Source: a virus. From it: a DNA stretch of 27,331 bases. Positions within the stretch are counted from its first letter, which is position 1; the number at the start of each line of letters is the position of its first letter. Below the pieces are notes generated by a model, which worked only from the letters and a program-made list of their open reading frames with translations, made no database searches and was not told the origin of the DNA. The stretch lies in IMG/VR virus record IMGVR_UViG_3300033273_000156, positions 1 to 27,331 of that record. One strand, given 5' to 3'. A program made the translations under genes and the position numbers. Shown here one piece after another: positions 1 to 27,331 of the stretch.

Positions 1-2
1 CC

Positions 3-299
3 GACAAAGGCGATCTCGATGCGTTCATTGAACTTAAACAAATACAAGATAAGGAAGAAGCGTTGAAGCGCATGATGATCTGGGAGTTGAATCGCGGAGA
101 TTTGTGGACGGAGTATCAGACTTTTCTGAAAACCAGAAAGATGCTCAGAGATAACGAGCGTAGGCGGGCTGAAATAAAAAAGAAGAATCGTCGTGAAGCA
201 ATTAAAAATACGTTTATTGTTATATGCGGTGTTATTGCCGTTCTGTCTTTGGTTGGTGCATTCATCATGATGCTCCAGTGGTTTATGAAAGGAAACTAA
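3..299 (+). CDS. Partial small membrane protein (5' end outside window)
   Basis: The frame is open from the first complete codon (position 3) with no stop, so the gene starts upstream of the window; 98 residues and the stop are visible. A TTG at 63 could be proposed as a start, but the in-frame upstream residues (DKGDLDAFIELKQIQDKEEA) are charged and helical like what follows, so a truncated gene is more likely. The visible part is a charged, helical region with a very basic stretch (RRRAEIKKKNRREA), then one hydrophobic helix (TFIVICGVIAVLSLVGAFIM) and a short tail, giving a single-pass protein with a long cytoplasmic N-terminus. It lies 1 nt before the next gene and upstream of the lysis genes. 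I do not recognise the family; a lysis accessory or membrane-anchored virion protein are both possible. Confidence 0.75.
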   Translation, partial: DKGDLDAFIELKQIQDKEEALKRMMIWELNRGDLWTEYQTFLKTRKMLRDNERRRAEIKKKNRREAIKNTFIVICGVIAVLSLVGAFIMMLQWFMKGN

Positions 300-300
300 T

Positions 301-1023
301 ATGTCCCATCGTATGCATCTTGCAAACAAATCAAATCCGTATCTCAGCGCGGCCATGCGTATGTTTGGAAACCCAGTGTCATCGATTCATAAGTTTGGAG
401 CTAACTTTGACATCGATACAGGCTCTACACCGGAGTCTGTATGGACGGGTGGTGGGCTGTATCCTTGGGATGAGTTTGACAGCGCACAGACGCTCTATTT
501 GATCTCTACAAGCGCATCTGATACCACAACGCTACACATCGAAGGATTAGACGCTAACTACAACCTCCAGAGCGAGACTGTGACGCTGACAGGTACTTCT
601 GCTGTTGCTACCTCAAACACATACATCAGAATCTATCGAATGGCATACGATGCCACAAATGTCGGAACGATCACGGCCAGGGTTGATTCTGGTACAGGGA
701 CAGTGGTGGCTCAGATCGATGTTGGGTACGCGCAGACTTTGATGGCGATCTACACCGTACCTGCTGATCACGATGCCTATCTTTTGTGTGGCGATATCAC
801 TATCAATGCGTTTCGGGATGTTCAACTCAAATTCTTTGTGAGAGAGAGTGGTAAGCCATTCAGGATCGCGCACATGGCAGAGACTCGCGGAACGTATCGC
901 TATGACTTCCCTGTCCCGATGAAGATACCCGAAAAGAGTGATCTTGATATGAGGATTGATGATGTCAGTCTTAGCAACTCTCGATGTACCGCTAACTTTG
1001 ATTTGATATTAGTCGCACACTAG
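301..1023 (+). CDS. Conserved beta-rich phage protein, probable virion structural protein
   Basis: This 240-residue protein starts at ATG 301 behind an AAGGA ribosome site. It is rich in Thr, Ser, Val and alternating hydrophobic residues, typical of beta-sandwich virion proteins. The segments KFGANFDIDTG, VWTGGGLYPW, LYLISTSASDTTTLHIEGLD and YAQTLMAIYTVPADHDAYL resemble a family I recall from many marine podo- and siphophages, usually annotated as hypothetical or structural. It has no signal peptide or membrane segment. It sits between a membrane protein and the lysis genes, as appended structural genes often do. The virion role is inferred from composition and recalled family resemblance, not from a catalytic motif. 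Confidence 0.8.
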   Translation: MSHRMHLANKSNPYLSAAMRMFGNPVSSIHKFGANFDIDTGSTPESVWTGGGLYPWDEFDSAQTLYLISTSASDTTTLHIEGLDANYNLQSETVTLTGTSAVATSNTYIRIYRMAYDATNVGTITARVDSGTGTVVAQIDVGYAQTLMAIYTVPADHDAYLLCGDITINAFRDVQLKFFVRESGKPFRIAHMAETRGTYRYDFPVPMKIPEKSDLDMRIDDVSLSNSRCTANFDLILVAH

Positions 1024-1024
1024 A

Positions 1025-1339
1025 ATGAAAAAGCTAGAAAACGGCTCTAATTATGAGCGTTATGATGAAGATGGTGATGGCATTGTTTCCGATGAGGAAC
1101 TCGCTCATGCTAAGGAAATCATGGAGCTTGAATTAAGAGAGGAGAAAGCCCGTGAGCAAAAGAAAATGGCTTGGGTTGCGATGGTGTCAATGGTCGGCTA
1201 CGCAATATTACCTATACTGCCGTTGGTGTCTGAGAAACGGTTGGAAACCTTGTCTGCCGTGTCTGATCTTCTTTTTCTCAGTTGTGCGTCCATTGTCGGT
1301 ATGTACTTTGGTGCGACGGCATATATGAGTCGAAAATGA
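1025..1339 (+). CDS. EF-hand protein with two membrane helices, holin-like
   Basis: This 104-residue protein has an N-terminal canonical EF-hand loop (residues 14-25, DEDGDGIVSDEE) with Asp at 1, 3 and 5, Gly at 6, Ile at 7 and Glu at 12, the full set for Ca2+ coordination. A charged coiled-coil-like helix (EIMELELREEKAREQKK) follows, then two hydrophobic segments at about residues 48-68 and 76-101. It lies just upstream of a 3TM holin and lysozyme, and its size and topology suit a holin or antiholin. I recall similar EF-hand membrane proteins in marine phage lysis cassettes but cannot confirm that here. Calcium gating of lysis would be speculation. Its stop overlaps the next start (ATGA at 1336). 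Confidence 0.8.
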   Translation: MKKLENGSNYERYDEDGDGIVSDEELAHAKEIMELELREEKAREQKKMAWVAMVSMVGYAILPILPLVSEKRLETLSAVSDLLFLSCASIVGMYFGATAYMSRK

Positions 1340-1509
1340 AGCGAAGGTTGTGTGGTTATATGTATGAAAATCACGAATACCGCACAGACTGTGGAGGCAT
1401 CTTTTTAAGTAGACCTGTCGGCAGTTGCGATCACTGCGGCAGAACGCAGAGCGGTAAGGAGTTGGATCGTGTTAAATATTCTCAGCAGTCTAGTCCCGGC
1501 AGTAAGTAA
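1336..1509 (+). CDS. Small Cys-rich (zinc-ribbon-like) protein
   Basis: This 57-residue reading frame begins at the ATGA overlap with the EF-hand gene, a classic translational coupling arrangement. It contains Cys6, Cys19 and a CDHCG knuckle (Cys32, Cys35), consistent with a small zinc-binding fold. Its 3' end overlaps the holin gene by 41 nt and also holds the holin's AAGGAG ribosome site. The last dozen residues, within that overlap, are low complexity. No family is recognised. The start is chosen by the ATGA junction; the frame is also open upstream, but only inside the previous gene. Confidence 0.55.
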   Translation: MKRRLCGYMYENHEYRTDCGGIFLSRPVGSCDHCGRTQSGKELDRVKYSQQSSPGSK

Positions 1510-1873
1510 TGTTTTAGACAAGGTTGTCGAAGATAAAGACCAGAAGGCGAAACTCGCGCATGAAATTGCAACACTGGCTGAAAAGCAAGCCCATGAAGCG
1601 GCTATGGCTCAAGTTGAAGTCAACAAAGCAGAAGCTCAACACAGATCAATATTTGTCGCAGGATGGAGACCATTCATCGGATGGACTTGTGGAGTCGCGT
1701 TGGCGTATCACTTTGTACTTGCTCCACTCATTATATTTGGAGTTGCGTGGTATGGGGCAAAGATACCTGAAATCCCTACGTTTGATATGGACTCGCTCAT
1801 GACGGTTCTACTAGGAATGTTGGGTTTGGGTGGTATGCGATCATTTGAAAAAGCAAAAGGACTGACGAAATGA
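1469..1873 (+). CDS. 3TM-type holin
   Basis: This 134-residue protein starts at GTG 1469, 7 nt after an AAGGAG site. An N-terminal segment (MLNILSSLVPAVSNVLDKVV) precedes a long charged helix. Then comes the signature AGWRPFIGWTCGVALAYHFVLAPL, a second hydrophobic stretch (IIFGVAWYG), and a C-terminal MTVLLGMLGLGGMRSFEKAKG. The GWRPFIGW and GLGGMRSFEKAKG motifs are those of the 'holin of 3TMs' family described from gene transfer agents and many phages. The protein would form inner-membrane lesions that let the lysozyme reach the cell wall. It overlaps the lysozyme start by 4 nt (ATGA), giving a coupled holin-endolysin pair. Confidence 0.9.
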   Translation: MLNILSSLVPAVSNVLDKVVEDKDQKAKLAHEIATLAEKQAHEAAMAQVEVNKAEAQHRSIFVAGWRPFIGWTCGVALAYHFVLAPLIIFGVAWYGAKIPEIPTFDMDSLMTVLLGMLGLGGMRSFEKAKGLTK

Positions 1874-2316
1874 TGCATCTCGATCAGTTACGGATGCAAC
1901 TGGAATACGACGAAGGTTGTAAATACGAAATCTACTTAGACCATCTTGGCTTGCCTACGTTCGGTATCGGTCATCTGGTCACAGAAGACGATCCAGAACA
2001 CGATCAAGAAGTTGGCACACCCGTATCAGAAGAACGTGTCGTGGAAGCCTTTGAAAACGACATACAAGTCACATTGAGCGAGTGTAGAAAGTTATATGAA
2101 AACTGGAGCGACTTACCAGATGAGGTTCAGTTAATCATAGCCAATATGATGTTCAATATGGGCAGACCAAGGTTGTCAGGCTTCAAGAAGTTTAATCAGG
2201 CCATTGCCAACAAAGAGTGGGAAGAAGCCAGTAAAGAAATGATTGATTCTAAATGGTATCGCCAGGTCACAAATCGCGCAGAGCGTCTTGTACAGCGCAT
2301 GAAAGCCGTTTCCTGA
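1870..2316 (+). CDS. T4-type lysozyme endolysin (glycoside hydrolase family 24)
   Basis: This 148-residue muramidase aligns with T4 lysozyme: Glu15 (YDEGCKYEIY), Asp24 (YLDHLG) and Thr30 (PTFGIGH) have the same 9- and 6-residue spacing as T4 Glu11, Asp20 and Thr26. The FGIGHLVT segment and the C-terminal NRAERLVQRMK match the family, and the length is near the usual 150-165. It cleaves the MurNAc-GlcNAc bonds of peptidoglycan. There is no signal peptide, so it depends on the upstream holin for export. It starts at the ATGA overlap with the holin. The gene ends the lysis cluster and is followed by a terminator. Confidence 0.95.
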   Translation: MMHLDQLRMQLEYDEGCKYEIYLDHLGLPTFGIGHLVTEDDPEHDQEVGTPVSEERVVEAFENDIQVTLSECRKLYENWSDLPDEVQLIIANMMFNMGRPRLSGFKKFNQAIANKEWEEASKEMIDSKWYRQVTNRAERLVQRMKAVS

Positions 2317-2322
2317 TATAAT
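2314..2322 (+). promoter_or_regulatory. Extended -10 box TGATATAAT at the lysozyme stop codon
   Basis: TG-A-TATAAT is a perfect extended -10 element formed by the stop codon of the lysozyme gene and the following bases. The same 10-mer TGATATAATT, with GACTCC nearby downstream, recurs at 9227. Transcripts starting here would meet the hairpin at 2353-2372 within about 30-50 nt. No good -35 box is visible. Confidence 0.35.
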
Positions 2323-2352
2323 TTATTGAGACTCCCTACCTAACGCGCTTTG

Positions 2353-2379
2353 CCCGTTACCCCTAGCGGGTATTTTTTT
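2353..2379 (+). terminator. Intrinsic terminator after the lysis genes
   Basis: TACCC (2358-2362) pairs with GGGTA (2368-2372) around a 5-nt loop, followed by seven T (2373-2379). An overlapping pairing of CCCG (2353-2356) with CGGG (2367-2370) is an alternative. It separates the lysis cluster from the recombination operon. Confidence 0.75.
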
Positions 2380-2381
2380 GT

Positions 2382-2410
2382 TTTACTTTTACAATTTTTC
2401 GCAATAGAAT
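2382..2410 (+). promoter_or_regulatory. Sigma70-like promoter for the recombination operon
   Basis: TTTACT (2382-2387) and TAGAAT (2405-2410) are separated by exactly 17 nt in an AT-rich stretch directly after the terminator. They match the consensus at 4 of 6 and 5 of 6 positions. The expected start near 2417 gives a short leader to the ERF start at 2439. This is the best-placed promoter for the early genes. Confidence 0.6.
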
Positions 2411-2438
2411 GTAGGTTCACTTACATAGGAGCGATGTA

Positions 2439-3107
2439 ATGAAAACAAGTGAAACCGTGGCACAAATCTTTGCTGCACTTAATCAGGCTCAGGCAGAAAT
2501 GACCGGAGCAAAGAAGGATGGGGACAACCCCTTTTTTAATTGCAAGTACGCTGATTTGACATCAGTAATCAGAGCAATCAAGACACCTTTTGCCAATGCA
2601 GGGCTGTCTTTTGTGCAAGCCCCAATCAATGAAGGCGACAAGATTGGCTGTCAAACCCGCATCTGCCACAGTTCAGGTGAATGGGTTGAGACTGAGATCG
2701 TATTCAATCTTCAGAAGCTAGACCCGCAAGCGGCAGGATCAGCCATAACTTATGCCAAGCGTTACACCTTGCAGTCGATGGCAGGTGTCCCATCTGTTGA
2801 CGATGATGGCGAGATGGCAATGGCGCGTGAGCCTCAGAAGATTAGCGCAGAGGATGCTCAAGCCTTAATTGATCGAATTAACAAGATCAATCGCAGTGTT
2901 GAAAAATTCCTCAAGCCATACAATGTTCAGTCAATGTTTGATCTGACAGTAGATCAGGCAAAGAATGCAGAAACTTTAATCACTAATGCGGAGGCAAAAA
3001 TCAATGGCAAATGTGACCAAGCGAGTAAGTCTAGTGGGCAAAGGGGACAGGTTCAGAAAAGTAGACCAGAAGAAGTTTTCGACAAACTACGAAAAGATAT
3101 TCAGTAA
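2439..3107 (+). CDS. erf: ERF-family single-strand annealing protein
   Basis: This 222-residue protein begins at ATG 2439 behind AGGAG (2427-2431). The N-terminal 130 residues carry the ERF superfamily pattern: KTSETVAQIFAALNQAQAEM, the NPFFNCKYADLTSVI segment (the usual hydrophobic-FKSKYAtLe motif), and DPQAAGSAITYAKRYTLQSMAGV followed by an acidic DDDGE. ERF proteins such as P22 Erf anneal complementary single strands in phage recombination and genome circularisation. The C-terminal part (from about 135) is charged and variable. An SSB-tailed protein and a YqaJ-type exonuclease lie close downstream, making a complete two-component recombination module. It overlaps the next start by one base (TAATG). 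Confidence 0.92.
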   Translation: MKTSETVAQIFAALNQAQAEMTGAKKDGDNPFFNCKYADLTSVIRAIKTPFANAGLSFVQAPINEGDKIGCQTRICHSSGEWVETEIVFNLQKLDPQAAGSAITYAKRYTLQSMAGVPSVDDDGEMAMAREPQKISAEDAQALIDRINKINRSVEKFLKPYNVQSMFDLTVDQAKNAETLITNAEAKINGKCDQASKSSGQRGQVQKSRPEEVFDKLRKDIQ

Positions 3108-3316
3108 TGGCAAATCTGGATCATCTGACGATGGAAGATCGGAAACTGATCAAAGAGCTAGTCAGACAACTCCAAGTCGGTGAATGGTCTGGGACAATAA
3201 AAGATATTGCTGAGAAGTTTGAAATATCACGTTTTGATGTAATGGGCATCTCAGCAGATTTACTTTATAGGGGAGAAATCGATGCGCTATATAGACGCGC
3301 CGCAAGGGAGTCCTGA
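3107..3316 (+). CDS. Small HTH-like protein between annealase and exonuclease
   Basis: This 69-residue protein starts at the TAATG junction with the ERF gene and overlaps the exonuclease start by 35 nt. It is mainly helical; KDIAEKFEISRFDVMGISADLLYRGEIDALYRRA looks like a winged-helix or helix-turn-helix with IAEKFEIS as the first helix and turn. I do not recognise a family. Its place inside the recombination operon suggests an accessory or DNA-binding role, but that is inference. Confidence 0.7.
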   Translation: MANLDHLTMEDRKLIKELVRQLQVGEWSGTIKDIAEKFEISRFDVMGISADLLYRGEIDALYRRAARES

Positions 3317-3887
3317 GTGGCATCAGGCCAGATTGGGTTGTCCGTCTGGTTCAGGGTTCAAGAGGCTGATTACATCGCGTGGTGAGCCTTCTACAACTGC
3401 TGAGACATATATCAATGAACTCATCGCTGAGAAGATCACTGGCGAGGTTACATTTGTCACTGAAACTGAATGGATGGCTCGCGGTAAAGAATTAGAGATT
3501 GACGCTAAAAGCTACTACGAGTTTGACCAGGGTGTTGACATCAATGACGTAGGTTTCATCAAGGATGACAAATATGAATTTGGTGTCAGTCCTGATGGTC
3601 TGATTGGCAAAGATGGCGGCATAGAAATCAAATGTCCTAAACCAAGCAACCATGTTCAGTATTTGAGAACCAATAAAGTGCCAAGTATCTACAAAGCACA
3701 GATACAAGGTTGTCTGATGGTCACAGAGAGGAAGTGGTGGGACTTCATGAGTTTTCACCCAATGATGGAGCCGCTAATCATTCGGGTGCATCGTGATGAG
3801 GAATTTATCAGCAAATTAAGTCGTTTGGTGATTGATGCCTGTAAGACGATTGAAGAAGTAGTCAAAGAGATTGAGGTACGGAGATGA
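3282..3887 (+). CDS. YqaJ/lambda-Exo-like 5'-3' exonuclease
   Basis: This 201-residue protein has the YqaJ viral recombinase layout: N-terminal QGSPEWHQARLGCPSGSGF (the S-x-x-W-x-x-x-R-x-G-x-x-x-S motif), MARGKELE around residue 66-72, SPDGLI with catalytic Asp105, and GIEIKCPK with Glu115 and Lys117 of the D-ExK nuclease core, then Gln141 in the YKAQIQGCLMV helix. These are the metal-binding residues of the lambda exonuclease fold. It would resect double-strand ends to give 3' tails for the ERF annealase. The start ATG 3282 lies 8 nt after a GGGGAG-like site and within the preceding gene. The downstream gene overlaps by 4 nt (ATGA). Confidence 0.9.
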   Translation: MRYIDAPQGSPEWHQARLGCPSGSGFKRLITSRGEPSTTAETYINELIAEKITGEVTFVTETEWMARGKELEIDAKSYYEFDQGVDINDVGFIKDDKYEFGVSPDGLIGKDGGIEIKCPKPSNHVQYLRTNKVPSIYKAQIQGCLMVTERKWWDFMSFHPMMEPLIIRVHRDEEFISKLSRLVIDACKTIEEVVKEIEVRR

Positions 3888-4231
3888 GCGAGTATCAAAA
3901 GAGGGAATATCCGAAAGACAATGGTTGGGGCAAATTGTGGGCTAATAATCAAAAAACCAATCCGAATCAGCCTGATTACACAGGCAACCTAGAAACAATG
4001 GGTGAGCCGCTAAAGGTTAGCGCATGGAACAACAACGGGATTATGAGTTTCAAGACTAGACCCATGACTCCAGAAGAACGTGAAATGTACTACGCGAAAA
4101 AGGCAGAAATGAAGGCAAAACGTGAGGCTGAAGCGAATCGGCACACTGATCAGATCAGACAGAACATCGAGCCAGTTCAACCTAAGACTCCAATGCCAGA
4201 CCCGAATATCGATGACGAAATACCGTTTTGA
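3884..4231 (+). CDS. Putative ssDNA-binding protein with an SSB-type C-terminal tip
   Basis: This 115-residue protein ends in DPNIDDEIPF, closely matching the acidic C-terminal tip (DDDIPF) by which bacterial SSB recruits exonucleases, helicases and primosome proteins. Upstream of the tail is a Pro/Gln-rich linker (NIEPVQPKTPMPDP) and a charged helix. The N-terminal 70 residues (KTNPNQPDYTGNLE, PLKVSAWNNNGIMSFKTRPM) have the alternating pattern of a few beta strands and are shorter than a standard OB fold of about 110 residues. The gene follows the exonuclease with an ATGA overlap, where SSB genes often lie in such modules. The SSB-like role rests on the tail and location; the fold is not certain. 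Confidence 0.7.
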   Translation: MSEYQKREYPKDNGWGKLWANNQKTNPNQPDYTGNLETMGEPLKVSAWNNNGIMSFKTRPMTPEEREMYYAKKAEMKAKREAEANRHTDQIRQNIEPVQPKTPMPDPNIDDEIPF

Positions 4232-4237
4232 GATAAA

Positions 4238-4255
4238 AGCCCCGCGAACGGGGCT
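4238..4255. terminator. Strong hairpin, T-tract only on the minus strand
   Basis: AGCCCCG (4238-4244) pairs with CGGGGCT (4249-4255) around a CGAA loop. On the + strand no T-run follows. On the minus strand the hairpin is followed by TTTTATC, the layout of an intrinsic terminator. It could block antisense transcription, or serve as a 3'-end stabiliser or processing signal for the upstream mRNA. Confidence 0.5.
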
Positions 4256-4291
4256 ACCTCAAATGGAGCGATGAGGCATTAAGGAGTATAC

Positions 4292-4495
4292 ATGACTGAA
4301 GTAAAAGCAGACACCATCGATCAGACCAAGAAGACACACAAGATTCCTGAGTCTATTAGAATCAAGATTGTCAAAGACCTGAAAGAGCAGAAAAAACGCA
4401 AGGAAGCGTGGCGTAAGTTTTCTGATGTTGAGTTAGCTAAAAAGCATGGCGTTACAACGTCACTGCTCGAATACATGAAAAGGAATATGAAGTGA
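4292..4495 (+). CDS. Small basic HTH-like protein
   Basis: This 67-residue, Lys-rich protein starts at ATG 4292, 5 nt after AAGGAG (4281-4286). KIPESIRIKIVKDLKEQKKRKEAWRKFSDVELAKKHGVTTSLLEYMKRN fits a helix-turn-helix in which DVELAKKHGVTTSLLEYM supplies the two central helices, as in phage proteins that resemble the N-terminus of resolvases. No family assignment can be made. Its stop overlaps the next start (GTGA at 4492). Confidence 0.75.
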   Translation: MTEVKADTIDQTKKTHKIPESIRIKIVKDLKEQKKRKEAWRKFSDVELAKKHGVTTSLLEYMKRNMK

Positions 4496-4686
4496 AATTT
4501 CACGAGAAAGAAAACGCCAAGCGCAAACTGAGAATGGCAGAGATTTATCTGATGAAGGCTGACTACAAGTCGGCAGTTCAAAATGCCAATGAAGCGTTGA
4601 AGATATTAAAAGAACTGGAGAACCCAAATGTCAGATCGACAGCTAACAGAAAAAGAAAAGCGAAAGATACTGCTACTGCACAATGA
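4492..4686 (+). CDS. Small helical protein with one TPR-like motif
   Basis: This 64-residue frame starts at GTG 4492, overlapping the previous stop. RMAEIYLMKADYKSAVQNANEALKILKEL has the spacing of a tetratricopeptide helix pair (Ala, Tyr, Asp-Tyr-Ala, Ala-Leu positions). A single TPR is unlikely to be a scaffold on its own, so it may oligomerise or simply be a helical hairpin. The last 20 residues, which overlap the next gene by 59 nt, are basic and low complexity. Function is unknown. Confidence 0.6.
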   Translation: MKFHEKENAKRKLRMAEIYLMKADYKSAVQNANEALKILKELENPNVRSTANRKRKAKDTATAQ

Positions 4687-4837
4687 AGGGCATAGCTATA
4701 AAGTTATTGCCAGGACGGTGATGCGTTCTACTAAGTCGGTTGAACAGGTTGTCAGGGCTTTCAAGTCATCGACTCCATCAGCGTTCAACTTTCCTGAGTA
4801 CATCAGAAATCCTTGGCCTTACTATGGAAAGCAATGA
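4628..4837 (+). CDS. Small helix-turn-helix protein
   Basis: This 69-residue protein starts at ATG 4628, 6 nt after GGAG (4618-4621). LTEKEKRKILLLHNEGHSYKVIARTVMRSTKSVEQVVRAF is a good match to the HTH of resolvase/sigma-4-like proteins: a first helix ending in HNEG, then YKVIARTVMRS and the recognition helix TKSVEQVVRAF. A DNA-binding regulator or recombination accessory is likely. It overlaps the previous gene by 59 nt and the next by 14 nt. Confidence 0.72.
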   Translation: MSDRQLTEKEKRKILLLHNEGHSYKVIARTVMRSTKSVEQVVRAFKSSTPSAFNFPEYIRNPWPYYGKQ

Positions 4838-5177
4838 GAAGGTAAGAACCATTCAGCAGAATCGAGCATTTCATAAATACTGTGAACTGCTCGCGAAGGC
4901 TTTGGCTGACGCAGGGCATGAAGATATGCGTACCATTATCAAAGTGCCTATTGCGCCAACCAAAGAACTGGTGAAGTACAATATGGTTCATCCAGTGATG
5001 AAAGCCATGTTCCCTGACATCGATTCTTCTGCTGACCTTTCTACAATTCAAATGCAACAACTGTATGAGCAAATGAACCTATTCACATCAGAGCGGCTAG
5101 GCGTGAGTGTGGAGTGGCCGCATGAAGAAAAAATGGAGTACACAAATGAATCTAAAAAAACAATTCAATCCGAATGA
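4824..5177 (+). CDS. NinB-like phage recombination protein (tentative)
   Basis: The most likely start is ATG 4824 (117 residues); earlier in-frame codons lie inside the preceding HTH gene and encode a Ser/Arg-rich stretch unlike a real N-terminus. TIQQNRAFHKYCELLAKALADAG recalls the SLDQNRKLWACLGDV helix of lambda NinB, and the end (LFTSERLGVSVEWPHEEKM) resembles NinB's FGTERGVKW region. It also resembles a widespread phage family with the QNRALHKYF pattern that is usually hypothetical. NinB is a single-strand DNA-binding Orf recombination mediator. The NinG-like gene 240 nt further on supports a nin-type recombination context. The assignment is by motif and context only. Confidence 0.6.
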   Translation: MESNEKVRTIQQNRAFHKYCELLAKALADAGHEDMRTIIKVPIAPTKELVKYNMVHPVMKAMFPDIDSSADLSTIQMQQLYEQMNLFTSERLGVSVEWPHEEKMEYTNESKKTIQSE

Positions 5178-5433
5178 ACACAATGAAAATGGTCAGCCTA
5201 TTTATGGGATGATGCAAATTAAATTCTGGGTAGGTTGTGAGGGAACAATTTATCCAGAAATGGGGTATTGCTCTTTCAAGGCTGAACAATCTTTCAATAA
5301 AGAGACAATGCAACTTTATATGCTTAGTGGTGCGCTCATGGCTATCACTCAAGAGATCGACAAAATCCAGAACCAGATGGGAATGGACTTAGACAAAATA
5401 ATCTATCCAAAAGACGATGAGACGTTGCAGTAG
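5146..5433 (+). CDS. Hypothetical protein in the recombination operon
   Basis: ATG 5146 gives a 95-residue protein, placed 7 nt after GGAG within AATGGAGT (5132-5139). The longer frame from 5107 would add 13 residues without a better ribosome site. The protein has a mixed alpha/beta look: a beta-like QPIYGMMQIKFWVGCEGTIYP and a C-terminal helix (ETMQLYMLSGALMAITQEIDKIQNQM). No motif is recognised. It overlaps the NinB-like gene by 32 nt and the NinG-like gene by 17 nt, so it is probably co-translated with them. Confidence 0.65.
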   Translation: MNLKKQFNPNEHNENGQPIYGMMQIKFWVGCEGTIYPEMGYCSFKAEQSFNKETMQLYMLSGALMAITQEIDKIQNQMGMDLDKIIYPKDDETLQ

Positions 5434-5995
5434 TTGTCGCAAGAAAGTCCCTGCCGATTCAATATTCCAATCGAATCTCAGGGCTTTCTGTTCGCAAGAA
5501 TGCCTGATGCAGTACGTTCGGTCACCTAAAGGGGAGAAAACCCGACATAAGGCAATAGAGAGCGATCTGAAGGAACGTAAAGCCAAACTCAAGACCATAG
5601 GTCAGTGGATGAAGGAAGCACAAGCGGCATTCAACGCTTATGTGCGAGCCAGAGACCGAAAGAAAGGACATCGCTGTATCTCTTGTGACAAATATCTGAA
5701 TTACGACAAACCAGGTGGCGAAGTTGATGCAGGTCACTTTTTATCGAGAGGTTCTGCCGCAGGTCACAGTCTAAAATTTCACTTGTGGAACTGTCATGCT
5801 CAATGCGTCACCTGCAACCGTTACAAGCAAGGTGCGGCATCTGGTTATCGAGTCGGATTGATCTGGCGTATCGGTCACGAAAAGGTCGAGTGGCTAGAAA
5901 ACAATGATCATGAGGTTGAGTATTCCGTCGAGTACCTGAAACGGATCAAACGCATTTTTACGAAAAAATATAAAAAAATAGTTTACAAATTCTAG
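5417..5995 (+). CDS. NinG/Rap-like Holliday-junction endonuclease
   Basis: This 192-residue protein has the NinG family layout: an N-terminal Cys cluster (CSSC at 4-7, then CSQEC at 25-29), a basic helical region, CISC at 87-90, DAGHFLSRGSA from 104, and NCHAQCVTCNRY at 125-136. The HNH-like AGHFLSRG and the HAQCVTCN zinc knuckle are diagnostic for lambda NinG (Rap), which resolves Holliday junctions and D-loops during RecF- or annealing-dependent recombination. The length is close to lambda NinG (about 204). It closes the operon that starts with ERF. The start ATG 5417 lies inside the preceding gene. Its 3' end is AT-rich because it overlaps the next promoter. Confidence 0.9.
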   Translation: MRRCSSCRKKVPADSIFQSNLRAFCSQECLMQYVRSPKGEKTRHKAIESDLKERKAKLKTIGQWMKEAQAAFNAYVRARDRKKGHRCISCDKYLNYDKPGGEVDAGHFLSRGSAAGHSLKFHLWNCHAQCVTCNRYKQGAASGYRVGLIWRIGHEKVEWLENNDHEVEYSVEYLKRIKRIFTKKYKKIVYKF

Positions 5996-6010
5996 GAATA
6001 TTCGTAATAT
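5982..6010 (+). promoter_or_regulatory. Sigma70-like promoter with a dyad at the -10 box
   Basis: TTTACA (5982-5987) and TAATAT (6005-6010) are separated by exactly 17 nt, at the end of the NinG-like gene. An ATATT/AATAT inverted repeat (5998-6002 and 6006-6010, 3-nt gap) overlaps the -10 region and could be an operator. A transcription start near 6017 is expected. Confidence 0.6.
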
Positions 6011-6032
6011 CTGTTTTGTGGATAAATTGAAC

Positions 6033-6049
6033 GTGACCACTGGGGTCAC
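6033..6049. promoter_or_regulatory. Perfect GTGACC/GGTCAC dyad, probable operator or leader stem
   Basis: GTGACC (6033-6038) and GGTCAC (6044-6049) form a perfect 6-bp inverted repeat with a 5-nt gap. It lies about 16-32 nt downstream of the expected start of the promoter at 5982-6010 and 22 nt before the next gene. It suits a repressor operator of 17 bp or an RNA stem in the leader. Confidence 0.5.
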
Positions 6050-6071
6050 AAACCGCATCGGGAGGTGCAAA

Positions 6072-6281
6072 ATGGTTTCTTCTTCTTTCTCTTTCAACAT
6101 CGGTGATCGCGTGATCATCTTGAATCCATCGCTTGGCGTTTGTGGACGTTCCGCAATCGTTGAGTCTCGCAAGGTATTAGAAGGCTTTGCCTCTGCTACT
6201 TATGGTGTTCGTGTCGATGGTGTGTATTGCGTTGTCGAGGAACGTAATCTGATGTCTGTCAGAAATGTAAAGGTCGCGTGA
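6072..6281 (+). CDS. Small SH3-like beta-barrel protein
   Basis: The start is placed at ATG 6072 because GGGAGG lies just upstream (6060-6065) and earlier in-frame codons run through the operator-like dyad. The 69-residue product (MVSSSFSFNIGDRVIILNPS...) is all beta: IGDRVIILNPSLGVCGRSAIVES followed by YGVRVDGVYCVVEERNLMSV resembles KOW or SH3-like small barrels (GD-x-V-x-I...G-x-x-G...Y-x-V). Function is unknown; such proteins are often nucleic-acid-binding. The stop codon falls in the loop of the terminator that follows. Confidence 0.75.
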   Translation: MVSSSFSFNIGDRVIILNPSLGVCGRSAIVESRKVLEGFASATYGVRVDGVYCVVEERNLMSVRNVKVA

Positions 6282-6293
6282 GCGGCCTTTTTT
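6270..6293 (+). terminator. Intrinsic terminator with the stop codon in its GTGA loop
   Basis: AAGGTCGC (6270-6277) pairs with GCGGCCTT (6282-6289) with one G-T wobble around a GTGA tetraloop, followed by TTTTTT (6288-6293). The TGA stop of the SH3-like gene (6279-6281) lies in the loop, so a terminating ribosome would cover the hairpin. This could make read-through depend on translation. Confidence 0.75.
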
Positions 6294-6306
6294 AATGGAG
6301 CAAGCA

Positions 6307-6558
6307 ATGGAAAAACTGAACATGAGTTTCGCGGTGATACGCGATGAGAAACAATTCTGGGTAACTTATGAGATGGTGAGGATTAATCATTATCCTGCCA
6401 CTTGGGAACAGCCAGAAGAAAGCGTCTATGAGTTCATAGACGGATCGGCAGAAGCAGTTCACCTTGAAGATGAGAATATCAAATGTCTCATCGATTATGA
6501 TGAGTTGCAGAAGCTAGCGGAGGAACACGCAAAGAAGCATGGGGTACAAGTCGGATGA
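6307..6558 (+). CDS. Hypothetical acidic protein
   Basis: ATG 6307 is preferred (83 residues, MEKLNMSFAVIRDE...) because GGAG (6297-6300) lies 6 nt upstream; a start at 6295 would put the ribosome site inside the gene. The product is acidic, with an N-terminal beta-like region (FAVIRDEKQFWVTYEMVRI) and a C-terminal helix (YDELQKLAEEHAKKHG). No family is recognised. It overlaps the next gene by an ATGA junction. Confidence 0.65.
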   Translation: MEKLNMSFAVIRDEKQFWVTYEMVRINHYPATWEQPEESVYEFIDGSAEAVHLEDENIKCLIDYDELQKLAEEHAKKHGVQVG

Positions 6559-6713
6559 ATCAGTTAATCGAATGGAGTTGTTCTGACTGTGGTGAGGTAT
6601 TTGCCACAGACGAACAGGTTTACTTACACTGTCCTGAGTGTGGTAGCCATAAGTTGTTTGAATCAGATCAACCTGAACCGAAAGGAGAAGATAATGTCAC
6701 CACAAGCGCATGA
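6555..6713 (+). CDS. Small zinc-ribbon protein (52 aa)
   Basis: This short frame starts at ATGA (6555) on the preceding stop. The product begins MNQLIEWSCSDCGEVFATDE and continues with a second knuckle, HCPECGS. Two CxxC knuckles (Cys9/Cys12 and Cys26/Cys29) separated by 13 residues form a classic rubredoxin-like zinc ribbon, followed by an acidic tail. It overlaps the next gene by 20 nt and contains that gene's AAGGAG site. Such phage zinc ribbons are often small regulators, but no function is shown. Confidence 0.75.
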   Translation: MNQLIEWSCSDCGEVFATDEQVYLHCPECGSHKLFESDQPEPKGEDNVTTSA

Positions 6714-6906
6714 AGTACTGGTGTACCTGAAACAGCACAAAACCATTGAGCCAAAAGAGGCTTGGACTAAACTGGGTGTGTATCGTCTAGCGGCACGAAT
6801 CGCAGAGATGCGAGAAGAAGGTCATGTCATTGAAACTATCAGAGTTCATCAAAAAGATCGAACTTGGTATGGGAAGTATATTTACAAGGGTCAGAATAAA
6901 GGGTAG
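6694..6906 (+). CDS. Phage helix-turn-helix domain protein (HTH_39-like)
   Basis: ATG 6694 follows AAGGAG (6682-6687) by 6 nt, giving 70 residues. QAHEVLVYLKQHKTIEPKEAWTKLGVYRLAARIAEMREEGHVIETI matches the small winged HTH typical of phages, with 'I-P-x-E-A-W-x-x-L-G-x-x-R-L-A-A-R-I-x-x-L-R-x-x-G-H-x-I' spacing. The family is thought to bind DNA and is often encoded near replication genes. A longer frame is open upstream, but only inside the zinc-ribbon gene. It is the last gene before the 386-nt gene-free interval. Confidence 0.85.
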   Translation: MSPQAHEVLVYLKQHKTIEPKEAWTKLGVYRLAARIAEMREEGHVIETIRVHQKDRTWYGKYIYKGQNKG

Positions 6907-6913
6907 ATTAAAA

Positions 6914-6997
6914 ATGTTCCGGACGGGGTGTGAGAAGCCCCTAGCAGACCGGATTGAGATACAGTGAAAAGAAACCCTGTGCCGCACTCCGGAACAT
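6914..6997 (+). ncRNA. Candidate structured RNA closed by a perfect 10-bp stem
   Basis: ATGTTCCGGA (6914-6923) and TCCGGAACAT (6988-6997) are perfectly complementary and enclose 64 nt. Inside, GGGG/CCCC (6925-6928 with 6938-6941) and ACAG/CTGT (6961-6964 with 6977-6980) can form two hairpins, giving a three-way junction. Alternatively GTGTG (6928-6932) can pair with CGCAC (6983-6987), lengthening the closing stem. A second CCGGA copy (6949-6953) could compete for TCCGG. I could not match it to hammerhead, twister, pistol, tRNA, SRP or known riboswitch cores. Confidence 0.5.
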
Positions 6998-7110
6998 GGG
7001 TGAAAGTATAGAACACTTTTATATCTTTTCATATCTTCTCAATCTTCACTCCGTCCGTTTAAGTTCTCTCATTGTGGAACAGAACAAAAAAGCAAGTAAG
7101 ACACAGCTAA

Positions 7111-7142
7111 CCTTTGAGGACGGGAATAAACAGCGTTCAAGG
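7111..7142 (+). other. Bulged hairpin in the gene-free interval
   Basis: CCTT(T)GAG near 7111-7118 pairs with TTCAAGG (7136-7142) with one bulge and one wobble, enclosing GACGGGAATAAACAGCG. The loop's GGACGGG echoes GGACGGGG at 6921-6928. The 3' arm overlaps AGGTAAC (7140-7146), which can instead pair with GTTACCT at 7244-7250, so the two folds are mutually exclusive. Confidence 0.4.
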
Positions 7143-7298
7143 TAACTAGAGATAGTGGGCAGGTGTTATGAGCCTGATGGATTGCCGCCATAAAAATCAT
7201 TGCTGATGAATTGTTGTGTTGGGACATGGAGTGTCGTTAGTGGGTTACCTAATAGTCCTCTAATGACCCCTATTGTCTAAAAAAAATGGAGCATGAAA

Positions 7299-7820
7299 AT
7301 GATTAAGTATATTTGTCCATGTTGTAAATCTCATTTAAGCCTTAATGAGTTTGAAAAATATGATGATGGAAGCAAAACCAAAGAGGCTCAAGAGAGAGCT
7401 AGGCGGCATCAAGAAAGAAAAGATGCTTTCGCTAAAAGAAACTCTGAGATTTATGATAGGCGTGAACAAGGTGTGATTTACAGCAAGTTAGCCGCTGAGT
7501 TTGATTTAAGTATTGAGCGATTACGTCAGATTTGTCGCAGAGAACCTAAAGTTCGCGCAAAGAGACATTTTGAACAGACAGCGAAAGAAAAGTTCAAAGG
7601 GATTAGCTTTTACTCTTGGCAAGAACTCAATAAACATGGCATCGAACACCCAGATCAAGTTGAGCCTTGGTTAAACGCAATGGACAAAGACATCAGACAC
7701 AATCTCTGTTTGTTTAATCGGCAGTATCAAGAGATTATGACTGCGTGGGGCTTGTTTGTTGATCCGATGACTAAACAAATCAAATCGATTGAAGGGTTGA
7801 AATGGAGCAAACATGAATGA
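7299..7820 (+). CDS. Zinc-finger/HTH protein, putative regulator
   Basis: ATG 7299 is preferred over 7293 because GGAG (7288-7291) then has a 7-nt spacing. The 173-residue product begins MIKYICPCCKSHL, a CPCC zinc knuckle, followed by a charged helix. Then comes a helix-turn-helix, IYDRREQGVIYSKLAAEFDLSIERLRQICRRE, like the sigma-4/Mor class (YSKLAAEFDLSIERLRQI). The C-terminal half is helical and unrecognised. It lies directly after the structured interval and ends inside the ribosome site of dcm, so it is a candidate regulator of this region. The regulatory role is inferred. Confidence 0.75.
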   Translation: MIKYICPCCKSHLSLNEFEKYDDGSKTKEAQERARRHQERKDAFAKRNSEIYDRREQGVIYSKLAAEFDLSIERLRQICRREPKVRAKRHFEQTAKEKFKGISFYSWQELNKHGIEHPDQVEPWLNAMDKDIRHNLCLFNRQYQEIMTAWGLFVDPMTKQIKSIEGLKWSKHE

Positions 7821-8670
7821 AGAACTCAGAACAATGCACCTCTTTGCAGGAGCAGGTGGAGGAATCCTTGCAGACCTCATTCTGGGACACAGACCTATCG
7901 TTGCAGTCGAATGGGACAAATACGCTTGTGAAGTCCTCAGAGCCAGAGCCGCAGACGGATGGTTTGACGGAATGTCAGTGTGGGAAGGAGATGTCCAGGT
8001 GTTCGATCCATCCGAATACAAAGGACGAGTGGATTGCATCCATGCGGGATTCCCTTGCCAAGATATTAGCCAAGCCGGCAGTCAAAGAGGAGTTGGTGAA
8101 GATACAAGATCGGGACTTTACAGACAGGTCTTACGGATTGCAGACGAAGTACAACCTCAATACTTGTTCTTGGAAAACGTCTCAGCAATCGTTAATGGAT
8201 ACGATGGGGCAATGCTCAGAACAGTCGTTGGAGACCTTGCCGCGCGAGGCTACGATTGTGTCTGGCGTTGTTTATCCGCTTCCGAAGTTGGTGCTAACCA
8301 CAAACGTGACAGATGGTGGCTACTTGCATACCCCAACAGCAACAGCGAATCAGATGAGTCCAACGATGATTCACAAGGCAAATTGGTGGCCGACTCCGAC
8401 TGCACATTTAGGGCAAGAGAACGGATGCTCTGCGGAGTTCCGAAGAAAGGCTTGTCTCACAGCGGATGCACACAGAAGCATAGGCAGTCAGGGTGGTGGC
8501 AAAGTGAACCCAATGTGGGTCGAGTGGCTAATGGGGTGGCCTTTAGGTCACATAGACTTAAAGCGTTAGGCAATGGGCAAGTGCCGCTACAATGTGCCAC
8601 TGCTTTCTCCATTCTTTGGAAAGAACATTTGATTATAAAAAATGCTTGCAGTTCTACGAAAAGTCATTAG
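7813..8670 (+). CDS. dcm: C5-cytosine DNA methyltransferase
   Basis: This 285-residue protein has the C5-methyltransferase motifs in order: motif I FAGAGGG (11-17, SAM binding), motif II near VEWDKYAC, motif IV GFPCQDIS (79-86, catalytic Cys82), motif VI ENV (121-123), motif VIII ANHKRDRWW (161-169, the QxRxR-type segment), and motif X GNGQVPLQCATAF (from 253). The target-recognition part between VIII and X is short and Ser-rich. It probably protects the phage genome from host restriction. ATG 7813 lies 5 nt after GGAG. A second frame beginning at ATG 7817 overlaps nearly the whole gene. The first 8 nt also overlap the preceding gene. Confidence 0.95.
   Translation: MNEELRTMHLFAGAGGGILADLILGHRPIVAVEWDKYACEVLRARAADGWFDGMSVWEGDVQVFDPSEYKGRVDCIHAGFPCQDISQAGSQRGVGEDTRSGLYRQVLRIADEVQPQYLFLENVSAIVNGYDGAMLRTVVGDLAARGYDCVWRCLSASEVGANHKRDRWWLLAYPNSNSESDESNDDSQGKLVADSDCTFRARERMLCGVPKKGLSHSGCTQKHRQSGWWQSEPNVGRVANGVAFRSHRLKALGNGQVPLQCATAFSILWKEHLIIKNACSSTKSH
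7817..8569 (+). CDS. Overprinted +1-frame ORF within dcm, methyltransferase-associated family
   Basis: This 250-codon frame starts at ATG 7817, 4 nt after the dcm ATG and 9 nt after the same GGAG, and has no stop until 8569. Its product is not random: SWKTSQQSL (118-126), ETLPREATIVSGVVYPLPKLV (139-159), HTPTATA (171-177), WPTPTAH (191-197) and the C-terminal NPMWVEWLMGWPLGHIDL. I recall this motif series from proteins found with phage Dcm genes (typical ending LNPxWVEWLMGWPxGWTDL). The same nucleotides in the dcm frame encode the normal Dcm C-terminus (SEPNVGRVANGV...RLKALGNGQVP). Either both frames are used, or the second records an ancient frameshift relationship. Expression is unproven. 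Confidence 0.5.
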   Translation: MKNSEQCTSLQEQVEESLQTSFWDTDLSLQSNGTNTLVKSSEPEPQTDGLTECQCGKEMSRCSIHPNTKDEWIASMRDSLAKILAKPAVKEELVKIQDRDFTDRSYGLQTKYNLNTCSWKTSQQSLMDTMGQCSEQSLETLPREATIVSGVVYPLPKLVLTTNVTDGGYLHTPTATANQMSPTMIHKANWWPTPTAHLGQENGCSAEFRRKACLTADAHRSIGSQGGGKVNPMWVEWLMGWPLGHIDLKR

Positions 8671-8704
8671 AGTGATAGATGCAAATTCACTAATGGAGCG
8701 GATT

Positions 8705-8839
8705 ATGGACTACACAGCTATTTTCATTTTGTTTTTGGTGGGCGGCTTGTTTCTGGCCTTCAACGCTATCCTAGCGAAATTTGCTGATCATTTGCCTGAA
8801 TGGATTCTTCCAAAGGGGTACTACGACAATGATCGCTAA
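8705..8839 (+). CDS. Small single-pass membrane protein (44 aa)
   Basis: ATG 8705 follows GGAG (8695-8698) by 6 nt, giving MDYTAIFILFLVGGLFLAFN and a short polar tail ending GYYDNDR. The first 24 residues form one hydrophobic helix. A longer frame from 8642 exists, but its first codons would include the ribosome site. It lies between two methyltransferase genes. Function is unknown; a membrane peptide affecting superinfection or lysis is possible. Confidence 0.65.
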   Translation: MDYTAIFILFLVGGLFLAFNAILAKFADHLPEWILPKGYYDNDR

Positions 8840-9053
8840 GTACCCAACGTGTCCTAATTGCGGCGATCTGGTTCTCAGGGAGCATCTCAACAAGGGTCAA
8901 GAGGTTTGTCGCTTCTGCGGCCCTACACGAGACTTAGACACCTATGGCGAACTAGAAAAAGAGCGTTTTGATGCTTGGTTTAATCAGTATATAGATGATC
9001 AATTAGACCAAGTCACTCACAAACTTTTTATGTTGAAAAACATTACTCAATGA
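8829..9053 (+). CDS. Small zinc-ribbon protein
   Basis: ATG 8829 gives 74 residues and overlaps the previous gene by 11 nt. CPNCG (residues 8-12) and CRFCG form two CxxC knuckles separated by about 18 residues, a zinc ribbon, followed by an acidic helical tail (RDLDTYGELEKERFDAWFNQYIDDQLDQ). An earlier in-frame start at 8781 lies wholly in the membrane protein gene and encodes no ribbon sequence. It overlaps the next gene by ATGA. Function is unknown. Confidence 0.7.
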   Translation: MIAKYPTCPNCGDLVLREHLNKGQEVCRFCGPTRDLDTYGELEKERFDAWFNQYIDDQLDQVTHKLFMLKNITQ

Positions 9054-9229
9054 AATATTACACAGACCCGATGGCGGCACTTGATGCCGCCACATCTTTC
9101 TTGCGTGGCAACACCAGACCTTATGTACTGATTGGAAGGACACGAAAAGGATATAGGTTGATAGACCCAATGAGCGATAAAAAATTTTATTGCAAAGTCA
9201 TCGGAAAGTTCGATCGCAAAATTTCATGA
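9050..9229 (+). CDS. Small hypothetical protein (59 aa)
   Basis: The frame starts at the ATGA overlap with the zinc-ribbon gene. MKYYTDPMAALDAATSFLRG suggests an N-terminal helix, and RPYVLIGRTRKGYRLIDP followed by KKFYCKVIGKFDRK suggests a few beta strands. A perfect 7-bp hairpin lies 22 nt after the start (9072-9092). The TGA stop forms part of the extended -10 box TGATATAAT of the next gene's promoter. No family is recognised. Confidence 0.65.
   Translation: MKYYTDPMAALDAATSFLRGNTRPYVLIGRTRKGYRLIDPMSDKKFYCKVIGKFDRKIS
9072..9092 (+). repeat. Perfect 7-bp inverted repeat inside a small gene
   Basis: TGGCGGC (9072-9078) and GCCGCCA (9086-9092) form a GC-rich hairpin with a 7-nt loop near the start of the 59-residue gene. 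The mRNA stem could slow translation of that gene or act as a protein-binding dyad. Confidence 0.4.
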
Positions 9230-9235
9230 TATAAT
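9227..9235 (+). promoter_or_regulatory. Extended -10 promoter for the ParB-methyltransferase gene
   Basis: TGATATAAT (9227-9235) is a perfect extended -10 box that starts with the stop codon of the preceding gene. A start near 9242 would give a 32-nt leader to ATG 9274. No clear -35 is present, as is usual for this class. Terminase and head genes follow with no further obvious promoter, so it may also feed the late operon. Confidence 0.5.
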
Positions 9236-9273
9236 TGACTCCACTGACTGACAGGTGAAACAGGTTGGAGCAA

Positions 9274-10521
9274 ATGTCACAATTAAGTGTGAACTACGTC
9301 AGCACTGACGATCTCATACCATATGCGATGAACTCGCGTACTCATTCAGATACCCAAGTCGATCAAGTAGCGGCAAGCATCACTGAGTTTGGGTTTACCA
9401 ATCCAATCCTTGTTGACGACTTCAACGTTATTATTGCAGGGCATGGACGACTCATGGCCGCAAAGAAACTTGGTATGGATAAAGTACCCACGATTACTCT
9501 TGGTAATCTGACAGAAGCACAGCGCAAAGCCTATGTCATCGCAGATAATAAACTTGCACTGAACGCAGGTTGGGACGATCAAGCATTACAGGCAGAACTA
9601 GAACGCCTCAAAGAGCTAGACTTTGACCTGGAGCTAACAGGCTTTGATGCTGACGAGTTAGCTAAGTTGCTCGAACCAGAACAGGTAGAAGGTCTGACAG
9701 ACGAAGATGATGTCCCTGACGTACCTGAAAACCCAGTTAGCCGTGAGGGTGATATATGGGTATGTGGTAACCACAAGATCATTTGCGGAGATAGCACTAA
9801 TCCGCAACATATTGAGAATTTACTTGGTTCTGTAAAGCCACATTTAATGGTTACTGATCCGCCATACGGTGTTGAATACGATGCCGATTGGAGAAACAAA
9901 GCAAAGCGAGCAGATGGCTCTGTTATTGGCGGCTCTGCTTTAGGCGTAGTCGAAAACGATGACAAGGCAGATTGGCGAGAAGCGTGGGCATTGTTTGAAG
10001 GCGATGTTGCGTATGTTTGGCATAGTGGGTTATTTGCAGGAACGGTGGCAGATAGCTTAACAGCGTGTGATTTTACGCTTAGATCGCAAATTATCTGGGC
10101 AAAGTCCAATTTTGCTATTGGACGTGGTGATTATCATTGGCATCATGAACCTTGTTGGTATGCTGTTAGAAAAAGTAAAAAAGGGCATTATTCAGGAGAT
10201 AGAAAGCAAACGACTTTGTGGCGTATTGATAAACCTATGAAGTCAGAAACTGGACACTCGACGCAGAAACCTGTCGAATGTATGCGTAAGCCTATCGAAA
10301 ACAATTCATCGGTTGGTCAGGCAGTCTATGAGCCTTTTAGCGGTAGTGGCACAACGATGATTGCTTGTGAGCAAACAGGACGACACTGTTATGCCGTAGA
10401 ATTGAATCCTGCTTACGTTGATATTGCAGTAAAGCGTTGGCAAGACTTCGCAGGCAAGAAGGCTGTTCTTGAATCAACTGGTCAGACATTTGATGAGGTA
10501 TCAAGTGGCGAAGCGCGGTAG
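9274..10521 (+). CDS. ParB-domain/DNA methyltransferase fusion (N6-adenine or N4-cytosine)
   Basis: ATG 9274 is chosen because the only ribosome site, GGAG (9267-9270), would be inside the gene if TTG 9265 were used. The 415-residue protein starts with a ParB/sulfiredoxin-like nuclease-fold domain (1-95; VSTDDLIPYAMNSRTHS, GHGRLMAAKKLG at 56-67, DNKLALNAGWD). It continues with a beta-class amino-methyltransferase: DPPYG (195-199, catalytic), HSTQKP (328-333) and FSGSGTT (355-361, SAM site), in the IV-to-I order of that class. Such fusions are common in phages and modify adenine or N4-cytosine; which is not decidable here. It overlaps the small terminase gene by 17 nt. Confidence 0.92.
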   Translation: MSQLSVNYVSTDDLIPYAMNSRTHSDTQVDQVAASITEFGFTNPILVDDFNVIIAGHGRLMAAKKLGMDKVPTITLGNLTEAQRKAYVIADNKLALNAGWDDQALQAELERLKELDFDLELTGFDADELAKLLEPEQVEGLTDEDDVPDVPENPVSREGDIWVCGNHKIICGDSTNPQHIENLLGSVKPHLMVTDPPYGVEYDADWRNKAKRADGSVIGGSALGVVENDDKADWREAWALFEGDVAYVWHSGLFAGTVADSLTACDFTLRSQIIWAKSNFAIGRGDYHWHHEPCWYAVRKSKKGHYSGDRKQTTLWRIDKPMKSETGHSTQKPVECMRKPIENNSSVGQAVYEPFSGSGTTMIACEQTGRHCYAVELNPAYVDIAVKRWQDFAGKKAVLESTGQTFDEVSSGEAR

Positions 10522-10870
10522 ACAAGGTGAAGGTGGCGGCAGACCAATCGCTTCTTTTGATAAAGCACAAGTTGCTCAAGTAGAGGCACTCGCCGCTGTA
10601 TTGTCTAAAGGTCAGATGGCTGATTATTTTGGCATATCGGAGAATACTTTCCGCGCTATTGAAGAACGGCAACCAGAAGTTTTTGAGGCGTATCAAAAAG
10701 GTAGAGGCAAAGCAATCGCATCTGTTGGCTCAAATCTGATATCTCAGGCCAGAAAAGGAAATACGTCGGCTACTATTTTTTATTTGAAAACACAGGCCGG
10801 ATGGCGCGAGGAACAACAGCCTAATCAAGAAATCCCTTTATTCATAATACATACTCATGCATCTGACTAA
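10505..10870 (+). CDS. Terminase small subunit-like DNA-binding protein
   Basis: GTG 10505 after GAGGT gives 121 residues starting MAKRGRQGEGGGRPIASFDK; ATG 10493 is an alternative. QVEALAAVLSKGQMADYFGISENTFRAIEERQPEVFEAYQKGRGKAIASVGSNLISQARKGNTSATIFYLKTQAGWRE is the HTH plus helical hairpin found in many phage small terminases (the G-N-x-x-A-x-I-F-Y-L-K-T-Q-x-G-W motif). It would recognise the packaging site on DNA and assemble as a ring. Immediate overlap (14 nt) with the large terminase supports the call. Confidence 0.85.
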   Translation: MAKRGRQGEGGGRPIASFDKAQVAQVEALAAVLSKGQMADYFGISENTFRAIEERQPEVFEAYQKGRGKAIASVGSNLISQARKGNTSATIFYLKTQAGWREEQQPNQEIPLFIIHTHASD

Positions 10871-12071
10871 ACCGCAAAGCAAAATATTCAAAGACGACAC
10901 AAGATTTAGAGTCATTGTTGCGGGTAGACGATTTGGCAAGACGTTTTTGTCAACTGCTGAACTGATCATCAGCGCAATCAAATCATCAGAAAGAAATGTC
11001 TGGTATGTTGCTCCTACTTACAAAGCGGCAAAAGAAATCGCTTGGGATATGCTAATCAATTCACTGCCACGCGAATACATACGCAAGACCAATGAATCAT
11101 CGCTGACTATTACTTTAATCAATGGTTCGACTATCAGCCTGAAGGGAGCAGAAAAAGCAGACAACTTGCGAGGCAGGGCTTTAGATTTTTGCGTACTCGA
11201 TGAGTTTGCTGATATGCGTCCAGAAACTTGGTACGAGGTCATTAGACCTTCACTTTCAGATCGTAATGGAAACGCTATGTTCATCGGTACGCCAAAAGGC
11301 AGAAATCACTTCTATGACCTCTGGACTAAAGGTGCTGACAAAGACGAGGAATGGAGTTCATATCAATACACCACAATCCAGGGCGGTCAGGTTACAGAAG
11401 AAGAAATCGAATCAGCCAAGCGTGACCTGGATGAAAGAACATTCAATCAAGAGTATCAGGCTCAGTTCGTCAACTACTCAGGAATCATCTACTACAACTT
11501 CAATCGAGAAGAATCGATAGCCAAAGTAGGCGATAATGACTCACCACTGCACATTGGCATGGACTTTAACCTAGACCCGATGTCAGCAGTCGTAGCAATC
11601 AGAGATGGCGGCGCGATTTATATCATTGATGAGGTCGTCATCTATGGGTCTAACACGGATGAGATTGTAGATGAGATCAAGACGCGCTACCCGCAAAGGC
11701 AGATCACGATTTATCCAGACCCTGCATCTCGACAGAGAAAGACATCGGCAGGTGGACGGACAGACCTCTCAATCCTCCAAAACGCAGGGTTTAACGTCAG
11801 AGTCAGAGATAAGCACTCAAGCATCAGAGACAGAATCAACTCAGTCAACGCCAGACTCATGAGCGCAGATGGTCAGCGGCATTTGTACGTCAACCCCAAG
11901 TGCAAACAGACGATCAGGTCATTGGAGAGGCAGACTTACAAGGAAGGCACGAATCAACCAGACAAAGATTCAGGTTTCGATCACATGAATGATGCTTTGG
12001 GCTACTTAATTGATTTTCTGTATCCTATTAAGAGACAATACGATATACCGCAACCGACTAGGTGGACGTAA
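10857..12071 (+). CDS. terL: Terminase large subunit
   Basis: This 404-residue packaging motor has an N-terminal ATPase: Walker A AGRRFGKT (22-29), an adenine-binding-like WYVAPTYKAAKEIAW (49-63), Walker B FCVLDE (111-116, Glu116 catalytic) and the coupling motif GTPKGRNHF (144-152). The C-terminal RNase H-like nuclease starts at GMDFNLDP (Asp236), with YPDPASRQRK and the final acidic DHMNDALGYLIDFL. It would translocate DNA into the prohead and cut the concatemer. The start ATG 10857 lies inside the small terminase gene. No intein or intron is seen. Confidence 0.96.
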   Translation: MHLTKPQSKIFKDDTRFRVIVAGRRFGKTFLSTAELIISAIKSSERNVWYVAPTYKAAKEIAWDMLINSLPREYIRKTNESSLTITLINGSTISLKGAEKADNLRGRALDFCVLDEFADMRPETWYEVIRPSLSDRNGNAMFIGTPKGRNHFYDLWTKGADKDEEWSSYQYTTIQGGQVTEEEIESAKRDLDERTFNQEYQAQFVNYSGIIYYNFNREESIAKVGDNDSPLHIGMDFNLDPMSAVVAIRDGGAIYIIDEVVIYGSNTDEIVDEIKTRYPQRQITIYPDPASRQRKTSAGGRTDLSILQNAGFNVRVRDKHSSIRDRINSVNARLMSADGQRHLYVNPKCKQTIRSLERQTYKEGTNQPDKDSGFDHMNDALGYLIDFLYPIKRQYDIPQPTRWT

Positions 12072-12073
12072 TT

Positions 12074-13450
12074 GTGTCGCAAGAAATTACTTATACCCAT
12101 CCCGACTATGATGACTATCAGGATCAGTGGGAATTTCACCTGCGATCATATCTTGGTGGCGAACACTACAAAGACGGTAAATACCTGGTTCAATACCTCA
12201 ACGAAGACAAGAACGAGTATGCTAGACGGTTAGAACTGACTCCGATTGATAACCACTGCGCGAACGTGGTGCACATCTATTCGTCATTCTTGTGGCGTAA
12301 TCCTCCGGTTCGACAGTATAACTCAATGGAAGGATCGCCAGTTCTCATTCCAATGATGCGTGACATTGACCTTGATGGCCGTTCGCTCGATGCCTTTATG
12401 AAGGAAGCGCAAATCTGGTCAGCAGTTTATGGTCATGTCTGGATTATCGTAGACAAACCTGCAAGCAATGCAGGAACACGGGCAGAAGAACTAGAACAAG
12501 GCATTCGTCCATATTTCAATCTTTACACACCTGAAAACGTCTTTGATTGGCGTTGGGAGCGCACTGCGTCAGGTCGTCAGAAGTTGGTCTACCTCAAGGT
12601 GCGTGAATCAATCACCAGAGAGACTGCCACTGAATCTGTTGTGTACTTCCGTGTATGGTCAGAGGAAACGGTTGAACTCTACGAGGTCAACAACGACACA
12701 GAGCGTCTGGTTGAGTCAGTTGATAATCCGATTGGCTACATTCCTGCGGTGTACTGTCCTGCGGCTAGAACCGTGACTCGCGGTATCGGTAAGTCAGATA
12801 TTGCTGATATTGCGATCATGCAGAAGGCCATCTATCAAGAATTATCAGAGATCGAGCAATTGATTCGTATCTCTAATCACCCAACACTGGTCAAAACTTA
12901 TGACACAGATGCGTCAGCGGGGGCAGGTGGGATCGTCCATATGCCTGATGAGCTAGACGCTAACCTCAGACCATTCTTGCTGCAGCCAAATGGAGGCAAC
13001 CTTACTGCTGTCATGGATAGCATCCAGAAGAAGACTGAAGCGATCAATAGGATGGCTCACCTGGGAGCCGTTCGCGGAACGGATGCTGTGAAAGCATCGG
13101 GTATTGCCTTGCAGACAGAGTTCCAGTTACTTAACGCTAAATTGGCTGAGAAGGCTGATTTGCTTCAGTTGGCAGAAGAACAGTTGTGGTTCTTTGTGTG
13201 TATTTGGCAAGGAGTTACCCCTGATGTCGAGATCAACTATCCAGACTCATTCGATATACGCGATTATCCGAATGAACTCCAGTTCCTTCAAATGGCTCGC
13301 GCATCAGGCGTGGACTCGCCTACGTTCATGCGGGAAGTTGACAAGCAGATCGTCGATTTGGTGTTAGACGACGAACTACTACACAAAGCCCATGAAGAAA
13401 TCGATACGGCCAGACAACTTGGGGACTTTAGCCCGACTGAGAGTGAGTGA
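12074..13450 (+). CDS. Portal protein
   Basis: The likely start is GTG 12074, 8 nt after AGGTGG and just past the terminase stop; GTG 12062 is an alternative that would overlap. The 458-residue protein shows portal-type features: DNHCANVVHIYSSFLWRNPP, a central EELEQGIRPYFNLYTPENVFDWRWE segment, PIGYIPAVYCPA, and a long helical region (QKAIYQELSEIEQLIRISNHPTLV, then KASGIALQTEFQLLNAKLAEKADLL) as in the DUF4055-like portal group. It forms the dodecameric DNA channel at the head vertex. Position between large terminase and the MuF-like gene is the usual one. Confidence 0.88.
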   Translation: MSQEITYTHPDYDDYQDQWEFHLRSYLGGEHYKDGKYLVQYLNEDKNEYARRLELTPIDNHCANVVHIYSSFLWRNPPVRQYNSMEGSPVLIPMMRDIDLDGRSLDAFMKEAQIWSAVYGHVWIIVDKPASNAGTRAEELEQGIRPYFNLYTPENVFDWRWERTASGRQKLVYLKVRESITRETATESVVYFRVWSEETVELYEVNNDTERLVESVDNPIGYIPAVYCPAARTVTRGIGKSDIADIAIMQKAIYQELSEIEQLIRISNHPTLVKTYDTDASAGAGGIVHMPDELDANLRPFLLQPNGGNLTAVMDSIQKKTEAINRMAHLGAVRGTDAVKASGIALQTEFQLLNAKLAEKADLLQLAEEQLWFFVCIWQGVTPDVEINYPDSFDIRDYPNELQFLQMARASGVDSPTFMREVDKQIVDLVLDDELLHKAHEEIDTARQLGDFSPTESE

Positions 13451-14337
13451 TGGCGGCTGACATTGATCATGCAAGGATTGTTGAAGCCCTAGCAAATAGT
13501 CATGAGCGCAGGATTTTATCTATTCTGCAACAGCTAGAGGAAAGGGTCGCCGCTTATGCAATCACTGCCCCGACTCAAGATGGACGGTTGTTCGACCTGG
13601 CATGGTCACTCCAAGCTAGAACCGACATCGAACGCATTATGCGTGAAACCTATCTCACGGAGGCAGATTCAATCGTCAGGGAATATGATCAAGTATTTGA
13701 ATCGATCCAAAAGATGTTCCAAAAATACGAATCGTTCGTCGGAGTCTCACCAGAAGTCGTATCGAATCTTCAACGTGTATCGTTTCAAGGCTTTCAAGAT
13801 GTTGCGGCCACGTTCTCAAACGAACTTGCCGATGAGTTATATCAGAACTCGCTTGTCGGTCGTCCGGTCGCAGAGTCAGTTAAAAACCTCAGACAAAAAA
13901 TCAACGGGGTATACATTCAGTCGGATCAGGCTGAGATACAACGCTTGGTTAATATTGCGAACGCAGGTGGTGAAGGAGCGGAGGAAGCAGTTCGAGAACT
14001 TCATCAAACATATGCCGCTGACCGCACAGGTAACAATATGCGGAGATACGCGAGGCAGATGGTTCACGACTCCATTATGCAATTCGATGCGGGCATCAAT
14101 ACAGCGGCGGGAAAAGAAGTTGGAGCTACGCTTTGGAAATATTACGGGTCAGTCGTCCAAGATTCGCGCCCGCACTGCGTAAAATATGCAGGGAAACTGT
14201 TTACTGAGGATGAGATCAGAGAAATCTGGACTGAGACCAATTGGGCAGGAAAAGCTGATGGCGATCCGTTTATTGTTCGCGGTGGATACAACTGTCGTCA
14301 CCATTGGCGGCCAGTGTTTGATATAGAGGATGACTAA
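13450..14337 (+). CDS. Head morphogenesis protein, MuF-like
   Basis: ATG 13450 forms a TGATG junction with the portal stop (GTG 13447 is an alternative), giving 295 residues. The N-terminal half is helical; the C-terminal part has the MuF/SPP1 gp7 signature: YARQMVHDSIMQFDAGINTAAGKEVGATLWKYYGS, then DSRPHC, GKLFTEDEIREIW, and the final GGYNCRHHWRPVF. The DSRpHC and NCRH motifs are hallmarks of this minor head family. It probably sits at the portal inside the procapsid and may travel with DNA. Four nucleotides of the C-terminus are followed by a small gene starting at TAATG. Confidence 0.88.
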   Translation: MAADIDHARIVEALANSHERRILSILQQLEERVAAYAITAPTQDGRLFDLAWSLQARTDIERIMRETYLTEADSIVREYDQVFESIQKMFQKYESFVGVSPEVVSNLQRVSFQGFQDVAATFSNELADELYQNSLVGRPVAESVKNLRQKINGVYIQSDQAEIQRLVNIANAGGEGAEEAVRELHQTYAADRTGNNMRRYARQMVHDSIMQFDAGINTAAGKEVGATLWKYYGSVVQDSRPHCVKYAGKLFTEDEIREIWTETNWAGKADGDPFIVRGGYNCRHHWRPVFDIEDD

Positions 14338-14462
14338 TGCCTGAAATGCTGAAGCGTAAGCTAGAAAGAATTTGCAAACAGCGTGGATATACAAAAGAGC
14401 GTTGCGCTCGATATGTCTATGGGACTTTGCGAAAAACAGGGTACACACCCAAACGTAAATAA
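14337..14462 (+). CDS. Small basic protein (41 aa) before the scaffold gene
   Basis: The frame starts at the TAATG junction (14337) with the MuF-like gene. The product begins MPEMLKRKLERICKQRGYTK and ends RKTGYTPKRK; it is very basic with a helical N-terminus. Such short basic proteins are often found between minor head and scaffold genes in phages I recall. No family name or function can be given. Coding is supported by the coupled start and exact fit of the gap. Confidence 0.6.
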   Translation: MPEMLKRKLERICKQRGYTKERCARYVYGTLRKTGYTPKRK

Positions 14463-14482
14463 CTCGAAAAGAGGTTCGTAAC

Positions 14483-15160
14483 ATGAGCGATAAAGAAATC
14501 ATGGCTGATGAAGCATCAATGGAACAACCAGGTGAGCAACAGGCCACAACTCAAGCGTCTGAGAAGACGTTCACACAAACAGAACTGGAAGGGATTATCG
14601 AGCAACGCCTAGCGCGAGAACGTAAGAAGTTCCAAAAGCAGATCGAGGGAGTAGACCTAGATGAAGCACGACAGCTACTACAAGCCAAACAGGAACAAGA
14701 GATTGAACGCCAAAAAGAAAAAGGTGAATTCGAGAAGGTCTTACAGCAACTCGCAGAAAAGAAAGATGCGGAAATAAATCAGTACAAATCTAAACTGCAT
14801 GAGATTCAGGTTGATGGTGCGTTGATCAATGCGGCATCACAAAGTAACGCAGTCCAACCAGAACAGGTCGTCGCTTTGCTCAAGAGCCAGACAAGGCTCG
14901 CAGACGATGGGTCTGTGGAAATTTTGGATAAAACTGGAGCTGTGCGATATAATGACAATGGAACATCTATGACTGTCAATGAGTTGGTCAATGAGTTCCT
15001 TACTGCTAACCCTCATTTTGTGAAGGCATCACCTAGTGGTGTTGGATCGCAGGGTGCGGCAGGTGGCTCTACACAGAAGCCTAATACTGTGGCTGATATG
15101 CTTGCTAACTGGGAAAACGGTGGGCGGCAAGCCTACGCCACGTTAAAGGGCAAGCGATAA
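14483..15160 (+). CDS. Capsid scaffolding protein
   Basis: This 225-residue acidic protein starts at ATG 14483 after AGAGG. It has a disordered, Gln/Glu-rich N-terminus, a long coiled coil (ERKKFQKQIEGVDLDEARQLLQAKQEQEIERQKEKG, EFEKVLQQLAEKKDAEINQYKSKLHEI), then a region DGALINAASQSNAVQPEQVVALLKSQ and a Gly/Ser-rich linker (SPSGVGSQGAAGGS). This coiled-coil scaffold layout, directly upstream of the major capsid gene, is typical of HK97-fold phages. It would direct procapsid assembly and be removed before packaging. Confidence 0.9.
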   Translation: MSDKEIMADEASMEQPGEQQATTQASEKTFTQTELEGIIEQRLARERKKFQKQIEGVDLDEARQLLQAKQEQEIERQKEKGEFEKVLQQLAEKKDAEINQYKSKLHEIQVDGALINAASQSNAVQPEQVVALLKSQTRLADDGSVEILDKTGAVRYNDNGTSMTVNELVNEFLTANPHFVKASPSGVGSQGAAGGSTQKPNTVADMLANWENGGRQAYATLKGKR

Positions 15161-15196
15161 CTCGTTTGTAAATTTATTCTGTAAAGGAGAGGCATC

Positions 15197-16030
15197 ATGG
15201 CCGCATCTACTACTACAACTCTTGACGATCTGTTCGTCAATATCATTGCTCAAGCACGATTCACAGCAGAGGAAAACGCTTTGCTTCGCAACTTGGTCAC
15301 TGTCTATGACATCAGTGGTCAGGAAGGTAAAACTGTTCAAGTGCCTAAGTACCCATCAGTTACAGCGGCTTTGCTGACTGAAGGTACTGATATGTCATCA
15401 ACAACTGTCTCTACATCTTCAGTGTCAGTAACTGTTGCTGAGAACGGAGCGCAAGTGTTCTTGACTGATATGGCGGCTATGGGTGCAGGTAACCCTGCTG
15501 ACGAGCTAGGAACAGTCCTTGGTAACTCAATCGCTACTAAGATGGATAAAGACGTAATCGCCCTGTTCGATGGTCTTTCAACATCTATCGGTGCGGCGGC
15601 AACAGAGTTGACTGCATCTCACCTGTTCCAAGCGGCGGCGACTATCCGTTCAAACGGCATCACTAGCCCATTGGTTGGCGTATTCCATCCGAAGCAGATT
15701 TACAACTTGATTGCTAACTTGACTGCATCAGGTGTGAATCCAAATGGCGGTGACCTCCAGAACGAAGCAATGCGTACTGGTTTCGTTGGAACTATCGCAG
15801 GTATTGATCTGTATCAGTCATCCAACATCACTGTTGATGCGAACGATGACGCGAAAGGTGCAGTCTTTGCCCGTGAAGCATTCGCAATGGCTATGAAGCG
15901 CGACTTCAACTTAGAGCCAGAGCGTGACGCCTCAAACCGTGGTTTCGAGTTGAACGCAACTGCGATCTACGGTGTAGCAGAACTTGACGATAGCTTCGGT
16001 GTCGAAATGTTCTTTGATGCGGCAATCTAA
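15197..16030 (+). CDS. Major capsid protein
   Basis: This 277-residue protein begins at ATG 15197 with a strong AAGGAG (15183-15188). It is soluble, with Ala/Thr-rich alternating segments: VPKYPSVTAALLTEGTDMSS, VTVAENGAQVFLTDMAAMGAG, PLVGVFHPKQIYNLIANLTAS, TGFVGTIAGIDLYQSSNI and AFAMAMKRDFNLEPERDAS. The G-T-I-A-G-I-D-L-Y-Q-S-S-N and A-x-A-M-K-R-D-F-x-x-E segments are typical of the P22-like and marine siphophage capsid group with the HK97 fold. The preceding scaffold gene, strong ribosome site and terminator immediately after support high-level expression. Confidence 0.92.
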   Translation: MAASTTTTLDDLFVNIIAQARFTAEENALLRNLVTVYDISGQEGKTVQVPKYPSVTAALLTEGTDMSSTTVSTSSVSVTVAENGAQVFLTDMAAMGAGNPADELGTVLGNSIATKMDKDVIALFDGLSTSIGAAATELTASHLFQAAATIRSNGITSPLVGVFHPKQIYNLIANLTASGVNPNGGDLQNEAMRTGFVGTIAGIDLYQSSNITVDANDDAKGAVFAREAFAMAMKRDFNLEPERDASNRGFELNATAIYGVAELDDSFGVEMFFDAAI

Positions 16031-16037
16031 GCCCGAC

Positions 16038-16061
16038 AGCCCCACTCCGGTGGGGCTTTTT
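16038..16061 (+). terminator. Strong intrinsic terminator after the capsid gene
   Basis: AGCCCCAC (16038-16045) pairs perfectly with GTGGGGCT (16050-16057) around a TCCG loop, followed by TTTTT. It follows the capsid stop by 7 nt. It would reduce transcription of downstream genes relative to capsid or stabilise the capsid mRNA. Confidence 0.9.
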
Positions 16062-16075
16062 ACTGAGGATTAGAA

Positions 16076-16360
16076 ATGGCAGTAGTTAAGTTATTTGAAG
16101 ATCAGACAGCAAACGCGAACGGTGATACGTTTTCAATTGCAGGTGGTCGGTACATCCTACAGGCATTTGGCACGTTCGATACTTGCTCGATGACTGTTCA
16201 AGTTTCTCACGATGGATCAGATTGGACGACTTACGGCACAGTGACAGCGATCACTGCGGCAAAGGCAGTTGATCTCGATTTACCAAAGGGTCTGTTTATT
16301 CGTGGGGTGATGGCATCTGTTGGTGCTAGCACTTCAGCAAGTCTGTTCCTGATTGGCTGA
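16076..16360 (+). CDS. Small beta-rich head protein, decoration-like
   Basis: This 94-residue protein starts at ATG 16076 after GAGGA. It is Thr/Ala/Gly rich with beta strands: FSIAGGRYILQAFGTFDTCSMTVQVSHDGSDWTTYGTVTAI and LFIRGVMASVGASTSASLFLIG. It resembles the small immunoglobulin- or jelly-roll-like proteins that often follow the major capsid gene and decorate capsids. The decoration role is inferred from position and size. Confidence 0.72.
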   Translation: MAVVKLFEDQTANANGDTFSIAGGRYILQAFGTFDTCSMTVQVSHDGSDWTTYGTVTAITAAKAVDLDLPKGLFIRGVMASVGASTSASLFLIG

Positions 16361-16365
16361 TACTC

Positions 16366-16731
16366 ATGGCGACTGCAAAGAAAGCTAATCCGAAAATCTG
16401 GGAACGAGCGAAAGCCAAAGCCAGACGGAAGATGGGCGGTCATTCCGCCAGAGCTATGCAGTTAGCCGTGAAGTATTACAAAGATATGGGCGGTCGCTAT
16501 GTCGGACGAAAGAGTGGTCGGACAGGGCTGTCGAAATGGACTAAACAAGATTGGGGTTATGTTGGCAAAGAAGGCAAATCCCGCTATTTACCAAAGGCGG
16601 CACGAAAGTCTTTGAGCCGTGGTCAGAAAGCGGCAGGTAGTCGCGCCAAAAACAAAGCCACAAAAACAGGTAGCAGACGCGCACCATATACTGCGGCAGA
16701 ACGCAGAGCGGTAAGGAGAGCTACCAAGTGA
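16366..16731 (+). CDS. Basic DUF5872-like protein
   Basis: This 121-residue, very basic protein has the pattern KANPKIWERAKAKARRKMG, HSARAMQLAVKYYKDMGG, LSKWTKQDWGYVG and RYLPKAARKSLSRGQKAA, which I recall as DUF5872, known from algal giant viruses and marine phages. The tail (KKNKATKTGSRR-like) is Lys/Arg-rich and could bind nucleic acid. Two further small basic genes follow with 4-nt and 1-nt overlaps, suggesting one expression unit. Position among head genes suggests a virion or DNA-condensing role, but none is known. The family name is from memory. Confidence 0.75.
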   Translation: MATAKKANPKIWERAKAKARRKMGGHSARAMQLAVKYYKDMGGRYVGRKSGRTGLSKWTKQDWGYVGKEGKSRYLPKAARKSLSRGQKAAGSRAKNKATKTGSRRAPYTAAERRAVRRATK

Positions 16732-17000
16732 TTAATTATCGCGGAATCAAGTTTGCAGGTTACAACAAAGCAAAGCGCACCCCGAATCATCCAAAGAAAT
16801 CTCATGCTGTGTTGGCTAAGAAAGGCGATAAAGTCAAACTCATTCGCTTTGGTCAGCAGGGTGTAAAAGGCTCGCCATATCGTAAAGGGGAGTCAGCGGC
16901 TAACAGAGCCAGAAGACAGGCATGGAAAAAACGCCACGCCAGGAATATTCAGCGCGGTGTGTTCAGTGCGGCATATTGGGCAAACAAGGTGAAGTGGTGA
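16728..17000 (+). CDS. Conserved basic hypothetical protein
   Basis: This 90-residue protein starts at GTG 16728, overlapping the DUF5872-like stop. GYNKAKRTPNHPKKSHAVL, KGDKVKLIRFGQQGVKGSP, RKGESAANRARRQAWKKRHA and ARNIQRGVFSAAYWANKVKW are highly patterned segments that I recall as conserved in marine phages, usually unnamed. It is basic, probably folded with a short beta hairpin and helices. Its place next to head genes suggests a head or packaging role, which is not established. Confidence 0.78.
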   Translation: MINYRGIKFAGYNKAKRTPNHPKKSHAVLAKKGDKVKLIRFGQQGVKGSPYRKGESAANRARRQAWKKRHARNIQRGVFSAAYWANKVKW

Positions 17001-17149
17001 TGTACTACACAAAGACGGGTAAACGCTATACAGGCAAGTTTCATCGCATGGCAAACGGCGTTTTGCATACAGGTGCAAAGCACACATCCAGGTCACGCAG
17101 GTTATATACTAAATCGCAGATAAATCGGATGCGTAAGAGGAAACGGTAA
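17000..17149 (+). CDS. Small basic protein (49 aa)
   Basis: ATG 17000 forms a TGATG junction with the previous stop; the longer frame from 16922 lies inside the previous gene. The product (MYYTKTGKRYTGKFHRMANG..., ending INRMRKRKR) is strongly basic with an SH3-like beta pattern at the N-terminus (YTKTGKRYTGKFHRMANGVLHTGA). No family is named. It overlaps the next start by one base (TAATG). Confidence 0.68.
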   Translation: MYYTKTGKRYTGKFHRMANGVLHTGAKHTSRSRRLYTKSQINRMRKRKR

Positions 17150-17562
17150 TGGCATTTTCTACTGATTCAGATTTGACAGCGATTCAGCCTGACATCTTGT
17201 CGCTAGGGATTACGACTTTTGCTGATGAACACGCGAAAGCAGAGGCAGATATTAAGCGAGAGATTCGTCATCGTTGGTGGCCTCGCACTGGCTTCAAGGG
17301 TGAGATGAAAGATTCGTTGCTGACAGAAAGTCAGTGGACTCGCGCAAACGCTTATCTGGTTCTTTGGAAGTACGCACTACCTCAGTTGACCAACTGGGTT
17401 GATGGCGACAGATTCCGTGAAATGATCAACTTCTACCGTGACCTGTTTAATCAGGAGATGGAGTCAGTATTCAATGATGGTGTTGAATACGACTATGACG
17501 AAGACGGAACAATTCAGGACGATGAGAAAGACCTGACCTTTGAGGGACGGTTGACTCGATGA
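17149..17562 (+). CDS. Head-tail connector/neck protein
   Basis: This 137-residue protein starts at TAATG (17149). DSDLTAIQPDILSLGITTFADEHAKAEADIKREIRHRWWPR followed by TESQWTRANAYLVLWKYALPQLTN and a long helix (RFREMINFYRDLFNQEMESVF) fits the helical-bundle adaptors (HK97 gp6 / SPP1 gp15 type) that dock on the portal. The C-terminus has an acidic DYDEDGTIQDDEK stretch resembling a metal loop but without the full EF-hand pattern. Role is by position and helical pattern. Confidence 0.72.
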   Translation: MAFSTDSDLTAIQPDILSLGITTFADEHAKAEADIKREIRHRWWPRTGFKGEMKDSLLTESQWTRANAYLVLWKYALPQLTNWVDGDRFREMINFYRDLFNQEMESVFNDGVEYDYDEDGTIQDDEKDLTFEGRLTR

Positions 17563-17981
17563 AAGTGGAAGTCAATGCAACTAGGGTGACAGCATTACTT
17601 GATCGAGAGATCAAAGCTACCCCTAAGAAGATTGATAGAGCATTGTCTATGACTGCTCAACAAGGCATCAATGTCATTCTTGATCGCACCGAAAAAGGTA
17701 TCGGTTATATCGGCAGGTTTGCTCCATATACTCCTGCATATGCCAAGTTCAGAGCCAAAAAGGGACTCAAAGTTTCTCCAGTAGACCTTAACTTCAGCGA
17801 CAATATGCTTTCGTCTATTGCTTCACGCAGAGTCAGTAAAGGTCTGTACGAAATCTATTTCACGAGAGCGGTAGAGGCTAAGAAAGCGGTTTTCAACAAT
17901 ATTAAGCGTCCGTTCTTTGGCTTTAACACGAAAGAGAAAGGCAATCTGAGTCGGTTCTTCCGTAAGGCGGTGATGAGATGA
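17559..17981 (+). CDS. Head-tail joining / virion morphogenesis protein (HK97 gp10-like)
   Basis: This 140-residue protein overlaps the previous gene by 4 nt. N-terminal helices (ATRVTALLDREIKATPKKIDRALSMTAQQGINVI), GRFAPYTPAYAKFRAKKGLKVSPVDLNFSDNMLSSI, then FTRAVEAKKAVFNNIKRPFFGFNTKEKGNLSRFF are typical of the phage virion morphogenesis proteins that complete tails. The APYTPAYAKFRAKKG and RPFFGFN segments are strongly patterned. It probably acts at the head-tail interface. Confidence 0.8.
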   Translation: MKVEVNATRVTALLDREIKATPKKIDRALSMTAQQGINVILDRTEKGIGYIGRFAPYTPAYAKFRAKKGLKVSPVDLNFSDNMLSSIASRRVSKGLYEIYFTRAVEAKKAVFNNIKRPFFGFNTKEKGNLSRFFRKAVMR

Positions 17982-18412
17982 GTATCCGTGAAGATGTGGC
18001 TTCAAACATCGTAACAACGCTTCAAGCGGCAACGACACCTGTCACTCCAAAGTTAGTGACCAGAGAGCCGTTTGAATTTGATGAAATATCGAATGCTCAA
18101 TTCCCTGCGATCTTGGTACAGACTGCATCAGAAAGCAGAGAAGATATTACGATTGGTGACGGATCGATTAGGCGAGAAGGAATCATAACGTACCAATTAT
18201 TTGGCTTTGTAAAATCTAGCACTGTCGATACAGCCAGAAACAACCTAATCGAGACAATTGAAGAAGCTCTCGACACAGACAGAACACGAAACGGAAATGC
18301 GCTAGATACGCAGGTCGTTTCTATTGAGACTGACGAGGGGGCAATTGCTCCTGTCGGTGGAATTATAGTCACTGTTGAAGTGATGTATAATTTCGTCAGG
18401 GGTAATACCTGA
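17978..18412 (+). CDS. Tail terminator-like protein
   Basis: This 144-residue protein starts at ATGA (17978). IREDVASNIVTTLQAATTPVT, FPAILVQTASESREDITIGDGSIRREGIITYQLFGFVKSS, DTARNNLIETIEEALDT and VGGIIVTVEVMYNFVRGNT give the alpha-beta-beta-alpha-beta order of lambda U-like tail terminators. The order (neck, gp10-like, terminator, tube) matches siphophages. It would cap the tail tube and join it to the head. Confidence 0.75.
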   Translation: MSIREDVASNIVTTLQAATTPVTPKLVTREPFEFDEISNAQFPAILVQTASESREDITIGDGSIRREGIITYQLFGFVKSSTVDTARNNLIETIEEALDTDRTRNGNALDTQVVSIETDEGAIAPVGGIIVTVEVMYNFVRGNT

Positions 18413-18453
18413 TAGAGCCTTACGGCAAACCTTAACCTTGCGAGGAAATTGAA

Positions 18454-18846
18454 ATGGCAACACACAAGGGTTCTGAAGGAGTCGTCAAAGTCGGCTCTAA
18501 CACGGTAGCAGAGGTTCGTGATTGGTCAATCTCAATCACTGCTGACACTTTAGAAGATACAACGATGGGTGATACTGCGCGTACCTACAAGCCATCGCTG
18601 ACTGCGGCTACTGGTTCAATCTCATGTTTATGGGATGAAACAGATACGTCTGGACAAAACGCGATGACAGCGGCGGCTGAAATCACTTTGAATCTATATC
18701 CAGAAGGTTCTGATTCAGGTGATCATTACTACACAGCATCAGTAATCATCACTGACGAGACAGCTTCTGCGGCATATGACGGAATGGTTGAGCGTAATTT
18801 CAACTTTACAGCGAACGGTGCAGTCACATTCGGCACAGTAGCGTAA
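18454..18846 (+). CDS. Major tail tube protein
   Basis: This 130-residue protein starts at ATG 18454 after GAGG. GSEGVVKVGSNTVAEVRDWSISITADTLEDTTMGDTARTYKPSLTAATGSISCLWDETDTSG and the closing VERNFNFTANGAVTFGTVA form the beta-sandwich of siphophage tail tube proteins (the W-S-I-S pattern and the D-T-x-M-G-D segment are characteristic). It would polymerise around the tape measure. A compact folded element follows before the chaperone genes. Confidence 0.88.
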   Translation: MATHKGSEGVVKVGSNTVAEVRDWSISITADTLEDTTMGDTARTYKPSLTAATGSISCLWDETDTSGQNAMTAAAEITLNLYPEGSDSGDHYYTASVIITDETASAAYDGMVERNFNFTANGAVTFGTVA

Positions 18847-18851
18847 TCGAG

Positions 18852-18907
18852 TTATCGGCTAGGGTAGCCCCCGAAAAGCAGGTACTCCGTAGCCTGTCTG
18901 CCGATGA
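18852..18907 (+). ncRNA. Candidate folded element between tail tube and chaperone genes
   Basis: ATCGGC (18854-18859) and GCCGAT (18900-18905) close a compact fold (extended by a wobble to TTATCGGC/GCCGATGA). Inside, CAGG (18879-18882) pairs with CCTG (18893-18896), and GGCT can pair with AGCC nearby (18857-18860 with 18865-18868). No T-run follows, so it is not a simple terminator. It lies 33 nt before the G chaperone start and may set mRNA stability or expression ratio. Confidence 0.45.
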
Positions 18908-18937
18908 CACTAAATACGGGCTTTGACGGAGAAGCAA

Positions 18938-19276
18938 ATGAGTATTTTGGATCGTGCAAAGGCACATTTTGACCTTCAAGGAGTTACACGAATTGAAGTC
19001 CCAGAATGGCCTGATGAGAAAGGCAATCCGACTGTCATGTACAGTCAGCCGTTCACTTTAGCAGACCGAAAAAAACTGATTAAGTTTGCACAAGAAGATG
19101 ACCTAGAATTTATTGTTCGATTGGTCATCATGAAGTGCGAAACTCAGGATGGTGATAAGGCGTTTGATTTGAGTGACAAGCCAGTGTTGATGAATAAGGT
19201 AGACCCTAATGTCATTGCACGAATAGCCGCTAGCATCACAACGACACCATCGACGAGCGATCAGTTGGGAAACTAA
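18938..19276 (+). CDS. Tail assembly chaperone, short form (G-like)
   Basis: ATG 18938 follows GGAG (18928-18931) by 6 nt, giving 112 residues; TTG 18923 upstream is less likely. The product (MSILDRAKAHFDLQGVTRIEVPEWPDE..., FTLADRKKLIKFAQEDDLEFIVRLVIMKCETQDGDKAFDLSD) has the pattern of siphophage tail chaperones: a beta segment and helical body. Just before its stop lies the slippery heptamer GGGAAAC, so it is also the N-terminal part of a frameshifted GT product. It lies between tail tube and tape measure as in lambda. Confidence 0.87.
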   Translation: MSILDRAKAHFDLQGVTRIEVPEWPDEKGNPTVMYSQPFTLADRKKLIKFAQEDDLEFIVRLVIMKCETQDGDKAFDLSDKPVLMNKVDPNVIARIAASITTTPSTSDQLGN

Positions 19277-19416
19277 CGAACGATCCTGAGATGAAAGCCA
19301 AGTATGTTTTGGCTGAGTCTCTGCATAAAACAGTGGCAGAGATTGAGCAATTATCATATGAGGAGTTCAACGGATGGATCGCTTATTTTGAGATGAGGCG
19401 TAAAGATGGCAACTGA
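18938..19416 (+). CDS. Tail assembly chaperone, -1 frameshift product (GT-like)
   Basis: A -1 shift on G_GGA_AAC (19267-19273) takes ribosomes past TAA 19274 into a frame open from 19234 to TGA 19414-19416. This adds 47 residues (LTNDPEMKAKYVLAESLHKT..., ending GWIAYFEMRRKDGN) and makes a protein of about 159 residues. The added domain contains ELSYEEFNGWIAYFEM-like text (SYEEFNGWIAYFEM), typical of lambda T-type ends. In lambda such GT binds the tape measure and recruits tube subunits. Independent initiation at ATG 19291 lacks a ribosome site. Confidence 0.85.
19267..19273 (+). promoter_or_regulatory. Programmed -1 ribosomal frameshift site GGGAAAC
   Basis: The heptamer fits X_XXY_YYZ in the zero frame (TTG GGA AAC TAA), with both tRNAs able to re-pair on GGG AAA. 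It abuts the zero-frame stop. It is one base different from the lambda G-GT slippery site GGGAAAG. Confidence 0.9.
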
Positions 19417-20842
19417 AGATATTAAAATACGTCTATCGGCTGAAGATCAAGCTTCATCTCAGTTAAAAAACCTCAGAAACAACATTGATGGCGTTTCTAA
19501 TTCAGCAAGAAATACTGCACAACAAGCCAGAAACCTTACTGGTAGTCTTGGTGGCATAGGACGCAGTGCAGGTCAAGCAGGTATCCAGTTCCAACAATTC
19601 GTCGGTCAGGTTCAAGGTGGTGTGAACCCAATGGTCGCTCTGTCACAACAGGCGGCTGACTTGGGTATTGTCTTGGGTGCGCCTTTGGTCGGTGTTGTAG
19701 TCGCTCTAGCCGCATCACTAGGTACGGTCTTATTACCTACCTTATTGGCTACCAGTAAGTCATTCGCTGACCTATCTAAAGAAATCAAGTCTGTCGGCCT
19801 CGATCTTGATGATCTTCCTGCTGAAGTTATAGCCGCTGAGACTGATCGTCTGAAAGAGGCGGCAAATGATGCGACAGCCGCACTAAACTCGCAAAACGAA
19901 GCAATCAAAAAGGCCACGCTAAGGCTCAGAGAAGAAGAAGAAATTTTACGACTTGCAGGAATTGCCGAAAAAGATATTGCAAAACAGACTTTAGCCTATC
20001 GCGGTGAAGTCGAAAGGTTATCGGAGAAGATACCAAAACTCACATCAGAGGTGATCATATCAACCGCCAGACTTAAGAACTTTGAATCAGAGTTCAGAGG
20101 TGCAAGCGGAGAGATTAAACAGTTCTCATTTGAGACAGATAAGTTCATCAGAACGAAAGCCAATTTTGAGGGCATTTTCAGGACAGCAGATGAGGTTTTT
20201 GACTCTGACCCAATCACAAGCGATTTAACTAAGGTCATCAAGTTTACAGAAGAAACAACGACATCATTCCAAACGCTAGGCGAAGAAGTCAAAATGACAG
20301 CCATGAGCATGGACGATGTTGGTAAGCGTGGGTTGAAGGGAATGGAAGATGGTCTGGTTGATCTGATCAACGGGACTAAATCTGCATCTGAAGCATTTAA
20401 GAGTATGGCAACATCAATCATCAATGATCTGATCAGGATGTACATACAACAACAAATCACAGCACCTTTATTCAATACATTGTTTGGTCAATCGCCCACT
20501 ACATACACAACGGTTTCTGGTTCTGCTAACCCGACTATCGGTGCGCCCCTTGCTGATTTCAATGGCGGTGGATATACGGGAATGGGGTCGCGTTCTGGAG
20601 GCATTGATGGCAAAGGTGGCTTCCCAGCAATTCTGCACCCAAATGAGACAGTTGTTGATCATACAAAAGGTCAGAGCATGGGCGGCACTGTCAACGTCAC
20701 TCTCAATATCTCAACTGGTGTTGCTCAAACTGTCAGAACTGAGATTGCGTCATTGCTTCCACAGATCACAGCGGCAACAAAACAAGCAGTTGTTGATGCG
20801 CGTAGGCGTGGCGGTTCATTTGCTAATGCGTTTGGAGGTTAA
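19406..20842 (+). CDS. Tail tape measure protein
   Basis: This 478-residue protein starts at ATG 19406, inside the end of the GT frame. It has an N-terminal polar helical region (LSAEDQASSQLKNLRNNIDGVSNSARNTAQQARNL), a hydrophobic segment (ADLGIVLGAPLVGVVVALAASLGTVLLPTLLA, about residues 86-118), long helical repeats rich in Glu/Lys, and a C-terminal Gly-rich domain (FNGGGYTGMGSRSGG, FPAILHPNETVVDHTKG, RRRGGSFANAFGG) typical of lambda-type tapes. It sets tail length and may open the host membrane. The short length predicts a tail of roughly half lambda's. Confidence 0.9.
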   Translation: MATEDIKIRLSAEDQASSQLKNLRNNIDGVSNSARNTAQQARNLTGSLGGIGRSAGQAGIQFQQFVGQVQGGVNPMVALSQQAADLGIVLGAPLVGVVVALAASLGTVLLPTLLATSKSFADLSKEIKSVGLDLDDLPAEVIAAETDRLKEAANDATAALNSQNEAIKKATLRLREEEEILRLAGIAEKDIAKQTLAYRGEVERLSEKIPKLTSEVIISTARLKNFESEFRGASGEIKQFSFETDKFIRTKANFEGIFRTADEVFDSDPITSDLTKVIKFTEETTTSFQTLGEEVKMTAMSMDDVGKRGLKGMEDGLVDLINGTKSASEAFKSMATSIINDLIRMYIQQQITAPLFNTLFGQSPTTYTTVSGSANPTIGAPLADFNGGGYTGMGSRSGGIDGKGGFPAILHPNETVVDHTKGQSMGGTVNVTLNISTGVAQTVRTEIASLLPQITAATKQAVVDARRRGGSFANAFGG

Positions 20843-20844
20843 AC

Positions 20845-21474
20845 ATGGCGATCAGTTATCCTTTATCGACTCCAACCGTAACAGGTATTCAGTCAATCCG
20901 ATTGATTGCTAGAAATACAATTGCAGTCACCACATCACCGTTCACATACAAGCAACAAATCTTGAAGCATTCTGGCGCACGTTGGGAAGCAGATATTACC
21001 CTGCCTCCAATGAAGCGTGAGAAAGCAGAAGAATGGAATGCTTTTCTGCTAAGTCTGAATGGTCAGTACGGCACATTTTTACTTGCCGATCCATTGGGTG
21101 CGACTCCTCGCGGTTCAGCATCATCTGCACCTGGTACTCCATTGGTCAACGGTGCGAGTCAGACAGGAAACATTCTGGCGATTGATGGCTGTCCTAACAG
21201 CGCAACTGGTTACCTCAAGGCAGGGGATTACATCCAATTGGGTTCAGCGTCGAGTACGCGCCTTTATAAAGTACTAGAAGACATTGATACCAATGCAAGT
21301 GGTGAAGCAAGCATCAGCATTTGGCCTGATCTGCGTGAATCTCCATCGGACAACCAGGCTGTTACCGTTAGCAACGCCAAAGGGTTATTCCGGTTAGCAT
21401 CTAACGAATCATCTTTCAATATCAACCAAGCAAGCGTTTACGGAATTACATTTGGTGCAGTGGAGGCGATATGA
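20845..21474 (+). CDS. Distal/minor tail protein
   Basis: This 209-residue protein starts at ATG 20845 after GGAGG. SIRLIARNTIAVTTSPFTYKQQILKHSGARWEADITLPPMKREKAEEWNAFLLSLNGQYGTFLLADP is a conserved segment I recall from marine siphophage distal tail proteins. It is followed by a beta-rich variable insert and the closing SSFNINQASVYGITFGAVEAI. It sits right after the tape measure, where distal tail (M/Dit-like) proteins lie. The assignment is by position and resemblance. Confidence 0.75.
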   Translation: MAISYPLSTPTVTGIQSIRLIARNTIAVTTSPFTYKQQILKHSGARWEADITLPPMKREKAEEWNAFLLSLNGQYGTFLLADPLGATPRGSASSAPGTPLVNGASQTGNILAIDGCPNSATGYLKAGDYIQLGSASSTRLYKVLEDIDTNASGEASISIWPDLRESPSDNQAVTVSNAKGLFRLASNESSFNINQASVYGITFGAVEAI

Positions 21475-22097
21475 GTCGTTCTGTATCCAGTGGGTTTTCT
21501 GATGCGATTCAGAATGATGTCGTAAAGCCATTCCTTGCAGTCGATCTTGCATTTGACTCAGGCAATGTCAGAGCCTGGACAGGGCTTGGTACTTTATCGG
21601 TTGGCGGTGTTGATTATGTTGGTACTGCGACAATCATGTCCGTCTCTCCTATTGAGGAGACCATAGAAGTAGCCGCCAGAGGCGCACAGTTCATCCTGAC
21701 AGGCATTCCATCTGATCTTCTATCCCTAGCCTTATCTGAGCCATATCAAGGCCGTATAGCCAAGATTTACTTCGGCATGATGTCTGTCCCTGAACGCTTA
21801 CTTACAGAGGCAGGAGCAATCATCACCACAGAAAATTTATTGCCTTTGGATATTTCGTCAGGCAATCAGTCTGAGTTGGTGGAGATATTCTCAGGCTTCA
21901 TGGATACCATGCAGATCGCAGATGAGGTTGAAACATCGACGATTACGCTGACAGCAGAAAACAGATTGATTTCGTTGGAGCGTCCGAATACCAGACGCTA
22001 TACATCAGAAGATCAGAAGCGTGAGTTTTCTGCCGATCTTGGATTGGATTTCGTCAACGATTTACAAGATAAGGAAATCAAATGGGGCGGAGGCTAG
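21471..22097 (+). CDS. Tail hub protein (DUF2163-like)
   Basis: This 208-residue protein overlaps the previous by 4 nt. KPFLAVDLAFDSGNVRAWTGLGTLSVGGVDYVGTATIMSVSPIEETIEVAARGAQFILTGIPSDLLSLALSEPYQGRIAKIYFG gives the DUF2163/GTA-gp13-like N-terminal beta domain; ERPNTRRYTSEDQKREFSADLGLDFVNDLQDKEIKWG is its usual end. It probably forms part of the tail tip hub with the peptidase-like and J proteins that follow. Confidence 0.78.
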   Translation: MSRSVSSGFSDAIQNDVVKPFLAVDLAFDSGNVRAWTGLGTLSVGGVDYVGTATIMSVSPIEETIEVAARGAQFILTGIPSDLLSLALSEPYQGRIAKIYFGMMSVPERLLTEAGAIITTENLLPLDISSGNQSELVEIFSGFMDTMQIADEVETSTITLTAENRLISLERPNTRRYTSEDQKREFSADLGLDFVNDLQDKEIKWGGG

Positions 22098-22510
22098 AGT
22101 TTCAAGAGTCTGAACTTAGACCGAATGGGCGAGTTGCTAACTGGGAAAGCAAGCTCAGTGAGTTTGTTCAATCGAAATCAGATACGCCTTTTGCATGGGG
22201 TCAGCACGATTGCGCGAGTTTTGCGATGAAGGCGATTGAGGTTTTGACTCTGGAATACCCGATTGATCTTGAATGGAACAGTGCGTTTCAGGCTAAACGG
22301 TTACTTGATGAAAAATCATTGATCGAGCGAGCCGATGAAATCTGGACTCCGGTTGATGTGTCTTTATGTAAGCGAGGAGACTTGGTTGCTACAATGACAC
22401 CTGATGGCGTGGCTTTGGGAATCTTTCTTTCTCCAGCTGCCGCATTTGCATCAGAAGTTGGTCTGGCATGTCGAGGCCGTCACGAACTCATCAAAGCGTG
22501 GAGCATATAA
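22082..22510 (+). CDS. NlpC/P60-like tail cell-wall peptidase (DUF6950-like)
   Basis: This 142-residue protein starts at ATG 22082 after AAGGA, overlapping the hub gene by 16 nt. FAWGQHDCASFAMKAIEVL carries the nucleophile Cys of NlpC/P60-like folds, KRGDLVATMTPDGVALGIFLSPAAAF matches the conserved RGDLV...ALGI strand pair. The expected catalytic His after the Gly-rich strand is not obvious here (ALGIFLSPAA), so activity is uncertain. Such proteins sit between hub and J proteins and cut peptidoglycan during DNA entry. Confidence 0.75.
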   Translation: MGRRLEFQESELRPNGRVANWESKLSEFVQSKSDTPFAWGQHDCASFAMKAIEVLTLEYPIDLEWNSAFQAKRLLDEKSLIERADEIWTPVDVSLCKRGDLVATMTPDGVALGIFLSPAAAFASEVGLACRGRHELIKAWSI

Positions 22511-22511
22511 G

Positions 22512-25265
22512 ATGCCACAAGTAGCGGCGGCGGCGACAATTAGTGCAGGAGTTGGGACAGCATTGGCGAGTAATGCCGCTATTGCGGCGGCGGGCGGAAC
22601 AATGGCGTTTTTCGGAACTGAGTTCGCTGTCTCATTTGCTCTTGGCGCAGTATCTCAGGCGTTAGCTAAAAAGCCACAAGCCAGTTTTGAGAATGCAGGA
22701 CGCAACTCATTTATCAAACAACCAGTTGCAAGCCGTGAAATTGTTTATGGCACAGCAAGACAATCTGGGCCGCTAGTCTACGTTGAATCAACAAATGACG
22801 ATCAATATCTTCATCTAGTTATTGCATTGGCAGGACATGAGGTTGAGGAAATTCAGACCATCATCGTCAATGATGAAGAACTGACATTGGATGGCAGTGG
22901 AGTTTGTACTGCACCGACTAAATACGCCAACTTGCTTCGCATCAAGAAGCACACGGGAACAGATGACCAGGCGGCTGACGCTGATCTGGTTGCAGAATCT
23001 AATGGTCTTTGGACTAACGCACACAGACTGCGTGGGATTGCTTATATCTACGCACGTTTAGAGTTCAGTCAGGATGCGTTTCCATCAGGAATCCCATCCA
23101 TATCTGCAATCGTCAAAGGTAAAAAAGTCTACGATCCACGCACAGCAACTACTGCGTACTCCAACAATGCGGCACTGATTATTCGTGACTACCTGACTGA
23201 TAGTGATTATGGATTAGGCGCAAGCGCATCAGAGATTAACGACACAGCATTCATTGAAGCGGCAAACATCTGTGATGAAGATGTCACATTAGCGGACAGT
23301 GGTACTGAAAACCGCTATGAAGCCAATGGAATTATCGATTCAGGTGCGACACCAAAGAGCAATCTGGAAGCACTACTAACTTCATGTGGCGGAACTGTCT
23401 ACTACACAGGTGGCAAGTGGACGCTTAAAGTTGCGGCATATTCTGCGCCAGTCATGTCACTGACGAACGATGATCTGCGTGGAGTAATTGAAATTCAGAC
23501 GCGCCAATCGCGCAGAGACAACTTCAATGGAGTCAAAGGTGTCTTTGTATCACCTGACTCTAACTGGCAACCAACAGATTACCCTGCGGTCACATCAGCG
23601 ACATTTGAGACGGTTGATGGTGGCGAACAGAATCTACTCGATCTGGAACTGCCATACACCACATCGTCAGCAATGGCACAACGTCTGGCAAAAATCGTTC
23701 TGTACAAACAACGTCAGCAGTTGGTGATGAACATCAAGTGCAATCTCAAGCCATTCACTGTTACTGTGGGTGACACAATCCAATTCACCAATGACCGATT
23801 TGGTTTCAGCAGTAAAATATTTGAAGTGGTCAACTGGAATTTCTCATCTGATCCTGCGGATATGGGGATTAACCTCACACTGCAAGAAACATCATCCACG
23901 GTCTTTGATTGGGATGCTGAAGAAACAGCGTTTGAGCAAGACAACACAACGTTACCTAACCCATTCGATGTCGTTGCACCAGGTCTGTCAGTGACAGATA
24001 CATTAAGGACATTCAACGAAGAAGCAGTGACATTCTTAGTGGCAAACGTCACGGCATCGAATCTGTTCGCAACTGAGTTTGAAGTGGAAGCCAGAAAGTC
24101 AGGCGACACCGAATACACAAATTTGGGACGCGCATCGGGTAATCGGTTTGAATTACCAAACGTGGAAGATGACGCAACCTATGAAGTCAGAGCCAGAACC
24201 ATCACATCGATTGGCGTGAAATCATCATACACAGAGGTTTCTCATCAGGTTGTTGGTAAGGCCGCACCGCCATCAGATGTCACTAACTTCAAAGTCAATA
24301 TCACTGGCACTGAGGCGCATTTATCATGGGATGCAGTTACAGACCTTGATTTATCACATTATCGCATTAGACACGCTTCTGAAACGTCTGGCGCAACTTA
24401 TTCCAACTCACAAGACTTGGCGCGTAAGGTATCGCGTCCTGCAACCTCTGTGGTTGTTCCTGCAAAGACCGGAACGTACTTTTGCAAGGCAGTTGATAAG
24501 TTAGGCAATTCATCAACGAATGCCGCATCGTCTGTTGCGATTATCAACAACGTCAATGGCGGCAATGTGGTTCAGACAGTCACAGAGTCTCCGACATTCC
24601 CTGGTACTAAAACTAACTGTCAAGTGGTATCAAGTGCGTTAGTTATTTCTTCTGGTAACTCATCGGCAACTTACGATTTTAATACCACGGTGGATTTAGG
24701 TGCTAAGTACCAATCACGCCTGACAAGTAGCATTACAGTGCAGCGTCTCGACAGATCAAGCCTGTTCGATTCGGCGGGTGGCTTATTCGATTCACGCGCA
24801 GGATTGTTTGATGGTGTCGGTGATTTTGATGATATTGATACAGTGATCCAAGTACGGCATACAGACGATGATCCATCGGGTTCACCAACCTGGTCAGACT
24901 ATCGTGCATTTGATTCAGGTGAGTTTGCGGCTCGCGCCTTCCAGTTCCGAGTATTACTCAGTGGTGAATCAACCAACGTATCACCTCAGATCACCGATCT
25001 GTCTGTGACAGTGGATATGCCTGATCGAGTCATTGCAGAATCAGATATTGCATCTGGCACATCGGCTAAATCAATCACATTCAGTCCTGCGTTCAAGGCG
25101 TTGGATGGTATTGGAATCGCGGCAAGCAATATGGCATCTGGTGATTATTATCAGGTGACAAGTAAGAGTGCGACGGGATTCACCATCACGTTTTACAACA
25201 GCAGTGATACAATTATCGACAGAACGTTTGATTACGTTGCACGAGGATATGGAGAAGTCATCTAA
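22512..25265 (+). CDS. Tail tip attachment protein J-like (receptor-binding platform)
   Basis: ATG 22512 after GGAG gives 917 residues. It has an Ala/Gly-rich hydrophobic N-terminus (about 1-55), then the TipJ pattern: RNSFIKQPVASREIVYGTARQSGPLVYVEST, IALAGHEVEEIQTIIVNDEEL, IIRDYLTDSDYGLGASASEIN, LLTSCGGTVYYTGGKWTLKV. Fibronectin-III-like regions lie near residues 505-690 (PPSDVTNFKVNITGTEAHLSWDAV), then a short LFDS repeat (about 750-775) and a C-terminal beta domain. It forms the central tail tip contacting the host. It follows the peptidase-like protein, as in lambda K-I-J order. Confidence 0.9.
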   Translation: MPQVAAAATISAGVGTALASNAAIAAAGGTMAFFGTEFAVSFALGAVSQALAKKPQASFENAGRNSFIKQPVASREIVYGTARQSGPLVYVESTNDDQYLHLVIALAGHEVEEIQTIIVNDEELTLDGSGVCTAPTKYANLLRIKKHTGTDDQAADADLVAESNGLWTNAHRLRGIAYIYARLEFSQDAFPSGIPSISAIVKGKKVYDPRTATTAYSNNAALIIRDYLTDSDYGLGASASEINDTAFIEAANICDEDVTLADSGTENRYEANGIIDSGATPKSNLEALLTSCGGTVYYTGGKWTLKVAAYSAPVMSLTNDDLRGVIEIQTRQSRRDNFNGVKGVFVSPDSNWQPTDYPAVTSATFETVDGGEQNLLDLELPYTTSSAMAQRLAKIVLYKQRQQLVMNIKCNLKPFTVTVGDTIQFTNDRFGFSSKIFEVVNWNFSSDPADMGINLTLQETSSTVFDWDAEETAFEQDNTTLPNPFDVVAPGLSVTDTLRTFNEEAVTFLVANVTASNLFATEFEVEARKSGDTEYTNLGRASGNRFELPNVEDDATYEVRARTITSIGVKSSYTEVSHQVVGKAAPPSDVTNFKVNITGTEAHLSWDAVTDLDLSHYRIRHASETSGATYSNSQDLARKVSRPATSVVVPAKTGTYFCKAVDKLGNSSTNAASSVAIINNVNGGNVVQTVTESPTFPGTKTNCQVVSSALVISSGNSSATYDFNTTVDLGAKYQSRLTSSITVQRLDRSSLFDSAGGLFDSRAGLFDGVGDFDDIDTVIQVRHTDDDPSGSPTWSDYRAFDSGEFAARAFQFRVLLSGESTNVSPQITDLSVTVDMPDRVIAESDIASGTSAKSITFSPAFKALDGIGIAASNMASGDYYQVTSKSATGFTITFYNSSDTIIDRTFDYVARGYGEVI
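24762..24816 (+). repeat. LFDS/LFDG short tandem motif in the J protein
   Basis: Three near copies of the triplet series for LFDS-x-x-G, LFDS-x-x-G and LFDG follow each other, coding residues about 750-768. The spacing is 7-8 residues. It probably forms a small repeated beta or loop unit in the tail tip. Confidence 0.55.
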
Positions 25266-26344
25266 TGTCTCAACATGATTTGGAAATTGCGAACCAGACA
25301 TTCCCTGCGACTCGCAGTGATTTGAACAATGCGTTGCAAGCCTTGGGTTCATTACAGTCTGGCGCAACTGCACCGTCCACGACTTATGCGAATCAACTGT
25401 GGTATGACACAGCAAACGACATTCTATATCTTAGGAATGAAGCAGATGATGCCTGGATTGAAGTCTTTGATGTGAATCAGACAAGCGATGTGATTGAGTT
25501 GACTTCTAAACTCAAAGCACCCAACGGATCGTCATCACTTCCATCCATCACGTTTGATTCAGACACAGACACCGGATTGTATCGGTCTGCCGCGAACACG
25601 ATTGGTATGACTCTTGGCGGCAATGATAACTATGAGTTTACGTCTACTGGATCAACCACGATTTCTGGCGATAGCGCGTTTCTGATTATTGATGACACGA
25701 ACGGCACAACTGCAAACACAGTCAATGCGGTTCGGTTCGATGCCTCTGGTTCATCTGCGGGATATGTTGGGATGTCAGGTAGTTCTACCTTAACGGTGAA
25801 GAACTACAACACGACTGGCGGTCTGATCGACTTTGTTGTTGACTCAACCACGATCATGCAAGCATCTGAGACCAACGTGGCTCTGGCGGCGGCTACTGTG
25901 ACAGCAGCTACCCCGACAACAGGCGACAGTTCAACCAAGGTGGCAACCACTGCTTTTGTACAGCAAGAGATTACAGCGAACGCCTATGGCGATTCAGATG
26001 TTAAAACGTTATTCAACGCAACGGGTGAGTCTGCGCCATTCTTTGCGGCTAGGGCATTCGTGAATTTCGATGGAAGCATTGCGAGTCCAACGATTAGCAC
26101 ATCAGGCAATGTTTCTGGCGTGACGCGAACTGCAACTGGTAAATATACCGTTACTTTCTCGACAGCGATGCCCGATACAAATTATGTGGTTTTTTCTCAA
26201 GTTGTTGGTGATTCTGGCGAAGCACGAGAATACATGGCTTATGAGAAAACCAAGTCAACTGGCAATGTAACGATTGAAGTGCAACGCGAAGAAACAGAAG
26301 CATTCGTCAATGCAAGTTCTATCAACGTAATTATCTTTGGGTGA
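25265..26344 (+). CDS. Tail fibre protein with conserved C-terminal domain
   Basis: This 359-residue protein starts at TAATG (25265). An N-terminal attachment region (ATAPSTTYANQLWYDTANDILYLRNEADDAWIEV) is followed by a repetitive shaft of Thr/Ser/Gly. TPTTGDSSTKVATTAFVQQEI is the tail-fibre repeat seen in many phages. The final domain, RAFVNFDGSIASPTISTSGNVSG, with the TGKYTVTFSTAMPDTNYVVF core, is common at the tips of marine phage fibres. It is probably a trimeric receptor-binding fibre. Confidence 0.88.
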   Translation: MSQHDLEIANQTFPATRSDLNNALQALGSLQSGATAPSTTYANQLWYDTANDILYLRNEADDAWIEVFDVNQTSDVIELTSKLKAPNGSSSLPSITFDSDTDTGLYRSAANTIGMTLGGNDNYEFTSTGSTTISGDSAFLIIDDTNGTTANTVNAVRFDASGSSAGYVGMSGSSTLTVKNYNTTGGLIDFVVDSTTIMQASETNVALAAATVTAATPTTGDSSTKVATTAFVQQEITANAYGDSDVKTLFNATGESAPFFAARAFVNFDGSIASPTISTSGNVSGVTRTATGKYTVTFSTAMPDTNYVVFSQVVGDSGEAREYMAYEKTKSTGNVTIEVQREETEAFVNASSINVIIFG

Positions 26345-26349
26345 TGTAA

Positions 26350-27331
26350 ATGGCTGACAAGAAAATATCCGATCTTAATGCAATCACTGGTGCGAATACT
26401 GCCGATGGTGACTTGTTCGTCATTGTAGACACCAGTGCCAATGAAACCAAAAGCATCACAAAGGCTGAGTTGTTCAACCAGGACATCACGATTGGCGGTG
26501 ATCTAACGGTACAAGGAACAACCATCACTGTTGACTCTGCGACTGCACAGACAGTTGACCTTGGCGACAATGACAAGATTCGTCTTGGAGACGGTGACGA
26601 TCTTCAGATTTATCATGATGGCACTGACAGCTATATTAGCAACTCAACTGGCGATCTCAAATTATCTGGGAACACAGACGTAACAGGCACAGTCACAGCG
26701 GATGGGTTGACTGTTGATACAGATACGCTTCATGTTGATTCGACAAATAATCGTGTAGGGATTGGTACGACGAGTCCTGATACGCTTATTCATGCCTATT
26801 CAGCAGATAACACTGTTTTGCATTTAGAGTCTACGGATGCAAACGTCTATTTAAAATTCTCTGATTCTAATACAACTAATGGCGGGTTTATTGGATACGA
26901 AACAGAGGATATGAGTTTTTATACAAACAACTCAGAAGCAATGCGCATCGACTCCAGTGGTAACGTAGGGATTGGTACGACGAGTCCTTCTTGTGGCTTG
27001 CATATCGACAATCCAAGCAATGGCGCAATTACACAAATCCTCGACACCGATAATTCAGCCGTCAAGATAGTATTTAGAAATACCTCTGAAACTGGAAATA
27101 ATTTACAAATCGGAGCGGATGGTTCTAATCTTGTAGCGTTTACTGGCGGCACAGAACGCATGCGCATCGACTCCAGTGGTAACTTAGGGGTTGGTACGAC
27201 GAGTCCTTCTTCTCATTTACATGTTAATCAGCCAGACGGTAATCCTGCAACCATTACCATAAGCAATACAAATGGCACTGCAAAAGTAGAAGCAGATGAT
27301 GATTTTTTGAATTTGTATGCAGATAGTCATC
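26350..27331 (+). CDS. Partial tail fibre/structural protein with repeats (3' end outside window)
   Basis: ATG 26350 opens a frame (MADKKISDLNAITGANTADG...) with no stop to the window end (327 residues visible). It has the marine fibre layout: an ISDLNAITGANTADGDLFVIVD head, TVDLGDNDKIRLGDGDDLQIYHDGTDSYI, then units VGIGTTSPDTLIHAY and two copies of MRIDSSGN(V/L)G(I/V)GTTSPS. The GIGTTSP repeats form trimeric beta-helix shafts in related fibres. The last two copies are nearly identical at the DNA level, suggesting recent duplication. The C-terminus is missing, so a chaperone or receptor-binding tip cannot be assessed. Confidence 0.88.
   Translation, partial: MADKKISDLNAITGANTADGDLFVIVDTSANETKSITKAELFNQDITIGGDLTVQGTTITVDSATAQTVDLGDNDKIRLGDGDDLQIYHDGTDSYISNSTGDLKLSGNTDVTGTVTADGLTVDTDTLHVDSTNNRVGIGTTSPDTLIHAYSADNTVLHLESTDANVYLKFSDSNTTNGGFIGYETEDMSFYTNNSEAMRIDSSGNVGIGTTSPSCGLHIDNPSNGAITQILDTDNSAVKIVFRNTSETGNNLQIGADGSNLVAFTGGTERMRIDSSGNLGVGTTSPSSHLHVNQPDGNPATITISNTNGTAKVEADDDFLNLYADSH
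26941..27211 (+). repeat. 52-bp near-identical direct repeats in the fibre gene
   Basis: Positions 26941-26992 and 27160-27211 match at about 50 of 52 bases. A shorter 24-bp exact core also occurs at 26755-26778. Each copy encodes (MRIDSSGN)VGIGTTSPS. The high identity would allow recombination that changes shaft length. Confidence 0.85.

Follow-up and report, generated by a model that had tools for sequence, protein, structure and literature searches.

A segment of the window (the whole stretch of DNA analysed here, a 27,331-base virus record from a tailed phage with genes for an Erf-like annealing protein, NinG/Rap, terminase, portal, tape measure and a central fibre) very probably encodes a single C5-cytosine DNA methyltransferase composed of two chains, which are read from overlapping frames of the same DNA. 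The alpha chain (the dcm frame, 7813-8670) would provide the cofactor and catalytic motifs I-VIII and, at the C-terminus, motif X, the stretch between them needing only to stay open, and the beta chain (the +1 frame, 7817-8569, or a shorter product from an internal start) would provide a recognition region of PTPxA modules followed by motif IX. The dual constraint, the placement of the motifs, the maintenance of an open alpha frame and the single-chain homologues were computed; we infer independent translation of both chains from the paired starts, their assembly into a predicted active enzyme in which beta recognizes the target, and a biological role in marking phage DNA, probably for escape from host restriction.

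Organization of the overlapping frames

The features of the segment, with the evidence for each in brackets, are as follows.

7813-8670, + strand: alpha (dcm) frame, catalytic chain of a C5-cytosine methyltransferase with motifs I-VIII and X, 285 aa (PF00145, PHROG_363 and M.HhaI matches)
7817-8569, + strand: beta (+1) frame, predicted target-recognition region and motif IX, 250 aa (open frame, beta HMM, regional excess conservation)
7804-7807, + strand: GGAG, Shine-Dalgarno-like, common to both starts (sequence)
7813-7820, + strand: ATGAATGA, with the alpha start at 7813-7815, the beta start at 7817-7819 and a TGA at 7818-7820 (sequence)
7834-7863, + strand: motif I (MHLFAGAGGG), alpha frame (alignments A2 and M.HhaI)
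8047-8061, + strand: motif IV, catalytic GFPCQ, alpha frame (alignment A2)
8173-8181, + strand: motif VI, ENV, alpha frame, overlapping SWKTSQ of beta (alignment A2; excess conservation in both frames)
8299-8313, + strand: motif VIII region (HKRDR), alpha frame (alignment A2)
8327-8488, + strand: putative target-recognition region, beta frame, with PTPTA modules; alpha frame open and unconstrained (excess conservation, dN/dS, stop counts)
8504-8557, + strand: motif IX, beta frame, VNPMWVEWLMGWPLGHID, overlapping EPNVGRVANGVAFRSHR of alpha (beta excess 4.67; match to the single-chain TRD-IX profile)
8554-8586, + strand: motif X (RLKALGNGQVP), alpha frame (alignment A2; follows motif IX in frame in single-chain relatives)

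Both ORFs were found where the original prediction had placed them, with the peptides that it quoted lying in the +1 frame, and both starts do stand behind one GGAG (7804-7807), at spacers of 5 nt to the alpha ATG and 9 nt to the beta ATG. The TGA at 7818-7820 within ATGAATGA closes an upstream ORF (7293-7820). Alpha matches PHROG_363 over residues 3-266 (E 2.5e-56), whereas PF00145 covers residues 6-181 only (E 9.6e-38) and the match to M.HhaI in the PDB extends over residues 5-176 only. Motifs I, IV (PCQ), VI (ENV), VIII and X are present in the alpha frame (PF00145, alignment A2, M.HhaI match), and motif IX is absent from this frame of the window. The beta product has no match in Pfam or NCBIfam, and the beta profile gave no meaningful match in the PDB; beta residues 73-207 match PHROG_1008 ('DNA methyltransferase', a 329 aa profile; E 2.1e-13). 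A second methyltransferase, with a ParB-like N-terminus fused to a DNA methyltransferase, is encoded at 9265-10521, 0.6 kb downstream of the alpha/beta gene (PHROG_498, E 1.3e-148).

Identity of the +1 product

The +1 product is very probably the missing part of the same methyltransferase, namely the target-recognition region and motif IX, and no separate family. The sequence GKVNPMWVEWLMGWPLGHID at its C-terminus reads as motif IX, for which Klebsiella phage KP15 has RRLSPRECFRLQGFPDSF. By a strict pattern, motif IX was identified in the +1 frame of 150 of the 165 non-redundant loci and in the alpha frame of none, while patterns for the alpha-frame motifs recovered motif IV in 158, motif VI in 164 and motif X in 128 of them. 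Among the loci kept from the alpha query, motif IX was in the +1 frame in all 78 (70 by a looser pattern and eight variants by eye).

Single-chain C5-methyltransferases of actinophages (Gordonia phage Gudmit gp58 and most of L333-L345) contain the same motifs, with I-VIII, PTPxA modules, IX and X following one another in one ORF; they differ from the window in that everything lies in one frame and one chain. A profile-profile comparison matched beta to these enzymes across the recognition region and motif IX (probability 96.8, E 2.3e-10), and the beta profile had no match among five distant phage methyltransferases, mostly canonical. The suggestion that the +1 product belongs to a family now found as separate proteins, which arose by frameshift of Dcm, fared unevenly. 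Among the best 80 genome loci, 79 have the beta frame nested in +1, one has it nested with motif X added, and none has a separate gene of the +1 family; single-chain enzymes, on the other hand, have the homologous segment in frame, so a frame split from a single-chain ancestor is likely.

The AlphaFold2 model of beta alone was poor (pLDDT 59.6, pTM 0.25) and was set aside as too uncertain. For the single-chain enzyme L341, AlphaFold2 gave a good core, a disordered recognition region (residues 232-330) and a confident IX-X part; a Foldseek search with this model retrieved M.HhaI and M.HaeIII over about 230 columns, which is approximately the size of the core and therefore uninformative on motif IX.

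Relation to known split methyltransferases

According to PMC3404938 (citing Lee, Kam and Shaw 1995), M.EcoHK31I is a two-polypeptide C5-methyltransferase in which the large chain carries motifs I-VIII and X and the smaller one motif IX alone; the recognition domain was predicted there to be on the large subunit. The window resembles this enzyme (YGGCCR) in having two chains, both of them predicted to be translated, and in having motif IX off the large chain. It differs in that evolutionary evidence places the recognition region on beta, in that the two frames overlap over almost all of the gene and start 4 nt from each other, and in that the gene belongs to a phage; among the window genes scanned, none was recognised as a restriction enzyme. 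By these features the window appears to belong to the M.EcoHK31I-type architecture. The beta chain of M.EcoHK31I is itself translated from another frame within the gene for alpha, and M.EaeI is presumably a close system beside it.

M.AquI (CYCGRG) is described in PMC3404938 as a naturally split C5-methyltransferase with motifs I-VIII on alpha. Its motif X is on beta together with IX, whereas motif X of the window is on alpha, so the window lacks this M.AquI-type feature. The M.AquI layout, with X on the beta chain, was observed in mycobacteriophage Noelle gp77/gp76 (L330) and in L141 and L299, which are intermediates. As PHROG_1008 matches not only beta but also, weakly, motif X of alpha at its C-terminus (E 0.24), it probably describes AquI-like beta chains, and it differs from the window in that motif X seems to be on the same chain.

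Regional constraint and the location of specificity

Column-wise conservation beyond that imposed by the other frame was mapped in 155 loci; the permutation used for this also removes similarity by descent, and an excess of about 0.1-0.4 is the baseline. The alpha excess was high in motifs I-VIII, nil across beta residues 171-224 of the window (0.12-0.24), and rose to a high level once more at motif X. The beta excess stayed close to baseline at GFPCQ and ERSGLW, was raised at SWKT, WPRWG and the N-terminus, and was 0.8-2.6 in the recognition region, with its peak, the highest of the gene, at VEWLMGWPLG (4.67). In its N-terminal third, beta mostly shadows alpha, and the true beta start is therefore uncertain between 7817, 7991 and 8042.

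A dual-coding test on dcm homologues agreed with this map, with constraint in the Dcm frame, then in the +1 frame and then in both. For 82 independent, non-overlapping pairs, 60-95% identical, simple counting estimates of dN/dS from substitutions synonymous in one frame only, with no correction for multiple hits, were 0.25 for alpha and 0.66 for beta in motifs I-VIII (pair sign count 80:2), 1.02 and 0.53 in the recognition region (4:74), and 0.38 and 0.32 at motif IX (31:33). The same handover between frames was seen between the window and its closest relative, L167 (7/0 to 4/15).

These estimates bear on a reading in which the pair is real but specificity resides in alpha, with beta contributing only motif IX and a scaffold. 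Such an arrangement would agree with the large-subunit recognition domain predicted for M.EcoHK31I, and as recognition domains are variable, poor conservation of alpha alone does not exclude it. It is nevertheless improbable, since in the recognition region beta is the constrained frame even among pairs as similar as those compared, since a whole beta module, between conserved flanks, differs between the close relatives L167 and L168, and since homologous PTPxA modules occupy the recognition position in single-chain enzymes. Evolution and homology thus favour a recognition region on beta, contrary to what has been published as a prediction for M.EcoHK31I.

The number of PTPxA-like modules per recognition region ranged from 0 to 7 by a loose pattern in beta of 165 loci, and the single-chain actinophage enzymes (L333-L345) have several of them in a row. 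By analogy with multispecific phage methyltransferases, each PTPxA module may be a separate recognition module. In L167 and L168 the complete recognition module at beta residues about 190-228 differs, which looks like module exchange. In L241 and L242 (Salmonella phage S9-5 and Klebsiella phage BUCT711), the 5' part of the gene is nearly identical and the 3' part differs, suggesting mosaic exchange of the recognition end.

Two chains or one

The alpha frame has no stop codon in the recognition region in 159 loci, where 449 would be expected and the third frame has 528; loci of other architecture (L016, L088, L141 and L209) were left out of this count. As alpha remains without stops where it is otherwise unconstrained, it would be read through to motif X, with beta made separately. 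The first beta ATG of relatives is most commonly at +4 (42 of 103), and the second alpha codon of relatives is AAT in 44 cases vs AAC in four; the AAT bias behind the +4 start was 10:1 (P 0.0025) at 60% clustering, with too few cases to judge at 50%. In other relatives beta starts near +142, so a short beta form is likely in some of them. The beta chain of M.EcoHK31I reportedly has 176 aa, and a size match between it and the short beta form was dropped, as the internal ATG at 8042 gives 175.

An alternative is a single chain made by programmed frameshifting, in which the ribosome would move from frame 0 into +1 ahead of the recognition region and return to frame 0 ahead of motif X. The order of the motifs along the DNA (I-VIII, recognition region, IX, X) is that of a single chain with its middle in +1, and single-chain relatives exist. 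However, each protein would need two opposite shifts, and frameshifting does not require an open alpha frame in the recognition region, yet that frame is uninterrupted; the beta frame, moreover, stays open a long way upstream and at many loci has a start 4 nt behind that of alpha, and the known precedent, M.EcoHK31I, consists of two polypeptides. We regard frameshifting as highly improbable, and the uninterrupted alpha frame in the recognition region argues for two chains.

Several loci depart from this arrangement. L088 (2477-3388) and L209 (2227-3123) are single ORFs in which a change of frame leads from one of alpha and beta into the other, in either direction, and may represent a sequencing error, a pseudogene or a natural fusion. 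Mycobacteriophage Seabastian (L240, 1324-2083) is annotated with two DNA methylases, as are several related records, because a frameshift, compared with ShroomBoi (L244), interrupts its alpha and beta ORFs and exchanges them.

Openness and conservation of the +1 frame

The original prediction put the chance of so long an open +1 frame at about 6 in a million, which proved far too low: with the Dcm protein and its codon usage fixed, one of 200 synonymous codon permutations gave a +1 frame at least as long (260, the longest among them), so that openness alone corresponds to approximately P = 0.005. Openness by itself is weak evidence, and conservation is decisive. A tblastn search with the +1 product found six matches in 50,697 phage records, all at dcm genes; five of them were inspected and lie in the +1 frame of dcm, and one of these has the sixth as its near twin. 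As a shadow of Dcm would be expected to give matches in the same place, the shadow was tested directly.

For this, half of the 165 non-redundant viral loci served to train a beta profile, and the loci of the other half were scored with it before and after the synonymous codons of dcm had been permuted. In every one of the 83 held-out loci the +1 product exceeded all 50 alpha-preserving permutations of itself, with a median of 343 bits observed vs 166 permuted; the window beta scored 237 bits, its permuted genes having a mean of 114 and a maximum of 142. Approximately half of the similarity of the +1 product (166 of 343 bits) is therefore a passive shadow of Dcm conservation, and the conservation in excess of it is what chance does not explain, most clearly in the target-recognition region and in motif IX. 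That the whole +1 frame might be such a shadow, untranslated and made to look conserved by Dcm, draws on this persisting half, on the 53-60 bits that the +1 frame of canonical single-chain enzymes can reach and on the modest P of openness, but is rejected as scarcely credible, being contradicted by the permutation scores, by the regional dN/dS, with beta conserved in the recognition region where unconstrained alpha casts no shadow, and by motif IX, normally required in C5-methyltransferases, which is present in +1 only. The alternative that the original prediction had offered, one DNA segment encoding two conserved products, was supported by the held-out permutation, the regional map, dN/dS, the alpha-query loci and the stop counts.

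The scores of 53-60 bits against the beta profile came from L325 and L326, ordinary single-chain methyltransferases without a beta gene, and database families built from such shadow matches would mix true beta chains with shadows.

Distribution and annotation

Similar overlaps were suspected to be widespread and unnoticed, and they are: the pair was found in at least hundreds of viral contigs, a lower bound in which prophage overlap between viral and genome loci is not separated, and a nested +1 frame in all of the best 80 genome loci. It occurs in phages of Salmonella, Klebsiella, Vibrio, Stenotrophomonas, Acinetobacter and mycobacteria, as well as in bacterial and archaeal genomes. Only the large frame is annotated in the records examined, and as annotation pipelines keep one frame, the half with the recognition region and motif IX is missing from these records. 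The annotated 'Dcm' is thus without a core motif, and attempts to predict from it the specificity of phage methylation will fail.

A search of open-access literature on overlapping or alternative-frame phage methyltransferases found no paper describing such genes. The split of motifs between two chains is already known from M.EcoHK31I; what is new is the breadth of the distribution, the missing annotation and the proposed placement of the recognition region on the small subunit. It seems fairly probable that the dual-coding methyltransferase is an old, widespread and almost unannotated type of phage gene, in which the recognition subunit is nearly always inside the gene of its catalytic partner and specificity changes by module exchange where that partner need only stay open. 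As constraint moves from frame to frame along the gene and hundreds of homologues are available, the pair is a strong natural case for measuring selection on overlapping genes, and the placement of the recognition domain in M.EcoHK31I-type enzymes becomes directly testable. A nested pair was also observed on plasmid p2 of Leptospira interrogans (L243, 2281-3096), where it is annotated as one DNA cytosine methyltransferase.
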